Shown: piece by piece, positions 1-64,000 of the stretch
Layout of the letters: every line of letters begins with the position of its first letter
Position numbering within the stretch: position 1 is the first letter of the stretch
Source: Candidatus Saccharimonadales bacterium
GTDB lineage: Bacteria; Patescibacteriota; Saccharimonadia; Saccharimonadales; UBA4665
Length of the DNA stretch: 64,000 bases
Assembly (NCBI GenBank): GCA_036388415.1
Contig: DASVRW010000002.1
Coordinates: 248,001-312,000 of the forward strand
Direction: 5' to 3'
Made by a program: the position numbers and the translations under genes
The notes under the pieces: generated by a model
What the model was told of the DNA's origin: nothing
What the model saw: the letters and a program-made list of their open reading frames with translations, nothing else
Databases searched by the model: none

Positions 1-30
1 GAAACATCAGTATATAAACATAAGAAGCTT

Positions 31-60
31 GGCTACCCCTAGTTGATGTACTTCGTAACT
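31..60 (-). repeat. 30-bp gene-flanking repeat, copy 1
   Basis: First of four imperfect copies of a 30-bp sequence (others at 515-544, 1200-1228 and 1449-1478). On the plus strand it begins GGCTACCCCTAGTTGA and ends CTTCGTAACT. It lies 1 nt beyond the stop codon of the Nudix gene, on its 3' side, as the other copies lie at or near the 3' ends of their neighbours. On the minus strand it contains AGTTG and CAACT as a short inverted repeat around a 10-nt spacer. Confidence 0.85.
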
Positions 61-61
61 T

Positions 62-451
62 TTAAAGTAGACATTTCGCAGCAACTTTAAATTTGTCTGG
101 TAAATCTAAGTTATAAAAATCATCGAAATTGATCCATTCGAAAGAACTGTGCTCATGGCTAATTGCTGTCGCATCGCCGTAATATTTTGTTGAGTAGAAC
201 AAAGTTAATATATATGCAGGACTTACTTCAGTTGATGCGTGTATTATGGTAGCCGTATTGATGTCAATCGACGTCTCTTCTTTGATTTCACGCAGTACTG
301 CTGTATTAGGATCTTCCTTGTGTTCAACTATCCCTCCAGGTAAATCCCACTTCCCTGGCCTGATTCGCGCAGTGTCGGATCTTTTGAGTATGAGAACTCT
401 CCCAGCATCATCTGTGATAAAACATTTTGTTACTAGGTTTATATTATTCAT
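62..451 (-). CDS. Nudix hydrolase
   Basis: A 129-residue Nudix-family pyrophosphohydrolase. The Nudix box is visible at residues 40-62: G40, five residues, E46, seven residues, then R54-E55-I56 and the Mg-binding E58-E59. The final box glycine is replaced by serine (S61). Family members cleave nucleoside diphosphates linked to another group, for example oxidised dNTPs or NDP-sugars. The sequence does not reveal the substrate, although WDLPGGIVEHKE resembles MutT-like house-cleaning enzymes. Length is normal for a single-domain Nudix protein. It is the last of four small minus-strand genes separated by copies of a 30-bp repeat. The surroundings are AT-rich and accessory-looking, so acquisition is possible. 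Confidence 0.9.
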   Translation of the reverse strand: MNNINLVTKCFITDDAGRVLILKRSDTARIRPGKWDLPGGIVEHKEDPNTAVLREIKEETSIDINTATIIHASTEVSPAYILTLFYSTKYYGDATAISHEHSSFEWINFDDFYNLDLPDKFKVAAKCLL

Positions 452-514
452 TCAGTAACTATAGCAAAAAGACTGCTTACTGCTTAATAAGAAGTCTTTA
501 AGCATAATCAATAT

Positions 515-544
515 GGCTACTCCTAATCGACGTACTTCGCAACT
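515..544 (-). repeat. 30-bp gene-flanking repeat, copy 2
   Basis: Second copy (plus strand GGCTACTCCTAATCGACGTA, then CTTCGCAACT). It overlaps the end of the P-loop gene: the last six codons (VAKYVD) and the stop are written in the repeat. The other copies would encode nearly the same tail (VAKYVN) but stand outside their genes. The gene may therefore have acquired its C-terminus from the repeat. Confidence 0.85.
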
Positions 545-1005
545 ATTTCCAAGATCCTATCGACAGTTTCGTTGATTGAGAGATCTGAATTATCAATAAC
601 ATATCCGAAGCTTGGAGATGCAATACCCGTATCGTAATGGTATTTAACCCTAGATACTTCCCACTCCGAAAGTTTACGGTTTCCTCTAATGCCCTGTGCT
701 ATTTCTAGCCGGGGAGCAAGAGTAATGACAATTTGTGGCTTTGTGTGTATCTCATTCTTAAAACGAATAAAATCCTCAGGCCTTATAACATAATTCGCTA
801 CTACGTCTTTACCTTCATTTGAGTATTCGTTGATTGTAGCAATGGCGAGATCCATTGACTTGTCTAAATCAGTAGCAAGATTGAAATTTGGAATAGTATC
901 GTTCAGATCATCTACATTTATTAAAGCTGCATTGATGCGATCGGCGAGTGCATTTGATGTAGATGTCTTACCGGAATTGATGCTACCTGATATAAAAATT
1001 AGCAT
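523..1005 (-). CDS. P-loop kinase-like protein
   Basis: A 160-residue small nucleotide-binding protein. A Walker A loop is clear at residues 7-14 (GSINSGKT), following a short hydrophobic strand (MLIFIS). An LINVDDLND stretch near residues 28-36 sits where nucleoside and shikimate-type kinases bind their acceptor. R/K-rich residues 100-120 could form a lid. The overall layout resembles the AAA_33, chloramphenicol phosphotransferase or adenylylsulfate-kinase-like group. The substrate cannot be named. The upstream region is very AT-rich (TATTATATAG just before the start). The last residues lie inside repeat copy 2, as described there. It belongs to the repeat-punctuated small-gene array. Confidence 0.7.
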   Translation of the reverse strand: MLIFISGSINSGKTSTSNALADRINAALINVDDLNDTIPNFNLATDLDKSMDLAIATINEYSNEGKDVVANYVIRPEDFIRFKNEIHTKPQIVITLAPRLEIAQGIRGNRKLSEWEVSRVKYHYDTGIASPSFGYVIDNSDLSINETVDRILEIVAKYVD

Positions 1006-1042
1006 AAACTATATAATATCATCAATAAACTAATATGTATAC

Positions 1043-1070
1043 TGCTTATGCTCGACTAGGACGGAGGGAT
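1043..1070 (-). repeat. Decayed copy of tRNA-Gln 3' end (att-like)
   Basis: The 28 bp here match 25 of 28 bp of 1891-1918, which hold the last 18 nt of the tRNA-Gln gene (including the CCA) plus 10 nt of its 3' flank. The mismatches alter the CCA and acceptor positions, so this is a non-functional remnant. A partial direct repeat of a tRNA 3' end about 850 bp from the intact tRNA is the usual footprint of an integrative element. No integrase gene lies between the copies. Confidence 0.65.
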
Positions 1071-1159
1071 AGTGCACGTCAATCTATGCGCCGTGCTGCG
1101 CTCGGGCATGAGACTGACGACCGAACCTCGTTCATTGAATCCCGGCACTCGAACCAGGA

Positions 1160-1198
1160 TATGAAAAAGCTCCAAGCGTTGCCTGGAGCTTTTTCATA
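1160..1198. terminator. Strong bidirectional terminator hairpin
   Basis: A perfect 15-bp inverted repeat (1160-1174 and 1184-1198) with a 9-nt loop. It reads AAAAAGCTCCA on one side and TGGAGCTTTTT on the other, so a U-run follows the stem in both directions. It lies just downstream of the 62-residue gene and repeat copy 3 on the minus strand, and would end that transcript. Confidence 0.85.
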
Positions 1199-1199
1199 C

Positions 1200-1228
1200 G
1201 GCTACCCCTAGTTGACGCACTTCGAACT
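1200..1228 (-). repeat. 30-bp gene-flanking repeat, copy 3
   Basis: Third copy, 29 bp, with one base deleted (TTCG-AACT instead of TTCGCAACT) and one substitution. It lies 1 nt beyond the stop of the 62-residue gene on the minus strand. Confidence 0.8.
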
Positions 1229-1229
1229 T

Positions 1230-1418
1230 TTATATCTGAGAACAGTCAGCCTCAGATACATTATCAATGAAATATTGTAGAGCTGGGCTAGTGATTAGAG
1301 CTTTCTGTATTTCTTCGTCTGTTGGTCGTTCAGAAGTTTTTGAAACTAGAGCAAACACATGATCGTGATCAATACTTTCCCCTAATGGGTTGTTCGTCAG
1401 TGCTTCATAAAATGTCAT
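1230..1418 (-). CDS. Small hypothetical protein (62 aa)
   Basis: I do not recognise this 62-residue protein. It is acidic and soluble-looking, with no membrane segment, and starts MTFYEALTNNPLGE. The region before the start is AT-rich, with no clear Shine-Dalgarno sequence. It stands between repeat copies 3 and 4, so it is one unit of the small-gene array. A strong terminator lies downstream at 1160-1198. That it is a real gene is inferred from its placement, not from homology. Confidence 0.5.
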   Translation of the reverse strand: MTFYEALTNNPLGESIDHDHVFALVSKTSERPTDEEIQKALITSPALQYFIDNVSEADCSQI

Positions 1419-1448
1419 AATAATACAATAACATTAATAATGATATTT

Positions 1449-1478
1449 GGCTACCCCTAGTTGACGTACTTCGCAACT
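1449..1478 (-). repeat. 30-bp gene-flanking repeat, copy 4
   Basis: Fourth copy, closest to consensus (plus strand GGCTACCCCTAGTTGACGTA, then CTTCGCAACT). It lies 56 bp beyond the stop of the 86-residue gene, on its 3' side, and just upstream of the 62-residue gene. Confidence 0.85.
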
Positions 1479-1534
1479 CTCAGTGACTGTATCAATCTAA
1501 GGAAAAATTAATTCCTATTAGAATCTATCTGATT

Positions 1535-1795
1535 CTAGAGTAGTCCACGAGCCTGTTTGTTCCTGAAGTATTCATCGTCGATGATGTCTATCGAACCTAT
1601 TACTGATAATTGAGGGGCAGATGTATAACCGGTGAAGATAGGCGGCGCCTTCGGCTGAGGCGGGTAAAAGCCTTCATATTGGCGGTCTTTTGGAGATAAA
1701 TCCTCAGCTTCGTCGTCCATGCCCCATGCAGCACTGCATTCTATCTCGCCAAAATCTGGTAAACTGCTGTTTAATTGTCGTTCATACTTAGGCAT
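1535..1795 (-). CDS. Small hypothetical protein (86 aa)
   Basis: An unrecognised acidic protein, rich in proline around residues 42-55 (YEGFYPPQPKAPP). A start 17 codons further upstream (1846) is open. The start at 1795 (MPKYERQ) is preferred because AGAGGAAG, a good ribosome-binding site, lies about 8 nt before it, and because the upstream codons fall inside a palindromic promoter at 1820-1846. No domain or membrane segment is visible. It is the first unit of the repeat-punctuated array next to tRNA-Gln. Confidence 0.6.
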   Translation of the reverse strand: MPKYERQLNSSLPDFGEIECSAAWGMDDEAEDLSPKDRQYEGFYPPQPKAPPIFTGYTSAPQLSVIGSIDIIDDEYFRNKQARGLL

Positions 1796-1819
1796 GTTGT
1801 GTGCTTCCTCTGCTAACAA

Positions 1820-1854
1820 ATGGTAATTATACCTTATAATTACCATAATAGCAA
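1820..1854 (-). promoter_or_regulatory. Promoter with overlapping perfect palindrome
   Basis: On the minus strand TTGCTA (1849-1854) and TATAAT (1826-1831) are separated by 17 bp, a good sigma-70-type promoter for the 86-residue gene. A perfect 12-bp inverted repeat with a 3-nt loop (1820-1846, arms ATGGTAATTATA and TATAATTACCAT) covers the -10 box and most of the spacer. It could be an operator for a dimeric repressor. No regulator gene is adjacent. Confidence 0.6.
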
Positions 1855-1900
1855 TAGCAGTCTAATCGATCCGAATGAACCAACAAATTATGCTTATGCT

Positions 1901-1975
1901 TGGCTAGGGCGGAGGGATTCGAACCCCCGAATGCCAGTACCAAAAACTGGTGCCTTACCACTTGGCGACGCCCTA
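1901..1975 (-). tRNA. tRNA-Gln (TTG)
   Basis: A complete cloverleaf on the minus strand. The acceptor stem is TAGGGCG/CGCCCTA, the anticodon stem CCAGT/ACTGG with loop TTTTGGT (anticodon TTG), and the T stem GGGGG/CCCTC around TTCGAAT. The discriminator is G and the CCA end is encoded. A decayed copy of its 3' end lies at 1043-1070, so this gene may have been an integration target. Confidence 0.95.
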
Positions 1976-2020
1976 CTATAGCAGTGCGTGTAGAATTATA
2001 CATTACAGAGGCGATCGGTG

Positions 2021-2776
2021 CTACCTATAGTCTGCCCCACCGCTGATACCAAAGAACTCTTCGAGTGTGGCAACCTTCTGTTTGCGTAGCTCTGCTGCAA
2101 GATCGACCCCGACATACCGAAAATGCCATGACTCTGCCCGGTAGCCAGTGATTGGTGTATCATCCGGTGTGTAGCGGAGTATGTATCCGTACTTGTAAGC
2201 ATTGTCTGCGGCCCATTTGCCTTCAGCTGTTTCGCCGAAGCAATCTTCGATGTAGCAGCCACCGCCTGCCAGATCAACGCCAAAGCCGGTTTGGTGCTCG
2301 CTGTATCCGGGCCGGGCGCTCTGACTGTCGGCAACCGCCTGACCGTTGGTCGCTACCTCACGGTTATATACTGTCACCTGCGTAGTATAAGAGCGATAAG
2401 CGCTAGCTGGGGTAATTGTTAGTCCTGCTTGTTTGGCGTCGCTCAGCATACGTGCGAGTGCTGTCGCTGCTTCGGCGCGCAGATATTGCCCATTGCCGAC
2501 AGCAGTTAGATCGGTCGGGGCGTACGACAATTGTGACAATGGATGGTGCTTGTTGACGACGACCCAAATACTACCGGGGTCAGTTCGCGACAGCCGAGTT
2601 TTGTTAAACGAAGCCGACGCGAAATTTGTAGCTGACGCAGGCTTTTGTTTTGTCGCTTTTGCAGTAGCACCGCTGACTGAAGCTGTACTGTCGGAGCGCG
2701 AGACTAATGTAATTGTTCCGACTATCAGCATGCATACGACAAGCAGTATAAGGATGATACGAGTGCGGCGTGGCAT
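2021..2776 (-). CDS. D-alanyl-D-alanine carboxypeptidase, VanY/M15B type
   Basis: A 251-residue membrane-anchored peptidoglycan peptidase. Residues 7-25 form an N-terminal hydrophobic anchor, followed by an S/T/A-rich linker to about residue 60. The catalytic domain carries the M15 signature SEHQTGFGVD, with zinc ligands H161 and D168, and ESWHFR with catalytic E215 and third ligand H218. Family enzymes trim the terminal D-Ala of the stem peptide outside the membrane, so a role in wall maturation is expected. A TATAAT box ends 7 nt before the ATG, which suggests a leaderless transcript. It is divergent from the alpha/beta hydrolase gene at 2923. Confidence 0.92.
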   Translation of the reverse strand: MPRRTRIILILLVVCMLIVGTITLVSRSDSTASVSGATAKATKQKPASATNFASASFNKTRLSRTDPGSIWVVVNKHHPLSQLSYAPTDLTAVGNGQYLRAEAATALARMLSDAKQAGLTITPASAYRSYTTQVTVYNREVATNGQAVADSQSARPGYSEHQTGFGVDLAGGGCYIEDCFGETAEGKWAADNAYKYGYILRYTPDDTPITGYRAESWHFRYVGVDLAAELRKQKVATLEEFFGISGGADYR

Positions 2777-2783
2777 AGTATTG

Positions 2784-2789
2784 ATTATA
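2784..2789 (-). promoter_or_regulatory. -10 box of the vanY-like gene
   Basis: TATAAT on the minus strand with 7 nt between it and the ATG at 2776. Transcription would start at or within a base or two of the start codon. No good -35 is visible. Confidence 0.55.
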
Positions 2790-2922
2790 CGTCACTACGA
2801 GGTTTCTACGCGAACCAATGACAAGGCTTATGCAGTGGCTAGCATATAGTTCTATACTAGAGCCACGCTCGCATCTATTCGAGTTGTTCGACTCTCGGAA
2901 ATACGGTACAGTTGACATATCT

Positions 2923-3876
2923 ATGGCAGAACAAACGCATAATCCGGCAGACTATATTGTGCCGCTTAATATTAGTGGACTCGAAGGCCGGATGCTGCGC
3001 TTGCCGCACCAGCCTTCCGGGAAATCGCCAGTACACCACCGCGAGATATTATTCGTATACGGTCATCACTCCACGCTCGAACGATGGTGGGGACTGATGG
3101 AAGTACTCAGTGAGTATGGCACAGTGACGATGCCCGACCTGCCCGGCTTCGGCGGCATGGATAGTTACTACAAAGTTGGGCAAAAGCCGACGATTGATGC
3201 GCTGGCAGATTATCTCGCTGCCTTCATCAAGTGGCGCTACAAGCACAAGAAAGTCACGATTGCAGGGATGAGTTTTGGATTTGTCGTCGTCACCCGCATG
3301 CTCCAGCGTTATCCTGAGCTGACACACAAGGTTGATATGCTTGTTAGTATCGTCGGTTTTGCCCACCATCAGGATTTTACCTTCACCCGTCCGCGCTACT
3401 GGTTTTATCGTTTGGGAGCTGGTGTTTTGTCGCACAATCCCATGGCATGGCTATTCCGCAGCACGCTACTGACTCGTCCCGTGCTGCGGGCTGCCTATGG
3501 TCGTACGCATAATGCCAAAAACAAATTTGCTGCTGCCACTAACGCCGATGAATTTAATGCCATGATGGACGTCGAAGTCGGGCTGTGGCAGAAAAATGAT
3601 GTCCGGACGCATATGTTCACTACCGTGCAACTGCTGACGCTTGATAACTGCACGAAACAAGTTAATTTGCCCGTCTGGCATGTGTCGACCGAAAACGATC
3701 ACTTCTTTGACCATACAGTCGTAGAACAGCATCTGCGCATCATATTCACAGACTTTCACGATGCTCCCACGACGTTGCCAAATCATGCACCGAGTGTCAT
3801 CGCCGATGCGGCCACGGCTGCTCCTTTGCTGCCGACAGTGCTCCGCGAAGCGCTTTCGCAGCCTTCAGAAGCCTGA
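2923..3876 (+). CDS. Alpha/beta hydrolase
   Basis: A 317-residue alpha/beta-fold hydrolase. The nucleophile elbow GMSFG is at about residues 115-119 (Ser117). An oxyanion-region motif FVYGHHS lies near residue 45, and a later TENDHFFD stretch probably holds the acid. Longer reading from 2818 is open, but the start at 2923 (MAEQTHN) gives a protein that begins where the fold begins. No signal peptide is seen. It may act on a lipid or acyl ester. Its position 19 bp before two GT4 glycosyltransferases and a membrane transporter-like gene suggests a link to glycolipid or envelope synthesis, but the substrate is unknown. Confidence 0.8.
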   Translation: MAEQTHNPADYIVPLNISGLEGRMLRLPHQPSGKSPVHHREILFVYGHHSTLERWWGLMEVLSEYGTVTMPDLPGFGGMDSYYKVGQKPTIDALADYLAAFIKWRYKHKKVTIAGMSFGFVVVTRMLQRYPELTHKVDMLVSIVGFAHHQDFTFTRPRYWFYRLGAGVLSHNPMAWLFRSTLLTRPVLRAAYGRTHNAKNKFAAATNADEFNAMMDVEVGLWQKNDVRTHMFTTVQLLTLDNCTKQVNLPVWHVSTENDHFFDHTVVEQHLRIIFTDFHDAPTTLPNHAPSVIADAATAAPLLPTVLREALSQPSEA

Positions 3877-3882
3877 CTATGG

Positions 3883-3888
3883 TATACT
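3883..3888 (+). promoter_or_regulatory. -10 box of the GT4 gene at 3896
   Basis: TATACT, with 7 nt between it and the ATG at 3896. It supports a leaderless start for this gene and fixes MKIGLICPYN as the N-terminus. Confidence 0.5.
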
Positions 3889-3895
3889 GATGGTA

Positions 3896-5047
3896 ATGAA
3901 GATCGGTCTTATATGCCCGTACAACATCGCTAGAGGCGGTGGTGTTCAGGAAATTGTACGTGCCATGCAGAAGGAACTCATCCACCGTGGGCACGACGTC
4001 AAGATCCTGACACCTGAGCCGCGAGAGCTAGCCGATTCACATCGAACCAAAGATATTATCTTTGTCGGATCGGCCGCTGATTTCAAATCGCCCTTACATA
4101 CGACATCGCAGTTTTCGGTAACGGCCGATATGTACGGTATTGAACAAATGCTGGAAGAACAACAGTTTGATATTTTGCACTTCCACGAGCCATGGGTGCC
4201 TATGCTCAGCCGGCAGATTCTTAGCCGTTCAACGAGCGTCAACATCGCAACCTTCCATGCCAAATTACCTGAAACCATGATGAGCCGCACTGTCGTACGA
4301 GTCGTTACGCCCTATACCAAGGCAGTCCTGCGCAATCTCGATGAATTGACTGCCGTATCCGAAGCTGCAGCCGAATATGTCAGCACCATGACTGATGCGC
4401 CGATATCGATTATTCCTAACGGTATCGATCTGTCGCAGTTTAAAGCCATCAGTAAAATTAGCACACCGAGTAAAAAGACCAAGAAGACGCTGTTATATAT
4501 TGGTCGCTTGGAGCGCCGCAAGGGTGTCAATAATTTGCTCGAAGCCTACGGCCATTTGAGTGACCGGTCACCGGACGTCGAGCTTATCATTGCTGGTGAT
4601 GGGCCGGACCGTGAAAAACTTGAAGCAACGGCCAGTGAACTTGACCTGCCAAATGTTAAATTCCTGGGCTACATCAGCGAAGAGGAAAAGATCAAATTGC
4701 TGGCGACAGCAGATCTCTTCTGCGCGCCTGCTCTGTACGGTGAAAGCTTTGGCATTGTACTGCTCGAGGCAATGGCATCGGGCCTGGTGACGGTTGCCGG
4801 AAACAATCCGGGGTACGCATCCGTCATGCAGGAGCTTGGTTCCATCTCGCTCGTCGATCCTAAAAACTCGGATGAATTTGCACGCCGGATGCACGTGCTG
4901 CTGTATGATGATGAGCTGCGCAGTCTCTGGAAAAAATGGGCTAAGGGCTACGTCAAGCAGTTCAGCTATCCGAAAATCGTCGATCAATACGTTGAAGTAT
5001 ACGAGACGGCTCACAAGCGCCACGCAACTATCAATGAAATGGCTTAG
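3896..5047 (+). CDS. Glycosyltransferase family 4
   Basis: A 383-residue GT-B fold enzyme of family GT4. The N-terminal domain opens MKIGLICPYNIARGGGVQE, with the glycine-rich acceptor loop. The C-terminal nucleotide-sugar domain shows YIGRLERRKG and the family signature GESFGIVLLEAMASG, with the two glutamates of the E-x7-E motif. The closest recalled relatives are phosphatidylinositol mannosyltransferase-like enzymes, which would act on a lipid at the inner membrane face, but the acceptor and donor are not provable here. Reading upstream of 3896 is open, but the -10 box and the normal GT4 start choose this ATG. It sits 5 nt before a second GT4 gene. Confidence 0.9.
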   Translation: MKIGLICPYNIARGGGVQEIVRAMQKELIHRGHDVKILTPEPRELADSHRTKDIIFVGSAADFKSPLHTTSQFSVTADMYGIEQMLEEQQFDILHFHEPWVPMLSRQILSRSTSVNIATFHAKLPETMMSRTVVRVVTPYTKAVLRNLDELTAVSEAAAEYVSTMTDAPISIIPNGIDLSQFKAISKISTPSKKTKKTLLYIGRLERRKGVNNLLEAYGHLSDRSPDVELIIAGDGPDREKLEATASELDLPNVKFLGYISEEEKIKLLATADLFCAPALYGESFGIVLLEAMASGLVTVAGNNPGYASVMQELGSISLVDPKNSDEFARRMHVLLYDDELRSLWKKWAKGYVKQFSYPKIVDQYVEVYETAHKRHATINEMA

Positions 5048-5052
5048 CAATT

Positions 5053-6204
5053 ATGAAAATAGGCTTTGTACTCGACGATACGCTAGATTCAACTGATGGA
5101 GTACAGCAGTATGTGCTAACGCTTGGTGTCTGGCTGTCGGGCCAGGGTCATGAGGTGCACTATCTCGTCGGTCACACGACCCGGACTGACATGACATCGG
5201 TGCATAGCCTGAGCCGTAATATGAATGTTCGGTTCAATGGCAATCGGATGTCGATGCCGCTGCCTGCCAGCCGGAGGCGGATCAAAGCTTTGCTGGCCCG
5301 GGAGCAGTTTGATATTTTGCATGTTCAGATGCCTTATAGTCCATGGCTGGCTCACCGGATCATCATGGCAGCACCAGCGTCAACGGCCATCATGGGAACA
5401 TTTCATATTGCGCCACATACCAGTCTTGTCAATCGTGCTACCAAAGCTCTAGCGCTGTGGACCCGTCAGTCACTTAGGCGCTTTGATGGCATTGTCAGCG
5501 TCAGTACGGCTGCTGCTGACTTTGCGCGTACGACCTATGGTATTGAAACAACGGTACTTCCGAATGTTGTCACGATCTCAGAATTTTCCAATGCTCAGCC
5601 CTTCCCGCGCTATGCAAGCAAGCCAACCATTGTCTATCTGGGCAGACTCATGCCGCGCAAGGGCTGCCAAGTGCTACTGGAAGCAGTTAGTCGTCTGCGG
5701 GCAACTGATCCGGACCTAGATTTTCAGGTCGTCATCTGTGGACGAGGACCGCTTGAATCGACGCTTAAGTCCTTTGTCGCTCGTCATAACTTGGCCGACC
5801 GAGTTGAGTTTACCGGTTATATCAGCGAGAGTGATAAGCCCAAATATCTGAAGTCAGCCGATCTAGCGGTCTTTCCAAGTAGCGGCGGCGAAAGTTTCGG
5901 GATCGTACTGATCGAGGCAATGGCAGTCAAAGGTCCAGTGGTGCTGGCGGCTCAGAATGCTGGATACGGGGCAGTGCTAGCGCCCTATCCGGATGTGTTA
6001 TTCAAAGTTGATGACGCAGCCGAGCTAGCGAACAAGATTTGTACGTATCTGACTGACCCTCGAAAGCATGCTAGAGCTCTCAAATGGCAGGCATCGTACG
6101 GGCCGCAGTTTGACGTAGCGGTTGTCGGTGAAAAACTGCTCAAGCAATACAAACGAGCCCAGCAAAAGCGGACTAGCCGCTCCAATGAAACCGTGAGACA
6201 ATAA
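5053..6204 (+). CDS. Glycosyltransferase family 4
   Basis: A second 383-residue GT4 enzyme, clearly related to its upstream neighbour. It begins MKIGFVLDDTLDSTDGVQQY and contains FDILHVQMPYSPW in the first Rossmann domain. The donor-binding half has VYLGRLMPRKG and GGESFGIVLIEAMAVKG, with the E-x7-E pair. The 5-nt gap to the previous gene and 4-nt gap to the next indicate one operon. The pair probably adds successive sugars to the same lipid or polymer, by analogy with tandem PimA/PimB-type genes. This is inference. Confidence 0.9.
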   Translation: MKIGFVLDDTLDSTDGVQQYVLTLGVWLSGQGHEVHYLVGHTTRTDMTSVHSLSRNMNVRFNGNRMSMPLPASRRRIKALLAREQFDILHVQMPYSPWLAHRIIMAAPASTAIMGTFHIAPHTSLVNRATKALALWTRQSLRRFDGIVSVSTAAADFARTTYGIETTVLPNVVTISEFSNAQPFPRYASKPTIVYLGRLMPRKGCQVLLEAVSRLRATDPDLDFQVVICGRGPLESTLKSFVARHNLADRVEFTGYISESDKPKYLKSADLAVFPSSGGESFGIVLIEAMAVKGPVVLAAQNAGYGAVLAPYPDVLFKVDDAAELANKICTYLTDPRKHARALKWQASYGPQFDVAVVGEKLLKQYKRAQQKRTSRSNETVRQ

Positions 6205-6208
6205 ACGC

Positions 6209-7339
6209 ATGTTTAAACGATTTAAAAAAGATACTGTTGAAGAAACTGAAGTAACTATTAGTAACAAGACAGTGCTGCGCGTGCTGGCTCTGGTGATTGG
6301 TGCGTTTTTATTGCTGGCCGCCATCCAGCAAGCAGCCTCGTCGCTGATACTTATTTTTACCGCATTCTTCCTGGCGCTTGCCTTGAACGGTCCTGTTCAG
6401 GGTATCGCCCGCCGACTTCCTGGCAGCCTGCGCGGTAAGCGCTCTGTGGCAACGGCAATATCATTTCTGGTGGTCGTCCTGTTTTTCGTCGGATTTTTGG
6501 CAAGTATCGTTCCACCGCTTATCAAACAGACTGAGAGTTTTGTGAATTCAGTACCGCAGCTGGTACGCGATGCCCATGACCAGGATAGCGAAATCGGCAG
6601 CCTGATCCGACGCTACCGCCTGGAAGGACAATTAAACACTGCCTCGAATGATATCGGCGAAAAACTACAAGGCATTGGCGGCTCGGCACTGTCGACAGTT
6701 GCCAAAGTCGGTAGTAGCTTGTTCGCAATTTTGACGATACTTGTACTAACATTCATGATGCTGATCGAGGGGCCGAAAGTACTCGCCTTTTTCCGGGAAC
6801 TTGTGCCTCCGAAAAAGCGCCGGCATGCCGATCGGCTGGCTGGCGATATGTACCGTGTGGTCAAGGGCTTTATTAACGGTCAAGTGACGCTGGCGGCACT
6901 CGCGGCGATACTCATATTCCCGGCCTTCTTTATACTGGACATCAGCTATCCGGTTGCGCTCATGGTCATTGTATTTATCTGTGGTCTCATACCGATGTTT
7001 GGACACACTATCGGTGCGGTCATCGTGACATTGGTCGCCCTCGCCACTTCCCCATTGGCCGCAATTATCATTTTTGGTTACTACATTCTGTATCAACAGA
7101 TCGAAAATTATATTGTCCAGCCGCGCATTCAGGCTAATTCCACCAACATGTCTCCACTTCTGGTATTTATATCGGTTGTTATCGGTATCAAGTTCGGCGG
7201 CTTGTTCGGTGGTCTGTTCGCAATCCCGGTTGCTGGCTGTATCCGCATCGCCGTTCTCGACTATCTTGTCAATCATGAATACATCAATAACACGGAAACT
7301 CCGGTCATAGATAAAACTGCTGAAGAGGCAAAAGCCTAG
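6209..7339 (+). CDS. AI-2E family transporter (PerM-like)
   Basis: A 376-residue polytopic protein of the AI-2E/UPF0118 family. Hydrophobic segments lie near residues 25-60 and 78-100, and a dense block of them between about 165 and 350. A soluble, charged stretch around residues 105-155 (PQLVRDAHDQDSE) is typical of the family. The C-terminal block IENYIVQPRIQANSTNMSP matches the conserved family element. Members have been described as exporters of autoinducer-2 or as ion/proton antiporters, so the substrate is open. It is the last gene of the small glycosyltransferase operon and converges on cysS. Confidence 0.88.
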   Translation: MFKRFKKDTVEETEVTISNKTVLRVLALVIGAFLLLAAIQQAASSLILIFTAFFLALALNGPVQGIARRLPGSLRGKRSVATAISFLVVVLFFVGFLASIVPPLIKQTESFVNSVPQLVRDAHDQDSEIGSLIRRYRLEGQLNTASNDIGEKLQGIGGSALSTVAKVGSSLFAILTILVLTFMMLIEGPKVLAFFRELVPPKKRRHADRLAGDMYRVVKGFINGQVTLAALAAILIFPAFFILDISYPVALMVIVFICGLIPMFGHTIGAVIVTLVALATSPLAAIIIFGYYILYQQIENYIVQPRIQANSTNMSPLLVFISVVIGIKFGGLFGGLFAIPVAGCIRIAVLDYLVNHEYINNTETPVIDKTAEEAKA

Positions 7340-7416
7340 CACTCCTTATGTGTATGCTATGTAGTTGGTTGTCAGACTGTTCTCGATAGATAATTTACTA
7401 ACGCTGCGGCTGTAAT

Positions 7417-8844
7417 CTACAGCCGATACCATAATGATCGGTCGCCAGCATCGCGGATGCCAATGCCTTGTGCGGATATTGCCTCACGCAGCTGATCGGA
7501 TTGCGCCCAGTTCTTGTCGGCACGGGCAAGAGTACGTTCGGCAATCAGGTTCTTTTGCTCATCGCTAATGTCGGAGCTGGCAAGCAGGTCGATACCGAGA
7601 GCGTCATAAATGTAAACACTCAAAAACGATTCAAATACATCTTTGGCTTGACTGGTGTAGCCGTCTCGCAGCTGTGTTTCGTATTCGCTCAGTATAGCAA
7701 GTACCTGTGGGGTATTCAGGTCATGCTGTAGCGCATTGCTTATGAGTTTGGGTAGAGTATGAGTCAGTAATTCTATATAGCCGGCATTGGCGGCTCCTGG
7801 TATATCCTGCCAGCGGACATCAGCCATCGCCTGATAGCTCTGAAGCCGATTGTGGGCCGCTTCGAGACCGGCCATACTAAACAGGCTTTGGCTGCGATAA
7901 TGCGATTCAAGCACATGTAGCCGTACGGTTTGTGCCGATATGCCCTTCTTTAGAATATCCTGCAAACGTATACCATTGCCGAGGCTTTTCGATATCTTAT
8001 TACCTTCTGCCATCACGTGATTGCCGTGCATCCAATAATTCGCGAAACGCTTGCCGGTAGCAGCCTCGCTTTGAGCAATTTCATTGGTATGGTGCACGGG
8101 TACGTGATCGATACCGCCGGTATGTATGTCAATGGTGTCTCCAAGGTACTTCATGCTCATTGCCGAGCATTCAATATGCCAGCCTGGAAAGCCGATTCCC
8201 CACGGGCTTTCCCATTCCATATCTCGGCGCTTGTCGCCGTTTCCTTCAGTTGCGGCAGGACTGAATTTCCAAAGGGCAAAATCAGTCGGGTTGCGCTTTT
8301 CGGTGTTATATTCGACCCGCGCACCGGCCTGTTGGCCCTCCAGGTCCAGACGTGCAAAAGCGGCATAACTCTCAAATTTACTAGTATCGAAATAGACGCC
8401 GTCGCTGATAATGTAGGTGTAGCCCTTGTCTGTTAGGCGCTCGATTAGTGCAATTTGCTCGGCTATATGATCGGTTGCCTTCGTGATATGATCAGGCTTG
8501 GATATATTGAGCAGTTTCATGCAATCAAGAAAATCTTTGGTATAGAACTCAGCAACTTCCCATGCCGTTTTGCCTTCGCGTCGGGCGCCCTTTTCAAGTT
8601 TGTCTTCGCCATCATCTGCATCACTCACAAGATGGCCGACGTCGGTTATATTCATAACCCACTCCGGCCGCATGCCGCTCTGTCGAAGTGTTCTAATTAA
8701 AATATCCATTCGGATATAGTTAAACCAATGTCCGATATGGGCATAATCATAGACGGTGGGTCCACAGGTATAGACCGTTACGGTTGGTGCGTTCAGCGGC
8801 TCTATAGTATCAATTTGTCTGGTAAGTGTGTTGTAGAGTTTCAT
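7417..8844 (-). CDS. cysS: Cysteinyl-tRNA synthetase
   Basis: Class I aminoacyl-tRNA synthetase, 475 residues from the ATG at 8844. The HIGH motif is at residues 36-39 (AHIGHWF) and the KMSKS motif appears as KISKSLGNG in the middle of the protein. Zinc-ligand cysteines are kept: C27 in TCGPTVYD and the cysteine of WHIECSAMS, so this enzyme still binds zinc although other proteins here have lost theirs. A TTG 10 codons upstream is possible, but MKLYNTLT is the normal family start. The gene overlaps the 3' end of the DHH gene by 35 nt. A short hairpin (7407-7425) covers the stop codon. Confidence 0.96.
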   Translation of the reverse strand: MKLYNTLTRQIDTIEPLNAPTVTVYTCGPTVYDYAHIGHWFNYIRMDILIRTLRQSGMRPEWVMNITDVGHLVSDADDGEDKLEKGARREGKTAWEVAEFYTKDFLDCMKLLNISKPDHITKATDHIAEQIALIERLTDKGYTYIISDGVYFDTSKFESYAAFARLDLEGQQAGARVEYNTEKRNPTDFALWKFSPAATEGNGDKRRDMEWESPWGIGFPGWHIECSAMSMKYLGDTIDIHTGGIDHVPVHHTNEIAQSEAATGKRFANYWMHGNHVMAEGNKISKSLGNGIRLQDILKKGISAQTVRLHVLESHYRSQSLFSMAGLEAAHNRLQSYQAMADVRWQDIPGAANAGYIELLTHTLPKLISNALQHDLNTPQVLAILSEYETQLRDGYTSQAKDVFESFLSVYIYDALGIDLLASSDISDEQKNLIAERTLARADKNWAQSDQLREAISAQGIGIRDAGDRSLWYRL

Positions 8845-9877
8845 GGTCGGTTGCGTCCTGTTCAATTTTATCAAGAAGTATGGCTGCTTGTGTCAAACAT
8901 TCACTTTTTATTTCGTTGAACGGCCGACCATCGACTACTTTGAAGCCGCTGGCGTAGGGATGTCCACCACCACCCATATGCGTTGCCAGCGCACCAGCAA
9001 CACCGTAACCCGTGCTGGCTCGCAGGGCCGCCGTGACTTTGCCGTCATCGTATGTCTTAAAAACAATAGCCAGACGGACGCCCTGTACCTGCAGCATGTC
9101 GAACTGAACCAATGGTCCGGGATTGTATAATGGGCTGAAGCTGTTGATTTCATCCTGCGGTATCGTCAAGTGTGCAATCCGGCCGCCTGAGATAAACTCG
9201 GTTCGCGATAGCAGACGGCCTTTGTACCTGTATATTGTCTCCGGCATTTTGCTGTATTCCCGGCGATGCTCTTCGAGTTTTGGCCGGTTGGCACCATGCT
9301 CGACCAGATCGGCCATGACACGGTAGGTGCCGGCTTTGGTCAGCTCGTTCATGAGGCCCTGGGTATCGCCTAGAATCGATGCCATTAATGCTTCACAGGC
9401 AGTGCCGCTGAGCGGCCAATCATACGAGTCGGCTAGTCTATATATTAGTTCGCCCGTCGATGCGACCTGATTATCGCAAATTGTCACCTGCGCAAAATCG
9501 ATTGGCTGTTCGACATTAGTATGATGATCAAGCACGACGCAAGGACGCGCCTTTACGGCCGCCAACATAATCGGTTGGGATGATAGTTTTTCGAACAGCG
9601 TATAGGTACCGGCATCAACAATAATGCTGGCATCAAATTGTTTAGGCACTTCGCGTTGTACCCGGTCCCAGCCCGCTAAATAGCGTAGATATTCCGGCAT
9701 ATCGACGCCGCAGTACATGTCCACATTCTTGCCGATATCACTCAGTATTTGCTCAAGCGCCAGCGCGCTGCCGAGACTGTCGGCATCGGGGTTGTCGGCC
9801 TGTAAAATGACAATATGCTGCGCTGCATCGATAATGGTTTGTAACTGCGTAGCTTCTGGATATAGGTCGGTTGTCAT
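8810..9877 (-). CDS. DHH family phosphoesterase (NrnA-like)
   Basis: A 355-residue DHH/DHHA1 phosphoesterase, probably a nanoRNase/pAp phosphatase. Motifs in order: DNPDADSLGSALAL (first metal site), a VDAGTYTLF aspartate, the name-giving LDHHTN, and the C-terminal DHHA1 signature GGGGHPYASGF that binds the substrate. NrnA-like enzymes degrade 2-5 nt RNAs or cyclic-dinucleotide breakdown products with Mn. The start at 9877 (MTTDLYPE) is preferred over a GTG 18 nt upstream because TATAAT ends 6 nt before it. It lies 27 nt downstream of recR. Confidence 0.9.
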   Translation of the reverse strand: MTTDLYPEATQLQTIIDAAQHIVILQADNPDADSLGSALALEQILSDIGKNVDMYCGVDMPEYLRYLAGWDRVQREVPKQFDASIIVDAGTYTLFEKLSSQPIMLAAVKARPCVVLDHHTNVEQPIDFAQVTICDNQVASTGELIYRLADSYDWPLSGTACEALMASILGDTQGLMNELTKAGTYRVMADLVEHGANRPKLEEHRREYSKMPETIYRYKGRLLSRTEFISGGRIAHLTIPQDEINSFSPLYNPGPLVQFDMLQVQGVRLAIVFKTYDDGKVTAALRASTGYGVAGALATHMGGGGHPYASGFKVVDGRPFNEIKSECLTQAAILLDKIEQDATDHETLQHTYQTN

Positions 9878-9883
9878 AAAGTT

Positions 9884-9889
9884 ATTATA
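9884..9889 (-). promoter_or_regulatory. -10 box of the DHH gene
   Basis: TATAAT on the minus strand, 6 nt before the ATG at 9877. It would give a leaderless transcript from inside the recR-cysS gene run. Confidence 0.5.
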
Positions 9890-9904
9890 CGGCACGCAGC
9901 ACGG

Positions 9905-10510
9905 TTATAATGTTTGTCTGCCAGATAAAGCCCGACCCAGCGTGATTTGGTCAGCGTACTCAAGGTCGACGCCGATAGGCAGTCCGCGCGCCAATCGGGT
10001 TACTTTGACTGGCCTATTGCCGATTTGTTGCTGTATGAACAATGCAGTTGACTCGCCCTCAACGCTGGCGTTTGTCGCTAAAATAATTTCAGTGACCTTA
10101 TCCTCGTCAATTCTGCTGGTCAGCTCCGCAATATGAAGCTGATCCGGACCAATGCCGTCGATTGGCGATACTAGCCCACCGAGCACATGGTACGTGCCTT
10201 GGAACTGACCGGTTTTTTCAAGTGCGACGACATCAAACGGCTCTGCCACAACTGCCACTACCTGCTTGTCACGGCGCGGGTCTGTGTACAGGTCTGATAG
10301 TTCACTGTCGGCCGATATCAGCGCAAAAGTCTTACGGCAATAGCTCACGCCGGTATGCAGACGCAGCAGCGTATCGGCCAGTCGGGCGCTAGTGTGCGGC
10401 TCGTGCTTGAGCAAAAAATAAGCATACCGCTCGGCCGTGCGCGGGCCGACACCGGGCAATGCGGCCAAAGCGTCAATAAGATCAGTTAAGGCAGGTGGTA
10501 GTACTTGCAT
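9905..10510 (-). CDS. recR: Recombination mediator RecR
   Basis: A 201-residue RecR, which with RecF/RecO loads RecA onto gapped DNA. The N-terminal helix-hairpin-helix is seen at residues 14-34 (ALPGVGPRTAERYA). The Toprim domain has ILATNASVEGE and the C-terminal region LARGLPIGVDLEYAD, both close to consensus. The four-cysteine zinc module between them is degenerate: only the first cysteine (YC at about residue 58) remains, and the following segment reads RKTFALISADSELSDLYTDPRRD with no cysteine. The fold is otherwise complete, so zinc loss rather than a pseudogene is inferred. It follows ybaB, as in many bacteria. Confidence 0.95.
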   Translation of the reverse strand: MQVLPPALTDLIDALAALPGVGPRTAERYAYFLLKHEPHTSARLADTLLRLHTGVSYCRKTFALISADSELSDLYTDPRRDKQVVAVVAEPFDVVALEKTGQFQGTYHVLGGLVSPIDGIGPDQLHIAELTSRIDEDKVTEIILATNASVEGESTALFIQQQIGNRPVKVTRLARGLPIGVDLEYADQITLGRALSGRQTL

Positions 10511-10517
10511 GTACTAC

Positions 10518-10811
10518 TTATAAACCTAGATTGCCAAGTGAACCCATCATTGGTTGCATCTTTTCGGCAGCTTCCTTTTGACTTTCCTGAATAGCCGTTT
10601 TGACAGCATCTTCAATCCAACGCTCCAGCTGTCCGATATCTTCGAGGTCTATGTAGTCTGGATCTATATGTATTTTCTTGATTTTCTGTTCACCGCTGAT
10701 CTCTACTTTGACAGCACCGTCGCCGGCTTCAACAGTAATGATCTGATTGGCAAGTTCCTTTTGGATTTTACGAACCTGCATTAACATTTTGGCTTGATCA
10801 AATTTCGTCAC
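10518..10811 (-). CDS. YbaB/EbfC family nucleoid protein
   Basis: A 97-residue YbaB/EbfC DNA-binding protein. The two flanking helices (residues 1-25 and about 60-85) and the central antiparallel strands (VEAGDGAVKVEISGEQ, then KKIHIDPD) give the tweezer-like dimer of the family. It uses a GTG start with AAGGGAG about 8 nt upstream. A TATACT box with an extended TGG lies at 10849-10854. It sits directly upstream of recR, the classic ybaB-recR pair, here without dnaX adjoining. Members bind DNA non-specifically and may shape the nucleoid. Confidence 0.92.
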   Translation of the reverse strand: MTKFDQAKMLMQVRKIQKELANQIITVEAGDGAVKVEISGEQKIKKIHIDPDYIDLEDIGQLERWIEDAVKTAIQESQKEAAEKMQPMMGSLGNLGL

Positions 10812-10919
10812 GGTTATCTCCCTTATTCTGAAATATTCGAATACATTCAGTATACCAAATCAAGACATGAACGCGTAACCGGTGACTGTCCGGCAGTAGT
10901 ATCGGCCTGTGTGTATCTG

Positions 10920-12122
10920 CTATAACTTTGTATTAAAAACTTTTGAAGTTTCGATGTTGTAGCGCCAGGCGACAAAATAACTGCGGGTCTGATAAACGCT
11001 AGTCAGGAACACAGCCAGTAAAATGGCCACAATGCCGCAGGTTCGGGCCAGCGGATTGTTTGGAAATACTTTCATCCATTCATGTAGTATGTAGGCTATT
11101 CCAGCCGCCAGCAGCAGATAGACGACCGGTATGACCATTGAAATCGAATTTATACCGATGATGCCGACGAGCGCCCAGGCAACGCCAGCCAGTGCGACGA
11201 TCAGCCGGGTGCGGGCAGCCCGAAGATGCGTCGCATAAAAGTAGGCTCCGAGCGCAAACATAATAATTTCGAAGGAGCTGAGCAACGGCAGCGTACCAAG
11301 CCAGTGCACCGGATCAAACGAACTGCTGACAAATAGACTTTTCGGAACGTCAACCAGATTGGATAGAACATTCGTGACTGACAGATTCGCTGGCCCAGTT
11401 CCTGCCGGTAGCCCAATCCATTGCCAGACAAGTAACGGCGACTGGATCAGGCCATAGATAAGCGGCGCAATCAGTGCCAGGCTGCCAATAATGCTGGCGG
11501 CACGCAGCCAGCCAGCACGGGTCGCTTCCCAGGCTTCAAAGATATTTTTACGTTGCAAAATAATACCAGCCAATACCAACCACACCATACCAGGAACGTA
11601 CAGAACGCCGATCAGGGCGGCAAGCGTTGTTGGTAGTGCCAGTGACGTTTGGCGGCCGTTCTTATTCGGAGTCAGCACAACAACAATAGTCAGTATGCTG
11701 ACGAGCCACAATATTTCCGGGGTACCGAGCCGAGAAACATGCAAAAACCAGCTGGAGCTGATAAACAACCAGGTTGCCAGCATGGCGACACGCATGCGAT
11801 GCCACTGCCGGGCAACAAAATAAAACAGCGTTGCTGCCAGTGCGCCAAACATGGTGCTGATCAGACGCTGCGAGGTGATACCGTCGTGCCCGGTAGCGAC
11901 CACTAGCCGCCCGACGACACTGTACGGTGCATTGAGTGGATTCGTAATGATGTTTTGCCAACTGGCTGCTGCCGTCCGGCTGGCTACCTCTACATCAGCA
12001 GCATTGCCATAGGTCAGCGAGCCAAGCCGGAACCACAGCAACGTCAGCAGAAGTGCTACACTGGCAACTCCAAGCAGGATGTGCCATACATGACGACTAA
12101 TAACTAATTTGTATTTTTTCAT
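10920..12122 (-). CDS. Polytopic membrane protein, GT39/PMT-like
   Basis: A 400-residue protein with about ten transmembrane segments. An initial segment at residues 12-32 is followed by a first extracytoplasmic loop with YGNAADVEVASR. That is the position where GT-C enzymes such as PMT/ArnT carry acidic catalytic residues. The repeated hydrophobic blocks and the FVARQWHRMRVAMLATWLF segment resemble membrane mannosyltransferases of the PMT_2 group, which use polyprenyl-phosphate sugars. The match is by layout only, so the function is tentative. It stands alone between ybaB and dnaB. Confidence 0.6.
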   Translation of the reverse strand: MKKYKLVISRHVWHILLGVASVALLLTLLWFRLGSLTYGNAADVEVASRTAAASWQNIITNPLNAPYSVVGRLVVATGHDGITSQRLISTMFGALAATLFYFVARQWHRMRVAMLATWLFISSSWFLHVSRLGTPEILWLVSILTIVVVLTPNKNGRQTSLALPTTLAALIGVLYVPGMVWLVLAGIILQRKNIFEAWEATRAGWLRAASIIGSLALIAPLIYGLIQSPLLVWQWIGLPAGTGPANLSVTNVLSNLVDVPKSLFVSSSFDPVHWLGTLPLLSSFEIIMFALGAYFYATHLRAARTRLIVALAGVAWALVGIIGINSISMVIPVVYLLLAAGIAYILHEWMKVFPNNPLARTCGIVAILLAVFLTSVYQTRSYFVAWRYNIETSKVFNTKL

Positions 12123-12226
12123 TGTTCAAATATGATGTTTGCTATATTTGCTCGGGATCAGCCTTGCTGCATGCAGTATAGCAATTTTTGGCGTAGAACT
12201 CGATATTTAGCGGCGTCTGCCGTGTC

Positions 12227-13612
12227 TTATTCGAACGGATCGCCTGCTCCGCCGTGATGGGTGTCGAGGCCGCGGAAACGCTGCTTGTCCTTATCGAAGT
12301 ACAGCTCGACGTTGCCGAGCGGACCGTTACGGTGTTTCTTGATCAGGATATCGGTGATGTTTTTACGGTCGGTATCGGGGTTGTAATAATCTTCGCGGTA
12401 AATAAAGGCGACCACATCAGCATCCTGCTCGATGGAGCCTGATTCGCGGAGATCGGACAATTGCGGGATTTGCGGCGTCCGGCTTTCGACGGAACGGCTG
12501 AGCTGGCTCAGTGCAATCACCGGCGCGTTGAGTTCACGGGCGATGCCTTTCAGGCCACGGGAAATTTCTGAGATTTCTTGTACGCGGTTGCCGTCCCCAC
12601 CGAACCTTGATCCGCCGCTCATGAGCTGCAGGTAATCGACAATAATCAGGCCGGGTGGACGCAGGTGCGCTTCGCGCCGCGCCTTGGTGCGCATGTCACT
12701 GACAGTAATACCAGGCGTATCATCGATGTATATCGGTGCTTCTGACAGCGTTCCCATGGCTTCACCAATTTTTTCAAAGTCTGTGTCACTGAGGTTGCCT
12801 GTCCGTAGCGCCCAGGCGTCAACGCCGGATTCCATAGACAGCAAACGGTCGACTAACTGCTCTTTGCTCATTTCCAGGCTAAATAACAGTACTGGCTCTT
12901 TGGAGTGGACAGCGACATTATGTGCGAGGTTGAGTACGAAGGCGGTTTTACCCATAGACGGGCGGGCGGCTAAGATAAATAAGTCGGATTTTTGCAGACC
13001 TGCCAAGATATTGTCCATATCCTTGAAACCGGTCGGGACGCCGCGGATGGATTTTTTGTCTTTGTGTAGTTCGTCGAGCCGTTCGAAGCTTTCGGCTAAG
13101 ATATCCTCGATTGATACGATGGTTTGTTTGACGTGCTGCTGGCTAACTTGAAACAGGCGTGTCTCCGCTTCCTCGATCAGCTCTTTGAGGCTCCTTGATT
13201 CGTCAAAGCCAAGCCCGCTAATCTCATTTGAGGTGTGTATCAGTCGACGCCGCATCGATTTTTGGGCGACAATGTCAGCATACTGTTCGACGTGGGCGGC
13301 AGTTGGTACGAAATTTGTCAGTTCGGTCAAATACGTCGGGCCGCCGATCATATCCAGATAGCCCATATTTTTGAGCTGATCGGAAAGCGTCAGCACGTCA
13401 ATGGCTTGCCGCTTTTCATAGAGCTGCGTAATGGCGTCGTAGATATGCTGATTACGAGCATCGAAGAAATCGCCGGGCAGTATAGCATCGGCTATTTTGA
13501 CAATCGCATCGGCGTCGATGAGTATGGCGCCGAGCAGTGAGGCTTCGGCATCCGTATTTTGCGGCTGCTCTGTCTGATTGAATTTGGGTGTGGTTGTTTT
13601 GGTCGTTTTCAT
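12227..13612 (-). CDS. dnaB: Replicative DNA helicase DnaB
   Basis: A 461-residue hexameric 5'-3' helicase of the replication fork. The N-terminal helical domain (residues 18-115, NTDAEASLLGAIL) is followed by a linker and the RecA-like core. The core carries Walker A AARPSMGKTAF near residue 215, Walker B IIVDYLQLMSGG, and the conserved QLSRSVE and DLRESGSIEQDAD motifs. Length and motifs are complete and there is no intein. It begins 9 nt after the dnaX stop, so the two replication genes form a unit on the minus strand. Confidence 0.97.
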   Translation of the reverse strand: MKTTKTTTPKFNQTEQPQNTDAEASLLGAILIDADAIVKIADAILPGDFFDARNQHIYDAITQLYEKRQAIDVLTLSDQLKNMGYLDMIGGPTYLTELTNFVPTAAHVEQYADIVAQKSMRRRLIHTSNEISGLGFDESRSLKELIEEAETRLFQVSQQHVKQTIVSIEDILAESFERLDELHKDKKSIRGVPTGFKDMDNILAGLQKSDLFILAARPSMGKTAFVLNLAHNVAVHSKEPVLLFSLEMSKEQLVDRLLSMESGVDAWALRTGNLSDTDFEKIGEAMGTLSEAPIYIDDTPGITVSDMRTKARREAHLRPPGLIIVDYLQLMSGGSRFGGDGNRVQEISEISRGLKGIARELNAPVIALSQLSRSVESRTPQIPQLSDLRESGSIEQDADVVAFIYREDYYNPDTDRKNITDILIKKHRNGPLGNVELYFDKDKQRFRGLDTHHGGAGDPFE

Positions 13613-13621
13613 AATGTGTCG

Positions 13622-15250
13622 TTACGAGTCCAGTACTTCAGCGCTGCCGAATATGTTTTGTATCGCTTCCATATCGTTTCCGGAGGGGGTTGTGTCGGTA
13701 GCTGCTGTCACACCGCCCGAAACGCCGTCTTTGACGTAAGTACAGGTCACGATAGCATCAGAACCGGTAATTTGCTTGATGTACGCCGCGATAATTTTCT
13801 TGTTCTTGACTTCATTTAGTCGTTTCTGGTGAAACAAAAATTTAAACTGCAGTTCGACCCCATCGGCCGTAAATACCGGGTTTGCCATTCGCAGAACACC
13901 ATACAAGGTATTATATTCCTTTTTTATACTGCCGAGTACGTTTGGCCAGGCAGCAGCATCCAGTAAAATGACAGCCGAAGGAGTGGCGGCCTCAGTATCA
14001 GCAGATTGAGGTGTTGGAGGTACTTCAGTCGTTACCGTGGCCTTCGGTGTTTTGGCGGCTTTAGCTGGTGTCGGTTGTGTCTCGTTTGCGGCCATTGGAG
14101 CCGGCTGCTGGACTGGATCGGGCATGCTACTGTCAATTGACGCAGACGCAGCGGATGTTGGCTGAGGAGCTACCGGCGTTGCTACCGCTTGTTGCTCGGC
14201 TGCTCTAACGGGTTCGGCAGTGGAATGAGCATGAGCAGGCGTCACGAGCGGCATGGGTGGCGATGAACCATGCACCGTATCGGCAGATTCAAGCAGCACT
14301 ATTTCCAGCAGGCGCTCAGGATTGTGCGAGGCCGGCACTTCGATTAAGGATTTCATGAGCGATAATGATTGGCCGACTGGCAGTAACGGCTTGCTGACGG
14401 TCAGTGCAGTCCGTAATTTGCCAGCGAGCTGGCTGGCGATATTGGCAGCTTGCAGGCCCTGGGCGTACAAATCACTGAGTTTCCCGAGTAGTTCGCCGGA
14501 CGGCGTTGCGTGGCTCAGTGCAATGATGAGCTCATCGATCGCTTCGTCTGGAACTATGCCCAGCAGCTGCCGGACATCGGCTGCGCGGATCTCCGTTTGA
14601 TCATTCAGGTTGCTCAGACTTTGCGCCTGATCGAGGACGCTGATGCTGTCGCGGAACGAGCCTTCACCATGTGCGGCCAGGATGGCTAATGCCTCGTCGT
14701 CGATTGCGACGTTTTCGGTGGTTGCAATATGACGCAAATGCTCAATGACCTTGGCTGCATCGACGGTTTTAAAGGTGTAATGCTGCGTGCGGCTAACGAT
14801 TGTTTCCGGTAGTTTGTGTGCCTCGGTGGTAGCTAGTATAAAGACAGCGTGAGCTGGCGGCTCCTCGAGTGTCTTGAGTAAGGCATTGAAAGCTTCGCGG
14901 GTGAGCATGTGGACTTCATCGATAATATAGACTTTGTAAGCACCACTGGTCGGCGCAATGTATACTTTGTCACGCAGATCGCGGATTTCGTCGATCCGCC
15001 GATTGCTGGCGGCGTCTATCTCAATGATGTCGAGGTGCATTGAGTCGTCAGTGTAGGCCAGTCCATTGATCTCGTGCGCCAGGATACGAGCGATCGAGGT
15101 TTTGCCGACGCCGCGCGGTCCGCTAAAGAGATAGGCATGACTAATACGCCCACTGGCGAGTGCCTTGGTAAGCGTGTCCGTGATGTGTTCCTGGCCAACT
15201 ATCTCACTCAGCGACTTCGAACGGTATTTTCGATATAATGCTTGCCCCAT
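13622..15250 (-). CDS. dnaX: DNA polymerase III subunit gamma/tau
   Basis: A 542-residue clamp-loader ATPase. The P-loop GPRGVGKT lies at residues 44-51, the Walker B/DExH motif IIDEVHML near residue 110, and sensor 1 TTEAHKLPETIVSRTQ near 145. After the P-loop the usual four-cysteine zinc insert is missing: HEINGLAYTDDSMHLDIIEIDAASN runs straight on. The middle (about 330-440) is a P/A/T-rich linker, and the C-terminal 100 residues could bind the polymerase alpha subunit. TATAAT lies 11 nt before the ATG. Confidence 0.95.
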   Translation of the reverse strand: MGQALYRKYRSKSLSEIVGQEHITDTLTKALASGRISHAYLFSGPRGVGKTSIARILAHEINGLAYTDDSMHLDIIEIDAASNRRIDEIRDLRDKVYIAPTSGAYKVYIIDEVHMLTREAFNALLKTLEEPPAHAVFILATTEAHKLPETIVSRTQHYTFKTVDAAKVIEHLRHIATTENVAIDDEALAILAAHGEGSFRDSISVLDQAQSLSNLNDQTEIRAADVRQLLGIVPDEAIDELIIALSHATPSGELLGKLSDLYAQGLQAANIASQLAGKLRTALTVSKPLLPVGQSLSLMKSLIEVPASHNPERLLEIVLLESADTVHGSSPPMPLVTPAHAHSTAEPVRAAEQQAVATPVAPQPTSAASASIDSSMPDPVQQPAPMAANETQPTPAKAAKTPKATVTTEVPPTPQSADTEAATPSAVILLDAAAWPNVLGSIKKEYNTLYGVLRMANPVFTADGVELQFKFLFHQKRLNEVKNKKIIAAYIKQITGSDAIVTCTYVKDGVSGGVTAATDTTPSGNDMEAIQNIFGSAEVLDS

Positions 15251-15261
15251 AGTTACTAGCT

Positions 15262-15267
15262 ATTATA
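15262..15267 (-). promoter_or_regulatory. -10 box of dnaX-dnaB
   Basis: TATAAT on the minus strand, 11 nt before the dnaX ATG, giving a predicted leader of only a few bases. The rest of 15268-15400 shows nothing I can name. Confidence 0.5.
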
Positions 15268-15400
15268 CTCGCTTATGCAGTAAGCAGCGCGTTGTAGATT
15301 TGCAGATAGATATAAAATGTACCAACGCAATCCGCGGTTACTGCCCGATTCGGAATATCGGCTTGTTGTTTACTTGCAAACAAATGGACGCGTATGGCTA

Positions 15401-15913
15401 CTAGAGAGCAGCTTCGAGGGCGGCCCATTCGGCCTGTGAGTCGTCTTCGGGGAGGTTGACGCTAACCTGGTCATTTGGCTTGGCCTTGAAGTACGTCACG
15501 CTGGCTAGCAACACACGGTAGTGCTTGCCAGCGACATCGACGAAGTAATGGCCGTTTTCGAGCTTGAGTGTACCGACAACTTGTTTGCGGGCAATTGGCC
15601 CAATCTGCTTGTATAAAAATGAACCGTCATCGGCTATCGTCAGCTTGAGGATGTCACCCTGCACCAGCTTGGACTTCGACGCATAATTGGCTGGTACTGG
15701 ATACGTTTTGCTATCGCTGCCGACCATATTCTGACCGTCAAATACGCCCTCTATGATTTTGCCCATCTGGTCATCGCGGGTTGCGGCTGGCGCAACCATT
15801 TCATCATCGCCAACTAGGCTGATGAGTAATTCAGTTGCTGCCGCCAGGCTGGTCTCAGCCTCTTGAATAAGTGCCCGTAATCTTTTGATTTGTTTTTCTG
15901 CTACATCTGCCAT
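15401..15913 (-). CDS. Conserved-looking hypothetical protein (170 aa)
   Basis: A 170-residue protein of unknown function. Residues 1-40 (MADVAEKQIKRLRALIQEAE and on) form an amphipathic helix that could be a coiled coil. After a short acidic linker, residues 50-160 are rich in beta strands (LVQGDILKLTIADDGSFLY, VGTLKLENGHYFVDVAGKHY) and look like one or two small beta-barrel modules of the OB or SH3 kind. It has no signal peptide or cysteine. The gene has its own promoter (15998-16026) and a leader of about 80 nt. Its placement between dnaX and the rplJ-rplL block hints at a nucleic-acid role, but this is a guess. Confidence 0.6.
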   Translation of the reverse strand: MADVAEKQIKRLRALIQEAETSLAAATELLISLVGDDEMVAPAATRDDQMGKIIEGVFDGQNMVGSDSKTYPVPANYASKSKLVQGDILKLTIADDGSFLYKQIGPIARKQVVGTLKLENGHYFVDVAGKHYRVLLASVTYFKAKPNDQVSVNLPEDDSQAEWAALEAAL

Positions 15914-15997
15914 GATGGTATTTATTCTCTCTGCGTGTCTCTCAACTATGTCTCGTGGTAATACTGATAGTTTTTGTCTGGTGTCCTCTTAGACATA

Positions 15998-16026
15998 ATC
16001 CTACCACTTCATCAAAGTCAAGTCAA
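15998..16026 (-). promoter_or_regulatory. Promoter of the 170-residue gene
   Basis: TTGACT (16021-16026) and TAGGAT (15998-16003) with a 17-bp spacer on the minus strand. A second overlapping TTGACT follows 5 bp later. It predicts a leader of roughly 75-80 nt. Confidence 0.5.
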
Positions 16027-16098
16027 AAGTTTATGAAATGGCTTAAGCTTTGATAAGCAAACCCTCTAAGTATTTGTTTCATACCTAGGGTATGCAGT

Positions 16099-16569
16099 TT
16101 ATCCTTGCGTAACGGGTAATTTTACATCACTGGCTTCGGTATCAGGCTGTAATTGCGCCAAGCAGACGAAGTCATATTCACGGCCATTATTGACGCCAAC
16201 TGGATTGGACAGACACGACACCGAACTTATATATCCGTTAATTTTTTCTTGATTACCGCATCCATTTGCCCATATGAGCATATTTGCACTTCTTGCAGCA
16301 TCATCATAATCAAGCAGACCGGGTTCGACGGCAGTGACAGAAACCTCAGCAGTAGCAAAATAATGCCCGGCTAATTGTGTCAAATTCTGGCAGCGCTGCT
16401 CGTTGGCCACATACGCATCGGAACTTTCTAACATTCGCCTTTGATCGTGTAAGGCGTAAGCACTTCCAACCGATATGCTTGTTACTAAACCAGCAGCGAC
16501 GAGAACTGCCGCGCGTAAATATTTACGATGTTTCACAGGTTCGATAAGTGGTAGTTCTGGCGATGTCAT
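16099..16569 (-). CDS. Membrane-anchored hypothetical protein
   Basis: A 156-residue protein from the ATG at 16569 (MTSPELPLIEPVKHRKYLR). One hydrophobic anchor lies at about residues 19-38 (AAVLVAAGLVTSISVGSAYA), and the rest should lie outside the cell. The outer part holds five cysteines (QRCQN, NGCGN, VSCLSN, FVCLAQ and nearby), which may form disulfides. A longer reading from 16608 is open, but the residues before MTSPEL look untranslated and the AT-rich TATTATATT stretch just upstream suggests a leaderless start. I do not recognise the family. It lies downstream of the rplJ-rplL terminator. Confidence 0.55.
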   Translation of the reverse strand: MTSPELPLIEPVKHRKYLRAAVLVAAGLVTSISVGSAYALHDQRRMLESSDAYVANEQRCQNLTQLAGHYFATAEVSVTAVEPGLLDYDDAARSANMLIWANGCGNQEKINGYISSVSCLSNPVGVNNGREYDFVCLAQLQPDTEASDVKLPVTQG

Positions 16570-16586
16570 TAGAATATAATATCCTA

Positions 16587-16631
16587 AACAATAAGATACC
16601 GCAAACATATTGTCTGCGGTATCTTATTGTT
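16587..16631 (-). terminator. Terminator of rplJ-rplL
   Basis: A perfect 17-bp inverted repeat (16587-16603 with 16615-16631) and 11-nt loop, 25 nt beyond the rplL stop on the minus strand. The stem ends in TTATTGTTT. It separates the ribosomal genes from the membrane protein gene. Confidence 0.85.
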
Positions 16632-16655
16632 GTTAATCGTTAGCTTAGATTAAAA

Positions 16656-17030
16656 CTAGGCGAGTTCGACAGTAGCGCCGGCGTCTTCGAGGGCTTTCTT
16701 GGCCTTGTCGGCGTCGTCTTTGCTTACTTTTTCGAGGATGGTCTTTGGTACGCCATCGACAAGTGCTTTGGCTTCACCCAGGCCGAGGCTGGTGATGTCT
16801 TTGACGGCCTTGATGACAGCGACTTTCTGGGCGCCAGCGTCTTTGAGGACAACGTCGAATTCAGTCTGTACGTCTTCAGCAGGACCGGCGTCTCCGGCAG
16901 GACCAGCGACAGCGACAGCTGCAGCAGCTGGCTCAATACCGTATTCATCCTTCAGGATGGTCTTTAGTTCGTTTACTTCAAGTACAGTCAGCTTTGTCAG
17001 CTCTTCTGCAAGTTTCTTTAAATCAGCCAT
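16656..17030 (-). CDS. rplL: 50S ribosomal protein L7/L12
   Basis: A 124-residue bL12 stalk protein that recruits translation factors. The N-terminal dimerisation helices ([19 protein letters not shown]) are followed by the flexible alanine-rich hinge near residues 36-52 and the C-terminal factor-binding domain ([32 protein letters not shown]). The ATG at 17030 has AAGGAA about 10 nt upstream. It follows rplJ after a 71-nt gap and ends at a strong terminator. Confidence 0.97.
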
Positions 17031-17101
17031 GATGTATGATTCCTTCAATTATATTGTTTGTGGCAAATGCCTTAATGATTGCTACTTACGATAGTTTGTA
17101 C

Positions 17102-17626
17102 TTACGCGGTAGCTTTGTCTGAAACACCGTCAAGCAAAGCGTGCAGGTTGCCTGATAGAGCGTTCGTAACGTCGTGAACCGGCGACAGCAGCATTGCAAC
17201 TACTTGGCCGATCATTTCGTTCTTGCTTGGCATGGTTGCCAGTGATTTGACTTCGTCCGCAGTCAGGAACTTGCCTTCGGCGCTGATCGCACCAACAAAT
17301 TCAAGTGTTGGATTGAGCTTGGCGAAGGTAGCGATGACCTGAGCTGGCGCGACTTCGTCCTGATCGTTGAAGGCGTACAGTAGCATGCCTTCCAGGGCGC
17401 TCGTGTCAGTGCCTTTGAGAGCGTCTGATTGTGCGAGTGCCTTGATAACCAAGCGGTTTTTGACGACTTTGAGCTGCGTACCATTGCCACGGGCCTCGCG
17501 GCGCAGATTCTGCAATGCCTTGACAGTCGTACCCTGGTACTTTGTCACGACAGTCATTTTGGATGCGCTTAGTAGCTGGGCCACTTCTGCGACAACTTCG
17601 TTTTTCTTGTCCTTAGTTAATGCCAT
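17102..17626 (-). CDS. rplJ: 50S ribosomal protein L10
   Basis: A 174-residue uL10, the base of the L12 stalk. The rRNA-binding N-terminal domain shows MALTKDKKNEVVAEVAQLL and the conserved KNRLVIKAL. The C-terminal helix that binds L12 dimers is LSGNLHALLDGVSDKA. The start at 17626 is chosen because MALTK is the family start and AAAGGAA stands before it; the upstream open codons belong to a long structured leader. rplJ-rplL is separated from rplK-rplA by about 10 kb in this genome. Confidence 0.96.
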   Translation of the reverse strand: MALTKDKKNEVVAEVAQLLSASKMTVVTKYQGTTVKALQNLRREARGNGTQLKVVKNRLVIKALAQSDALKGTDTSALEGMLLYAFNDQDEVAPAQVIATFAKLNPTLEFVGAISAEGKFLTADEVKSLATMPSKNEMIGQVVAMLLSPVHDVTNALSGNLHALLDGVSDKATA

Positions 17627-17867
17627 GTATGCATTATTCCTTTGATGCTTTGCAGCATTAATTTGCTTTCTGATCACGACTCGACCTTGTCGTGATGTGT
17701 TAGATCCGTTGCCAAACAAAAACGCCTCTTGCAGTTGTGTGGTGCAGAAAGACGTTCAAACATTCATCGATATCGTACATTACTGTGCAATATGAGAATT
17801 TGTTTGTACCTCGGCGACTAATTAAGGTAGGTACAAGTACTTACCTGTCGCTGTCTCTGGCAACTTA
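17627..17867 (-). promoter_or_regulatory. Structured 5' leader of rplJ
   Basis: About 240 nt lie between the predicted start of transcription and the rplJ ATG. Visible helices on the minus strand are an 8-bp perfect stem (17673-17680 with 17689-17696) and a distal GCGAC/GTCGC stem enclosing GGTAaGTAC/GTACcTACC near 17810-17850. Long leaders before rplJ are known L10(L12)4 binding sites for autoregulation. That role here is inference, since I cannot match the consensus by eye. Confidence 0.5.
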
Positions 17868-17873
17868 AGAACT

Positions 17874-17903
17874 ATTATAACTCGAGAAGTAGCTATGCGT
17901 CAA
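17874..17903 (-). promoter_or_regulatory. Promoter of rplJ-rplL
   Basis: TTGACG (17898-17903) and TATAAT (17874-17879) with an 18-bp spacer on the minus strand. The -35 box lies within the last codons of the M20 peptidase gene, so rplJ-rplL can be expressed independently of the ilv operon. Confidence 0.65.
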
Positions 17904-19038
17904 CTTGGACGGACCGGTTGCCGGGCTCATGAGTATATTTTGAATCCAGATCAACGGCTGCGACGATCGTTACGAATTTTTTGACAACTTCATAATACTG
18001 ATAAAATTCTTTTTCACTGATCCACTCATTTGGTCCGTGATGGCCACCGCCTTTCGGCCGGGCGGAAATAGTTGTAATACCCCTCGGCACCAAATACCGG
18101 GCATCGCTCGCCGCAAATGAATGCGTATAGCCAGGCGCTTTGCCCGTTATCTGCTCCGTGACTGATTGCCACACCTCCAGCAACGGCGAGTCGACATCAT
18201 GCTGAATCGCAGCAGCCTGCGCCGTGAAAACGGCTTTCACAGTATGTTTTTCGCAAAACGCCTGAAAGTGTTTCTTGAAACTGGCGTAGCTAGCTTCGTC
18301 AGGATAGCGGATATCGAATGTTGCGGTCGCTTCGCCGGGAATCTGGTTGTAAGCGGGCCCTGCATCAAACCTGGTCAGTGTGCAGGTTGTATCAAGCGGC
18401 GCGGTATATGGAAATTGCTCGCCGAGTAACGTCAGTATGTCTACCAGTTTCACGGCCGCATTATCGCCTTCCCATGGCCGCGATCCATGTGCACTCTTGC
18501 CGCTAACAAGAATTTCGGCGGTTGCAAAGCCCTTTGAGCTGGCCTCAATATTCCACTCATCACCGCTATCTGGCAGTATGCAGACGTCGGCGCCGTAGCC
18601 TTGGTTGAGCAAATAATCAACGCCGTTGAGGCCATTTACTTCTTCATCTGCCGTTAACATGACCGCAAAATCATACTGCTGCGCTGCTGGTCCCATATCT
18701 TCCAGTAAATGGACGAAGCAGGCAGCAGCGTATTTCATATCATAGACGCCGCGCCCAAATAATTTTCCTTCTTTTTGAACAAGTTGGAACTGCTCTGGAT
18801 AGGCTGGAACGACGTCAATATGCGACTGCAATAGCACCTTGGGATGCTTCGTATCCTGGGTCGAGATGACAAGTGATTCGTAGCCGTTTGAGCTATAACG
18901 ATTTATGTACAGCCGCGGTGACTGTATCTGAGATACAATAGAGTCGTAACACGATCCGACCTGCGCATGATTGCCGGTCACTGTTTCGAAACCAACGAGC
19001 TGTCGCAGCCCCTGCAAAAGTTGCACATAATCAGACAT
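17893..19038 (-). CDS. M20 family metallopeptidase/deacylase
   Basis: A 381-residue M20 enzyme related to ArgE/DapE/CPG2. The two-metal site is complete: H73 in LLQSHIDVVPA with D75, bridging D100 in GRGVYDMK, general base E132 with E133 in TADEEVNG, an aspartate in PDSGDEW near residue 157, and the final histidine in KGGGHHGPNE. The lid domain GKSAHGSRPWEGDNA is also present. Such enzymes remove an N-acyl group or cut small peptides, and the sequence alone cannot decide which. It is the fourth gene of the ilv operon, 21 nt after ilvA, so a dipeptidase or deacylase supplying amino acids is plausible. Confidence 0.88.
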   Translation of the reverse strand: MSDYVQLLQGLRQLVGFETVTGNHAQVGSCYDSIVSQIQSPRLYINRYSSNGYESLVISTQDTKHPKVLLQSHIDVVPAYPEQFQLVQKEGKLFGRGVYDMKYAAACFVHLLEDMGPAAQQYDFAVMLTADEEVNGLNGVDYLLNQGYGADVCILPDSGDEWNIEASSKGFATAEILVSGKSAHGSRPWEGDNAAVKLVDILTLLGEQFPYTAPLDTTCTLTRFDAGPAYNQIPGEATATFDIRYPDEASYASFKKHFQAFCEKHTVKAVFTAQAAAIQHDVDSPLLEVWQSVTEQITGKAPGYTHSFAASDARYLVPRGITTISARPKGGGHHGPNEWISEKEFYQYYEVVKKFVTIVAAVDLDSKYTHEPGNRSVQVDA

Positions 19039-19059
19039 AATCGTATTGTAGCAGTTCGC

Positions 19060-20556
19060 TTAGAGAAATGTTTGTAGTGCGCGGGACATTACTGGGCTGT
19101 ACTCGTAGCCCGTGGTTTCGAGACTGCGTGGTACGTCATCAGATTCGGCAGTTTCGAAACCGATGAGGACTTTGCCGGTATCTGCACCCTGGCCACGGTA
19201 GTGAAACAGGCTGATGTTCCATTTATTGCCCAGCGAGTGCAAAAAATCTGCCAACGCACCGGGCCGCTCTGGAAAATTAACTTCATATATTTGCTCGCCG
19301 CGGGCTGCGCGTGCCGGACCGCCAATCATGTGCCGGATATGTTCCTTAGTGACATCATCGCTCGAGAGGTCAGCGTAGTCGTAGCCGTGTTTGTGTAGTT
19401 TAGTGACAAAATAATCCCGATCGGTCGCACCGCTAACTGTGATTTCGACCAGAATATGCGCCTGCGTATGGTCGACCAGCCGATATGAAAATTCAGTAAT
19501 ATTATGACCGTTGACGACCTCAGTACAAAACTTAGCGAGAGCCCCCGGTCGTTCAAGTAAGCTGACGCTAAAGAGTAATTCGCGGCCGCTGCCGAGCATA
19601 GTACGTTCTGCAATGTACTGCAGCCGTTCAAATGTGATGTTGGCGCCGCTGCAAATGGTCACAATCTTTTTGTCATGAACCCGATGTGTAGAAATGTACT
19701 GCAGCGCCCCGGCGAGACTCAATGCTCCGGCCGGCTCCACAATACTCCTTGTTGTCTCAAATATATATTTTGTCGCTGCACATATCTGATCGTTGGACAC
19801 GGCCACGACACTATCGACATAGGTGCGGCATAGCTCATATGTTAATTCACCCACCTGCTTGACGGCCACGCCATCTGCAAAGATACCGACATGCGGCAGT
19901 ATCACGCGCTCATTGATCTTGAGTGATGCCTGCATCGCGTTACTGTCGGCAGGTTCGACGCCGATAATTTTCACACTTGGCATGAGCGCTTTGACGTACT
20001 GCGCGATGCCGGCAATCAGTCCGCCACCACCAACCGGTACAAATATATAGTGAACGTCTGGCAGTTGTTCGAGGATTTCCTTGCCCACCGTTCCCTGTCC
20101 GGCAATAACATATGGATCGTCAAACGGATGAATCAGCGTTTGGCCAGTTTCGGCCTGTAGTTTCAGGCAGCTATCATAGGCGTCGCTATAGCTATCACCG
20201 GCAAGCAGTACCTTTGCGCCATAATCTTTGACGGCATCGATTTTAATACTTGGTGTTGTTCTCGGCATGACGATGGTCGCTTTGATACCGAGTTTTTGAG
20301 CGCTGGATGCGACGCCTTGCGCATGATTGCCGGCGCTGGCTGCAATGATACCTTTGGCGCGTTCTGCCGATGATAAGCTGACGATTTTATTGTAGGCACC
20401 GCGAATTTTAAACGAATGTACCGGCTGCATGTCTTCACGTTTCAGATAGATTGCGTTATTGTGCAAACTTGATAATTTCGCGGCGAGTTGCAACGGTGTT
20501 TTGATCGCCACATCGTAGACTGGGGCCAGCAATGTTTGTTGTACTGCGTCGTTCAT
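19060..20556 (-). CDS. ilvA: Threonine deaminase (biosynthetic type)
   Basis: A 498-residue PLP enzyme that turns threonine into 2-oxobutyrate and ammonia. The Schiff-base lysine is K50 in HSFKIRGAYNK, and the phosphate-binding loop is VGGGGLIAG near residue 175. The C-terminal 170 residues hold two ACT-like regulatory repeats (LLFSVSLLERPGALAKF and YEVNFPERPGALADFL), as in the isoleucine-sensitive biosynthetic form rather than the short catabolic one. It overlaps the upstream ilvN-like gene by 4 nt. No ilvC, ilvD or ilvE lies in the window, so the fate of 2-oxobutyrate is uncertain. Confidence 0.95.
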   Translation of the reverse strand: MNDAVQQTLLAPVYDVAIKTPLQLAAKLSSLHNNAIYLKREDMQPVHSFKIRGAYNKIVSLSSAERAKGIIAASAGNHAQGVASSAQKLGIKATIVMPRTTPSIKIDAVKDYGAKVLLAGDSYSDAYDSCLKLQAETGQTLIHPFDDPYVIAGQGTVGKEILEQLPDVHYIFVPVGGGGLIAGIAQYVKALMPSVKIIGVEPADSNAMQASLKINERVILPHVGIFADGVAVKQVGELTYELCRTYVDSVVAVSNDQICAATKYIFETTRSIVEPAGALSLAGALQYISTHRVHDKKIVTICSGANITFERLQYIAERTMLGSGRELLFSVSLLERPGALAKFCTEVVNGHNITEFSYRLVDHTQAHILVEITVSGATDRDYFVTKLHKHGYDYADLSSDDVTKEHIRHMIGGPARAARGEQIYEVNFPERPGALADFLHSLGNKWNISLFHYRGQGADTGKVLIGFETAESDDVPRSLETTGYEYSPVMSRALQTFL

Positions 20557-20813
20557 GATAACGTTTCGGGCGCTGTCTCAAGCTCCACATGGCGGACGTC
20601 CACAATCCGCTCAAGTAGTTTTATCAGTGGTTCCTGCCAGCGGCCGGGCGCTAGTATCGTACAGCGCATGACAACTTCTGCGTTTGGGAGCGTACCTGTT
20701 GTGAGTGCCGTCAGTTTGCACCCGCGGCGGCTTAGTATCTGTAGACACCGGGGCAATACAGTCATGGTGTCTTTTGCCGTAATGACAAGCGTACAAGTCG
20801 TGTTGGCCGGCAT
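20553..20813 (-). CDS. Acetolactate synthase small subunit (ACT domain)
   Basis: An 86-residue protein consisting of a single ACT domain (CTLVITAKDTMTVLPRCLQI, RRGCKLTALTTG). Its size matches IlvM-type short regulatory subunits rather than the longer IlvN/IlvH. It stands 1 nt after the ilvB stop and overlaps ilvA by 4 nt, so translation is probably coupled. It should bind the acetolactate synthase catalytic subunit and adjust its activity or feedback inhibition. The family assignment depends partly on this position, as isolated ACT domains are widespread. Confidence 0.8.
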   Translation of the reverse strand: MPANTTCTLVITAKDTMTVLPRCLQILSRRGCKLTALTTGTLPNAEVVMRCTILAPGRWQEPLIKLLERIVDVRHVELETAPETLS

Positions 20814-20814
20814 G

Positions 20815-22566
20815 TTATGTGCTCCCGATTGGCTTCTCTAGTTTTTTAGCGGGTGCTTCCAGCATCATGTGGGCATACGACCGGCCTGCCGGAATCATAG
20901 GGTATATGTTATCCGCCTTTTCAACCTCACACCAGACAACGACCGGCCCGTCGTTATAATCGAGCGCGCTTTGCAACTGTTGTTTTGCGTCACGTGATTG
21001 AGCAATGTGAAATGTTTTGATGCCGTAGGCTTGAGCCAAAAGTGCAAAATCCGGATTGCCATGCAGACTGATGCCGCTCTCGCGGTTGTCATAGAACATT
21101 TCCTGCCACTGACGCACCATACCAAGACATTTGTTATCGAGTATGATGATTTTGATAGGTAGCTTTAGGTTTGCAGCTGTAGCGAGCTCGTATTCGGTCA
21201 TCTGGAAGCCGCCATCACCGCTGATACTGATAACCAGCTGGTCCGGCCGGCCGAGCTGGGCGCCCAGTGCCGCCGGCATGCCGAATCCCATTGTGCCAGC
21301 GCCGCCAGAACTAAGCCAGTGGCGCGGATGCTTAGTTTTGTAGAACTGTGCGGCCCACATTTGATGCTGGCCGACGTCAGTGCAGACGACCGCCTCGCCA
21401 TCAGTTAGTTTAGTCAGCGTATTGATAATACACTGCTGCGACAATGTCTGGTCGGAGGCTACAAAGCTTAATGGATAGGCTGCTTTTAGATCGGCAATCC
21501 GTGCTAACCAATCAGGGCGTGCCCGTGGTTTAACGAGATTTTCCAGCTGCTCCAGTGCATATTTGGCGTCACAAATAGCGCTGTAGTCGGTGGCGACCAT
21601 TTTATTTATTTCAGTCGCATCAATATCAATGTGGCAAATTGTGGCCTGGCTGGCAAAGACGGAGGCTTCACCGACAATCCGGTCATCAAACCGCGACCCG
21701 ATGTTTATAAGACAATCCGTTTCGGTAATTGCAAAATTGGCGTAGGCCGTGCCGTGCATACCAAGCATACCGAGGCTGAGCAGATCAGTTTCGTCGATAG
21801 CGCCCTTGCCGAGCAGTGTTGTGACAACTGGTATCTGCTGCTGCTCGGCAAAGCCCCGTAATGCCTTAGCTGCACCCGAGATAAGCACGCCCTGGCCGAC
21901 CAGTAATAACGGGCGTTTGGCCCGCGACACGGCGTCCGCGATTGATTGCAACCCAGTCGAAACCGACACAGTATCTGCCGGTGCTGCCGACAGTTGCACG
22001 ACCGTTTTGTCTGCAACTTGGAGTGTCGCTGCCCCGGCCTTATATGGTGCGGAGCTAATATCTTTCGGTATATCTATGACGACCGGTCCGGGTCGTCCGC
22101 TGCTTGCAATACTGAAAGCTTCCCTCACAATCTGCGGTATGTCGTCGGCCCCCAAGATCTGATAGCTGTGCTTGACGACCGGCATGCTCAAGTTTATGAC
22201 ATCCGTCTCCTGAAAGGCATCTAGGCCAAGCATGCTGGTTATCTGTTGGCCGCTGATTAGCACCATCGGTACGCTATCCATATGTGCTGTCATCAGACCC
22301 GTGATAGCATTGCCAGCTCCCGGTCCGCTGGTGACCAGCACAACGCCGGGTTTGCCGGTAGCACGGGCGTAGCCGTCTGCCATGTGTACGGCGCCTTGTT
22401 CATGCCGGCTGGCTATGAGTTTGATACTGGTCTTCGTCGTTACGATGGCATCAAATATCGGTATGACGGCGCCGCCGCTGTAACCAAAAATATACTCGAC
22501 ATCAAGTAGTTCGAGGGTTTTTATAAGCGCCTGTGCGCCGTCGAGTGTCTGCTCTTTGGTTGTCAT
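20815..22566 (-). CDS. ilvB: Acetolactate synthase catalytic subunit
   Basis: A 583-residue thiamine-diphosphate enzyme that joins pyruvate to pyruvate or to 2-oxobutyrate. The catalytic glutamate E56 is in IASRHEQGAVHMADGYARAT. The central FAD-type domain and the C-terminal ThDP/Mg motif SGDGGFQMTEYELATAANL are present. The order TPP-N, middle, TPP-C and the length are those of anabolic AHAS. A weak ribosome site (GAGACGACAGAA) precedes the ATG. A short reading frame with a strong site ends 25 nt upstream and may control it. It heads the ilvB-ilvN-ilvA-M20 operon. Confidence 0.95.
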   Translation of the reverse strand: MTTKEQTLDGAQALIKTLELLDVEYIFGYSGGAVIPIFDAIVTTKTSIKLIASRHEQGAVHMADGYARATGKPGVVLVTSGPGAGNAITGLMTAHMDSVPMVLISGQQITSMLGLDAFQETDVINLSMPVVKHSYQILGADDIPQIVREAFSIASSGRPGPVVIDIPKDISSAPYKAGAATLQVADKTVVQLSAAPADTVSVSTGLQSIADAVSRAKRPLLLVGQGVLISGAAKALRGFAEQQQIPVVTTLLGKGAIDETDLLSLGMLGMHGTAYANFAITETDCLINIGSRFDDRIVGEASVFASQATICHIDIDATEINKMVATDYSAICDAKYALEQLENLVKPRARPDWLARIADLKAAYPLSFVASDQTLSQQCIINTLTKLTDGEAVVCTDVGQHQMWAAQFYKTKHPRHWLSSGGAGTMGFGMPAALGAQLGRPDQLVISISGDGGFQMTEYELATAANLKLPIKIIILDNKCLGMVRQWQEMFYDNRESGISLHGNPDFALLAQAYGIKTFHIAQSRDAKQQLQSALDYNDGPVVVWCEVEKADNIYPMIPAGRSYAHMMLEAPAKKLEKPIGST

Positions 22567-22591
22567 TTCTGTCGTCTCTTACTAGTGTTTG

Positions 22592-22684
22592 TCAATTACA
22601 TGTGTAAATAATATGCACAGCTAGAACGGCTGTCGCAGGGCAATCAATTTCTTTTGATACAATATGCGACATCGGGAATTCCAC
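22592..22684 (-). CDS. Candidate leader peptide upstream of ilvB
   Basis: A 30-codon frame starting at GTG, placed 5 nt after AAAGGAGG, the strongest ribosome site in this region. It ends at TGA 25 nt before ilvB. The peptide includes MSHIVSKEID and ATAVLAVHII, so isoleucine, valine and leucine codons cluster near its end. An ACAGC/GCTGT hairpin of 5 bp overlaps these codons. The same frame can also be read from an ATG at 22738 (48 residues) but without a ribosome site. Attenuation or coupling is inferred; no terminator hairpin is visible before ilvB. Confidence 0.4.
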   Translation of the reverse strand: MEFPMSHIVSKEIDCPATAVLAVHIIYTCN

Positions 22685-22746
22685 ATCTTCCTCCTTTAAT
22701 TCTACAGCTAACGCAATATTTGTATAATTATTCTGCATTCAAAAGC

Positions 22747-22774
22747 TTGACATATCATGGGGTGCATGTAAAAT
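22747..22774 (+). promoter_or_regulatory. Promoter of a short plus-strand transcript
   Basis: TTGACA (22747-22752) and TAAAAT (22769-22774) with a 16-bp spacer. Together with the terminator at 22894-22926 it defines a unit of about 145 nt, divergent from ilvB. Confidence 0.6.
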
Positions 22775-22781
22775 TGCTACC

Positions 22782-22865
22782 GTGACGAACACATATCAAT
22801 ACATTATTATTTCAGTCTGCGACAAGATGCTTGCCCGCACTGTCTTTGATGATTCATTGGTCTGA
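22782..22865 (+). CDS. Candidate leaderless microprotein (27 aa) or sRNA
   Basis: A GTG stands 7 nt after the -10 box, the spacing seen at other leaderless starts in this window. It opens 27 codons (MTNTYQYIIISVCDKML, then ARTVFDDSLV) ending at TGA 28 nt before a terminator. The peptide has a short hydrophobic patch and no recognised homologue. The transcript could equally be a small regulatory RNA. The promoter and terminator are the firm evidence; translation is inference. Confidence 0.35.
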   Translation: MTNTYQYIIISVCDKMLARTVFDDSLV

Positions 22866-22893
22866 TTACGCTCACTAAACTAGGAACAAACGT

Positions 22894-22926
22894 AAGCCGG
22901 ACCAACCAAAAAGGTCCGGCTTTTTT
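22894..22926 (+). terminator. Intrinsic terminator
   Basis: Stem AAGCCGGACC/GGTCCGGCTT (10 bp, perfect; 22894-22903 with 22913-22922) followed by TTTT on the plus strand. There is no larger plus-strand gene upstream, so it ends the short transcript that begins at 22781 or 22782. Confidence 0.9.
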
Positions 22927-22983
22927 AAAGGAAATGAATTGCTTATGATGCAATCTCAAACTATACGCAAAGCATAAATACTA

Positions 22984-23012
22984 TTGACAAAACAATGTAA
23001 ACAATGTAATAT
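22984..23012 (+). promoter_or_regulatory. Promoter of the 177-residue gene
   Basis: TTGACA (22984-22989) and TAATAT (23007-23012) with exactly 17 bp between. It is followed by AT-rich DNA up to the ATG at 23036. There is no Shine-Dalgarno sequence. Confidence 0.75.
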
Positions 23013-23035
23013 AGTAAAAATATAAGTTTGAAATA

Positions 23036-23569
23036 ATGAGTATATACATAGACTATCCTCACCAGGAAGCACCATCCAGATATATAAATGATCTAGGATC
23101 GGATGCTGAACTAACAGCTTATGGCCTTTTACGAACTCCAGGAGAACATATGCAACCTAATGATTGGAATAAAAGCAGTGGCGGCGAGTCATTCGTCTCT
23201 AAGGATGACCTAGCAAAAGATCCTGTTGAACTTGCTCATATACGATCTATGCATATGGCAAAATCAGTTGTCGATTCGTTATGTGAAATTGCTGATCCCA
23301 ATACCCCTAAATCGGACGAAGAAAAATTTTATTTCAGTCTCGATAACGAAGTACATCGCCAAGCCTATAAACTAGTCAGGTCGGAATTTGGTTTACCTGT
23401 TGACGGTGAACCCGAACGCGGACGTGTATTTGATTTTGATTCAGCTGTCGTGGTATCCGAACCGGTTAATTATGGTCAACGAGAACTGCATGATAGTCCG
23501 TATGCGGATTTAGAAGGCAAAGTCTTTGGTGTCAATCTTCGTGTAACTCATAAGCGACACAAACACTAA
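23036..23569 (+). CDS. Hypothetical protein (177 aa)
   Basis: I do not recognise this soluble, charged 177-residue protein. It has one cysteine, no membrane segment and a basic tail (THKRHKH). Residues 80-130 (LCEIADPNTPKSDEEKFYFS and on) look helical and acidic. It is the only plus-strand gene in the long minus-strand run between secE and rplL, and is more AT-rich than its neighbours. It has a near-consensus promoter of its own. These signs suggest an inserted gene, possibly together with the short transcript just upstream. Confidence 0.6.
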   Translation: MSIYIDYPHQEAPSRYINDLGSDAELTAYGLLRTPGEHMQPNDWNKSSGGESFVSKDDLAKDPVELAHIRSMHMAKSVVDSLCEIADPNTPKSDEEKFYFSLDNEVHRQAYKLVRSEFGLPVDGEPERGRVFDFDSAVVVSEPVNYGQRELHDSPYADLEGKVFGVNLRVTHKRHKH

Positions 23570-23607
23570 GTTAACGTGAATATTGCTTTTAGGTCTAAAA
23601 ATTTTGA

Positions 23608-26037
23608 CTAATCGAGCTGTTGCAGCTTGAACTGCGTATACCGCTCGGCGGCCAGCCGCGTTAGCGCTTCGTCTTCGCCTTGATTGACGAATTTCATGGC
23701 TTCGGCGATCACGGGATGTATCTCCGCGACTTTGGCGTGCATTTCCTGGACGAGTTTTCGGTAGCCAGGATGTCCCTGCGGACTGGTACGTAGTTCATGC
23801 AGATGGAAGGCTTCGCGGGCATTGTAGGTAACTTTCCAACGCATTTTGTGCCCGAGAAGCGTAGCATATTGGGCTTCAAGGTTATGGCCAGCGGCTTGCA
23901 GCATACTGTGCAGTTTCAGGCTAATTTCAAAGCATTGCTCAAAATCGTCTACCAGGTCTGCTTGCTCGATCAAAGATGGCGTTTCAAAGCCATAGCGCGG
24001 CGTCAGTTCCTGCCATTCCAGATCGTCAACCATACGGTGCCGCTGCAAATCCCGGAAAATACCATAATCGCAGACCAGATCCCAGCTGTAATGTATCTTT
24101 TCGAGAGCTCTGCCGGGTTTGTGCCGGCGATTAAGTCGTTCGCCAAAATAGGTATGCATGACTTTGATCTTTTGTTCGTACGGCCAACTGGCAACAGTTT
24201 TTTTGATGTCACTCAGCGGAAGGTGGCTGTGCTCGTAGAGCATGTCGGCCACAATGTCGACTTCGTTTCGTGGCCAGACGTCAGTCAGCTGGACAGCAGC
24301 CGGATTGCCGTCAGCGTGTTGACCTGATAAGTATGCGGTAGCGAGATCGGCAACAGCGTCAGCTGTCGTTGCCCGGTACGCAATGGTAGCTCCCCCGCGG
24401 TCAGGCAGGTCGGCTCGTTCTAGAAATGACGGAATAACTTTGCGGGCTTCATCGAGAATTTTCTGACCAGTACTACGGGCTTCTGCAAATGGGTCACTCT
24501 GCAAATGCATAATCAGGCTCTCGAGCGCTTGGCCGGAAGCGTATATCCCGACAGTTGATGTCGTCGCGACTGGTAATACCGACCGGACGGCGTCACAGGC
24601 CTGGGCGCGCGTCGCACCGTTCCAAGCCATATCCCGATCGGCTTCCGGCGTGTCAGAATGGCTACGGACATAATCGGTCAGTGTATGAACCATGCTAGAG
24701 TATAGGTCGAAAATGGCATCCATATGTAGTATGTAGTCACTGCGTATCTGCTCACTCAGTGTTTCGGGCACGAAATATTTATAGCTACCATCTCTCGTTT
24801 TATGATCGTAATATATATAACGCGTCGATTGCTCCAGATAGGCGCCGAGGCGTCCCCATTGCAATTTTTTAGTCAGGATATTTGATGCATTTTCAACCAC
24901 CAAATGCTGGCCAACAAGCTGCTGCACTGAATCATCCCCGTATGCAGTAATGACGCGCTGGATCAGTTTATCGTCTTTGTCCATTTTACCGGCAAATTCA
25001 TCGAGTAGTATAACCCGCATATCATCGCCGCGCCGGGACAAGCGTGCCATCGCAGCTGCAGCTGTCAGGCTGCTCAGCTGCGATTTCGTGGCGTAGACGG
25101 GTCCGTCGACATTGGTAAGCATCTGGTCTAACCACGCATCTCCGTCGGGCGTTACCGTATAGCTGCCATTAGCGTTTTTTGATACTAATGGTGTATCTGT
25201 CGCTATTGATTGCTCATTGGTGGTGTTCTTTTCGACAATATAATCTGTAGTTTCGTCATTTTTTGGCGGTATATCACGTGCTGCAGTATCCCCTGTACTG
25301 GTCGGTGCTGCTGTGGCTGGGTCAGGCTGAGCCGAAACAGATGCAGATGCACTTGGAGCAACGGCCGCTACTGATGGGGCAGGCGCAGTGTGCTTGGCAA
25401 GCGAATTGGCGACGAGGCGCCAGATGGTTTCCGATATTACCTCAGACGTGCCCTGAGCGTCGATAACCGGTAGATTACGTTGCTTAGCTTCCCATAGGTA
25501 ACCAGTCCGGACGCGTTCCAAGAATCCGAGATCTAGATTATCAAACCGTTCTCCGTTGCCCCTGCCCTGGGCCCGGGCATGCAGAACCTCTGCCGGAGCA
25601 TCCATAACGATACACAGGTCGGGTTCCATGCCGTCGACAGCAAAATTGATAATGTTATTGATGGTGTGATAATCGGGTACGTCGCCACGTCCATAATACT
25701 GTATTGCCAGCGTGGTGAGATAATTACGATCAACAATACAGATCAAACCCTGATCGACACTGTTTTTGATAATCTGTAGTGACTGCGCGCGGGCAGCATT
25801 ATAGAGAAGTACTTCAGTGCGAGTGTTCATTGGGTAGCGCGGATCCTGCGTCAGCTGGCGAATTGCCCGAGCCGTCAGGTCGCTTTGGCTGTCTGGCTCA
25901 CGCAGTACGCGAACAGGCAGACCAGCGATCTGCAGCCTTCTGGATAGCTCCAGGATTTGAGTAGTTTTGCCAACGCCCTCCGGGCCTTCAAGAACAATGT
26001 AGCGGCCGCGTTTGTTTGGCGTAGCCGCATCATTCAT
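23608..26037 (-). CDS. Thymidylate kinase - ThyX fusion protein
   Basis: An 809-residue fusion. Residues 1-215 are a dTMP kinase: P-loop LEGPEGVGKTTQ, REPDSQ, and the DRNYLTTLAIQYYGRG loop. Residues 216-290 are an A/P/S/T-rich linker. The rest is a flavin-dependent thymidylate synthase in two ThyX-like halves: the first has GRLGAYLEQSTRYIYYD, the second RDLQRHRMVDDLEWQ followed by ELTPRYG, a variant of the RHRxxS signature. One chain could thus make dTMP from dUMP and phosphorylate it to dTDP. The start at 26037 overlaps the dcd stop by 8 nt and has AAGGG 11 nt upstream. The reading frame is open throughout, so this is a true fusion in the sequence as given. Confidence 0.88.
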   Translation of the reverse strand: MNDAATPNKRGRYIVLEGPEGVGKTTQILELSRRLQIAGLPVRVLREPDSQSDLTARAIRQLTQDPRYPMNTRTEVLLYNAARAQSLQIIKNSVDQGLICIVDRNYLTTLAIQYYGRGDVPDYHTINNIINFAVDGMEPDLCIVMDAPAEVLHARAQGRGNGERFDNLDLGFLERVRTGYLWEAKQRNLPVIDAQGTSEVISETIWRLVANSLAKHTAPAPSVAAVAPSASASVSAQPDPATAAPTSTGDTAARDIPPKNDETTDYIVEKNTTNEQSIATDTPLVSKNANGSYTVTPDGDAWLDQMLTNVDGPVYATKSQLSSLTAAAAMARLSRRGDDMRVILLDEFAGKMDKDDKLIQRVITAYGDDSVQQLVGQHLVVENASNILTKKLQWGRLGAYLEQSTRYIYYDHKTRDGSYKYFVPETLSEQIRSDYILHMDAIFDLYSSMVHTLTDYVRSHSDTPEADRDMAWNGATRAQACDAVRSVLPVATTSTVGIYASGQALESLIMHLQSDPFAEARSTGQKILDEARKVIPSFLERADLPDRGGATIAYRATTADAVADLATAYLSGQHADGNPAAVQLTDVWPRNEVDIVADMLYEHSHLPLSDIKKTVASWPYEQKIKVMHTYFGERLNRRHKPGRALEKIHYSWDLVCDYGIFRDLQRHRMVDDLEWQELTPRYGFETPSLIEQADLVDDFEQCFEISLKLHSMLQAAGHNLEAQYATLLGHKMRWKVTYNAREAFHLHELRTSPQGHPGYRKLVQEMHAKVAEIHPVIAEAMKFVNQGEDEALTRLAAERYTQFKLQQLD

Positions 26038-26743
26038 AAAACAGCCCTTCAACAACAGTTGGCATAATTCGCACGTCTTTATAGGCTTTCGGTAACATCA
26101 TATCCGGTGACCAGGTTTTGATAATCGTTTCAAGGTCACTACCTTGCTGGTATTTGCCGCTAAAGCCGGCATCACGGCCTTCGCCGTACGACCCTTGGAC
26201 TTCGCCTGTCGTGTGGAAAACTGCTTGGGCGATGCGTTCGCCAACCGGCAGGAGCACTGTTTCTCTCTCATTAAGATTATAAATTTCGAGCGTCAGACGG
26301 TTGATGTAACCGGGGTCAACCCAGCCAGCGTCAAAACATACGGCTACGCCATTGCGGCCCCAGCTGGAACGCGATTTTACTTCGTAGGCGCCAGGTGGTT
26401 TAATGCCGAAGAATTCATGCGTATGTGCCAGAATCCGCTCCTGCGGCTTGAGTGCGATGACAGGATGTTCGAGCGGTATATTTTTGAGCGGGCTGATACC
26501 GTTCAGTTTGCACCATTCGCCGTGCGGCATGGCTTTGTACGGTCCGTCAAAATAGCGTTCGACATCTTCCTGATCGAACGGATTATAAATTGTCCGCTCC
26601 TGCATACGCTCGATACGGTAATAATGGTAGCCGAGCGTGACGTCGAGACTCGCATGGCTGACGTGTTTCGGATCGAACGGATGGCAGACGATATGGCCAT
26701 CGGCCATTGCCTGCGTAATGTCAGTATTGCTGTAAACTCCCAA
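26030..26743 (-). CDS. dcd: dCTP deaminase family protein
   Basis: A 237-residue member of the Dcd/dUTPase superfamily. The core motif SRSSWGRNGVAVCFDAGWVD and following PGYINRLTLEIYNL correspond to the Dcd active-site arginine/serine pair and the glutamate that deaminates dCTP. It is longer than usual (about 190 residues), with an insert near residues 50-85. The start is TTG, with GGAGGAG 9-10 nt upstream. It would supply dUTP/dUMP for the ThyX domain encoded by the next gene, which it overlaps by 8 nt. A dUTPase role, or the bifunctional dCTP-to-dUMP form, is possible. Confidence 0.85.
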   Translation of the reverse strand: MGVYSNTDITQAMADGHIVCHPFDPKHVSHASLDVTLGYHYYRIERMQERTIYNPFDQEDVERYFDGPYKAMPHGEWCKLNGISPLKNIPLEHPVIALKPQERILAHTHEFFGIKPPGAYEVKSRSSWGRNGVAVCFDAGWVDPGYINRLTLEIYNLNERETVLLPVGERIAQAVFHTTGEVQGSYGEGRDAGFSGKYQQGSDLETIIKTWSPDMMLPKAYKDVRIMPTVVEGLFYE

Positions 26744-26867
26744 AATGCTGCTCCTCCACAGTTACTGCTATTGTAGACTGATCAATAGCCGAACAGCAAT
26801 AGGACGTCGCAGAATAGTAATGTGAAATTTACGCAAACATCTGTCATTATGTTTATGTTTAACGGGA

Positions 26868-27494
26868 CTAAACGCCGGCTGTGTGGATTATTTCCATAGT
26901 TTGTTCATGGACTGACTCAATTGAACCACTAGCATCAATAATGATTCCTCCATACAATTGTGCGGCCTCCGCATAACCTGCGATCACACGATTGTGGTAA
27001 TCAGCAGGTTTATCTTCGAAATAGTCGCCCGCACCCCCGCGATGTCTTCTTCGTGATTCTAAGACTGCTAGGTCCGCAGTGTATATAAGCAGCAGTGTAG
27101 GATCGAAGTATTGCATATCATTATTGATGACAGGGTAAGCAATATCCGCGTCAAGGCCGCTGCCATATACTTGATACGCCAGCATTGATGCCGGGCTTCG
27201 ATCCACTAGACAGGTTGTTCCTAAGCTTCGCTTTATGTGTAGTTCGTATGCTAACTCAGCATGGATCGTTCGGGATAGTAGTAAGTCAGTCAACGGACGC
27301 CGCGGCGTATCAGATAGCGACACCAATCGCAGTTTTTCTCCGACTGGTGTGCCGCCATGCGCGCGCGTAACGTAAACCGACTCACCTTGTTTGGTGAGTC
27401 GGTCAGCGGCCAACTCGACTTGTCTGGTCTTCCCAACGCCATCAGGACCATCAAACATGATCAAGCGACCGTACGGTTGAGGAGATGTCTCCAT
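26868..27494 (-). CDS. Stand-alone thymidylate kinase-like protein
   Basis: A 208-residue P-loop kinase of the dTMP kinase family. It shows Walker A FDGPDGVGKTRQ, the DRSPASMLAYQVYG equivalent of the DRx loop, and a lid-like RRRHRGGAGDYFEDK. The usual REPGG acceptor motif is altered to TRAHGGTP. This is the second such kinase within 4 kb; the other is the N-terminal part of the ThyX fusion. It may have changed its substrate, for example to another nucleotide, or serve as a spare. It starts 7 nt after the rplA region and ends before dcd on the same strand. Confidence 0.8.
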   Translation of the reverse strand: METSPQPYGRLIMFDGPDGVGKTRQVELAADRLTKQGESVYVTRAHGGTPVGEKLRLVSLSDTPRRPLTDLLLSRTIHAELAYELHIKRSLGTTCLVDRSPASMLAYQVYGSGLDADIAYPVINNDMQYFDPTLLLIYTADLAVLESRRRHRGGAGDYFEDKPADYHNRVIAGYAEAAQLYGGIIIDASGSIESVHEQTMEIIHTAGV

Positions 27495-27501
27495 GGTCTG
27501 A

Positions 27502-28479
27502 TTAGTTTGCGCTGCTGGTTTCGACTTTAATGGATGGGCCCATTGAAGTCGTCAGGTGGATGGCGCGGACATAATTGCTTTTGACGCTGCCCGGCTTGTT
27601 GCCTTTGATCGATGCCAGCGCAGCGGCAGCATTCTCGGCCAGGCGGTCTGCACCGAAGCTGACTTTGCCGATGCCGAGGTGGACGATACCGGTGCTGTCG
27701 ACGCGGTATTCGACCCGTCCGGCTTTGGCTTCTTTGACGGCTTTGGCTACGTCAGTCGTGACGGTACCACTTTTCGGGTTCGGCATTAAGCCGCGTGGGC
27801 CGAGGGTGCGAGCGTATTTACCGAGCTTCGCCATCTGTGAGGGGGTAGCGATCAGCGTGTCGAAGTCCATTGAGCCTTTTTCGAGTAATTTCGTCACTTC
27901 GTCGATACCGGCGATATCAGCACCGGCAGCCGAGGCTTTGGCGGCATCATCAACATCAGCAAAGACGGCAACACGTATAGTGCGGCCAGTACCCTGTGGC
28001 AATACGAAATTGTCACGGATGTTCTGATCAGCGTGTCGGGGATCGACGTTCAGGTTGATATGCAGCTCGACGGTTGCGTCGAATTTGACTGGGTTAGTCT
28101 GTGCAGCGAGTGCAAGTGCTTCTGACAAAGGATATACCTTGCCCTTCTCAATTTGCTCGGCGGCCTTACGGAAGTTTTTACCCTGGCGCTGCAGACGTGT
28201 GCGAGTCGGATTGTGGTGCTGCTTTGGCTTGTCAGCGTCTTCGGCTTCTTGCTCGGCTTTTTCTTCTTTGCGGGCTTCCTTGGCAGCTTTGGCTTCAGCT
28301 TCTTCAAGCGCTTTTTCGCTGCGCTTGCCAGCTTTAGCGGTCGCTTTCTTGGTCTTGGTTTCATTCTTTTCTTCGACGACTTCTACTGCTTCAGCGTCAG
28401 TAATTTGGTCTGCAATGACTTCTTCAATCGGCTGGTCAGCTGCAATATCGGCTGCGTTATCTTTGTTGGCTTTTGCCAT
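27502..28479 (-). CDS. rplA: 50S ribosomal protein L1
   Basis: A 325-residue uL1, about 95 residues longer than usual. Residues 1-95 are a low-complexity A/E/K-rich extension (KTKKATAKAGKRSEKALEEA and similar). The normal L1 fold follows from RLQRQGKNFRKAAEQIEKGK, with GRTIRVAVFAD, the family signature ARTLGPRGLMPNPKSGTV, and the C-terminal NYVRAIHLTTSMGP. The ATG at 28479 has GAAGGAGA 8 nt upstream. The role of the extension is unknown. It follows a 55-residue gene that separates it from rplK. Confidence 0.95.
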   Translation of the reverse strand: MAKANKDNAADIAADQPIEEVIADQITDAEAVEVVEEKNETKTKKATAKAGKRSEKALEEAEAKAAKEARKEEKAEQEAEDADKPKQHHNPTRTRLQRQGKNFRKAAEQIEKGKVYPLSEALALAAQTNPVKFDATVELHINLNVDPRHADQNIRDNFVLPQGTGRTIRVAVFADVDDAAKASAAGADIAGIDEVTKLLEKGSMDFDTLIATPSQMAKLGKYARTLGPRGLMPNPKSGTVTTDVAKAVKEAKAGRVEYRVDSTGIVHLGIGKVSFGADRLAENAAAALASIKGNKPGSVKSNYVRAIHLTTSMGPSIKVETSSAN

Positions 28480-28541
28480 GTGTATGTCTCCTTCGTGGTG
28501 GTAACGGCTCTGGTTTATGCCAGAAGCCTCCCACAAATTAA

Positions 28542-28709
28542 TTATGTAGTCTTTTTAGTGTGCATATCAGATAATGCTTGCAAGATTGATCCTGGAGTAA
28601 TCTGCTGTGCTATAGCTCCTAGAAATGCGGCATTATCTGTTATGATTTCTGCCTGATCAATAACAGCTTCAATCTCGGGCTGTTGTGGCTCTGGGAAAGG
28701 TTCGCTCAT
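28542..28709 (-). CDS. Small hypothetical protein between rplK and rplA
   Basis: A 55-residue acidic protein (MSEPFPEPQQPEIEAV, then ITDNAAFLGAIAQQ). It starts 1 nt after the rplK stop, with GAGGGG at a good distance from the ATG, and ends 62 nt before rplA. This tight placement and the clear ribosome site argue for a real, co-translated gene. No domain is recognised. Most bacteria have nothing between rplK and rplA. Confidence 0.65.
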   Translation of the reverse strand: MSEPFPEPQQPEIEAVIDQAEIITDNAAFLGAIAQQITPGSILQALSDMHTKKTT

Positions 28710-28710
28710 T

Positions 28711-29142
28711 TTACCCCTCGACTTCAACGCCCATGCTGCGGGCGGTGCCGGCGACCATCTTTTTGACGGCTTCGACGTCGTCGGTGTTCATGTCGTGGGC
28801 TTTTTCGGTCGCGATTTTCGTCAGTTGAGCCTGTGACAGTTTTTTGCTGATCTTTTCAGTATTCGGTTTGCCGGAACCCTTTTGGATACCGAGCTCGGCG
28901 CGGATGCGGTCATCAGTTGGCGCGCCAACGACGCGGAATTTCATAGTTTTATCGGTGTATACAGTGATATGTGCGGTGACGGTAGCGCCCTGCATATCTC
29001 GAGTCATATCGTTGAATGGATTAATAAAATCCATCATGTTAACACCGTATTGTCCGAGCGTGCTACCAACTGGTGGCGCTGCGCTGGCACGGCCGGCCGG
29101 GATCTTCATCTTTAGATGAGCGCGGACTGGTTTTTCTGCCAT
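28711..29142 (-). CDS. rplK: 50S ribosomal protein L11
   Basis: A 143-residue uL11. The proline-rich N-terminal domain (KMKIPAGRASAAPPVGSTLG) and the C-terminal rRNA-binding domain (ISKKLSQAQLTKIATEKAHD, then MVAGTARSMGVEVEG) are complete. AAAGGAGA precedes the ATG. It forms the GTPase-associated centre with 23S rRNA and the L10-L12 stalk. A promoter stands about 115 nt upstream. Confidence 0.97.
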   Translation of the reverse strand: MAEKPVRAHLKMKIPAGRASAAPPVGSTLGQYGVNMMDFINPFNDMTRDMQGATVTAHITVYTDKTMKFRVVGAPTDDRIRAELGIQKGSGKPNTEKISKKLSQAQLTKIATEKAHDMNTDDVEAVKKMVAGTARSMGVEVEG

Positions 29143-29258
29143 ATTGTATTCTCCTTTAGAATTTGTCGAGATTTCAGGAAGTATTGAAGCGATCCTTACT
29201 AACTCTCCTACCGTCCGTGATTGGAATGAGTAGTGTACATATGTGCGTAACAGATGTG

Positions 29259-29287
29259 ATTGTACCAGATATAAGCGTATAAGTCTA
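29259..29287 (-). promoter_or_regulatory. Promoter of rplK-rplA
   Basis: TAGACT (29282-29287) and TACAAT (29259-29264) with a 17-bp spacer and an extended TGG before the -10 box, on the minus strand. Confidence 0.55.
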
Positions 29288-29289
29288 GG

Positions 29290-29326
29290 CTATTGACACA
29301 GGGTGTAATACTGCTCATGTCAATAG
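29290..29326. repeat. Inverted repeat CTATTGACA/TGTCAATAG
   Basis: Perfect 9-bp arms (29290-29298 and 29318-29326) 19 nt apart, between nusG and the rplK promoter. Each arm contains a TTGACA on one strand. A related CTATTGACATAG palindrome lies upstream of secE at 30402-30421. Confidence 0.5.
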
Positions 29327-29360
29327 ATACTGCAACGTTTTGAGTGTGCCTGATACTGTA

Positions 29361-29909
29361 CTAAACTCGCTTGACCTGCAATGAGTCGAGCTCTACAGGA
29401 GTTTCACGGCCGAACATGTTGACGAGGACTTTGAGTTTGCCTTTTTGCGGATCAATTTCGTTGATTGCGCCGTCGAAGCCCTTGAATGGACCGTCGGTAA
29501 TAGATACGACGTCCCCAAGCTTGTAGTCTATCTTGTGTTTCGGCTGTTCGAGGCCCATGCGCTTCTGGATTTTTTCGATCTCGTCATTGCCGAGCGGTGT
29601 CGGATCAGTGCCGGAGCCAACGAAACCAGTGACTGATGGTGTATTACGTACGATGTACCAGGCATCTTCGCTCATTTTCATTTGGACGATGACATAGCCT
29701 TGGAAGATACGCTTTTCGACAACGCGGCGTTTGCCGTTTTTGATTTCAATCATTTTTTCTTTGGGTACCAGAACCTGATAGATCTTATCCTTCATATCGA
29801 GGCTGTCAGCTCGCTGGCGGATAGATTCAGCGACCTTTTCTTCGTAGCCGCTGTAAGTATGAATGGCGTACCATTGCTTAGTTGTATCGTATCGTTTAGA
29901 TATAGACAT
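29361..29909 (-). CDS. nusG: Transcription termination/antitermination factor NusG
   Basis: A 182-residue NusG. The NGN domain has KQWYAIHTYSGYEEKVAESI and GYVIVQMKMSEDAWYIVRNT. The KOW domain has GDVVSITDGPFKGFDGAINE and the C-terminal VNMFGRETPVELDSLQV. It binds RNA polymerase and links it to the ribosome or Rho. The ATG at 29909 shares one base with the secE stop, so the genes are translationally coupled. Confidence 0.97.
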   Translation of the reverse strand: MSISKRYDTTKQWYAIHTYSGYEEKVAESIRQRADSLDMKDKIYQVLVPKEKMIEIKNGKRRVVEKRIFQGYVIVQMKMSEDAWYIVRNTPSVTGFVGSGTDPTPLGNDEIEKIQKRMGLEQPKHKIDYKLGDVVSITDGPFKGFDGAINEIDPQKGKLKVLVNMFGRETPVELDSLQVKRV

Positions 29910-30352
29910 CACTTTATTATTAACTCCTTAAATAGTTTATCAAGTACAAAATCTACCAGTGCGACGATGACGCCGAATACGATCGAGAAGACGATAACGG
30001 CGTAAGTCAGTTTCCAGCTGGTACGCCAATTGGGCCAGGTCACCATGCGCAGTTCACGCCAGCTGTTCCGCAGATACTTTGGAAGCAGTATGCGGCCGAT
30101 AATTCTAAAGACACGGTAGCGGCCTAACTTGCCGACAAGGCGTCCAAGCTGGCGCAGTGGCCAGATAAATCCACGCATGAACGATCCGAAGAAACTGGAT
30201 TTTGGTGCAGCTTCGTTCTTTTGCTGCTGCTGGAATTTTTCGGTTCGCTGCCGGACTGTTTCGCTATTGGTACGCAAGCGGCGCTTAGCTGGTTTCTTAT
30301 CGGTATTGTCTACTACTTCACCTTCAGGTACTACTGGTTTGTCGTCGGCCAT
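29909..30352 (-). CDS. secE: Preprotein translocase subunit SecE
   Basis: A 147-residue SecE, about twice the length of the usual short form. The C-terminal 60 residues are canonical: ELRMVTWPNWRTSWKLTYAV, followed by a single transmembrane segment. The N-terminal 85 residues are a charged, glutamine-rich extension (RRLRTNSETVRQRTEKFQQQ) that stays in the cytoplasm and includes a weakly hydrophobic amphipathic stretch near residues 54-90. SecE clamps SecY in the translocon. It starts the secE-nusG pair. Confidence 0.93.
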   Translation of the reverse strand: MADDKPVVPEGEVVDNTDKKPAKRRLRTNSETVRQRTEKFQQQQKNEAAPKSSFFGSFMRGFIWPLRQLGRLVGKLGRYRVFRIIGRILLPKYLRNSWRELRMVTWPNWRTSWKLTYAVIVFSIVFGVIVALVDFVLDKLFKELIIK

Positions 30353-30401
30353 TACTCACCTTTGCTGATTGCTGTGCTGTTACTTGTTTGACATTAAAAA
30401 G

Positions 30402-30441
30402 CCTACTATTGACATAGTAGGTTTCTCACGTGCTATGTCAA
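30402..30441 (-). promoter_or_regulatory. secE promoter overlapping a perfect hairpin
   Basis: On the minus strand TTGACA (30436-30441) and TACTAT (30414-30419) are 16 bp apart. The -10 box is part of a perfect 8-bp palindrome CCTACTAT/ATAGTAGG (30402-30421), followed by CTTTTT. The hairpin could be an operator, a terminator for transcripts from upstream, or both. No other gene reads into it on this strand. Confidence 0.5.
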
Positions 30442-30531
30442 GCATACGCCATAGGTGGGCCGTCGTCAATATGCCCTCTCGTGCAGCTTATCGCCCTGAA
30501 CAGCGGACGCCGCAGTACGGCCAACGAATGC

Positions 30532-30537
30532 TATAGT
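30532..30537 (+). promoter_or_regulatory. -10 box of the GT2 gene at 30544
   Basis: TATAGT, 6 nt before the ATG at 30544, again with the leaderless spacing. Confidence 0.5.
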
Positions 30538-30543
30538 AGAACC

Positions 30544-32061
30544 ATGATGCTTGTGCTTGTATTCTTCGTGATGAGTTTGTTACTCGAAGTTTGTCTGCCG
30601 TTTGTACATGTGTCCCACTTATTTGCTAAGCGCTTTATTGCTGCAGTAATAATCGGACTCTTGCTTGCCAGCAGTGCATATCTCGTCTGGAACTATCCAT
30701 CCGGATGGAGTGTCATATTTGCGATACTGACGTTGTACCGAATATTTAATGTACTGCGGATTGTAACAGCCCGCATGCATCCGGTGTACCTGCGTCGTGT
30801 CTGCAGTCTGACGACGATATGGTTGGCGGCTGGGCAAATCGGTACAATGTCGCTCCTGTACGTGTTGTCTGAAGCGCTTATCCCCGCTGTCATACTGACC
30901 GTTATGGCGATGCTCCTGGCGCTGGTAGGGAGCGTGACGATCTATATAACCGTCCGGGGACATGTCAACCGGACTGCGCAGCTGGCGGAGCCAAGCCATT
31001 ATAGCAGTGCAACGATACCGAGTGTGACAGTGGCTATATCTGCCCGTAATGAAACCGACAGCTTACTAGCGTGTATCGAATCAATACTAGCGAGCGATTA
31101 TCCGAAGTTGGAAATTCTGGTACTGGACGATTGTTCGCAGCAGCGCCGCACGGCAGAAATCATCCGCGGTTTTGCGCATGCCGGAGTCCGGTTCATTCCC
31201 GGTGATGAGCCCAAGCCGGGCTGGCTGGCGCGTAATCAGGCCTACGATGTGCTTGCCCGGGCTGCCAGCGGATCATATATATTTTATTGTAATACCTCAG
31301 TACGTATCGAGCCGTCAACCGTGCGCACGCTGGTGGCGATGGCAACGGCCCGCGACCGCTCAATGGTAAGTGTTATGCCCAGGTACGCTCTGGCGCCCGG
31401 TCAAATTTCGTTGATTGAACCGATGCGAGCCGCCTGGGAACTGCTGGTGCCGCGCAGTTTGGTGAGTCGTCCGCCAGTCTTTAGTCCATGTTGGCTGATA
31501 CGAGCCGACGCTCTGCAAGCTTGGGGCGGATTCCGGGCCGTGAGCCGGATGGTTGCACCAGAATCCTACTTTGCCCGAGCAGCCAATACCGCTCACAGTT
31601 ATGATTTTGTTGCTGACGGCGCTGCCTACGGCATTTATGGGGAATCAACAATACAAGAACAGCGTAGCACTGGCATTCGAACGAGCTATCCTGCTCTCCG
31701 TCGCCGACCTGAAATGGTCGCTAGCGTCAGCTTGCTGACGGCGATCATTGTTGCCGCGCCATTCGTTGCTATGCTAGGTGGTGTCATGTTGCATGACCTT
31801 TCGGTAGCTTGGCGAATTGCTGCGGTCTTAGCCGGGATTGGAGCTGCCGTCTTGCTACTGGCAGCTTACCGCCAAGTGCTGCAGCTCACCTACGGCAGCG
31901 CCCGGCTCAGCCAAGTTGTCAGTTTCCCGGCTGCCGTAGTTACTGCAATCGGACTACTGCATTATTCGATGTATAAATACGAATTTTCTGAGGTCATTTG
32001 GAAAGAACGCAATATTTGCCTGCCCGTAATGCACGTTGTGCCGTCGCTGCCAAAGATCTGA
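30544..32061 (+). CDS. Membrane glycosyltransferase family 2
   Basis: A 505-residue GT2 enzyme. About four N-terminal transmembrane segments (residues 1-135) precede the GT-A domain (ATIPSVTVAISARNETDSLL, ILVLDDCSQ, FYCNTSVRIEP), and three more hydrophobic segments follow at the C-terminus. The layout resembles processive or polyprenyl-linked enzymes with membrane-embedded ends. The usual DXD is replaced by CNT, so metal binding is uncertain. Open codons run upstream to 30430, but the -10 box 6 nt before 30544 decides the start. The sugar and acceptor are unknown. It converges on the histidine kinase gene, 1 nt apart. Confidence 0.8.
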   Translation: MMLVLVFFVMSLLLEVCLPFVHVSHLFAKRFIAAVIIGLLLASSAYLVWNYPSGWSVIFAILTLYRIFNVLRIVTARMHPVYLRRVCSLTTIWLAAGQIGTMSLLYVLSEALIPAVILTVMAMLLALVGSVTIYITVRGHVNRTAQLAEPSHYSSATIPSVTVAISARNETDSLLACIESILASDYPKLEILVLDDCSQQRRTAEIIRGFAHAGVRFIPGDEPKPGWLARNQAYDVLARAASGSYIFYCNTSVRIEPSTVRTLVAMATARDRSMVSVMPRYALAPGQISLIEPMRAAWELLVPRSLVSRPPVFSPCWLIRADALQAWGGFRAVSRMVAPESYFARAANTAHSYDFVADGAAYGIYGESTIQEQRSTGIRTSYPALRRRPEMVASVSLLTAIIVAAPFVAMLGGVMLHDLSVAWRIAAVLAGIGAAVLLLAAYRQVLQLTYGSARLSQVVSFPAAVVTAIGLLHYSMYKYEFSEVIWKERNICLPVMHVVPSLPKI

Positions 32062-32062
32062 G

Positions 32063-33175
32063 CTACTGTAAGTTCGGCAGATAGATGGTAAATTTCGAGC
32101 CTTTTCCAAGCTCACTCTTAGTCGTAATTTCAGCATGGAGCAGTCGGGCCAGCTTCATGGTGACGTACAGGCCGAGGCCGGTGCCGCCTGTTTTGCGTGT
32201 CTGATAATTCTCGGCGCGGAAGAATTTATCATAAATTTTTTCTTGGTCGCTTTTGCTGATACCGATCCCGGTATCTTCGATAGTGACGCTAACGCCCTTA
32301 TCATGTGGTTTGGCGGCCAGTGTGATGTGGCCGGCATCGGTGTATTTGATGGCGTTGGTTACGAAGTTCTGCATGACTTCGCGGACGTACAGTTTGCTCG
32401 ACATCAGTAGCTCAAGGTGCGGGCTCAGCTCGATGTAAATGCGCAGGCCTTTTGCGGACGCTTCCGGACCATAGACGCGGCCCAGATCGCTGATGAGATC
32501 ATGCATGTTGATCGACTCTGGCTCAATAGTCAAAACACCTCGTTCTGCCCGTGACAGGGTGGAAAGATCGTTGATCATGTCGGCCAGGAACAACGTCTGC
32601 TGATGAGCTTCGTGCAGCGCGTCCTTGATAGGTTTGCTGCCGCCGGCTTTGTCGACAATATACTGCGCGTTGCTGATGTTGCCCTCAGCTATCGTGATCG
32701 GCGTGCGTAATTCGTGGCTGACGACGCTGATAAACTCGTCACGCTCTTCCTCGAGGGATTTTTCATGGCTGATGTCACGCAGGACGATAACGTAACTTTG
32801 CTTGCCGGATTTGCCGTACCCAAGGTGTACGGGAGCAATACTCAGGTATAAGCTGACTTTGCTGCCGTCGGCATAGCCGATAGAATAATCGCGGCTGACA
32901 AAGGCTGTTTTGGCACTTCGTATCAGGCTGGCAATAGCAACCGGTTGATTGTCCGCGTCTACCAGTTTACAGACTGAGCTGAGCGATTTATCTTTCATCG
33001 AGCTGTTCAAATCAAGGATGTTAAGTGCGGCCCCATTGTATAAATCAACTTTCGCGTGCTCATCTACGGCAATAACACCGTCAACCATACTGTTAATTAA
33101 GCTGAGCAGGCGTTCATGTTCGAATTCGGCTGCCGCTTTGGCTACACCGGCTACTGTGGACTGATTTTCAGGCAT
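32063..33175 (-). CDS. PAS-domain sensor histidine kinase
   Basis: A 370-residue cytoplasmic histidine kinase. A PAS domain covers about residues 20-135 (MVDGVIAVDEHAKVDLYNGA). The dimerisation helix holds the phospho-acceptor H154 in VVSHELRTPIT. The ATPase domain shows the N box (NFVTNAIKYT), G1 (EDTGIGIS) and G2 (GTGLGLYV). There is no transmembrane segment, so it must sense an internal signal. No response regulator gene is nearby, making it an orphan within this window. CATAAT with an extended TGG lies 6 nt before the ATG. Confidence 0.93.
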   Translation of the reverse strand: MPENQSTVAGVAKAAAEFEHERLLSLINSMVDGVIAVDEHAKVDLYNGAALNILDLNSSMKDKSLSSVCKLVDADNQPVAIASLIRSAKTAFVSRDYSIGYADGSKVSLYLSIAPVHLGYGKSGKQSYVIVLRDISHEKSLEEERDEFISVVSHELRTPITIAEGNISNAQYIVDKAGGSKPIKDALHEAHQQTLFLADMINDLSTLSRAERGVLTIEPESINMHDLISDLGRVYGPEASAKGLRIYIELSPHLELLMSSKLYVREVMQNFVTNAIKYTDAGHITLAAKPHDKGVSVTIEDTGIGISKSDQEKIYDKFFRAENYQTRKTGGTGLGLYVTMKLARLLHAEITTKSELGKGSKFTIYLPNLQ

Positions 33176-33181
33176 AACCGT

Positions 33182-33187
33182 ATTATG
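33182..33187 (-). promoter_or_regulatory. -10 box of the histidine kinase gene
   Basis: CATAAT on the minus strand preceded by TGG (extended -10), 6 nt before the start codon at 33175. Confidence 0.45.
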
Positions 33188-33268
33188 CCATACCCAGTTG
33201 CTTGGCGAAAATTAGATCTGTCTGCCTCGCGCTCGTTCGGTACCATCCGGCTTTTACCGCCTGTTCGG

Positions 33269-33979
33269 TTATGTAGTCGGTCGTAGGATCGGCTGGTGTT
33301 GTTTGATAACCTTGCGGAGCTGCTTAGCGCGTGGATCATGGCGCATGAACTCTGACCAGAAGGCATCGCTGTGATTGAGATGTTTCGTATGTACTAGTTC
33401 ATGGATGAGTACGTAGTCGATCAGCTCCCAGGGTAACTGCATAAGGAATAGATTAAGTACGATATCTTGTTTGTTGTCACAGCTCCCCCAGCGGCCCTTG
33501 AGCCGTTTGATGCTGACGCTGTTATAATCGAATCCGAATTTGTCGGCTAGGGTGCGCAGCCGCTGCGGCAGTAGTGACTCGGCCTGTGCCCGGAGCGCTC
33601 GGATGCAAGCCCTCTGCGCGACTTTTTGCACTTCCGGATGCATGGCTGCCATGCCGAGTGGCCGGGTAATGCGGATTTCACTGCCAGCAAGACGCGATGA
33701 TGGCGCATCGATAGTGGCTGTAGCAAATACTAGACGGTGCGCCTTGCCGATCCGCATGCCACTTGCGAGCGGCACTTCTCGAGCTGGGGCATTACTCAGG
33801 ATCCAGTCTTTCCTAGACTTCGCAAAATCAATGCCGCTTTGATACGGGGTCCAGCTGGGTATCGTGACACGGACTTCGCCGTTTGCTGCGATGCTGATCC
33901 GTAGCGACCGGCTACCGCTGCGTTTGTTCACCCGCACGGTGCCAATGTCGTCCAGCTCAAAGAATTTTATAGCCACCAT
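33269..33979 (-). CDS. YgjP/DUF45 family metallopeptidase
   Basis: A 236-residue protein of the DUF45/YgjP-like (SprT-related) zinc peptidase family. The catalytic site is HELVHTKHLNHSDAFW with H193, E194, H197 and probably H203 as the third ligand. The family-specific RLKGRWGSCDNKQDIVLN precedes it, and a beta-rich N-terminal domain (residues 1-110) is present. It lacks a signal peptide and should be cytosolic. Its substrate is unknown; relatives are often near restriction or repair genes, but not here. Confidence 0.88.
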   Translation of the reverse strand: MVAIKFFELDDIGTVRVNKRSGSRSLRISIAANGEVRVTIPSWTPYQSGIDFAKSRKDWILSNAPAREVPLASGMRIGKAHRLVFATATIDAPSSRLAGSEIRITRPLGMAAMHPEVQKVAQRACIRALRAQAESLLPQRLRTLADKFGFDYNSVSIKRLKGRWGSCDNKQDIVLNLFLMQLPWELIDYVLIHELVHTKHLNHSDAFWSEFMRHDPRAKQLRKVIKQHQPILRPTT

Positions 33980-34083
33980 TACCCTCGTCTACATTATGTT
34001 GTTGCTGCCAGCGAGCCAGCTATACTGCCGCGAAACTGCGTGAGCAAACCGAGCGAACATCTGCCCTGCGATTCATCACGGCC

Positions 34084-34758
34084 TTAACGGATCATGATAT
34101 TGCGGCGCGTCATATCGACACGGCCGGCGGCGGATGACGCAGTGTTATTCGGAATCAAGTTGACCAGGCCCGGTTTGACGATCTGGGTCAGCGCATCATC
34201 AAGTGAAACCAAGTTGAGCTCGTGCAATCGTTTGACGACAGCGCTGAGCTGCGTCTTGAAGACGTGCTTGCCGCTAATGACGATATAATCCTCGATGGTT
34301 TGCGGATTTTGCATCCGGCTGGCCATGGCATCGAATGTTGCATGGTCCATGGCGGCGGCATACTTGTCGTCACTGCGGCGGCGATCGCGCTTTGTGGTAC
34401 GGACATACGATCCTTCGGCATCAATCTGCAACCAGACGAGTACTGGCTGAGCATGTGACTTGCGAGCCATTTCCCGGAGTCCGTGGCGCTGGGAGGCCCG
34501 CATAGCATTCGTATCATAGACGACGCTGATACCGGCGTTCAGGAATTCGCCAGTCATATAATCCATCAGTTGGGTGATAACATCATTTTCCTGTTTGTCA
34601 TAGCGAGGTTCATCAAATAGCTCAAATCGAATGCGATCGTCCTGAACGTGCGCAGCCTGCACGTGTTCGCAAAATTGGCGTGCAAAATACGTCTTGCCCG
34701 AACCGGGATATCCATAGAGGTGGACGAGGAGCGGCTTTACTGGATTGATTTTTGCCAT
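34084..34758 (-). CDS. P-loop kinase/ATPase (zeta-toxin-like fold)
   Basis: A 224-residue P-loop protein of the AAA_33/zeta-toxin-like group. Walker A is LYGYPGSGKTYF (residues 14-25). HVQDDRIRFELFDEPRYD around residue 45 corresponds to the substrate loop, and VVYDTNAMRASQRHGLREMA to the DTN motif of polynucleotide-kinase-like proteins. An arginine-rich TKRDRRRSDDK stretch serves as the lid. The substrate may be a nucleotide, RNA end or sugar nucleotide. No antitoxin-like partner gene is present, which argues against a toxin-antitoxin role. TATAAA lies about 12 nt before the ATG. Confidence 0.75.
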   Translation of the reverse strand: MAKINPVKPLLVHLYGYPGSGKTYFARQFCEHVQAAHVQDDRIRFELFDEPRYDKQENDVITQLMDYMTGEFLNAGISVVYDTNAMRASQRHGLREMARKSHAQPVLVWLQIDAEGSYVRTTKRDRRRSDDKYAAAMDHATFDAMASRMQNPQTIEDYIVISGKHVFKTQLSAVVKRLHELNLVSLDDALTQIVKPGLVNLIPNNTASSAAGRVDMTRRNIMIR

Positions 34759-34876
34759 ATGTATCTATTATTTATACCAGATAACATCGATGAAGCAAAG
34801 CACTGACAGATGACAATTCGACGCGAATAGCTTATTATTGAGCAGTCAGCTAAAATATATCAAATCCATACTATAG

Positions 34877-34952
34877 AGGGGTGTAGCTCAGTTGGTAGAG
34901 CACTGGTCTCCAAAACCAGGTGTCGCAGGTTCAAGTCCTGTCTCCCCTGCCA
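34877..34952 (+). tRNA. tRNA-Trp (CCA)
   Basis: A cloverleaf with anticodon stem CTGGT/ACCAG and loop CTCCAAA (anticodon CCA). The D arm is GCTC/GAGC, the T stem GCAGG/CCTGT around TTCAAGT, and the CCA end is encoded. In the acceptor stem AGGGGTG/CTCCCCT the sixth pair is a T-T mismatch. TACTAT lies just upstream. Confidence 0.95.
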
Positions 34953-34992
34953 ATATAAAACGGCCTGCCCTTGCGGTAGGCCGTTTTATATT
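34953..34992 (+). terminator. Terminator of tRNA-Trp
   Basis: A long inverted repeat: AATATAAAACGGCCT pairs with AGGCCGTTTTATATT around a GCCCTTGCGGT centre. It starts directly after the tRNA CCA end and would terminate in both directions. Confidence 0.9.
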
Positions 34993-35142
34993 GTTACAAC
35001 GTAAAGATTTGGTTCTGCAGCGCAGATTAGGAAAACTCTAGTTTGTTTTTATGTAACACATTAGATTCCCAGGTATATATCATGTTAATGTAGTACAGAG
35101 AAGTAAGGGTAACATAATTCTAGGTTAGAGTTAGAGGGTATT

Positions 35143-35631
35143 GTGCAAGCTATTTCGGTTGAGAAAATTCGGAACAAATACGTGGCTTATATTGCAGCCT
35201 TTGTATTAGTCGCCGCCACGCTGATACTCTATTTTAATACTGCCGCCATTACACGCCAGCTGAATGCCTGGCAACTATTGCCACAGCCGGAACGCTTAAC
35301 TGAGTTATACTACGAAAAGCATACCGAATTACCGACAACCTATGCTCCCGACATGCAGCAATCGTATAGCTTTACTGTTCACAATCTGGAATACCGCACA
35401 ACCGCCTACAAATACGAAGTTATGGAGCAATCCGAGGACAGCAGCCAGCGCCGTGTCCTTTCCAGCGGCTCATTCGCACTCGAGCATGACAGGTCGCGGA
35501 CAACTGCAATTACTATATCCCCTATCGATTTTGGACCTCGAGTCAAAATTGTGACGACAATTAACAAAAATGTTTCAGACAATGACGGCAATGAATCAAT
35601 ACATTATTGGGTGACGAGACGAGGGGCATGA
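35143..35631 (+). CDS. Membrane-anchored DUF1616-like protein
   Basis: A 162-residue protein starting at GTG, with AGAGGG before it. Residues 14-33 form a transmembrane anchor (YVAYIAAFVLVAATLILYFN). The outer part contains SFTVHNLEYRTTAYKYEV and a strand-rich continuation that resemble the C-terminal domain of archaeal-type DUF1616 proteins, found near surface glycosylation genes. This match is from memory and only moderate. It is the first gene of the glycan operon, overlapping the next by 4 nt. Confidence 0.6.
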   Translation: MQAISVEKIRNKYVAYIAAFVLVAATLILYFNTAAITRQLNAWQLLPQPERLTELYYEKHTELPTTYAPDMQQSYSFTVHNLEYRTTAYKYEVMEQSEDSSQRRVLSSGSFALEHDRSRTTAITISPIDFGPRVKIVTTINKNVSDNDGNESIHYWVTRRGA

Positions 35632-36380
35632 TGTATCGAGGAAAAACTAAAAAATTGACCGTTTTGATTCCATGTTACAACGAAGCCAAAGGCATTGGCG
35701 CTGTTTTGGATAAGCTTCCACTTGTTAAGCTGACACACAACCATTACGTGGTAGATGTGATAGTTATTGACAACAATTCTACGGACAAGACTGCTGAAGT
35801 TGCCCAGTCTCACGGCGCCCGCGTTATACATGAACCCAAAAAAGGCAAAGGTAATGCAATGCGTGCCGGCTTCCAAGCCGTGTCCGACGATACTGATTAT
35901 GTTGTGATGCTTGACGGAGATGACACCTATGACGCCGGTGAAATTCAGCGCATGATTGAGCCTCTAGAAAATAAATTTTGTAGTGTTGTCATCGGCTCCC
36001 GCCTGGGTGGCAAGATGCATATCGGCGCAATGCGTACATTCAATCGGGCTGGTAACTGGTTCTTTACGCACATCGTCCGGATGTATTACCGGGTAAATGT
36101 CACTGACGTACTTACTGGTTATTTTGCGTGGAAAAAGCAAAACATCGACGAACTGCTACCCCATCTGGTATCAGAAGGTTTTGCCATAGAGATGGAAATG
36201 ATCACGAAGATGGCCAAGCTCGGCCACGACATATACAGCGTGCCAATCAGCTATACACCGCGGAGCGGGGAGACGAATTTGCGGCCACTATACGACGGGC
36301 GGCGGATATTGCAGATGTATTTCAAGAATATACGGTGGCAACCGGCCCGGCAATATGAGGACGTGGGGGACGCTGGGTGA
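35628..36380 (+). CDS. Glycosyltransferase family 2 (DPM1-like)
   Basis: A 250-residue soluble GT2 enzyme. LTVLIPCYNEAKGIGAVLDK opens the GT-A fold, VIDNNSTDKT follows, and VVMLDGDDTYDAGEI contains the DXD metal site. GSRLGGKMHIGAMRTFNRAG and FAWKKQNID resemble dolichyl-phosphate sugar synthases, so a polyprenyl-phosphate acceptor is likely. No C-terminal membrane domain is present. Its ATG overlaps the stop of the preceding gene and its stop overlaps the GTG of the next. Confidence 0.88.
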   Translation: MMYRGKTKKLTVLIPCYNEAKGIGAVLDKLPLVKLTHNHYVVDVIVIDNNSTDKTAEVAQSHGARVIHEPKKGKGNAMRAGFQAVSDDTDYVVMLDGDDTYDAGEIQRMIEPLENKFCSVVIGSRLGGKMHIGAMRTFNRAGNWFFTHIVRMYYRVNVTDVLTGYFAWKKQNIDELLPHLVSEGFAIEMEMITKMAKLGHDIYSVPISYTPRSGETNLRPLYDGRRILQMYFKNIRWQPARQYEDVGDAG

Positions 36381-37507
36381 AAATAGTCTACGTCTCCGAT
36401 TCCATCTATCCATACAACAAAGGGGGCAAAGAAAAACGGTTATACGAAATCAGCACACGGTTGGCTTCGATGGGCCATGAGGTTCATATTTATACTATGC
36501 ACTGGTGGAAGTCAACGGAAACTTCTCGTCTAGAAGATGGCGTACATTTACACGCAATTAGTAAATACTACCCCTTGTACAAAGATGGTGGTGACCGGCG
36601 CAGCATAAAAGAAGGTGTGTTGTTTGGCTTGGCTTGCTTGCGACTATTTCGAGTGAAATTTGATGTGCTGGATGTCGACCATATGCCTTTCTTTCCTATC
36701 TACGCCGCCTGGTTTGTCTGCATTCTGCGTGGTCGTCGACGGCAGTTTTATGGTACCTGGCACGAAGCTCTAAACCGTAAGGATTGGATACGTTACATGG
36801 GCATAGCTGGAAATATAGCTTCCGTTATTGAACGAGTAAGTATACATCTGCCATATATGGTTACAGCGGCATCGCCACATACGCAGCGACTCATCAAATC
36901 AGAATTGAACCGCAAAAAACGCGTAGCATTGGTAACCTCCGGCATAGATCTGGATATGATCTCGCACATCAAACCGGCTCGGGTACGCTGCGATGTACTG
37001 TATGCCGGGCGGTTGGTGAAAGACAAAAATGTCGACGTACTCGTCGAGGCCATTGCCCTTATCGCAGCAAGTTACCCGAAGATTCGCTGTACAATCATCG
37101 GACACGGTATAGAAAAGGATAATATTGCTGAAAAGATTAAGCAGCTAGGAATGATAAAAAACATTTCCTTACTGGCACCCCTCACCGAATCAAGGGACGT
37201 ATATGCTTATATGCAGGCCGCCAAGGTATTCTGCCTCCCGTCAGTACGCGAAGGCTTCGGAATTGTAGCACTAGAGGCTCTAGCATGTGGTACCCCCGTA
37301 GTAACCACAAATGCTGCGGCCAATGCTGCTAAAGACTTGATAACCGACGGTGGTAACGGCTCAGTTGTAGCGCTAGGGCCGATTACATTTGCCGTGTCCC
37401 TGCAAGAATGGGTGATGAGTCCCCGTAAGAAACACATCAGAGGCAAGGCAGAGGGCTACGGTTGGGGAGCATTAGCTTCGACGCAGGCAGAGGTGTATGC
37501 ATTATGA
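36377..37507 (+). CDS. Glycosyltransferase family 4
   Basis: A 376-residue GT4 enzyme with a GTG start. MKIVYVSDSIYPYNKGGKEK shows the N-terminal nucleotide-fold and acceptor loop. The donor half has VLYAGRLVKDKNVD and SVREGFGIVALEALACGTPV, with the E-x7-E glutamates. Its GC content matches the host. It is coupled on both sides by 4-nt overlaps, in the glycan operon between two GT2 genes. Confidence 0.88.
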   Translation: MKIVYVSDSIYPYNKGGKEKRLYEISTRLASMGHEVHIYTMHWWKSTETSRLEDGVHLHAISKYYPLYKDGGDRRSIKEGVLFGLACLRLFRVKFDVLDVDHMPFFPIYAAWFVCILRGRRRQFYGTWHEALNRKDWIRYMGIAGNIASVIERVSIHLPYMVTAASPHTQRLIKSELNRKKRVALVTSGIDLDMISHIKPARVRCDVLYAGRLVKDKNVDVLVEAIALIAASYPKIRCTIIGHGIEKDNIAEKIKQLGMIKNISLLAPLTESRDVYAYMQAAKVFCLPSVREGFGIVALEALACGTPVVTTNAAANAAKDLITDGGNGSVVALGPITFAVSLQEWVMSPRKKHIRGKAEGYGWGALASTQAEVYAL

Positions 37508-38460
37508 AATACTCATTCGTATTGATTGCTTACAATGAAGCTGAAAACATTATCAATTGCATCCAGTCTATCGAGCATTTGCAAGAGCTTGGCAATAGCT
37601 ACGAAATCGTTGTTGTTGACGATGGATCCCAGGATCAAACAGCCTCGATGGTGAGAGCGTACGCCAAAAAAAAACGTAAGGTGCGCTTAGTCAGTGACGG
37701 CAAGAACCATGGCCGTGGCTACGGACGGTACCGCGGAGTGGAAGTATCCACCGGTGACTATATCGTGATGGTCGACGCCGATATTATTATGCCGAAAGCT
37801 TGGTTGACATCTACCCTGCCTTACATGAAAACACACGATGTGGCCGGTGGTATCGCCGTACCGGATGGTGATGTGGCCTTTATCTATCGACGGTTTAAGC
37901 TAAAGCCAAAAACTGTCATGGGGAGTACGACCATTACCGGCAATAATGGCATATATAAACGACGGGTTTTTGCGGAGGCTCAGTTTGATCCTAAGTTGCG
38001 CGAAGGCGAAGATGTCGACTTTAATCACAGCCTTTCCAAGACCCAATACTCAGCCATATGCGTACCTGGCCTGACCGTTGAACATCAGGAACACAAATCA
38101 TTTCCGAAATCGATGCAGTGGCTCTACCAGAGCGGAATCGGCGCTACGCGGCAATTGATCCGATACAAGGAAATACGGCTGCCGGACATCGCTTTTGGCC
38201 TGACATTTATGACGTTCATTGTCGCAGTCACCTTCACTATCACTGCCGGCAGATGGATTGCATTCCTCATCCCACTGCTCGGCGTATTGGGAGCTAGTTT
38301 TCTACACCTGCGTGGTAAGTTTAATTTTTCGCTAAGAACATGTGTACTAAGCGCTGGATCCTTATTTACAGATGCAATATTTATTATTTGCTACTACATG
38401 GGTCGTGTCACTGGCATAGTGATTTTTTTCAAGAAGTGGTTTAAAGGACAGCACATATGA
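37504..38460 (+). CDS. Glycosyltransferase family 2 with C-terminal membrane segments
   Basis: A 318-residue GT2 enzyme starting at the ATG at 37504 (MKYSFVLIAYNEAENIINCI), which overlaps the previous stop. The GT-A domain contains VVDDGSQDQTASMV and VMVDADIIMPKAW with the DXD, and a later REGEDVDFNHSLSK carries the ED motif of the acceptor site. Three hydrophobic segments close the protein (residues 235-310). This is the last gene with host-like base composition; the next gene downstream is much richer in A+T. Confidence 0.85.
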   Translation: MKYSFVLIAYNEAENIINCIQSIEHLQELGNSYEIVVVDDGSQDQTASMVRAYAKKKRKVRLVSDGKNHGRGYGRYRGVEVSTGDYIVMVDADIIMPKAWLTSTLPYMKTHDVAGGIAVPDGDVAFIYRRFKLKPKTVMGSTTITGNNGIYKRRVFAEAQFDPKLREGEDVDFNHSLSKTQYSAICVPGLTVEHQEHKSFPKSMQWLYQSGIGATRQLIRYKEIRLPDIAFGLTFMTFIVAVTFTITAGRWIAFLIPLLGVLGASFLHLRGKFNFSLRTCVLSAGSLFTDAIFIICYYMGRVTGIVIFFKKWFKGQHI

Positions 38461-39521
38461 GTTTACCACAAATTAAAGAACCTAGTTTCATAGTAGAAAA
38501 AATGCCGACTGTCACAATCGCCATACCTACATATAATGGTGAACACAAGCTAGAATCGACTCTTAATTCTGTTATTGAGCTTGACTATCCAAATGATAAA
38601 ATACAAATAATTTTAATTGATGATGCATCAACCGATGCGACACTTGCAATTGCTAGAAGGTATAATGTCGATATTATAAAACACTCTGTTAATCGAGGTG
38701 TTTGCGCAGCTCGCAATAGCGGGCTCAAGCGGTCTTCATCAAAATATTTTGCAAGTATTGACGATGATTGTGTGCTCGATAAAGATTGGCTCAAGCTATT
38801 AATAGGTGGTTTCGAAAATAAAAATATTATTGGAACTGGAGGCTATTTAGAATCATATTCTGAGAATAAGTCATTTTTAGCCGTTTATTTGAACGCCGTA
38901 GGATATGGAATGCCAACGCCAATCAGTCTTGATGCACGAAAAACTCCGATTGAAAGAATTATAAACTTTATATCCGATGCACTAAAGCAAAGAGGTCAGA
39001 TCGAAGGTCAGTATGTACGGGAATTGATGGGTGCTAATTCCGTCTTTAAAACTTCGGTTTTGAAAGAAGTCGGAGGCTGGAATGAAAATTTGTTAGCGTC
39101 TGAAGATATTGACATATGTATGAGGGTAAGAAATCGATACCCAATCAGAAAATTTTTATTTGTTCCTCAGTCACGTATGCGTCATATGATCACAATGAGT
39201 TCCTACCAGTATATAAGGCGAGCGTATGACCGTATGAGACATACTTATGCCTTTTACAGATCTCATGATTTGGTTCCGCCGGTAATGCCATTTCCTTTTC
39301 TGGTTCTGATATTCATAATTTCAGGTATGATACTCGATTTTAAAACTGGACTAATCGCGATAATATTCGCGCCACAAATAGTGTATTTTTGGTGGCTCTA
39401 CAGATCAATAACAAGCCGAAAGGCTGTATATATTCTCATACCTTACTTTGAGTTCTTGTTACATTTAACGATGAATATGCAGGTGCTTAGGTTATTTGCA
39501 TTGGGAAATAAACATGGATAA
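38457..39521 (+). CDS. Glycosyltransferase family 2
   Basis: A 354-residue GT2 enzyme. MPTVTIAIPTYNGEHKLEST, LIDDASTDATLAIA and ASIDDDCVLDKDWLKLL form the GT-A core with its acidic metal site. LLASEDIDICMRVRNRYPIR supplies the ED motif. Two hydrophobic segments lie near the C-terminus (residues 278-325). It begins the AT-rich block, yet its ATG still overlaps the preceding stop by 4 nt. Base and codon use (many AAA, ATA and TTA codons) differ clearly from the genes before it. Confidence 0.87.
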   Translation: MSLPQIKEPSFIVEKMPTVTIAIPTYNGEHKLESTLNSVIELDYPNDKIQIILIDDASTDATLAIARRYNVDIIKHSVNRGVCAARNSGLKRSSSKYFASIDDDCVLDKDWLKLLIGGFENKNIIGTGGYLESYSENKSFLAVYLNAVGYGMPTPISLDARKTPIERIINFISDALKQRGQIEGQYVRELMGANSVFKTSVLKEVGGWNENLLASEDIDICMRVRNRYPIRKFLFVPQSRMRHMITMSSYQYIRRAYDRMRHTYAFYRSHDLVPPVMPFPFLVLIFIISGMILDFKTGLIAIIFAPQIVYFWWLYRSITSRKAVYILIPYFEFLLHLTMNMQVLRLFALGNKHG

Positions 39522-42500
39522 GCCGTTAATATCTATCGTAATAATTAATAAAAACGATAAAGGTATTTTAAATACCCTAAATCGATTACAAGAAATCGAA
39601 CGTCCGGCTTTAACCGAGACTATTGTTGTCGATGCTTCAGGGAAAAAATTAGATTATATACGGCAAAAGTTTAATGATATCAAATGGATAAATTTTAAAG
39701 TCAAGACGGATAAAAAGTATACCATTCCTGAGCAGAGGAATATTGGTGTTGAGTGTGCTTCCGGTGAAATTATTGTTTTTACTGATGCAAATTGTATACC
39801 CAATGAAAATTGGTTAAATAACCTAGTGCAGCCAATCATTGAAGGAACTGAGTCTATTGTCGCGGGAGCAACATTTTCACAAAATCAAACTACTCTTCAT
39901 GACAACAGAGCCGAAATAGACAACGAATACTTGAATGAGTGCCCCACCATCAATTTGGCATTTAAAAAAAAGATATATGAAGAAGTCGGAGGTTTCGACG
40001 AAGAGTTCGACTATGGATCAGACGTAGACTTCAGTTGGAGGCTCAAAAACTACGGCTATAAAATCAAATTTCAGAAAAATGCAACAATTACGCATGACTG
40101 GGGTAACGGTAAACAAGAAATCAAACGTGAATTTTTATATGGAAAAGCTAGAGCGAAGCTATATATAAAACACAAAGTTGACTTCATTAAGATGTTGAAA
40201 AACGACCCTGTCATATTTGTTTATCCTGCGTTCATACTCGGATTACCTTTAACATTTTTCTTTCCTTTCTATCCTGCTCTAATCTTATTATTAGCATTAA
40301 AAAACATTCAGCATAAACCATTATTAATCCTACTGCATCATATTGTCTATGGATTAGGGGCTATGAGTGAAGTATGTAAGTCACTTTTCGTAAGTCAGTT
40401 TACAGAAGCGCGTAGGATACGTTTATGGTTAGCATATTTCCTGATAGTTATCTCAAATATTCTACCGAATTTTATATCGTTGCCAACTATATTTAAGCCA
40501 ATTTTATTTATTCTATTAATTTCATTAACAGGTTATATTTTTTCGTTTTTAATTAAATTCCCACGCGAAATATTGTGGCAACTGAGAATCGCATTCAGTG
40601 TGTTTTATCTTATTATTTTAGGATTATCAGTAAATACAGCTTTTACAATACTCTCCATAGATCATCCATTGATTCTGTCATATTTTTCATTAATCAATCT
40701 TGTTACCTCCACTATATTATTTATTTTTGCTTTAAAGACAAAAATTGTCTATATACCTAATAAAATAAATATTTGGAAGTCTGACATAGTTCTTTGTGTT
40801 GGTTATTTTGTTTTCATTGCACTTTGTATCTTTAACTCTATTCTGTTGAATAATGACGTTAATAATATATTAAGTGCCATTATCTTCCCATACATTGCCT
40901 TACTCATTTCCTTTTCTATATACAAAAAGGAAACTGATGATTGGGCGCATAAATTTAGCTTGTACTGTTTTGCGCTAGGCTTATTATATTTGTTTTCTTT
41001 AAGAGGTAACCTTGTAAATGGGTGGGATATACAATCTGAGATGTTTGTATTCAACCTTACAAATAATGGTGAACTTTGGAACATTAACCTATTACGTGAC
41101 GCTTATAACGCTTCACTTAGTTTAAATATATTACCAACAATTCTAAGCAACTATTTACACGTTTCGGGTGATTATATATTTAAAGTTTATTATCCTTTAA
41201 TTACGGCATTCTCATTGCCTGTAATATACAGTTTCGCTAAAAAGTTTCTATCACAATCGTACGCCTACATTTTATGTGTATTCTTTATTAGTCAAGCACA
41301 GTTTATGCAGCAATTACCGGCTCTAGCACGTCAACAAATTGCGTTTTTATTCTTTTTCATTTTAATTTACCTATGTTTCTCAAAAATTTCATCATCCAGT
41401 AAATTTACTTTGCAACTCATTATCGGAACTGGTATGATACTGAGTCATTATTCAACTGCTTATGTTGCTCTTGCAATACTAATATCAGGATTGGCAATCT
41501 TTAAATTATTAAAATTATTTGGCCTTATAAAATCACATACGGAATTAATAAGCATAAGGTGCATAATTATATTAGTTTTAGTAAGTCTTTTTTGGTATGG
41601 TCAACTAACAAATACCTCAAATAGTCTTAAAACTACTTTTGTTAAAACGCTAAATTCATTATCAGGATCCCCTGAAAATTCTCGCAGTAAATCAGCACAA
41701 GCAGCTTTGCCGGGATATATAGAACCGAATTCAGAAGAGTTAATGCAGGAGTATATAAAAAATAATATTTATAACAGTGAGTATCTTTCGCAGTCACAAA
41801 AAAAATCTGTAGCTAATGAGGTCAAGCTTTCAGATGACATATCTTCATCCGAAAATAATAATATCTTAGAAACATCTATAAGTATATTTACCGATACAAT
41901 AAAACAACTATTTAAGCTTGGCGTAATAATCGGTACAGTCTTTTTAATAATTTTTTATAAAAATAAAAGAAAAAGTGCAGCTGTATTGAATATCATATGC
42001 ATAAGCTCTGCAAGCATATTACTGCTTTCGGCTATTATATTATTACCCCAGCTATCACTCAACTACAATTCCGAAAGACTTTACCAACAAATCATTCCAA
42101 TAATCGGTATCGGGTTATTTACACTACTATTGACAGCAGCAAATCGTTATAGCTATGTTTTTGTTACGTTTCTAGTCTATCTATCTTTATTGGCATATTT
42201 ATTCACATATGTAGGATTTTTAGCAAATATTGTAAATGGTAATTCTACATTGCAACTGTCTGGCAGTGGCCAAGCATACGATCAATACTTTGTTCATAAG
42301 GGCGAGATAAAAGCATCAGAGTTCATAAAAATGGAGGGTTTGGAAACAAAATTAATCGTATCTGACGTGTATGGGTTAGTTAAGTTAAATCGTATATTGG
42401 GTAAAGATGTAACGACATCACAAAATATATATGCCCAAACCTACAATTCGGACACCGTATTCTTTTTAACCGATACTAACATTAGAGGTACTATGTATGG

Positions 42501-42603
42501 CGCTGAGTCCAATAACACAATATCGTTAATATATCCACTAAAGAGTCTCGATACTAAACGAAATCTAATTTACTCTTCTAGTACATCGAGAATTTATAAG
42601 TAA
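39514..42603 (+). CDS. GT2 - DUF2206-like polytopic fusion protein
   Basis: A 1029-residue protein in two parts. Residues 1-230 are a GT2 domain (PLISIVIINKNDKGILNTLN, IPEQRNIGVECASGEIIVFT, then DANCIPNENW, and GSDVDFSWRLKNYG). From about residue 230 come some 18-20 hydrophobic segments. Segments such as VNGWDIQSEMFVFNL, LPALARQQIAFLFFF and GMILSHYSTAYVAL look like archaeal DUF2206 membrane proteins, as I recall them. An extracytoplasmic S/N-rich loop falls near residues 710-790. No separate Wzy polymerase is seen in the operon, so the membrane part may polymerise or transfer glycans; this is inference. The start at 39514 overlaps the preceding gene by 8 nt. Strongly AT-rich. Confidence 0.75.
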   Translation: MDKPLISIVIINKNDKGILNTLNRLQEIERPALTETIVVDASGKKLDYIRQKFNDIKWINFKVKTDKKYTIPEQRNIGVECASGEIIVFTDANCIPNENWLNNLVQPIIEGTESIVAGATFSQNQTTLHDNRAEIDNEYLNECPTINLAFKKKIYEEVGGFDEEFDYGSDVDFSWRLKNYGYKIKFQKNATITHDWGNGKQEIKREFLYGKARAKLYIKHKVDFIKMLKNDPVIFVYPAFILGLPLTFFFPFYPALILLLALKNIQHKPLLILLHHIVYGLGAMSEVCKSLFVSQFTEARRIRLWLAYFLIVISNILPNFISLPTIFKPILFILLISLTGYIFSFLIKFPREILWQLRIAFSVFYLIILGLSVNTAFTILSIDHPLILSYFSLINLVTSTILFIFALKTKIVYIPNKINIWKSDIVLCVGYFVFIALCIFNSILLNNDVNNILSAIIFPYIALLISFSIYKKETDDWAHKFSLYCFALGLLYLFSLRGNLVNGWDIQSEMFVFNLTNNGELWNINLLRDAYNASLSLNILPTILSNYLHVSGDYIFKVYYPLITAFSLPVIYSFAKKFLSQSYAYILCVFFISQAQFMQQLPALARQQIAFLFFFILIYLCFSKISSSSKFTLQLIIGTGMILSHYSTAYVALAILISGLAIFKLLKLFGLIKSHTELISIRCIIILVLVSLFWYGQLTNTSNSLKTTFVKTLNSLSGSPENSRSKSAQAALPGYIEPNSEELMQEYIKNNIYNSEYLSQSQKKSVANEVKLSDDISSSENNNILETSISIFTDTIKQLFKLGVIIGTVFLIIFYKNKRKSAAVLNIICISSASILLLSAIILLPQLSLNYNSERLYQQIIPIIGIGLFTLLLTAANRYSYVFVTFLVYLSLLAYLFTYVGFLANIVNGNSTLQLSGSGQAYDQYFVHKGEIKASEFIKMEGLETKLIVSDVYGLVKLNRILGKDVTTSQNIYAQTYNSDTVFFLTDTNIRGTMYGAESNNTISLIYPLKSLDTKRNLIYSSSTSRIYK

Positions 42604-42605
42604 TT

Positions 42606-43688
42606 ATGAATAAGCACATGAAAATACTTGTTTTACCGAAGGACACAAATCCGTATCAAGAACTACTCTATAATCACATGCCAAATAAAATTACAAAAAA
42701 GTATTTGACATGGCCCGTTAATAAACTGTCGATATTGATATTTATGCCGTCTTTAATCATGCAACTTATTTATAATCGGATGATTGGATTTAATACTATT
42801 CACCTACACTGGACATATCCGTTCTCTGTTGATAATCGAGTTCCAATGCATCGATACATAACTACTTTAAATCACTTCGTGTTTATTAATGCATTAGCTA
42901 TTTTAAAATACAAAATAGTTTGGACGGTTCATAATATCTTACCTCATGAACAAGAATCTTTAAATGATACAAAGGTAGTTCGTCGAATTATTAAACGCTC
43001 TACATTAGTTATTGTACATTCATCGCAAATTTTAAAAGAAATGGCTGACTTAGGTTTTGAGACAAGAAACACTCGTGTGATACCTATTGGAAGTTATGAC
43101 AATATTTATACAAATACCTATAGTGTGCATGCTGCCAGACAGAAATTATTAATCAAAAAAAATGAAATTGTTATATTATTTTTTGGCATAGTTAGGCCCT
43201 ACAAAGGCTTGGAGATATTGATTAAAGCAATTCGGATTTTGAATTCAGCAAATATCAAGTTAATTATTGCAGGAAAAGCAACCGAAAATGAATACATGCT
43301 CTCATTGCGTACGCAAAGTGAGGGATTGAGAGTCGAATTTTATGATCAGTTTATACCTGACGAAGATGTATGTTTATATTTTGCAGCATGCGACTTAGTC
43401 TGCTTGCCTTTCAAAAAGATTACAACGAGCAGCTCTGTACTTTTAGGTATGGCATTTAAAAAAGCAGTAGTCGTACCGAAAATGGGTATAATGCATGACT
43501 TTCCTGAAAATTCTGCTTTTTTTTACACTAATTCAACTGCTGAAGATTTAGTGAAAATTTTACGAATAGCTATAAATCAACAGAGCCTGCGAAAAGTGGT
43601 TGAATTGAATGGATACGAATATAGTAAATCCCTAAATTGGCAAAATATATCTAAATTAACATACGAAGCATTTAGAGAGATTCTATGA
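42606..43688 (+). CDS. Glycosyltransferase family 4-like
   Basis: A 360-residue GT-B enzyme. TIHLHWTYPFSVDN and IVWTVHNILPHE occupy the acceptor domain, and IVILFFGIVRPYKGLEILIK the donor domain. The usual E-x7-E motif is degenerate: the equivalent region reads LPFKKITTSSSVLLGMAFKK. This pattern is known in some amylovoran- or GDP-mannose-type GT4 relatives and may change donor use. It stands 2 nt after the GT2-DUF2206 gene and overlaps the flippase gene by 4 nt. Strongly AT-rich. Confidence 0.8.
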   Translation: MNKHMKILVLPKDTNPYQELLYNHMPNKITKKYLTWPVNKLSILIFMPSLIMQLIYNRMIGFNTIHLHWTYPFSVDNRVPMHRYITTLNHFVFINALAILKYKIVWTVHNILPHEQESLNDTKVVRRIIKRSTLVIVHSSQILKEMADLGFETRNTRVIPIGSYDNIYTNTYSVHAARQKLLIKKNEIVILFFGIVRPYKGLEILIKAIRILNSANIKLIIAGKATENEYMLSLRTQSEGLRVEFYDQFIPDEDVCLYFAACDLVCLPFKKITTSSSVLLGMAFKKAVVVPKMGIMHDFPENSAFFYTNSTAEDLVKILRIAINQQSLRKVVELNGYEYSKSLNWQNISKLTYEAFREIL

Positions 43689-45163
43689 GTGATTCAGATA
43701 TAAATATTCTCAGGAAAAAAATTGCTCTGAGCGGATTAGGGCAATTGATAAGCAAGTTTGGAATAATAATATTATCGATTTTCACCCTAAAGTACTCTAC
43801 AAACATTTTGGGCGCAGACTTATATGGACAATATGCTGTTGTTATTTCTTACGTTTCAATCTTTTTGTTATTTACTGACTTAGGCTTAAGCTCAATTACT
43901 AGTAGAGAGCTTTCGAAACATCCTGAAAATAGCGAGCGGATATTAGGTAATAGTTTTTCACTTAGATCAGCGATTTCAATAATACTCATACCAATTGTTA
44001 TTGTATTAGGTTTTTTATTGTATAACGAAAAAACGGAAAGTATAAAATTTGGAATAGCCCTAATGGCAATAACATTGCTGTTTAGTGCCTTACAATCTAC
44101 TGCTTCCACCATATTTACTTCTCGCACCAGAAGTGACATCCCTGCATATATAAACTTGTTAAATAAGCTCACATATTTACTGTCTATATTGGCAGTTGGT
44201 GCTTTAGGATTAGGATTTTATGGATTTATATATGCATCGATATTCGCCGCCATCATTTCCACTATAGTTAGCATTGTATGGTCTTCAAAACTGGTAAAAA
44301 TCAAGCTTCGATATGAAATTCGATCATGGAAAAATATTGTTATTGTGGCACTACCACTTGGAATAATACAGATCGTTAACGTAATATATTATAAAATTGA
44401 TACGTTGATGCTTTCTATTTTTAGATCGGCTGATGAAGTTGGTGCATATTTTATCGCCTATGGTGTTATAGACATAGCTATGTCTATTCCTAGTATGCTA
44501 ATGCTATCTCTTATGCCTACTATGTCAACAGCTCGTAGCTTGAAAAAGTTAATCAAGATTACAGAAAAAGCGTTTTACTTAATGCTACTTCTTAGTCTTC
44601 CTCTTACGGTATTTGGAGCGATAATAAGCTCGCACATTATACTTTTTATTTCTAGTCCTCAATTCATTTCTGCCGCACAGCCGCTAAGCATACTTTTAAT
44701 TGGATGCATATTTTCCTACTTAAACTATGTATTTGGTTTCGCTGCCGTGTCAATTAATAAACAAGCTAAAATGCTTAAAGTATCGCTTGCGACTATCGCA
44801 ATAAATATAATGCTTAATTTATATTTCATACCACATTACGGCATTACGGGCGCGGCCACAGCAACTTTCATTACCGAAATTATTGCACTTATAGCAATAT
44901 ATAACGTATTTAAGAACGAGACAGGTTTTAAAATTAACTTTTTAAAAATCTGGAAACCGATATTTTCGATTGCCGTAACCGCCCCCATTGGCCTATTAAT
45001 TACCAATGTAATTAATCTGAATATTATTACAGCACTACTTATGTCTTGCGCTTTAGTGTTGATGTATGGAATTATATTAGCGGTTTTAAAGGCTTATCCG
45101 GAGGATGTACTAGTGTTGGCAAAAATATTTGTTCATAAAGCTAAGTCAATGATCCGAACATGA
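43685..45163 (+). CDS. Wzx-type flippase (MATE/MOP superfamily)
   Basis: A 492-residue polytopic protein with about 12-14 transmembrane segments spread over its whole length. The N-terminus (ALSGLGQLISKFGIIILSIF, then LGADLYGQYAVVISYVSIFL) and the central ALPLGIIQIVNVIYYKIDTL motif are typical of polysaccharide biosynthesis flippases of the RfbX/Wzx group. It would turn the lipid-linked oligosaccharide made by the operon's glycosyltransferases to the outer face. It is the last gene of the operon and is AT-rich. Confidence 0.9.
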   Translation: MSDSDINILRKKIALSGLGQLISKFGIIILSIFTLKYSTNILGADLYGQYAVVISYVSIFLLFTDLGLSSITSRELSKHPENSERILGNSFSLRSAISIILIPIVIVLGFLLYNEKTESIKFGIALMAITLLFSALQSTASTIFTSRTRSDIPAYINLLNKLTYLLSILAVGALGLGFYGFIYASIFAAIISTIVSIVWSSKLVKIKLRYEIRSWKNIVIVALPLGIIQIVNVIYYKIDTLMLSIFRSADEVGAYFIAYGVIDIAMSIPSMLMLSLMPTMSTARSLKKLIKITEKAFYLMLLLSLPLTVFGAIISSHIILFISSPQFISAAQPLSILLIGCIFSYLNYVFGFAAVSINKQAKMLKVSLATIAINIMLNLYFIPHYGITGAATATFITEIIALIAIYNVFKNETGFKINFLKIWKPIFSIAVTAPIGLLITNVINLNIITALLMSCALVLMYGIILAVLKAYPEDVLVLAKIFVHKAKSMIRT

Positions 45164-45246
45164 TTCAACCAATGATAATTATCAACATATTTACAGTCAT
45201 ATAATAAGATCGCTGACACTCTACTTTACGGTATAAAAATAAGACA

Positions 45247-46158
45247 TTAAACTCTTTGCCCAAATTTTTTAAAAGCATAATCTACATAACCTTTAAGAAT
45301 TGCAAATACAATCATAATCTTTGCCGGTGCGGGACTACGTAATATCATCACAATCTTTTTTAATGATGCGATGAAGTGTCTGAGTAAATAGAATTTATTC
45401 ACGTGATTCTTATGTTTATGTAGGAATAATAAAGAATTTCTAGTTACATAGTATTGATAATTGGGGGTAAAAAAGCCACCTGTCGACGCCGAGACTGCAT
45501 GGCGACATATAGCTTTCGGGACATATGTTATTTCATATTTCATATCACTGAAAGAAACAGACCAATCTGTTTCTTCGTAATACAAAAAGAAACTTTCATC
45601 CATAAGTCCTACCTTTTTTATTGCATCGATACTTATCAGCATTGCGCAACCGCTCGCTCTACTTACTGGCTGAATTTGTTCATATTGCCTCGAATCAATC
45701 TCGCCTTGTCCACGATGTGGGCTCTCTCCTGTAGACCAGTCAATGTAGGCACCTGCATACCATAAAGCATTGCCGTCTATATACTTTATTTTTGGAGAAA
45801 GAATGGCACTCGATGGCGAAGCAAGAGCAACTTTCACAAGTTCTTCAAGGCACTTTACGTCTAGTATTGCGTCAGGATTCAAGATAAATATATAGTCTGA
45901 ATTCTGTTGGTCAATAACTTTGCGAACCCCGACATTATTACCTGCCGCATAACCCAAATTGCTACCAGTATTAACTAGTTCTATATTTTGGAATTTTGAT
46001 TTAACAAGTGTTCTTGTGTTATCACTAGAGTTATTGTCTATAACAATGATTTCCGATTTTAACGAAGATTGTATTACAGAATTGATGCAGTCCTCAATAA
46101 ATGCTTGGCTGTTCCAAGTTAAAATAATTGTTGATATTATTGGATGTTTGTTTCTCAT
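45247..46158 (-). CDS. Glycosyltransferase family 2 (rhamnosyltransferase-like)
   Basis: A 303-residue GT2 enzyme. ISTIILTWNSQAFIEDCINS and VIDNNSSDNTRTLVKS open the fold, and DYIFILNPDAILDVKCLEEL holds the metal site as NPD. SRASGCAMLISIDAIKKVGL then LMDESFFLYYEETDWSVSF form the acceptor and ED-like motif common in WbbL-type rhamnosyltransferases. Two hydrophobic stretches near the C-terminus may associate with the membrane. It is convergent with the flippase gene and AT-rich like the rest of the block. Confidence 0.85.
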   Translation of the reverse strand: MRNKHPIISTIILTWNSQAFIEDCINSVIQSSLKSEIIVIDNNSSDNTRTLVKSKFQNIELVNTGSNLGYAAGNNVGVRKVIDQQNSDYIFILNPDAILDVKCLEELVKVALASPSSAILSPKIKYIDGNALWYAGAYIDWSTGESPHRGQGEIDSRQYEQIQPVSRASGCAMLISIDAIKKVGLMDESFFLYYEETDWSVSFSDMKYEITYVPKAICRHAVSASTGGFFTPNYQYYVTRNSLLFLHKHKNHVNKFYLLRHFIASLKKIVMILRSPAPAKIMIVFAILKGYVDYAFKKFGQRV

Positions 46159-46173
46159 TGCCGCTTAGCTTAT

Positions 46174-47358
46174 TTATTTGTTTATTTCATTTTGTATGAT
46201 ATGAAATGCAGGCTTTTTGATACCATCTTTGGTCATCAACCCATAAAAATTATCATTATCATCAGCCACTGTTGAGTTGTCTTTGAATGTGTACCAATAT
46301 ACTGAGTGCACCTGCGGCGTGCCCTTAGCTTCGTCAATAATCTGCTGCACGAAAGTCGCTTGCAGCTCTAAGCTGACATGGTCAAAAGATGAGTTATAAG
46401 GGACATCGAACGAATTGCGTATTTGTTTTGGCCCATTTGTGGGGATACCGATTTCATTTAACCAGATTGGTTTTTCAACATCATCATTTTTTGCCATTAT
46501 CGATACTATATTGTTAGGAAGCCTCATTATTTTAGCCCAGCCATTGTTCTCTGCATTGACTTTAATTGACTGCAAATTTGTATAAGGATGATATGCAATT
46601 GCGTCAAAATAATTCTTACCACCATTATTGTATACGCCGTCAAGAAATGTTCTTGGATCAACATGCATAGCATTGCCGTCACCCGTACTACCTGAAAGTC
46701 CGCCAAGTAATACGACTGTCTTAGGATCGATTTTTTTTAGAGCCACATACGTATATTTTAAAAGGTCAACATAGTCTTTTACATTAGGTTGTGGTTTCCA
46801 AAAACTATATGTATTCGGCTCGTTCCATACTTCCCATGCTTCAACTTGTTTTCCGTAGCGTTCATATACCTGCGTAGCAAAATATGCAAATTTTTCAGGA
46901 TCAGCTGGTGGACATAATGGCGACTCAACACAACTATCGGCTCGCGCCCAACGCGGAGTCCGATCTAATATTAGATTCGCTTTTAAGTTGTGAGCTCTTA
47001 TGGCTTCCATAATTTTGTCAAAATTAGCCCAATCGTACTGTTCTTCAGATTGCGGTTGAACGATAGACCACTCTAAATCAAGTCTAATAGACTTAAAACC
47101 TGCATCTGAGATTTCTTTCAATTCACCGTTTAACGCATTGCTGTCTAAATAAGGAAGTTTACTCCCTATAGCAATTCCATTAAATAGAGGTTCTTTAGCG
47201 AATTCGTCAACGCTATCAATAGATTGTGTTTCAATTTTTGTAGGAATAACTTCTGACGGACGATATGCATAAGTCAGAATTGCTGCTGTTGTTGATAAAA
47301 TGAGCAATATCAATATGAATTGGCGCCATTTCGATCGTATCAGTTTAGTTTTGGACAT
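46174..47358 (-). CDS. Membrane-anchored glycoside hydrolase (clan A, GH5/GH39-like)
   Basis: A 394-residue TIM-barrel hydrolase. Residues 12-30 are an N-terminal anchor, so the enzyme faces outward. The acid/base E180 lies in EAWEVWNEPNTYSFW and the nucleophile E302 in PIWLNEIGIPT, both at the usual ends of strands 4 and 7. IRLDLEWSIVQP and DAIAYHPYT are further clan GH-A marks. It could trim or remodel the surface polymer made by the neighbouring locus, or cut host glycans. The family (GH5, GH39 or another) is not certain. It lies 15 nt after the GT2 gene, upstream of it on the minus strand. Confidence 0.82.
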   Translation of the reverse strand: MSKTKLIRSKWRQFILILLILSTTAAILTYAYRPSEVIPTKIETQSIDSVDEFAKEPLFNGIAIGSKLPYLDSNALNGELKEISDAGFKSIRLDLEWSIVQPQSEEQYDWANFDKIMEAIRAHNLKANLILDRTPRWARADSCVESPLCPPADPEKFAYFATQVYERYGKQVEAWEVWNEPNTYSFWKPQPNVKDYVDLLKYTYVALKKIDPKTVVLLGGLSGSTGDGNAMHVDPRTFLDGVYNNGGKNYFDAIAYHPYTNLQSIKVNAENNGWAKIMRLPNNIVSIMAKNDDVEKPIWLNEIGIPTNGPKQIRNSFDVPYNSSFDHVSLELQATFVQQIIDEAKGTPQVHSVYWYTFKDNSTVADDNDNFYGLMTKDGIKKPAFHIIQNEINK

Positions 47359-47597
47359 AAGCTCCCTATAAATATAGACTTAAACATTAAATCTGCATTA
47401 TTTAAACTGAAAAGTAGCGCCTAAGCTTTACTTCCAAAATTATAAATATGCCACGGTAATACAATTGGCTTGGATACTTATAGTATGTCACATATCTATA
47501 CAAGTTTCTGGTTAATATCCTAAACATTAAAATCCATCTTGATCTGTGTGAGGGCCAGCATAAGGTGAATATTCTCAATGGCGGCTATACTGGCTAT

Positions 47598-47810
47598 ATG
47601 AAATACCGAACTGCACTCATACTATTTGCAATAGCGACCGTTGGACCCCCTTGGTCTGCCTGCGGATTGACCCTATATACGTTCCACGGTCAGCCGATCG
47701 GATGGAGGAGGAGATCAGACTGTAACTGTTTCCCCATGAGTCAATTGTCTTTTACTGCAATACAAATACCGCCACAAGCCCGATATACGTCAGCTTGGCA
47801 GCGGCATTGA
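47598..47810 (+). CDS. Possible small secreted protein (70 aa)
   Basis: TATACT lies exactly 6 nt before this ATG, the leaderless spacing seen elsewhere. The first 20 residues (MKYRTALILFAIATVGPPWS) look like a signal peptide. The remaining part has several cysteines and no recognised domain, and its last 59 nt overlap the CPBP gene on the other strand. The rest of 47359-47597 is AT-rich spacer with the promoter region of the hydrolase gene and nothing else I can name. Confidence 0.25.
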   Translation: MKYRTALILFAIATVGPPWSACGLTLYTFHGQPIGWRRRSDCNCFPMSQLSFTAIQIPPQARYTSAWQRH

Positions 47811-48897
47811 CGCTGATTGTCAGTAGCACGTTCTGCTTCTTGTAATACACTGCAGCCAGCACAATACCCAGGATAGCACCAAGTACCGGCGTGAACATAC
47901 CGCCACGATGGCCAAATGACATGCCGGCATATAATCCGGCCGACAGCACCGCTGCCAGTATTGGGTGCAGTAGCAGCATTGCCCGCTGCTGTATAAGCCC
48001 ACGGAAAAATATTTCTTCGGCGATGGCAAAAACAATCGCTCCGAGCGCGACTAGTAATAGTGAGCTATCCCGGAAATCATACTGATTGCGTAGTAATGCA
48101 TAGCCTAACAAACCAATGAACTGTCCTAGGATCAACATAAATGGTATAGCAAATAAGTAGCCATGGCGAGTCATTCTCATGCGGCTGCCGTCTGTCGGAT
48201 AATCTAGTGTAAATAAGTACTGGTAAATCAGCCCAAGCGCTAGCAAGATAACTACAAGCACTGTCGTACGGACAAATACGGTCATTTCTGGCAAACTTAG
48301 GCTGACGAGCATTGTCAGCGGTATGATGGCAATGACAATATAGAACTGCCGGGCCCGTTCCTGGCGTACCGCCAGCCAGGTTAGGTTAGCGAAAACAGCA
48401 GCATTTACATACACTCCGATAAGCGGATTCACAAACAGCGCTAGCTGCGATGCAGCGATGACTACGATGATCCATACGAATAGCCATAGATTACGGCCGT
48501 AATGCTGCCCGGTATAACCGGTGGAATTTGTACCCTGAGTAATATTAGTAGGAGGAGTTATCGACTTTTTGAGCTTGGAGTTGTCGACTATGTCAGTTGG
48601 TGACACGTCTGTAGCGGTAAGCGCAGTAGGTGTAGCGACTTCCAATTTCTTCGGAGCCTTCTGCCCTACTTTGAACGGTTTGACAGGCTTTTTCCGTGTT
48701 GTATTCGTAGCAGCAGCTACTGCTTCGGTTTCGGATGCGTTTGGGGCAACCTTAAATGGCGCTGCCTGGACGGCAGACTTAGTTGCTTTGTCCGAGAGGT
48801 CTTCTCTTAGAAGTGGCGCCGTAAAGCGGTCGCGCATCGTCTGTCGCATTTGTTGAGCAGACGGCATCCGGATACGACGAAAATCTTTCGGCTTCAT
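47752..48897 (-). CDS. CPBP family intramembrane metalloprotease
   Basis: A 381-residue protein. Residues 1-125 are cytoplasmic, basic and low in complexity (KFKVGQKAPKKLEV-like and P/T/A-rich). Some eight transmembrane segments follow. The CPBP/Abi site is AIAEEIFFRGLIQQR near residue 290, with the second motif AGMSFGHRGG and later polar residues in the membrane. Family members are Rce1-like proteases, often linked to bacteriocin self-protection or membrane signalling. It directly follows a 72-residue membrane protein gene (stop and start adjacent), which may be its partner. Confidence 0.85.
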   Translation of the reverse strand: MKPKDFRRIRMPSAQQMRQTMRDRFTAPLLREDLSDKATKSAVQAAPFKVAPNASETEAVAAATNTTRKKPVKPFKVGQKAPKKLEVATPTALTATDVSPTDIVDNSKLKKSITPPTNITQGTNSTGYTGQHYGRNLWLFVWIIVVIAASQLALFVNPLIGVYVNAAVFANLTWLAVRQERARQFYIVIAIIPLTMLVSLSLPEMTVFVRTTVLVVILLALGLIYQYLFTLDYPTDGSRMRMTRHGYLFAIPFMLILGQFIGLLGYALLRNQYDFRDSSLLLVALGAIVFAIAEEIFFRGLIQQRAMLLLHPILAAVLSAGLYAGMSFGHRGGMFTPVLGAILGIVLAAVYYKKQNVLLTISVNAAAKLTYIGLVAVFVLQ

Positions 48898-49116
48898 CTA
48901 CGACTTCCCGACTTGCTTAATGACGGCGTACAACAAAATTCCGACGAGCACCATGAAGAGTGGCATGAATAGCCGTAAGTGCTTACGTTGTTCAGGTGCT
49001 GACTCCGCGTATACCAGCTCCACTGCAATCAGGGCACCTATAAGCAGCACCGTGTTCACGATAAGTGCCGTTTGCTGTACGGAATCATTAAATTCAAATG
49101 GAAACTTTAAAAACAC
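48898..49116 (-). CDS. Small membrane protein (72 aa)
   Basis: A 72-residue protein with two transmembrane segments (residues 15-35 and 49-67) joined by a charged loop (ESAPEQRKHLRL), GTG start. TGAGG and a TATACT box lie just upstream. Its stop codon abuts the ATG of the CPBP protease, so the two are co-translated. I know of no named family. Confidence 0.6.
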   Translation of the reverse strand: MFLKFPFEFNDSVQQTALIVNTVLLIGALIAVELVYAESAPEQRKHLRLFMPLFMVLVGILLYAVIKQVGKS

Positions 49117-49424
49117 GCTTAGTATACCTCAGTTATATACATCATAGTATATCCTTGCATGACAGGCAATTCGCTTTCGTTATACTTATGCTTGATGATT
49201 CATGGCGTAGAACATATGTAATTATTATAACCCTGTGACTAAACTAGCCATATCACCTTATTTGGGATCTGATCATAGAATGATCATTGCTGGCATAACT
49301 CTCTAGCGAGCGTAGATATCGTAATGAGTTATATCAACTGGCATTGAACTTTATTGTGGTTGTGCTTGTGTGAAATATTTCATATACTGAACTTAATAAC
49401 ATAAGCGCTTGATATGGGTAGTGG
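49117..49424. promoter_or_regulatory. 308-bp spacer with promoter of the alpha-glucan operon
   Basis: An intergenic stretch between divergent genes. The best promoter for the plus-strand operon is TTGTGC (49360-49365) and TATACT (49383-49388), 17 bp apart. A TGAAATATTTCA palindrome lies in the spacer and may be an operator. The remainder, about 49150-49355, is AT-rich and shows no gene or RNA that I recognise. Confidence 0.5.
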
Positions 49425-50660
49425 ATGAAAATCTTGATGCTTGGGTGGGAATTGCCACCATATAACAGCGGAGGACTTGGGGTAGCTTGCTACCAGCTAT
49501 GTAAGGCTCTCTCAGAACGACCAGATGTTGATATCGAGTTCGTACTTCCCTACGCTGCCGAACATGATATAGACTTCATGGAAATCACCGCCGCTATTCC
49601 GCAAGGTGTCGAGACGATAGTGGAAGCAGGCGGCGTGTACGACAGCCACAAATATGTGTATACAGATGGACACGAAGAGTGGCATGATATCGTTGGCCAG
49701 CAGCGGATGTTCGAAAAATCAGTCGGCCGCTTGGTAGATAGCCGCGAATTTGATGTCATACATGCTCACGACTGGCTGACATTTCGAGCTGGACTCCGAG
49801 CAAAAGCACAGTCAGGCTGCCCACTCATCCTGCATGTACACTCTATCGAACGTGACCGTGCCGGTGGTAATGACGGCAATCCGCTTGTCCGTGAAATTGA
49901 AGCTCTGGCGTTCTTGATGGCTGATCGTATCGTCGCTGTCAGCGCGCACACCAAACGAATGATCATGAAAGATTACGACATTCCCAGCGATAAAATTGAT
50001 GTCGTTCACAATAGTATTGATCGCAGCCTGATGACACCGCTTGATGATAGCAATGCGTACCATTACTTACAGTCGCTCAAAGACGATGGCTGGCGGATAG
50101 TTACCAATGTCGGCCGCATGACCGTACAAAAGGGCCTATTTAACTTATTGCATGCGGCGCGTGAGGTCATCGCACGCCAGCCAAAAACGATATTTTTACT
50201 CGTTGGCAGTGGTGAGCAGTATAACGAACTGATTGCGCTCAGCGCTGATCTTGGTATATCAAAAAACGTTATTTTTACCGGCTTCCAGCGCGGCAAAAAC
50301 TGGCGCGACAGCTTCGGCATTGCCGACTTGTTCGTTATGCCGTCAGTGTCTGAACCGTACGGTTTGACCGTGCTCGAAGCGATTGAATACGGAGCACCGG
50401 CTCTCATTAGTCACCAGTCGGGTGTCAGTGAAGCGATCATGAATTGCCTGCGTGTTGATTCATGGGATGTGGCTGACATGGCCAATCAAATTACCGCTGC
50501 CGTCCGTGACCGCAGCCTCCTTGAGGAACTTCATCACAATGCCTACCGCGAGCTATTGCAGCTATCTTGGAATGATGCGGCTGACAAGTTGCTGCATTTG
50601 TACAACCACCACGCCGCTGATCCGCATCTGCCGCGGCAAATCGTCGGAGTATACGCATGA
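49425..50660 (+). CDS. Glycogen synthase-like glycosyltransferase (GT4/GT5)
   Basis: A 411-residue GT-B enzyme. MKILMLGWELPPYNSGGLGV matches the N-terminal K-x-GGL-type loop of glycogen/starch synthases, and VIHAHDWLTFRAGLRAK is the typical HDW motif. The donor domain has TNVGRMTVQKGLFNLL and SVSEPYGLTVLEAIEYGAPA with the paired glutamates. It is likely an alpha-1,4-glucan synthase of the archaeal GT4/GT5-like type. It shares an operon with GH57 and GH15 enzymes, which supports glycogen or alpha-glucan metabolism. It overlaps the next gene by 4 nt. Confidence 0.85.
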   Translation: MKILMLGWELPPYNSGGLGVACYQLCKALSERPDVDIEFVLPYAAEHDIDFMEITAAIPQGVETIVEAGGVYDSHKYVYTDGHEEWHDIVGQQRMFEKSVGRLVDSREFDVIHAHDWLTFRAGLRAKAQSGCPLILHVHSIERDRAGGNDGNPLVREIEALAFLMADRIVAVSAHTKRMIMKDYDIPSDKIDVVHNSIDRSLMTPLDDSNAYHYLQSLKDDGWRIVTNVGRMTVQKGLFNLLHAAREVIARQPKTIFLLVGSGEQYNELIALSADLGISKNVIFTGFQRGKNWRDSFGIADLFVMPSVSEPYGLTVLEAIEYGAPALISHQSGVSEAIMNCLRVDSWDVADMANQITAAVRDRSLLEELHHNAYRELLQLSWNDAADKLLHLYNHHAADPHLPRQIVGVYA

Positions 50661-51859
50661 AAGCCATAGTCCTCTATCTCCACGTTCATCAACCGTATCG
50701 TATACGTCACTACACAATCTTTGATGCTGGCAAAAACCACGATTACTTCGATGCGGCCTATGACAGTCGTGAGAGCAACGAACGCATCCTGCAGAAGGTC
50801 GCCGAGAAGTCATATTTGCCTACCAACGAGCGGCTGCTGACACTGCTACGCAATCATCCGGAGTTCAAAGTCAGCATGTCGATTACCGGTACGATTCTTG
50901 AACAGCTGGAGAAATGGTCCCCGCAGGCATTGCAGTCGTTCAAAGATCTTGTCGCAACTGGCCAGGTGGAAATCGTCGGTGAAACATATCACCACAGTTT
51001 GGCGTTTTTTTACTCACGGGCAGAATTCGAACTACAGGTGCGTATGCACCGTGAGAAGGTGCAGCAGCTGTTCGGGCAGACGCCAAAGGTATTTCGCAAC
51101 ACTGAGCTTGCGTACAACAATGACCTTGCCTATTGGGCCGACAAAGCAGGCTATAAGGGTATTTTGGCGGAAGGCTGGGACAAAGTACTTGATTGGCGCA
51201 GCCCGAACTTCGTATATCGTCCGACGTATACTAATAACATCCGCCTGCTCATGAAAAATTATAAATTGAGTGATGATATTGCCTTCCGCTTCGGCGATCA
51301 AAACTGGGAAGGCTGGCCTCTGACGGCCGATAAATTCTCGCATTGGCTCAATCAGGATCCTGATGCGACGAACTATAATTTATTCATGGATTATGAAACG
51401 TTTGGCGAGCATCAGTGGCATGAATCAGGCATATTCGAATTTTTGAACCATCTCCCGCAGGAATGGCTCAAGACAGAGGGTAATACATTTATGACTGTCA
51501 GCGAAGCTATCGATGCGTTTGATCCCCGTGACGAAGTGACTGTGCCGCAGACCGTTACCTGGGCTGATACGGAACGCGACCTATCGGCCTGGCTCGGAAA
51601 TTCTATGCAGCAAGAAGCTATCCACGCTCTGTACAGCCTACAGGAACGGGTCATTGCGACGAATGATTTGGCGCTGATCGAGGATTGGCGGCGTTTGCAG
51701 ACATCAGACCACTTCTACTACATGTGTACAAAATATTTTAATGACGGTGATATTCACGCATACTTTAGTCCGTATGCGACGCCGTATGAAGCTTTTATTA
51801 ATTTCATGAACGCGTACCACGATGTATCATATCGATTAAAAGAAAAAGGAGTTGTCTGA
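50657..51859 (+). CDS. Glycoside hydrolase family 57
   Basis: A 400-residue GH57 enzyme. The family hallmark HVHQP is at residues 9-13 (LYLHVHQPYRI). The predicted nucleophile is E150 in VFRNTELAYNND and the acid D245 in NLFMDYETFGEHQW. There is no signal peptide, so it acts on intracellular alpha-glucan. GH57 includes alpha-amylases, 4-alpha-glucanotransferases and branching enzymes. Its length and motifs are closest to the alpha-amylase group found beside GH15 and glycogen synthase genes in archaea. It overlaps both neighbours by a few bases. Confidence 0.9.
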   Translation: MKAIVLYLHVHQPYRIRHYTIFDAGKNHDYFDAAYDSRESNERILQKVAEKSYLPTNERLLTLLRNHPEFKVSMSITGTILEQLEKWSPQALQSFKDLVATGQVEIVGETYHHSLAFFYSRAEFELQVRMHREKVQQLFGQTPKVFRNTELAYNNDLAYWADKAGYKGILAEGWDKVLDWRSPNFVYRPTYTNNIRLLMKNYKLSDDIAFRFGDQNWEGWPLTADKFSHWLNQDPDATNYNLFMDYETFGEHQWHESGIFEFLNHLPQEWLKTEGNTFMTVSEAIDAFDPRDEVTVPQTVTWADTERDLSAWLGNSMQQEAIHALYSLQERVIATNDLALIEDWRRLQTSDHFYYMCTKYFNDGDIHAYFSPYATPYEAFINFMNAYHDVSYRLKEKGVV

Positions 51860-53811
51860 TGGGCCGACCTGTAATGCTCGGAAATGGTGCTTTAACGGTC
51901 GGGCTCAACGAGCAAGGTCTGGTGCATGATTTTTATTACCCCTATGTTGGCCTTGATAATCTGACGACGGCGCGGAGCATGCACCATATGATCGGCGTCT
52001 GGATCGATGGAGTGTTTTCGTGGGTAGACGACGGCTCGTGGGAGATACAGGTTGATTTCGAGACTGACGCCCTCGTCAGTAATATCACCATGGTCCATAA
52101 AAAGCTCCAAGTAGAACTGCATGCCGTTGACTTCGTTGACCCGGAATTGAATGCTTTTTGCCGGCAGATTACCATTACTAATGGCTCGTCCACCGATCGA
52201 TCAATCCGGTTGTTTTTGCACCAGGTATTCCAGATCTCACGAGCTGGCCGAGCTGATACGGCACTGTTCGTACCTGATGAAAATTACCTGCTCGATTACA
52301 AAGGCCGCTGTTGCCTGCTCATCTATGGCCAAGATGCAACTGGCGCGGTCTTCGACCAATTCTCGGTCGGCAATTATGGTATTGAGGGCAAGCAAGGTAC
52401 CTACAAAGATGCTGAGGACGGTGAGCTAACTAATAATGCCGTTGAACATGGCGGCGTCGATTCGGTGATGCGGTTTACCTTGTCGCTCGCTAGCGGCCAG
52501 AGCCAGCCGGTTGACTACTGGATAGCCGCTGCCGATTCCCAGCAAAGCTCAGAAGCGATTCATCACGTCGTCAAAAAAGACGGTTTGACGCTACGGCTCG
52601 ATAAGGCTCGTGATTACTGGCAGACTTGGCTCGGTACCGGCGGTCAAGCAATCCAGGCAATGGACAGAGCGTATCAGCCGCTTGTTAAAAAGTCACTCAT
52701 GCTTATCAAAGCTCACACTGATAAGCGCGGCGGGATTATCGCCTCCTGCGACTCGTCGATATATAATTACGGCCGCGATTATTACAGCTATGTCTGGCCG
52801 CGCGACGGCGCTTATGCCATGTGGCCGCTCATACGACTCGGCTATACGGAAGAGCCAAAAAAGTTTTTCGAATTTTGCCGCGATATCCTGAATCCTGATG
52901 GCTATTTGATGCATAAGTATCAACCCGACAAAGCGATCGGCAGTACCTGGCACCCGCTGCTCCATGGTAAACGTGCTGAGTTAGCAATTCAAGAAGACGA
53001 AACCGCCAGCGTTATCTATATGCTCGGTGAGTATCACGGCCATACTGGTGATGATGATTTCGTGCAAGGGCTGTACGAGACGTTTATTCGACCGGCCGCC
53101 GATTTCATGGCGAAATTTATTGATCCGCAAACAAATCTGCCGCACGCGACGTATGACCTATGGGAAGAAAAATTTCTAACCAATACCTACACCGTCGCGG
53201 TTACGTACCAGGCATTGCTCGTCGCCGCCGAGTTTGCTGAAAAATTCGGATATCCCGACAACGCACACGATTGGCAGGCGGCCGCAGTAACTATCGCCAA
53301 AGCAAGTGATGTCTTATATGACAATGGGCGCGGCCTGTACCGCAAAGGCTATTTGCTGCAAGAAGATGGATCGCTACGACATGACAGCACGCTCGATGTC
53401 TCAAGCCTGTATGGGGTGGTCATGTACGGTCTGAAGCCGTTCGGAGCACCAGAAGTTCAAACTACAGTACGCGCAATAGAAACGATTCTGCTCGATAAAT
53501 CGCCGAGTGGCGGTTCGCCACGTTACGAAAACGATAATTATTTCGCGGTTGACCAATCATATCAAGGAAATCCATGGTTTGTAACATCGTTATGGCTGGC
53601 ACAGTATTACGTTAAAGTTGATCGGCTAGATGCAGCGCATGGTATTATGCGCTGGACGATGGACCGGACGTTTCCGAGCGGTATACTCAGCGAGCAGATC
53701 AATCCAGTCAATAACGGGCCACTCTCGGTTGCTCCACTTGTCTGGAGCCATGCTGAATTCATCAATACGGCAATCGACCTGACGCAGCCACCTACTAATT
53801 CAAAGTCGTAA
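51859..53811 (+). CDS. Glucoamylase (GH15)
   Basis: A 650-residue prokaryotic GH15 glucoamylase. The N-terminal 270 residues form the beta-sandwich domain (GNGALTVGLNEQGLVHDFYY). The (alpha/alpha)6 barrel follows, with YSYVWPRDGAYAMWPL, the acid glutamate pair near residue 436 in YDLWEEKF, and the base glutamate near residue 612 in SGILSEQINPVNNGP. It releases glucose from the non-reducing ends of alpha-glucans, or acts as a related trehalase. No signal peptide is seen, so it is cytosolic. The start overlaps the preceding stop (TGATG), and a terminator follows. Confidence 0.93.
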   Translation: MGRPVMLGNGALTVGLNEQGLVHDFYYPYVGLDNLTTARSMHHMIGVWIDGVFSWVDDGSWEIQVDFETDALVSNITMVHKKLQVELHAVDFVDPELNAFCRQITITNGSSTDRSIRLFLHQVFQISRAGRADTALFVPDENYLLDYKGRCCLLIYGQDATGAVFDQFSVGNYGIEGKQGTYKDAEDGELTNNAVEHGGVDSVMRFTLSLASGQSQPVDYWIAAADSQQSSEAIHHVVKKDGLTLRLDKARDYWQTWLGTGGQAIQAMDRAYQPLVKKSLMLIKAHTDKRGGIIASCDSSIYNYGRDYYSYVWPRDGAYAMWPLIRLGYTEEPKKFFEFCRDILNPDGYLMHKYQPDKAIGSTWHPLLHGKRAELAIQEDETASVIYMLGEYHGHTGDDDFVQGLYETFIRPAADFMAKFIDPQTNLPHATYDLWEEKFLTNTYTVAVTYQALLVAAEFAEKFGYPDNAHDWQAAAVTIAKASDVLYDNGRGLYRKGYLLQEDGSLRHDSTLDVSSLYGVVMYGLKPFGAPEVQTTVRAIETILLDKSPSGGSPRYENDNYFAVDQSYQGNPWFVTSLWLAQYYVKVDRLDAAHGIMRWTMDRTFPSGILSEQINPVNNGPLSVAPLVWSHAEFINTAIDLTQPPTNSKS

Positions 53812-53840
53812 GTGCTGCGGCAGCAGGTTACTGTATATAT

Positions 53841-53869
53841 AAAAAACTGCCGGATCCGGCAGTTTTTTT
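53841..53869. terminator. Bidirectional terminator between GH15 and rpmG
   Basis: Palindrome AAAAAACTGCCG/CGGCAGTTTTTT around GATC, with U-runs on both strands. It serves the convergent alpha-glucan operon and rpmG. Confidence 0.92.
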
Positions 53870-53884
53870 GATTGAGCGATATTA

Positions 53885-54088
53885 TTATTTCTTTGGTTTG
53901 ACTTCGTTGCGACCGAGGTTTTTCTTGGTTTCCAGGAACACGACGTGCTTGCGCAGCTTCGGGCTGTACTTTTTCAGGCTGAGCTTCTCAGGGGTGTTCT
54001 GAGTATTCTTGGTCGTATAGTAGATTCGTTCGCCCGACTCTTCACTCACAAGTCCTACGATTTTACGCTTATCACCTTTTTTTGCCAT
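53885..54088 (-). CDS. rpmG: 50S ribosomal protein L33, cysteine-free
   Basis: A 67-residue bL33. The core reads [20 protein letters not shown] then [17 protein letters not shown], close to the family. The zinc-binding CxxC pairs are absent (the C-minus form). The start at 54088 (MAKKGDKR) has AAAGGA 8 nt upstream; the open codons before it are not likely to be translated. Confidence 0.93.
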
Positions 54089-54262
54089 GACTAATCCTTT
54101 ATGTCTGTTACTTATGTCAATCGTTTCCGTTAGTTTAACAGAGAACGGCCCTGATCGCAAGTCTACCATCGCCTGACAGGCATATATCCTTGCTTTACCG
54201 TAGATAACGCTTGTGGTAAGATATGAGTATAGCCTGCCAAATATTGGAGCAACCCGTCAACC

Positions 54263-55216
54263 ATGAAAATCTGGTCAAAAAAATTTAATCAATCCGGCGA
54301 TACAATTGTCGAAGTCCTTATAGCACTGGCCGTTATCAGTAGCGTATTGGCTGGTGCCTTTTTAGTATCTCAAAAGAGCGCCCAAGCGGTTCGAAACGGG
54401 CAAGAACAAGCTGAAATGCTACAAATACTACAAGGCCAGGTTGAGCAAACGAGATCTATGGCGCTTGCGGAAACTAATCCAGTGGCCGGCATATTCGCTA
54501 CCAGCCCCAGGTATTTCTGCGTAAATGATAGTGATGCAAACAATTTGCAACGTGCTAATTACCCGGCTTCTTTCGATATAGGCAATCGTAACTTTGATGA
54601 TTATGAAGCTGACTGTAAAAAAGGCCGGTACAATGTTATCGGAACGTACGATAGTGGAGCAAAAACCTTTACGTTTTATGGTCGTTGGGACGGCATAAGC
54701 GGTGGCAAAAACGAAGTTAAACTTTCATACCGGGTATATCCGGCAACGGCTGCAGCCGCAAGTATCGCAACTTTAAGTTCTGCAACGAGCACCCCAAGTG
54801 CATCTTCGGGACCAAGCCCAAGCCCAAGTCCGGCTCCGCGGGGTCAAGCAGAATTTACCAATAATTCGAATTGCGGAGGTGCGTTCTACCCGCCATGTCC
54901 GCCACCACCCGCCAATGGCCGGTACATCTATTATGCGCAGTACACAAATATATCACTCAATGACCCATCGATTGTTATTGGTTGTACATGGAACTGGGGA
55001 GACGGCACAGTTGAACGACTACCTGCAAATGATACAAGATGTCAGTACGGCCAAAGATCGAGCCGCCATCTTTATGCCGTCCCTGCAGGTGAATTGCCTT
55101 ATCCTCAACAGTGTAGCGCTCGAACGGTCTACAGAGTTACGCTCGTCATGCATTTGATAAACGGAGTCAACACGCCGCCGTATAGTTCATCTGCAGTCAT
55201 GCCCGTATGTGCGTAA
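54263..55216 (+). CDS. Type IV pilin-like protein with PKD-like domain
   Basis: A 317-residue secreted protein. The prepilin signal is clear: a short basic leader, the cleavage site at G12/D13 (SGDTIVEVLIALAVISSVLA), E at mature position 5, and the hydrophobic helix. A pilin-like globular part follows to about residue 165. Then comes an S/P-rich linker (SGPSPSPSPAPRG) and a C-terminal module with TWNWGDGTVERLPAND, RHLYAVPAG and YRVTLVMH, which fits a PKD fold. Eight or so cysteines may form disulfides. It may be a minor pilin or adhesin for host contact. No other pilus gene is nearby. Confidence 0.75.
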   Translation: MKIWSKKFNQSGDTIVEVLIALAVISSVLAGAFLVSQKSAQAVRNGQEQAEMLQILQGQVEQTRSMALAETNPVAGIFATSPRYFCVNDSDANNLQRANYPASFDIGNRNFDDYEADCKKGRYNVIGTYDSGAKTFTFYGRWDGISGGKNEVKLSYRVYPATAAAASIATLSSATSTPSASSGPSPSPSPAPRGQAEFTNNSNCGGAFYPPCPPPPANGRYIYYAQYTNISLNDPSIVIGCTWNWGDGTVERLPANDTRCQYGQRSSRHLYAVPAGELPYPQQCSARTVYRVTLVMHLINGVNTPPYSSSAVMPVCA

Positions 55217-55360
55217 CCGGCTTGTATAACTTCTAATTGCGCTTTTTATTTTTGAAAACAAATCATATTGGGTGCGTGTCAGACTTTTTATTATAATATA
55301 TAAACTTCGTTTTTCTAGGATCTCATGGCTACCAGGTACGTCCTTTATGGATGTAAGCAA

Positions 55361-55388
55361 ATAAAAAACTCTGTTATTTCTAACAGAG
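55361..55388 (-). terminator. Terminator of the tRNA cluster
   Basis: Stem CTCTGTTA/TAACAGAG (8 bp, GAAA loop on the minus strand) followed by TTTTTTAT. It lies 22 nt beyond the tRNA-Thr(GGT) 3' end. The 140 bp between the pilin gene and this hairpin are AT-rich and hold nothing I can name. Confidence 0.88.
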
Positions 55389-55410
55389 GTGAACTATCTT
55401 ACTTAAATCT

Positions 55411-55485
<75 letters not shown>

Positions 55486-55519
55486 ATTGTGGATATGTGT
55501 AGAATTGTACAATAATAAA

Positions 55520-55604
55520 TGGTGCAGGGTGTAGGATTCGAACCTACGAACTCGGAGAGGGCAGATTTACAGTCTGCTGTGTTTGACCGCTTCACTAACC
55601 CTGC
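55520..55604 (-). tRNA. tRNA-Tyr (GTA)
   Basis: A class II tRNA with a long variable arm. Acceptor GCAGGGT/ACCCTGC, discriminator A, anticodon stem GCAGA/TCTGC with loop CTGTAAA (anticodon GTA), T arm GTAGG/CCTAC, encoded CCA. Confidence 0.95.
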
Positions 55605-55647
55605 ATATATAATTGTTAAACTTGCTCCGACAAGTATCTCGGTATGT

Positions 55648-55723
55648 TGGAGCCGACAGAGGGATTCGAACCCACGACCCGCTGTTTACAAAACAGCCGC
55701 TCTAGCCACTGAGCTATGTCGGC
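55648..55723 (-). tRNA. tRNA-Thr (TGT)
   Basis: Acceptor GCCGACA/TGTCGGC, anticodon stem GCTGT/ACAGC with loop TTTGTAA (anticodon TGT), encoded CCA. The T stem GTGGG/CCCTC contains one T-T mismatch. The order Thr(TGT)-Tyr-Thr(GGT) resembles the thrU-tyrU-glyT-thrT cluster of other bacteria. Confidence 0.94.
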
Positions 55724-55822
55724 GATTTGTTAAGAAGCGGTATATCTAACGCTGATTAACAGATGTTAGTGTATCAAATTGACCCGCATTCAGCAACCAT
55801 TGGAAGTGCATATCCTGATTTA

Positions 55823-56476
55823 CTATATGACGACGCGCTTCGGACGGACAATTCGCTTGGGGCGACCTGCTGGCACAATAAGCTTTTTAATTTTGTCCTC
55901 GATGAGATCGGCTTCGGCCTGCATGCCAGTTGCCATGTACGCTTTATGCAACAAGGTGTAGGTTTCTTTGTTTGGTTCGAGGCCAACGGCCTTCTCGAGC
56001 TCTTGGATCATGAGCTTGTAATTACCAAGTTTTTCCTGCACCTTGGCGTAGGCGACGTGGCGTGCGGCCAGCTCGTCTTCCAGCTTCAGTGCTTGCTCGA
56101 ATGCAATAGCTGCTTTTTCATAGTTTTCAGTTTCGTAATAGATGAGCCCGAGGTTGTGTAATGAAGACGAGGTCGCCTCAATACTGGATGCGATTTCAAA
56201 GCAATCAATCGCGTCCTTGTATTCTTTTTGCTTGGCGTACAGTATACCAAGCCGGTTGTAAGCAGCTGCGTTCTTTTCGTCAATTTTAAGTATAGTCAGA
56301 AGTGCTTTTTCGGCACGAAGAAAACGATTTTCACGCATGCCTTTGTGGGCAATATCCCAGAGTTTGCCCAGGCGATCGCCAACTTTACGCGGTACGGCAC
56401 CAAATTCATCTTCATGTAATTGAGCATGACGATAGGCCAAAGCGCTAAAACCAGCAACAACAAGTAGTTCTATCAT
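55823..56476 (-). CDS. TPR-repeat protein
   Basis: A 217-residue protein with a short hydrophobic N-terminus (MIELLVVAGFSALAY) and then about four tetratricopeptide repeats from residue 50 to 190: AAYNRLGILYAKQKEYKDAI, SSLHNLGLIYYETENYEKAA and related. The tail is basic (KRIVRPKRVVI). TPR domains mediate protein-protein contact; the partner is unknown. TATAAT with an extended TGC ends 8 nt before the ATG, a further leaderless-type start. Confidence 0.85.
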   Translation of the reverse strand: MIELLVVAGFSALAYRHAQLHEDEFGAVPRKVGDRLGKLWDIAHKGMRENRFLRAEKALLTILKIDEKNAAAYNRLGILYAKQKEYKDAIDCFEIASSIEATSSSLHNLGLIYYETENYEKAAIAFEQALKLEDELAARHVAYAKVQEKLGNYKLMIQELEKAVGLEPNKETYTLLHKAYMATGMQAEADLIEDKIKKLIVPAGRPKRIVRPKRVVI

Positions 56477-56536
56477 GTACAGCCATTATAGCAGGTAAAC
56501 TGCGTCGTCGCAGCAGACGACATGGGCTCAAGTAAG

Positions 56537-57424
56537 CTACAATTTCAGCATCAAGTTTGTCAGTACCAGCTTCGTTTGTGTGTTGTACTGGAGCTGCTCG
56601 GTCGCATCATATGTAGCCTGCATGACAGTACGCCAGCGTTGAATGGCTTTGGGGTCGGAGGTCCTGCGTATTGCTGTCCGGGACATCTGCCCGAGTACGT
56701 ATAGGATGTCGAGACATAGTTGTCGTTGTTTGCTCAAACCGTCTACAAGCAGCAGACGCTGATAGGTTTTGGACTGCAAAATACCTCGTGCGTGCGTCGT
56801 GGCAACAACTAGGGGATGGGCTGTATCCTCAGCAAGCAGCGCGGCAGTCAGGCCGGGTAGCTCTCCGCTGAGCATCATGGCGCGCTGAATATCGCTGCTT
56901 TTGTGTCCATGTGAGCTGAAATATTCCGTTAATGTATCGGCCGCGGGCGGTAAGACGGCTAGCTCACGAACACGGGACTGTATTGTCGGTAAAAGTGAAT
57001 CAATGCTGGATGCGGTCATGATAATAACGGTGTCCCGCGGCGGTTCTTCAAGTGTTTTTAGTAGTGAATTTTGAGCTTCAATTGTGAGGAACTGCGCATC
57101 TTCGATGATTACGGCCCGAGAAAAACTCTGTACTACTTTGCCGGGAATAGTCAGATGTAAAAAATGCTGTAAACTGCGTACCGTTTCGATTGGTATGGCC
57201 TTATTGTCGATGGGACGAATAATACGTATGTATTGATGCTTAGCAATTGCGTCAGGGGTATCCGACGATAGACCAAGCATGCCTGCGGTTATATACTGGG
57301 CAACACTCGCTTTGCCGCTGCCGCTTGTTCCGGAGATAAGGAGCGCATGAGACGGCTGCCTCATATAGTCAGCTATAGCAACAGCCGTTCGTGGATGAAA
57401 GATAAGACTTGATGGAGCTAGCAT
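56537..57424 (-). CDS. holB: DNA polymerase III delta' subunit-like
   Basis: A 295-residue clamp-loader subunit related to DnaX. The degenerate P-loop SGTSGSGKASVAQYI lies near residue 32. VIIEDAQFLTIEAQNSLLKT then LEEPPRDTVIIM is the conserved central motif, and SVQSR is kept as TIQSR. The zinc module is missing, as in DnaX. The C-terminal third is helical. It forms the stator of the clamp loader together with gamma/tau and delta. It starts 8 nt after the pseudouridine synthase stop. Confidence 0.85.
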   Translation of the reverse strand: MLAPSSLIFHPRTAVAIADYMRQPSHALLISGTSGSGKASVAQYITAGMLGLSSDTPDAIAKHQYIRIIRPIDNKAIPIETVRSLQHFLHLTIPGKVVQSFSRAVIIEDAQFLTIEAQNSLLKTLEEPPRDTVIIMTASSIDSLLPTIQSRVRELAVLPPAADTLTEYFSSHGHKSSDIQRAMMLSGELPGLTAALLAEDTAHPLVVATTHARGILQSKTYQRLLLVDGLSKQRQLCLDILYVLGQMSRTAIRRTSDPKAIQRWRTVMQATYDATEQLQYNTQTKLVLTNLMLKL

Positions 57425-57432
57425 GCTTTAGC

Positions 57433-58290
57433 TTAATCTTTCAGTAGTTCAGTAAACGCATCTGGAACTGGTGCGGTGAAGGTGCGCTCACTGCCGTTTG
57501 GCAGTATGAGCGTTAATTCTGCGGCGTGCAGGTACAGTCGATCGGCCGTACGTCCGCCGTACAGTCTGTCGCCAACAATCGGCCGTTTAAAATGCATAAG
57601 ATGTACACGCAGCTGGTGTGTTCGCCCGGTCGTCGGCCGCAGACGTAGCATGGTGTAGGTGTCGTTAGACATGATGCTTTCGTAGGCCGTGACCGCTGAA
57701 CGGCCATTAATACCAACTCTAAATGTTTGCGGTTTTTTAGGATTTCGTTCAATCGGCATATCTATAATCGCCTGTTCGGGATGCATAACGCCTTCGATAA
57801 CGGCCACATATTGCTTTTTGGCATGACGCTGTGAAAACTGCCGTTGCAGCCAATTGTGCGTGTCAGGTGTTTTGGCGCAGATCATGACGCCGCTTGTGTC
57901 GCGGTCCAGCCGGTGGACAATGCCAGCGCGTTCTCCCTCCATGCTTCGTAATCTGCCGCGCAGCCAGGTTGCAACCGTCGCCTCAGCGTGAAACGCGCCC
58001 TTGCTGTGTGTCAGCACCCCTGTCGGCTTGTTGACGACGACACAGTCATCATCCTCATATAGCACTTGCAAATCAATGCTCGGTATTTCATAAAACATGT
58101 CTTCGTCATGATCTATAGTGACTTTATCACCCGGCTTCATTTTGTAGCCGGCTTTTGTGACGACTACGCCGTTCACTGTTACTTTGCCATCGTCGATCAG
58201 CGTCGCTGCATAATTACGCGTTAAGGTCGGCATTTGCTCTACAACTCGTTGATCAAGCCGCTGGGCACGTGAGATTTCGAGATTACTCAT
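57433..58290 (-). CDS. RluA/RluD family pseudouridine synthase
   Basis: A 285-residue rRNA pseudouridine synthase. An S4 RNA-binding domain covers residues 10-60 (LDQRVVEQMPTLTRNYAATL). The catalytic domain has VNKPTGVLTHS and the active-site aspartate in GIVHRLDRDTSGVMI. TTGRTHQLRVHLMHFKRPIV is the second family motif. The arrangement is that of RluD, which modifies the helix 69 region of 23S rRNA; the exact site is not provable. Its ATG overlaps the trpS stop (ATGA). Confidence 0.92.
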   Translation of the reverse strand: MSNLEISRAQRLDQRVVEQMPTLTRNYAATLIDDGKVTVNGVVVTKAGYKMKPGDKVTIDHDEDMFYEIPSIDLQVLYEDDDCVVVNKPTGVLTHSKGAFHAEATVATWLRGRLRSMEGERAGIVHRLDRDTSGVMICAKTPDTHNWLQRQFSQRHAKKQYVAVIEGVMHPEQAIIDMPIERNPKKPQTFRVGINGRSAVTAYESIMSNDTYTMLRLRPTTGRTHQLRVHLMHFKRPIVGDRLYGGRTADRLYLHAAELTLILPNGSERTFTAPVPDAFTELLKD

Positions 58291-59330
58291 CGGTTGGTAG
58301 CTTGTCTGAGGCCGACGGCTTCCTGAGTGCGAAGTAGTACGCCACTTGCCTGCTGGCGCATCGCCGCTTCACTGGTTTCTAGTTTGGTTTGGATAGCATG
58401 TAGATCAACATTGTCGAGTTTGATTTGGAAATCTTCCAAAAATGCACAAATGGCATCGGCCACGGCAGATTTGAGCGGACCATACTGCGTTTGGCCTTCG
58501 TACTGCTGGCGTATATCTGCAATCGGTACGCCTGTGAAAAGCGATAGTAAGTCGAGCAGGTTTGTAATCCCAGGCTGTAGTGCTAAATCGTAGGTGATTT
58601 TGCCGATACTGTCTGTTGTCGCCGATAGTATTTTCCTGCGGGCGATTTCGCTGCTATCACTTAAGAATATGACGCCTCTGCCGGTTTCGTCTGATTTGCT
58701 CATCTTTTTGGTCGGATCGTGTAAGTCGCGGATTCGCAGGCCCTGATCTTTACCAAAGAAAGCATGCTGTTCCTTGACTGGTTTTGGAATGGTGTAGAGC
58801 TTGCCGAAGCGGTTGTTCATGCGCTCGGCAATATCACGAGTGAACTCGAGGTGCTGTGTCTGATCGTCGCCAACTGGAATATACGCCGCGTCGTATAATA
58901 ATATATCGGCAGCCATGAGTACCGGATAATTAAATAACCCGACGGACAGGCGGTCATCGCTAAGTTTGGCGGATTTATCTTTGAACTGTGTCATACGGCT
59001 CAGCTCGCCAAAACCGGCAAAACAATCTAATATCCACGCCAGTTCACTGTGCGCCGGTACGAAGCTCTGCCTATAGATATGTATATGCTCATTGTCCAGC
59101 GGCAGGCCGGCCGCGACAAACACTGCCAGATTATCTAAAATCTGATTATATAGTTTTGTGTGATCTGTTGGCGTTGTAAAGCTATGTAAATCAGGCACGA
59201 ACATATTTATCTGGTAGGCATCAGATTTCGTTGTAGCCATATCGACCAAGGGAAGCATTGCTCCGAGATAGTTGCCAATGTGTAAGTCGTTATTGGCGCG
59301 GAGGCCAGTCAATATTACGGGTTTTGTCAT
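58287..59330 (-). CDS. trpS: Tryptophanyl-tRNA synthetase
   Basis: A 347-residue class Ic synthetase. The HIGH-type motif is NDLHIGNYLGAMLP near residues 14-27, and KKMSKSDETGRG is the KMSKS motif near residue 215. VGDDQTQHLEFTRDIAERMN binds tryptophan and ATP. It is the first gene of trpS-rlu-holB. A TATACT box lies 10 nt before the ATG. Confidence 0.96.
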   Translation of the reverse strand: MTKPVILTGLRANNDLHIGNYLGAMLPLVDMATTKSDAYQINMFVPDLHSFTTPTDHTKLYNQILDNLAVFVAAGLPLDNEHIHIYRQSFVPAHSELAWILDCFAGFGELSRMTQFKDKSAKLSDDRLSVGLFNYPVLMAADILLYDAAYIPVGDDQTQHLEFTRDIAERMNNRFGKLYTIPKPVKEQHAFFGKDQGLRIRDLHDPTKKMSKSDETGRGVIFLSDSSEIARRKILSATTDSIGKITYDLALQPGITNLLDLLSLFTGVPIADIRQQYEGQTQYGPLKSAVADAICAFLEDFQIKLDNVDLHAIQTKLETSEAAMRQQASGVLLRTQEAVGLRQATNR

Positions 59331-59472
59331 ATATAGTTTCAGTATACCTTAATTTAATGGTGACGGCCGTTAGCCAATCAATCGCTGTCCGGCGTAATGC
59401 ACGCGTATTTTGCGCTTCCCGGATGCTATTACTTCAGTTTAGTTAATGATTGCATTTGTACATTGAGAAATA

Positions 59473-59497
59473 AAAATCCGCCTGATTGGCGGATTTT
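59473..59497 (-). terminator. Terminator of the micro-transcript
   Basis: Stem AAAATCCGCC/GGCGGATTTT (10 bp, 5-nt loop) with a U-run on the minus strand (TTTTTATTTC). It begins 9 nt beyond the stop of the 30-residue reading frame. Confidence 0.92.
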
Positions 59498-59506
59498 CTG
59501 TGTATC

Positions 59507-59599
59507 TTACCGCTTGCGATAAGAAGATCGTACAGGAGAAACAGCCAAGCTCTTGCCGGTGTACACAAACCAATAAACGAAGTTAACTATATGACTCAT
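59507..59599 (-). CDS. Leaderless microprotein (30 aa)
   Basis: A 30-codon frame on the minus strand, beginning MSHIVNFVYWFVYTGKSLAV and ending in a basic stretch (RSSYRKR). Residues 4-13 are hydrophobic and aromatic and could touch a membrane. TTGACA-17-TATAAT, a perfect consensus promoter, stands with its -10 box exactly 7 nt before the ATG, and a terminator follows 9 nt after the stop. The frame thus fills almost the whole transcript. The unit could also be a small RNA of about 130 nt, but the fit of start and stop favours translation. I know no homologue. Confidence 0.6.
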   Translation of the reverse strand: MSHIVNFVYWFVYTGKSLAVSPVRSSYRKR

Positions 59600-59606
59600 T
59601 ACATCT

Positions 59607-59635
59607 ATTATAGATCACGATTCTTATGCTGTCAA
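59607..59635 (-). promoter_or_regulatory. Consensus sigma-70-type promoter
   Basis: TTGACA (59630-59635) and TATAAT (59607-59612), spacer 17 bp, on the minus strand. It is the only perfect consensus promoter I found in the window and drives the micro-transcript at 59473-59600. Confidence 0.85.
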
Positions 59636-59675
59636 CAACCTGGTCATGTATACAGATTATAGAGCACCATGTACA

Positions 59676-59709
59676 TGCAAAACCCGTAGATTTCTCCACG
59701 GGTTTTGCA
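59676..59709 (-). terminator. Hairpin after rpsI
   Basis: A perfect 12-bp stem (59676-59687 with 59698-59709; core CAAAACCCGT/ACGGGTTTTG) 14 nt after the rpsI stop on the minus strand. It closes the infA-to-rpsI ribosomal operon. Confidence 0.8.
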
Positions 59710-59723
59710 AGCGATAGGTTATA

Positions 59724-60128
59724 TTAACGCTTGGTAAACTGACGCTGTTTGCGAGCGCCTTTGAGTCCAAATTTCTTGCGTTCTTTCTCGCGTGAGTCAC
59801 GACCGAGAAGATCAGCACGCTTCAAAGTTGTTTTGAGATTTTCGTCCATAACTGTCAAAGCTTTCGCAATGCCGAGACGAATGGCTTCGATCTGGCCATC
59901 GTGACCGCCACCACTCACATGAGCGGTGATAGTGTAGGTATTCTCAGTTCCCAAAACAGTAAACGGCTGGTTTAATTTTGCGAGTAAATACTTACTGTCG
60001 GCAAAATATTCTTCGGCAGATTTTTCGTTGACGTGGATAGTCCCTGTACCTTTGCTAATACGTACACGGGCCGTCGCGCTTTTGCGCCGGCCGAGAGCGT
60101 AGAAATAGTTATCAGTTTTATCAGCCAT
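59724..60128 (-). CDS. rpsI: 30S ribosomal protein S9
   Basis: A 134-residue uS9. ALGRRKSATARVRISKGTG, HVSGGGHDGQIEAIRLGIAK and the C-terminal RKKFGLKGARKQRQFTKR are all canonical. The basic tail ending in KR reaches the P-site tRNA. It follows rplM after 1 nt. Confidence 0.97.
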   Translation of the reverse strand: MADKTDNYFYALGRRKSATARVRISKGTGTIHVNEKSAEEYFADSKYLLAKLNQPFTVLGTENTYTITAHVSGGGHDGQIEAIRLGIAKALTVMDENLKTTLKRADLLGRDSREKERKKFGLKGARKQRQFTKR

Positions 60129-60129
60129 C

Positions 60130-60630
60130 TTATTTCTCCTCTACTTTCGTTGCACGTGACGCACGGGCTTTTGGTGCGCGGTCGGCTGCCCGGACAGACA
60201 CTGATACTGGCTTTTGCGCCTCGTGTTTGTGTTCTGCACCCTCATATACTTTGAGGCGGGCTAACCGATCGTCACGTAGTTTGTTAACCGGCAACATGCC
60301 ACGGACGGCGTGCATGATTGCGTGAGTCGGATCTTTTTCCATTTGTTCCGCAAAGGTGCGCTGTTTGATACCGCCTGGGAATCCACTGTGACGGTAGTAA
60401 ATCTTGTCGGTAGTTTTTTTGCCTGTTACGACTGTGTCTTTGGCATTAATGATTATGACAAAATCACCACAGTCAATATGGCTGGTAAACATCGGCTTTT
60501 CTTTGCCTGTCAGCAAAGTAGCAACGCGGGCAGCGACACGGCCAAGCGGTGCTTCAGAAGCGTCGACGATATACCAGGCGCGAGTTACGTCACCTGGTTT
60601 GGCGCTATAAGTTGTATTATGTATTTTCAT
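60130..60630 (-). CDS. rplM: 50S ribosomal protein L13
   Basis: A 166-residue uL13. DVTRAWYIVDASEAPLGRVA, GDFVIIINAKDTVVTGKK and HAVRGMLPVNKLRDDRLARL are family motifs. The protein continues about 25 residues past the usual end with a basic, alanine-rich tail (KPVSVSVRAADRAPKARASR). Its ATG shares one base with the rplQ stop (TAATG). Confidence 0.96.
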   Translation of the reverse strand: MKIHNTTYSAKPGDVTRAWYIVDASEAPLGRVAARVATLLTGKEKPMFTSHIDCGDFVIIINAKDTVVTGKKTTDKIYYRHSGFPGGIKQRTFAEQMEKDPTHAIMHAVRGMLPVNKLRDDRLARLKVYEGAEHKHEAQKPVSVSVRAADRAPKARASRATKVEEK

Positions 60631-61100
60631 TATGCTTTCTCCTCCGTGCTGGCGGCGGCTTTTGATTTTGCCGTTCCTGCCGGCTTAGCTGCAGGCTTTG
60701 GAGTTGCCGGTACGGCAGCTTTGGCGACTGGAGCTTCCTGCAGATCGTCTACGAAGCTGACGCGTGCCAGCTGAGCGTTGTCACCACGGCGCGTGCGGGT
60801 TTTTACTATTCGCAGGTGGCCGCTGTTCCGTCCAGCAAGCTTTGGTGCGATTTCATCAACTAGCTTGTGGGCACTGGCGATGGTCTGCAGCTTGGCAATG
60901 ATCTGACGGCGGTTATGTAAGTCACCTTTTTTAGCTTTCGTGATCAATTTTTCAATGTAGGGCACGATTTCCTTGGCTTTTGGCAAAGTAGTTTCGATTG
61001 TTTCATACTTCACGAGGCTATCAGCGAGACCCTTTACAAGAGCCCGGCGTTGATCGCGTTCGCGGTTGAATTTCTTTCCTTTATATCCGTGTCTGTGCAT
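60630..61100 (-). CDS. rplQ: 50S ribosomal protein L17
   Basis: A 156-residue bL17. MHRHGYKGKKFNRERDQRRA, TTLPKAKEIVPYIEKLITKA and the C-terminal NAQLARVSFVD are canonical. A 40-residue tail rich in A, P and K (AAVPATPKPAAKPAGTAKSK) follows the normal end. It lies 9 nt after rpoA. Confidence 0.96.
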   Translation of the reverse strand: MHRHGYKGKKFNRERDQRRALVKGLADSLVKYETIETTLPKAKEIVPYIEKLITKAKKGDLHNRRQIIAKLQTIASAHKLVDEIAPKLAGRNSGHLRIVKTRTRRGDNAQLARVSFVDDLQEAPVAKAAVPATPKPAAKPAGTAKSKAAASTEEKA

Positions 61101-61109
61101 AATTAATTC

Positions 61110-62060
61110 CTACAGTTCCAGTTCCGCTAGCTTGTCTTTGACTTCGTCGAGCGCTTTACTGCCAAAACCTTTAAGGTCGCGTAGTTCAGCGTCATTTAAA
61201 GAAAAGAGATCTTTGATAGTGTGAATGTCGTTGTTGATCAGTGCATTGGTAGTGCGGGCAGATAAATTCAAATCTTCAATTGATGTATTCAGTGCGCCTG
61301 GCTCGTCACCACTGACTTCTTCTGACGGCTGTACGCTTGAAGTTGTGCTGTGTGATGACTCAGCAACAGCGACTCGAGTAGTACCGGCTAGAGCTGTGTA
61401 CTGGTTCACAAGGATGGCTGCAGCCTCTTCAAAGGCATCACGAGCACTGATAGATCCATCAGTTTCTATAGTTAGGAGTAGTTTATCGAGATCGGTAACT
61501 TGACCAACGCGGGTGTTTTCGACTTTGTAGCGTACTCGAAGAACTGGCGTGAAGACCGCATCAAGCGCGATGGTGTCACCGGCTTTACGGGCAGTGCCTT
61601 CTTCGATGGTGCGGTAGCCGCGTCCGACTTCAACAGTTAGATCCATCGTGAAGTTTGCTGTATCGTCATCAATTGTTGCGATGACGTGGTCAGGATTGAC
61701 GACTTCAACGTCCGCATTTGTCTGAATGTCTTTTGCAGTAACATTTCCCTTGCCTTTTTTGACAATACGCAGGTTTTGCACATCGTCACCGTAGACTCGG
61801 AAGCGGATACCTTTGAGGTTTAACATGATGTCAACGACGTCGTCTTTGACGCCAGGAACAGTTGTAAATTCGTGCGTTGCACCTTCAATTTTGAAGCTGG
61901 TAACAGCAGCGCCAGAAATACTGGAGAGTAATACTCTGCGCAGGGAATTGCCGAGCGTCATGCCGTAGCCGCTGTGCAGGGGCTCAATTGTAAATGTTGA
62001 GCTTGAAACGGTATGATCATCGACTGCGACGAGACCCGGTGTGTGAATGTGATTTGCCAT
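61110..62060 (-). CDS. rpoA: RNA polymerase alpha subunit
   Basis: A 316-residue alpha subunit. The N-terminal assembly domain has FTIEPLHSGYGMTLGNSLRR and VLLSSISGAAVTSFKIEG, and the C-terminal domain has LNLSARTTNALINNDIHTIK and GFGSKALDEVKDKL. A T/S-rich linker joins them. The protein is complete. It follows rpsD in the normal alpha-operon order. Confidence 0.97.
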   Translation of the reverse strand: MANHIHTPGLVAVDDHTVSSSTFTIEPLHSGYGMTLGNSLRRVLLSSISGAAVTSFKIEGATHEFTTVPGVKDDVVDIMLNLKGIRFRVYGDDVQNLRIVKKGKGNVTAKDIQTNADVEVVNPDHVIATIDDDTANFTMDLTVEVGRGYRTIEEGTARKAGDTIALDAVFTPVLRVRYKVENTRVGQVTDLDKLLLTIETDGSISARDAFEEAAAILVNQYTALAGTTRVAVAESSHSTTSSVQPSEEVSGDEPGALNTSIEDLNLSARTTNALINNDIHTIKDLFSLNDAELRDLKGFGSKALDEVKDKLAELEL

Positions 62061-62078
62061 TGTACTAGCGTCCTTCCC

Positions 62079-62699
62079 TTAACGTGAGTAGTATTCTACG
62101 ATTAGTTGTTCATTGATATCTGGTTCAGCATCGTCGCGGACTGGAAGGCCCGTTACTTTGACTTCAAATTTCTTGCGGTTAGCGGTAATCCATTCAGGCG
62201 TCGATGGTGGAACTGGACTAACTTCATCAAGCCGCTTGAAATATTCAGTTTGCTTGCTGTGGTCACGAAGTGTCAGTGTATCACCGGCTTTCATGCGGAT
62301 TGATGGAATATCAACGCGGGTGCCATTCAGTAGGAAGTGTCCGTGTGTAACGAGCTGCCTGGCTGCGCGGCGGCTTGGTGCAAAACCTGAACGGTATATG
62401 ACGTTGTCGGCACGTCGCTCAAGCAACTGTAATAGTACAGCGCCGGATTGACCTTGTGAGCGGCTAGCTTCCTTCATGAGATTGCTAAACTGCTTTTCAA
62501 GCAGTCCATACAGGCGCTTGACCTTTTGTTTCTCACGGAGCTGCAAGAGGTATTGGCTGCCTTTGCCACCGCGGAAGCGGCCATTGGCTGCCTGACCGGG
62601 AGGTGTAGAGCGCTTGACAAGTGCTTTGTGAGCTTTTGGGTGAAGGGCATAGCCTTCACGCCGGCTCATCTTTACGATTGATCCTGTATCACGTGCCAT
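62079..62699 (-). CDS. rpsD: 30S ribosomal protein S4, zinc-free form
   Basis: A 206-residue uS4. SQYLLQLREKQKVKRLYGLL then the S4 RNA-binding domain (RRADNVIYRSGFAPSRRAAR, QLVTHGHFLLNG) are canonical. The N-terminal zinc-ribbon cysteines of the C-plus form are lacking; the region reads VKMSRREGYALHPKAHKALV. It is a primary 16S rRNA binder and in many bacteria represses its own operon. Confidence 0.96.
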   Translation of the reverse strand: MARDTGSIVKMSRREGYALHPKAHKALVKRSTPPGQAANGRFRGGKGSQYLLQLREKQKVKRLYGLLEKQFSNLMKEASRSQGQSGAVLLQLLERRADNVIYRSGFAPSRRAARQLVTHGHFLLNGTRVDIPSIRMKAGDTLTLRDHSKQTEYFKRLDEVSPVPPSTPEWITANRKKFEVKVTGLPVRDDAEPDINEQLIVEYYSR

Positions 62700-62700
62700 G

Positions 62701-63123
62701 TTAGATTCTCCTCGCCTTCTTAGGTCGAACGCCGCCGTGCGGTACGCCAGTCACGTCTTTGATGCTTTCAACGGCTATGTCCATGCCTGCAAGCACGCGG
62801 ACGGCTGCATCACGGCCGAGACCGACGCCTTTGATGAAAACGTCTGCACGCGAGAAGCCGTACTGTTGCTTGGCGGCTTGAGCGGCTCGTTCAGCAGCAA
62901 CCTGTGCGGCGTATGCTGTTCCCTTTTTAGAGCCACGGAAACCACAAGCCCCAGCGCTTGAAGCCGTCAAAACTCCGCCGCGCGGATCGCTGAACGTTAC
63001 AATTGTATTATTGAATGTTGCAAGCACGTGAACTTGACCTTGGGGAACGCTTCGCTTAGCCTTCTTCTTGGCTGTTGTCTTTGCGCCAGTTTTTGCTGAT
63101 GGTTTAGTAGTTGCTTCTGCCAT
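62701..63123 (-). CDS. rpsK: 30S ribosomal protein S11
   Basis: A 140-residue uS11. GQVHVLATFNNTIVTFSDPR, AVRVLAGMDIAVESIKDVTG and the terminal PHGGVRPKKARRI are canonical. The first 25 residues form an A/K/T-rich tail. It ends 1 nt before rpsD on the minus strand. Confidence 0.97.
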   Translation of the reverse strand: MAEATTKPSAKTGAKTTAKKKAKRSVPQGQVHVLATFNNTIVTFSDPRGGVLTASSAGACGFRGSKKGTAYAAQVAAERAAQAAKQQYGFSRADVFIKGVGLGRDAAVRVLAGMDIAVESIKDVTGVPHGGVRPKKARRI

Positions 63124-63132
63124 ATGGATATC

Positions 63133-63519
63133 CTACGTCTTAGACGCGACTTTCTTAGCCGTGCCACCGACAGTTAATTTGCGACCACGACGGGTTCTGG
63201 CGTTTGTCTTTGTGCGCTGGCCGCGACTTGGCAGGTTTGCCTTGTGGCGAAGCCCGCGGTACGAATTGATTTCTTTGAGTCGTTTTATGTTGCCCGCAAC
63301 AATACGCTGCAGCTCGCCTTCGACTGTGTAATCATTGTTGATAATTTCTTGAATGCGGCCTATTTCAGCATCAGTCAAGTCTTTGACCCGGACAGTCGGC
63401 TCAACTTTGGCGCCATTTAAAATGTCATAACTAGATTTTTGACCAATACCATGGACGTACGTTAACGCAATCCAGGTCTGCTTTTCATTTGGAATGGTAA
63501 CTCCAGATATTCGCGCCAT
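63133..63519 (-). CDS. rpsM: 30S ribosomal protein S13
   Basis: A 128-residue uS13. MARISGVTIPNEKQTWIALT, YVHGIGQKSSYDIL and INSYRGLRHKANLPSRGQRT are canonical. The basic C-terminal tail reaches the A- and P-site tRNAs. It starts 2 nt after rpmJ. Confidence 0.97.
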   Translation of the reverse strand: MARISGVTIPNEKQTWIALTYVHGIGQKSSYDILNGAKVEPTVRVKDLTDAEIGRIQEIINNDYTVEGELQRIVAGNIKRLKEINSYRGLRHKANLPSRGQRTKTNARTRRGRKLTVGGTAKKVASKT

Positions 63520-63521
63520 AG

Positions 63522-63638
63522 TTAACCCTGCCTCTGCTTATGCTTAGGTTTCATTTTGTTGATAACGTATAGTCTGCCCTTGCGACGGACGATTTTGTCA
63601 TCTGGACTGATCTTCTTGACACTTGCACGTACTTTCAT
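63522..63638 (-). CDS. rpmJ: 50S ribosomal protein L36, cysteine-free
   Basis: A 38-residue bL36. It begins [10 protein letters not shown] and ends KPKHKQRQG, both canonical. The four zinc ligands of the common form are all replaced: the middle reads [18 protein letters not shown] with no cysteine. AAAGGCA stands upstream. The gene follows infA at a distance filled by a large inverted repeat. Confidence 0.93.
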
Positions 63639-63697
63639 ACGGATCATTGCCTTTCTTTATGTGGTAATGACACACTGCTTATAGTTTGTAAATATAA

Positions 63698-63806
63698 CCT
63701 GAACCGTTCAGGACAGTGCAGTTTGGAACGATTCGCGAAGCCCGTAAGCGAGCCGTACTTCCGTACGGTGAGTGCGGACTGGAACGAATCGACCAAAATG
63801 TGCTGT
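63698..63806. repeat. Large nested inverted repeat between infA and rpmJ
   Basis: Outer arms of about 22 nt (63713-63735 and 63785-63806) pair with few mismatches; their inner ends are CGATTCG and CGAATCG. Inside lies a perfect CCGTAC/GTACGG hairpin (63753-63768). Beside it stands a separate CCTGAAC/GTTCAGG palindrome (63698-63712). The element fills most of the 178-nt infA-rpmJ gap. It could be an r-protein autoregulation site, an RNA-processing site or a REP-like element; none is proven. Confidence 0.7.
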
Positions 63807-63816
63807 AATGAAAGGT

Positions 63817-64000
63817 TCAGGATTTGCGATAGGTGATTCTGCCCTTAGTAAGATCATAAGGGGTCAACTCGACCGTCACGCTGTCACCGGGTACGATACG
63901 GATGAAGTGTTTCCGCATTTTCCCAGCAACATGAGCTATAATTCTATGGCCATTTTCGAGCTCTACAATAAATTGAGTCCCTGGAAGAGGCTCAATTATC
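63817..64000 (-). CDS. infA: Translation initiation factor IF-1 (partial)
   Basis: The 3' part of infA; the 5' end lies beyond the window. The visible 60 residues show the OB fold with [40 protein letters not shown] and the C-terminal [15 protein letters not shown]-1 blocks the ribosomal A site during initiation. Its place before rpmJ is normal. Confidence 0.93.

Follow-up and report, generated by a model that had tools for sequence, protein, structure and literature searches.

We consider it likely, with a probability of roughly 0.78, that large serine recombinase (LSR) elements of Saccharibacteria integrate at the 3' ends of tRNA genes, and that small gene cassettes carrying the same end have been moved in trans. 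Both the mobility and the catalysis are inferred, and no experiment supports them as yet. The system would then probably be integron-like but built on a serine recombinase, with cassettes that are, or once were, mobile, which again is an inference that remains untested. The stretch of DNA analysed (the window, 64,000 nucleotides) corresponds to G000:C2:248001-312000 of a 1.14-Mb genome, designated G000.

Four copies of a conserved repeat are found on the minus strand of the window, at positions 30..61, 514..545, 1199..1230 and 1448..1479, and these are 78-94% identical to one another. A 25-base degenerate consensus matches the window at exactly these four sites, whereas none is expected on the basis of 100 shuffles. 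The first three copies end in AGGGG-TA-GCCA, AGGAG-TA-GCCA and AGGGG-TA-GCCG, respectively, and the fourth reads GAGTTGCGAAGTACGTCAACTAGGGG-TA-GCCA, which we interpret as a putative 26-nt half-site followed by a core dinucleotide and GCCA. The original prediction had described four repeat copies, each in the same orientation and each at or near the 3' end of a small minus-strand gene, and all of these claims held, with every position exact; the four ORFs are at 62-451, 523-1005, 1230-1418 and 1535-1846. Its rule of one gene to one repeat held only in part, because a noncoding unit at 1053-1198 separates the 62-aa unit from the kinase unit. An AGTTG/CAACT inverted repeat, also reported there, is present but not conserved among 109 copies. 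Its 5-bp stem is complete in only 10 of them, pairing is no better than in shuffled sequences (0.56 of cells paired, versus 0.573), and the suggested folding of copies as hairpins uncovered no conserved feature. A likeness of the repeat to the tRNA-Gln 3' end, touched on only in passing, held and proves to be the key feature.

The gene for tRNA-Gln(TTG) resides at 1901..1975 on the minus strand (ARAGORN, with an Rfam tRNA match), and its 3' end reads ...CGCCCTA-G-CCA. We propose that this gene is the target (attB) of the adjacent array, hereafter array A, although this assignment is inferred from sequence alone. Units were defined in the orientation of their genes, such that each begins just after a CCA and runs to the next repeat. 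All units described here lie on the minus strand. Cassette 1 (1448..1900) starts with AGCATAAGC immediately after the CCA of the tRNA and carries an ORF of 86-103 aa (1535-1846) with no Pfam match, plus a repeat. It is followed by cassette 2 (1199..1447), comprising the 62-aa ORF (1230-1418) and a repeat, and then by the noncoding unit (1053..1198). Cassette 4 (514..1052) pairs a repeat with a kinase-like P-loop protein (523-1005) that yields weak Pfam matches to Zeta_toxin and AAA_18, and cassette 5 (30..513) pairs a repeat with a Nudix hydrolase (62-451; PF00293, E=6e-18). The array continues past the edge of the window, to G000:C2:~246729, and includes six repeat copies in all, two of which are located just beyond the window. 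This anatomy is shown directly by the data.

The noncoding unit contains a terminator-like hairpin, a structured stem and a degenerate copy of the tRNA-Gln 3' end (ATCCCTCCGTCCTAGTCG). It is shared with array A of a second genome of the genus, G001 (77% over 198 bp, preceding repeat included), and with G019. The stem exhibits compensatory changes in 4 of 15 pairs, and the window copy matches no Rfam family above chance. Related short noncoding units were observed at window 1053-1198 (-) and at loci L212, L213, L035, L093, L094 and L149, either within arrays or, in G000 and G001, directly behind tRNA-Gln(CTG). They share a terminator-like hairpin, an invariant GGTTCGGTC and a stem, and most also include a copy of a tRNA 3' end. 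Such a unit looks like the T-arm of a tRNA whose loop has taken up a structured insert.

Repeats in G000 are confined to two arrays, one behind each tRNA-Gln gene, the second array holding eight copies behind the other gene (CTG). With a profile built from 35 copies, strong copies in five genomes of the genus were found only behind tRNA-Gln genes, and none was evident outside the tRNA arrays. Repeat arrays occur in 19 of 93 genomes of the family (12 genera) and in 34 of 393 genomes of the order (27 genera, several families). In relatives they reach ten units, most of which consist of one small gene plus a repeat. A check proposed at the outset, that further copies should each stand behind a different gene, was therefore positive at the level of genus, family and order. 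An exact repeat pattern also matched two Saccharibacteria metagenome-assembled genomes, UBA5148 and UBA5152 (our G002 and G001, respectively, judging by their matching coordinates), and a search of viral contigs returned no match to either the repeat or the LSR.

Among the 71 units shorter than 2.6 kb, the median length is 680 bp. The repeat has the same orientation as the longest ORF in 61 of these units, and in 39 the stop codon is no more than 35 nt from the repeat. The cargo is varied: 60 cassette proteins fall into 38 Pfam families, mostly with a single member, including Nudix (5), Exo_endo_phos (2), HAD, GNAT, FMN reductase, signal peptidase, SET, HNH, RelB and others. Units also tend to start alike, with AGCATAAGC or its complement at the unit start for 39 of 111 repeats (35%), compared with 60 of 10,500 control stretches (0.6%). 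The complement is GCTTATGCT; throughout the order, roughly one unit in three has one or the other after the CCA, with window examples at 1892-1900 and 1044-1052. These motifs may represent the other arm of an attachment site or a promoter element.

The key feature of the repeat is that its columns 27-32 correspond to nucleotides 71-76 of the tRNA. When the two are compared in the same register, identity rises from 13 of 85 copies at nucleotide 70 to 77 of 85 at nucleotide 71. The dinucleotide at 71-72 matches in 71 of 85 copies, compared with 19.6 expected from shuffling the tRNA ends between the 31 arrays (p<=1e-5). Given that each repeat was paired with the nearest tRNA on the same strand, correct or not, these counts are conservative; given that the arrays are related, the p-value is only a guide. 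The dinucleotide is TA at tRNA-Gln(TTG), CA at Gln(CTG), GA at Asn and CT at Trp, and one copy near tRNA-Arg(TCT) carries GT. The corresponding six-base ends are TAGCCA or CAGCCA at Gln, GAGCCA at Asn and CTGCCA at Trp. Within the Gln/Asn subset, column 27 alone carries the signal, and position 71 is mismatched in 4 of 53 copies. In G029 and G121 the tRNA-Gln(TTG) has C71 and the repeats likewise carry C, and therefore the repeat follows the base rather than the anticodon. Positions 73-76 of the repeat tolerate changes. One caveat is that our first repeat profile contained Gln-type ends, and so could favour such copies. That the core of the repeat is coded by the tRNA is nonetheless shown. The layout of the repeat is also reminiscent of a T-stem, loop and acceptor (5+10+5+7 nt, then GCCA). 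We rejected mimicry of a tRNA-like RNA, however, because the T-stem-like stem is not conserved across the order, and only the tRNA end is retained as evidence.

These data bear on a passive origin, in which the copies would be REP-type intergenic repeats or products of local duplication, and units would move by homologous recombination. In favour of this view, the copies are alike, and the G001 array includes a near-identical internal duplication of 171 bp (98.8%) that begins at a repeat. Against it stand the lack of strong copies outside tRNA arrays in the five genus genomes, the fixed orientation, the ends coded by the adjacent tRNA and the wide spread over families. We regard passive spread as all but excluded, and the simple local duplication that had been offered as an alternative is contradicted by the tRNA-coded ends.

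A candidate enzyme for the favoured reading, integration by an LSR, is found in three genomes of the genus (G001, G002 and G003), where an element lies between tRNA-Gln and the first repeat. This element encodes an LSR of ~510 aa, whose gene runs antisense into the tRNA, together with an HUH Rep gene (PF23343). In G001 and G002 the tRNA overlapped in this manner is the same tRNA-Gln(TTG) that precedes array A. The protein exhibits Resolvase (PF00239, E=4e-17) and zinc-ribbon (PF13408, E=1e-5) domains, a Recombinase domain just below the cut-off (PF07508, E=4e-4) and an N-terminus (...ARVST) as in serine recombinases. Antisense overlap with a tRNA is evident for most LSR members. At the level of the order, members of this LSR family overlap tRNA-Gln, -Asn or -Trp, and more distant ones also tRNA-Gly or -Arg; the targets of the system are tRNA-Gln, -Asn, -Trp and possibly -Arg. 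The simplest form, in G074, consists of tRNA-Asn, the LSR, 5.3 kb and one repeat.

The repeat accompanies a particular group of these enzymes. LSRs with at least 44% identity have a repeat within 10 kb in 13 of 13 genomes, and for those with 42% identity or less, no repeat was present within the stretches read. Seven of the 13 genomes were found through the LSR alone. The tRNA was readable in six of these, and there the repeats end in nucleotides 71-76 of their own tRNA, with the exception of one degenerate copy of ten in G279. Repeats near these LSR-first loci score well above shuffled sequence with a 26-column profile from which the tRNA-matching bases were excluded. The repeat-linked LSRs form one tree group (support 86/83, 82% of bootstraps, 0 of 500 shuffles), and the existence of this repeat-linked clade is shown. 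That its members catalyse the integration is inferred.

No LSR of the clade is found beside either tRNA-Gln of G000, where the nearest relative (33-35% identity) is at a tRNA-Gly, and several other repeat-bearing genomes likewise have no detectable cognate LSR. Given the absence of a clade LSR, the G000 arrays resemble CALINs, and they may now be immobile, in the manner of integrase-less integron arrays. The relative in G000 (G000:C2:622846-624294; L059 14840-16390) overlaps tRNA-Gly(GCC) and has a run of small genes (Nudix, HAD, GNAT) alongside. This candidate was rejected, as it has neither a repeat of this kind nor an array-like repeat family.

Several features of the LSR loci are recorded here as separate observations. 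At L036 (17664-19202), and also at L035, L039, L099 and L127, the LSR frame terminates within the tRNA on the opposite strand. In G002 the tail of the protein is ...NWLGRRDSNPRMPVPKTGALPLGDALM in the integrated state and ...NWQTLVDVLRIFTKTQSQLCVVQFHHA in the predicted free circle, and therefore integration may alter the LSR C-terminus. Beside its HUH Rep gene, the G001 element (L035 15181-16994) has genes for a cytosine methyltransferase-like protein and for a probable endonuclease.

An alternative is that a tyrosine recombinase, either the chromosomal Xer or an integrase since lost, inserts the cassettes through a 6-bp overlap equal to tRNA nucleotides 71-76. The identity block is indeed 6 bp long and would fit such an overlap, every well-assembled genus genome has one Xer-like enzyme, and known tRNA-targeting islands use tyrosine integrases (PMC4383910). 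However, the array loci examined revealed no tyrosine recombinase, the changes tolerated at positions 73-76 speak against a 6-bp overlap, and the repeat goes with a single LSR clade, with some repeats coming to light only once the LSR had predicted them. We judge this alternative very unlikely. Model TIGR02249 for IntI scored above its cut-off in 0 of 5 genus genomes, with Xer-like matches only, and the attC R-box core (GTTRRRY) was not seen in the repeat, albeit without a dedicated attC model. Membership among integrons was therefore rejected for want of IntI and a conserved hairpin. The original suggestion of a gene-cassette array that lacks attC sites and belongs to another recombination system is thus supported, and its guess of a tyrosine recombinase is not, given the single Xer-like enzyme per well-assembled genus genome and a repeat that tracks the LSR clade.

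We propose that the repeat is one half of the attachment site of an LSR that would integrate circular DNA at the 3' end of a tRNA gene. In gene orientation, the putative half-site would comprise an arm of 26 nt (consensus AAGTTGCGAAGTACGTCCACTAGGGG), then a core dinucleotide identical to tRNA nucleotides 71-72, and lastly the discriminator base with CCA. An autonomous element would consist of an LSR gene that extends antisense into the tRNA, in many cases a gene for an HUH Rep protein, then cargo, and a repeat at the far end; its leading end would rebuild the tRNA 3' end, and the repeat would mark the other junction. The small units, each with promoter, gene and repeat and mostly a single ORF, would carry the same trailing half-site and be inserted in trans, mainly beside the tRNA, such that a one-way cassette array grows.

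The cuts made by serine integrases flank a 2-bp core, which has to be the same in the two sites (PMC3936721). A core at nucleotides 71-72 would explain why the repeat matches the tRNA only from base 71 onward and why it changes with the tRNA, and the tRNA would stay intact because the incoming DNA supplies the discriminator and CCA. Since a TA core is symmetric, orientation at tRNA-Gln(TTG) must be kept in some other manner, for example by selection for an intact tRNA; we infer that an inverted insertion would spoil the tRNA and be selected against. The match at 71-72 is interpreted as a 2-bp core common to target and element, and both the exact cut and the action in trans on cassettes are inferred. 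Likewise, crossover at this site and movement of single-gene units as circles rest on no sequencing reads, experiment or observed circular form.

Comparison of relatives bears on the inferred movement of units. At a single chromosomal locus whose flanks are conserved, the arrays of G000, G001 and G002 differ. The Nudix cassette of the window (30-513) has a homologue in another context in G002 (68% over 516 bp), and the homology runs from repeat to repeat, ending at a repeat on both sides. A two-unit block is common to G001 and G002 at 84%, and breaks in homology coincide with unit boundaries. In G003, tRNA-Gln(TTG) shares its neighbour on one flank, and no repeat lies within 1.5 kb downstream of it. 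Whole units are therefore shared or absent at one locus, which is the gain and loss that had been put forward as a check. In addition, repeats score lower the further they lie from the tRNA (mean rho -0.37, p=0.002, 19 arrays), as expected if insertion occurs next to the tRNA. The sharing of whole units and the decay of repeats away from the tRNA are shown.

A further rival holds that the small units were never singly mobile, and are decayed LSR islands that accreted behind the tRNA, lost the recombinase and kept a cargo gene, by analogy with SCC or the ssrA islands of Dehalococcoides. Tandem LSR elements do exist (two LSRs 14 kb apart in G374), one unit (L161, 12485) holds an LSR remnant, and accretion with decay is the published reading of ssrA islands (PMC3146451). 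However, a trace of LSR or Rep is present in just 1 of the 71 units under 2.6 kb, unit genes are oriented opposite to LSR genes, and the same single-gene units recur between genomes with exact ends. Moreover, the starts of LSR elements are unlike the AGCATAAGC/complement starts that are so much more frequent in units (35%) than at random (0.6%). We consider decayed islands unlikely, and cassette movement is the probable, though not proven, explanation.

The arrays resemble integrons and CALINs in their tandem short units with mostly one ORF and one site, their single orientation and varied cargo, their growth beside a fixed primary site and their occurrence without a nearby recombinase (PMC8618304). 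Tandem gene-plus-site units in one orientation, one of the criteria for integrons, are thus present. In contrast to integrons (IntI, attI, attC), the arrays go with a serine rather than a tyrosine recombinase, the site combines a 26-nt arm with a core coded by the tRNA and has no conserved hairpin, and the 3' end of an essential tRNA gene serves as the primary site. In the ssrA islands of Dehalococcoides, an LSR (DsiB) likewise lies beside the 3' end of a gene for a tRNA-like RNA, insertions are in tandem, and a short conserved motif precedes direct repeats of the RNA gene end (PMC3146451). However, those are whole islands inserted in the T-loop of one tmRNA gene, whereas the Saccharibacteria junction is at nucleotides 71-72, several tRNA families serve as targets and the cassettes are mostly ~0.7-kb and single-gene. 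The ssrA islands have been likened to the staphylococcal cassette chromosome, SCC (PMC3146451), which through them also resembles the present system in enzyme type and tandem growth. In SCC, an LSR (CcrA/B) acts at the 3' end of a conserved gene, rlmH, and yields tandem elements with direct repeats, but the elements are large, occupy one protein gene and form no array of single-gene units. These two systems are defined by DsiB inserting at ssrA or Ccr at rlmH, a criterion that the Saccharibacteria arrays do not satisfy. Genomic islands of the Islander type share the target, a tRNA 3' end restored by incoming DNA, but known cases use tyrosine integrases. We found no precedent for a serine-based integron, or for integrons in Saccharibacteria or CPR bacteria, in the open-access literature searched, which excluded subscription journals and preprints.

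A bolder reading, towards which we lean only slightly, is that of a 'serine integron', an independent gene-capture system in which the LSR clade would insert promoter-bearing single-gene cassettes in order behind tRNAs, with nucleotides 71-72 serving as the address that chooses the array. Hitherto, a single enzyme, the tyrosine recombinase IntI, has been associated with gene cassettes, and tyrosine integrases with integration at tRNA genes. The single-gene arrays described here accompany serine recombinases located at the ends of tRNA genes, and their hosts are ultra-small bacteria in which little is understood about the uptake of genes. Should it be confirmed, the system would represent a second way to evolve an integron, would provide natural orthogonal serine att sites coded by tRNA, and would offer a map for locating accessory genes in Saccharibacteria.

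Follow-up and report, generated by a model that had tools for sequence, protein, structure and literature searches.

A probable transcription attenuator with a short frame, predicted to be leaderless and rich in aromatic codons, between rpsI and trpS in Patescibacteria

The nearest published case to the locus described here is aroR-aroF of Corynebacterium glutamicum, in which a short leader peptide with Phe-Tyr-Phe precedes the DAHP synthase gene and control is described as ribosome-stalling attenuation; this species is also reported to have leaderless small mRNAs and a leader without a ribosome binding site (ilvBNC) (PMC4046766, PMC11802643). In Streptomyces, trp attenuators have been predicted before trpS, and the trp-operon leaders contain double or triple Trp codons (PMC1262725). 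In Sinorhizobium meliloti, the trpL RNA starts with the ATG of its leader frame, with leaderless translation possible. It responds to Trp only and controls trpE(G), and the terminated RNA is a small RNA for which functions in trans have been shown (PMC7298713). At pheA and pheST of Escherichia coli, Phe codons in the leader govern a gene of the aromatic pathway or one for an aminoacyl-tRNA synthetase (PMC11802643). These descriptions and the comparisons below follow excerpts of the cited papers.

We analyzed a unit located between rpsI and trpS in a 64,000-nucleotide stretch of DNA, here called the window. With a probability of roughly 87%, this unit controls transcription by ribosome-mediated attenuation, its leaderless leader peptide sensing aromatic aminoacyl-tRNAs. 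This reading is based on the conservation of the unit, its enrichment in aromatic codons, their fixed spacing, the independence of the core from the frame, covariation and gene context, and the unit is best explained as a known mechanism that takes a new, leaderless form with Tyr, Trp and Phe codons in Patescibacteria. As in aroR-aroF, a short leader carries aromatic codons and DAHP synthase is the putative target at some loci. The unit differs from the excerpted descriptions of aroR-aroF in its phylum, in the combination of Tyr, Trp and Phe in one leader, in a pairing region (region 2) that lies inside the ORF in any frame, in its fixed place between rpsI and trpS, and in that DAHP synthase or a small gene, together with trpS, often lies downstream. 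It shares the leader peptide, the terminator, the antiterminator and the trpS target with the classical trp attenuators, as these are excerpted, but has one Trp flanked by Tyr and Phe and no Shine-Dalgarno-like site in 51 of 55 leaders. As in S. meliloti trpL, the leader RNA is predicted to start at the ATG; unlike that system as excerpted, three aromatic amino acids would be read, and functions in trans are putative. The placement of aromatic codons before a pathway gene or a synthetase recalls the excerpted E. coli pheA and pheST, which differ in sensing a single amino acid and in gene setting. No such switch was found described in the open-licence papers searched on Saccharibacteria, Patescibacteria and the candidate phyla radiation, which does not prove its absence.

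The features of the unit and its neighbours in the window are as follows.

59724..60128, minus strand: rpsI, the upstream neighbour that marks the conserved place (conserved gene order)
59630..59635, minus strand: -35 element TTGACA, exact, and exact in all five genus genomes
59607..59612, minus strand: -10 element TATAAT, exact, with a 17 nt spacer to the -35 element
59507..59599, minus strand: leader peptide ORF of 30 codons plus stop, frame MSHIVNFVYWFVYTGKSLAVSPVRSSYRKR
59561..59581, minus strand: putative aromatic sensor codons F7, Y9, W10, F11 and Y13 (F/Y/W enrichment, fixed spacing to the core)
59532..59548, minus strand: region 2, UUGGCUGUUUCUCCUGU, within the ORF, the putative 5' side of the antiterminator (UUGGC, UUUCU, UGUA; fold and family covariation)
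59486..59499, minus strand: region 3, the terminator 5' arm and loop start, also the putative 3' side of the antiterminator (AGAAA, GCCAA; fold)
59473..59497, minus strand: intrinsic terminator AAAAUCCGCC-AAUCA-GGCGGAUUUU plus U tract (10-bp hairpin)
58287..59330, minus strand: trpS (TIGR00233 trpS, 3.4e-80)

A cluster of three tRNA genes was also observed at 55414-55723 on the minus strand, downstream of the trpS operon.

The first-pass annotation had described the exact TTGACA-17-TATAAT promoter as the best in the window, and this was confirmed; it is the only match there with 0–1 mismatches. Such matches occurred at a mean of 0.50 per window after shuffling, with at least one in 42 of 100 shuffles, and the promoter on its own thus proves little. 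Unlike the promoter match alone, the recurrence of the unit goes beyond chance: a search of related genomes at the rpsI-trpS gap, which the annotation had suggested, recovered it in all five genomes of the genus. The proposed leaderless 30-codon frame, with a terminator hairpin starting approximately 9 nt past the stop codon, is likewise supported by the sequence and conserved in all five. The ATG at 59599 lies 7 nt past the -10 element on the minus strand, a distance also found in 5/5 genus genomes, and the mRNA is predicted from this position to be leaderless. Among 55 relatives, a -10-like hexamer was found 4–11 nt ahead of the start in 41, and a Shine-Dalgarno-like site in only 4. A terminator is present in all 55, since terminators were required for inclusion.

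The relatives were collected in several ways. A DNA-only search of 60 relatives gave two clear matches, both within the genus and in the rpsI-trpS gap; because only these two were certain, a peptide profile was needed. A profile of three peptides recovered 5/5 genus genomes along with weaker family and order matches in the same place; with a profile of 14 peptides, E<=0.01 was reached in 40 of 392 genomes of the order. From the latter matches, two were left out because they lie inside other genes (G070, G298) and one because it is cut by a contig end (G130). The trpS gene was present in 185 of 196 genomes, and inspection of the region upstream of it in 60 genomes without a peptide match added 18 leaders. 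Of the 55 leaders in the final table, 37 stem from the peptide search and the other 18 from the regions upstream of trpS; as these 18 were chosen partly by complementarity, the key tests were redone with only the 37. One genome (G177), with no complementarity to the chosen terminator, was excluded from the column covariation tests and from the alignment (A4), which covers 50 of 54 listed stretches. Genus relatives in public records are UBA5148 and UBA5152, named Candidatus Saccharibacteria. No relative was found in the viral contigs searched.

The part of the frame ahead of a GGCGG-like core is strongly enriched in aromatic residues. In the 55 leaders, F, Y and W make up 231 of 850 residues (27%) ahead of the core, as compared to 6.8% in the downstream proteins, corresponding to enrichments of 10.8-fold for W, 3.9-fold for F and 2.8-fold for Y; H is not enriched. 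W occurs in 54/55 leaders, and a cluster of the Tyr-Trp-Phe type in all but one, the exception (G072) having FFF, i.e. Phe only, followed further downstream by another leader that has YWF. The spacing between the last aromatic codon (counting codons at least 12 nt from the core) and the core amounts to 17 nt in 36 leaders, 18 in 12, 19 in 4 and 20 in 3. The window genus has two inserted codons, and the spacing of 17 nt is restored by extra aromatic codons. The core itself is read in three frames (39, 12 and 4 leaders), as Ala-Val, Gly-Gly or Trp-Arg, and beyond the start and the aromatic cluster the peptide varies in sequence, length and even reading frame. The occurrence of the core in any frame, together with its pairing and covariation with the terminator, argues that the RNA is conserved here rather than the C-terminal peptide. 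In the first half of the frame it is thus the codons that are kept, and in the second half the RNA.

Several analyses support an alternative pairing between region 2 and the terminator. Region 2 paired with the 5' arm of the terminator in the same leader at a mean of -17.15 kcal/mol, as compared to -15.25 (sd 0.30) with the terminators of other genomes, the native value being reached in 0 of 5000 permutations. Shuffling of region 2 gave p<=0.05 in 50/55 leaders with a mean z of -3.52, whereas the control, the 5' half of the ORF against the terminator arm, gave a z of -0.30. With the 37 peptide-chosen leaders only, 1 of 5000 permutations reached the observed value and the shuffles gave p<=0.05 in 33/37. 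The stretch that spans region 2 through the terminator loop gave a better fold than its dinucleotide shuffles in 53/55 leaders (p<=0.05). Two positions ahead of the core lies a base whose covarying partner is in the terminator loop and stays unpaired in the terminator itself (the two being paired in 37/54 vs 23.3 expected, sd 3.2, 0/5000; Fisher p 0.0002, G-C vs T-A); this covariation was also found in the set of 37 (23/36 vs 14.8, p 0.0018). For the base adjacent to the core, covariation was found in the full set (48/54 vs 43.0, p 0.0014) but not in the set of 37. Disjoint pairs of genomes nearest in the trpS tree gave 8 concordant, 0 discordant and 4 unchanged cases.

In the A4 alignment of 50 leaders, 86.0% of the cells of the antiterminator helix were paired vs 81.7 (sd 0.8; 0/500), helices slid out of register reaching at most 55%, and the covariation score was 0.162 vs 0.112 (sd 0.011; 0/500). 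Compensatory changes are exemplified by AGCGG/CCGCT (G144), GGACGG/CCGTCC (G150), CGGCC/GGCCG (G092) and GGCGAT/GTCGCC (G211). RNAalifold returned no base pair for the 50-sequence alignment; the model derived from it (R1) was thus sequence-only and was not used. When folded with a ribosome on the stop codon, 54/55 leaders formed the terminator and none the antiterminator. With a ribosome on the last aromatic codon and the 3' arm included, 24 of the 55 formed the antiterminator and 30 the terminator, so that a purely thermodynamic switch is not clearly supported. Since the full stretch often folds as the terminator in the stalled state, switching would have to be kinetic: the order of synthesis would matter, as the antiterminator could form before the 3' arm exists.

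The copy in the window is among the weaker ones. Its core is GGCUG in place of GGCGG, and its short duplex between region 2 and the terminator arm (-9.7, z -0.7) is no better than shuffles. A longer antiterminator fold (UUGGC:GCCAA, UUUCU:AGAAA, UGUA:UACA; -17.0 kcal/mol) encloses an inner hairpin, which accounts for part of its z of -2.84, reached by 5/200 shuffles. In this genome of 1.14 Mb, trpS is the sole gene remaining downstream of the leader, with none between it and the terminator, and it has its own -10-like TATACT at 59346-59341 (minus strand), just ahead of its ATG. Because of these two features, cis control may have weakened in the window, where trpS would be the only possible cis target, and any dependence of trpS on read-through may be tempered by its own -10. 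No second copy of the leader was found in the genome above E 5, the covariance model finding one copy, and the genome search gave no match to PF00793 DAHP synthase, to prephenate dehydratase (PDT) or to trpB.

Past the terminator, most relatives have a gene that carries a Shine-Dalgarno site and starts after approximately 20–45 nt, and then trpS, which is present in 53/55 fetched stretches and has a -10-like hexamer ahead of it in 48 of these 53. DAHP synthase was found at 11 of the 55 loci, ten with PF00793 (G009, G019, G026, G038, G067, G069, G072, G074, G077, G179) and one with PF01474 (G139), and prephenate dehydratase (PF00800) at two (G036, G040). The PF00793 matches of G026 and G077 are below the curated score. 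Two proteins that resemble DAHP synthase below the Pfam cut-off (L105, L112) may be divergent or repurposed. Most of the other downstream genes encode small proteins, without a Pfam match among those tested.

Among the small proteins encoded after leaders, eight (L167, L108, L127, L106, L172, L094, L145, L083) were weakly similar to one another around a D-x-RSP-type motif by phmmer, with no Pfam match for those tested, and these could be a fast-changing aromatic-responsive family. A CxxC-type motif is present in six others (L092, L091, L117, L102, L086, L096), in many cases with one more Cys behind it (e.g. ECKNC, DCGNC, SCANC, RCQNC). In several genomes, paired attenuators were observed close together, mostly each ahead of its own gene (L172, L205, L085/L202, L095/L203, L145/L204, L093/L201). 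In two distant genomes, genes for deacylases of the AstE/AspA type (PF24827) follow an aromatic leader (L116, L178); these enzymes perhaps release aromatic amino acids from acylated forms.

Three other explanations were considered. The annotation had favoured a microprotein with a function of its own, expressed for its product from the strong promoter, and the conserved start, promoter and aromatic cluster, together with 53–57% identity of the window peptide to two genus members, would agree with this. Across the 55 relatives, however, only the start, the aromatic cluster and the spacing to the RNA core are fixed, the length, C-terminus and frame of the peptide changing while core and spacing stay; Pfam gave no match for the peptide, and genes of aromatic metabolism lie downstream at 13/55 loci. 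We therefore consider a functional microprotein highly improbable. The terminated RNA of approximately 130 nt put forward in the annotation is supported, not as a stand-alone micro-gene but rather as a cis-regulatory leader of the downstream genes. Compensatory base changes with a broken frame, named there as a sign of an RNA gene, were indeed found in the frame's second half, but the proposed mechanism requires translation of the first. An arrest peptide of the TnaC type, in which free tryptophan is sensed by the nascent chain inside the ribosome tunnel and stalling occurs on the stop codon, could account for the one nearly invariant Trp and the AVCSV stretch conserved in many leaders. This stretch is missing where the frame differs (GG or WR replaces AV), and the spacing between Trp and the stop codon is variable, in contrast to the nearly constant one between the last aromatic codon and the core. 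With a C-terminus variable in frame and length, no nascent-chain motif was found at a fixed distance from the stop, and other genomes use FFF, HH or WW, all of which makes arrest of this type very hard to credit.

It is also unlikely, if a shade less so, that a small RNA or peptide acts in trans, besides or instead of control in cis, like rnTrpL and peTrpL of Sinorhizobium. Action in trans is known for the leaderless trpL RNA, according to the excerpted report (PMC7298713), and would suit a window genome that lacks the first gene after the terminator and whose trpS has its own -10; against it, the complementarity of region 2 to its own terminator exceeds that to the terminators of other genomes.

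The attenuator reading agrees with the remaining features of the unit, i.e. a short ORF, predicted to be translated, with codons for the regulated amino acids; an intrinsic terminator between this ORF and the structural gene; an antiterminator that uses the terminator 5' arm and could be blocked by a ribosome, weaker in the window copy taken alone; and downstream genes in the metabolism or charging of aromatic amino acids. A T-box is not indicated, as the Rfam scan of the window found five tRNAs only and no T-box covariance match at the locus at E<=10. The Rfam models Trp_leader (18.7 vs a curated 41 bits) and Phe_leader (22.0 vs 55 bits) remained below their scores at the locus, and these weak matches were rejected as terminator look-alikes.

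From the sequences we infer the leaderless start, the stalling, the switching and the direction of regulation. RNA polymerase would start at or next to the AUG, and the leader would be translated as a leaderless mRNA. With charged Trp-, Tyr- and Phe-tRNAs, the ribosome would traverse the ORF and cover region 2, and the terminator would form and release an RNA of approximately 130 nt. If one aromatic tRNA is short, the ribosome would pause on the aromatic cluster approximately 17 nt ahead of region 2, which would then be free to pair with the terminator 5' arm and loop, and transcription would continue into trpS in the window and, in relatives, into DAHP synthase, prephenate dehydratase or small proteins and then trpS.

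With a covariance model that includes the antiterminator helix, matches were found in 104 of 294 genomes of the order (E<=0.001) and in 35 of 286 genomes of the phylum (E<=0.01), 29 of the latter lying outside the order. Thirteen of these 29 matches were inspected, and four showed a clear agreement between codons and genes: SFNWWTT ahead of trpB and trpS (G586), NYFWFYF ahead of prephenate dehydratase and dehydrogenase (G645), YFSFYF ahead of chorismate mutase-prephenate dehydratase (G487), and HH ahead of a nucleoside hydrolase and hisS (G648). No clear agreement was seen for eight inspected leaders, the downstream gene being either uncharacterised or unrelated (G500, G567, G465, G569, G510, G458, G559, G440), and one match (G419) looks like chance. 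In some leaders outside the order, the letters of region 2 and terminator are changed yet complementary, e.g. GGGAGG/CCTCCC in G569. A second match in G645 (L214) has four Leu codons in its leader, MKEKIAEVVSLLLLGNGIPRRF, and a terminator that matches; it is possibly a leucine sensor.

Within the order, one genome (G285) has a YWF leader before DAHP synthase and a Phe-only leader before chorismate mutase-prephenate dehydratase. Leaders with runs of F were found near 5 of 25 PDT loci (L221, L227, L242, L244, L245) and WW leaders near 2 of 14 trpB loci (L253, L257), hits that are illustrative only, since the filter selected aromatic runs; no convincing leader was seen at the remaining PDT and trpB loci. 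A blind leader scan ahead of PDT and trpB genes gave several obvious chance ORFs.

More tentatively, and with slightly less than an even chance of being right, leaderless attenuators of this design may be a phylum-wide, codon-swappable kit and a main amino-acid sensor of Patescibacteria, whose genomes are small. This kit would include a three-aromatic version ahead of DAHP synthase or trpS as well as Phe-only/pheA, WW/trpB and HH/hisS versions, with a core free to shift relative to the frame as long as its spacing to the last sensor codon is kept. Regulation is poorly known in Patescibacteria and Saccharibacteria, which are mostly uncultivated partners of other bacteria. If the attenuator reading is right, it would provide a sensor of aromatic supply that can be read from sequence and that marks genes responsive to shortage, including small uncharacterised ones. 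It would also mean that the classical switch works with leaderless leaders, in which the RNA begins with its start codon, and with one leader that integrates three amino acids.
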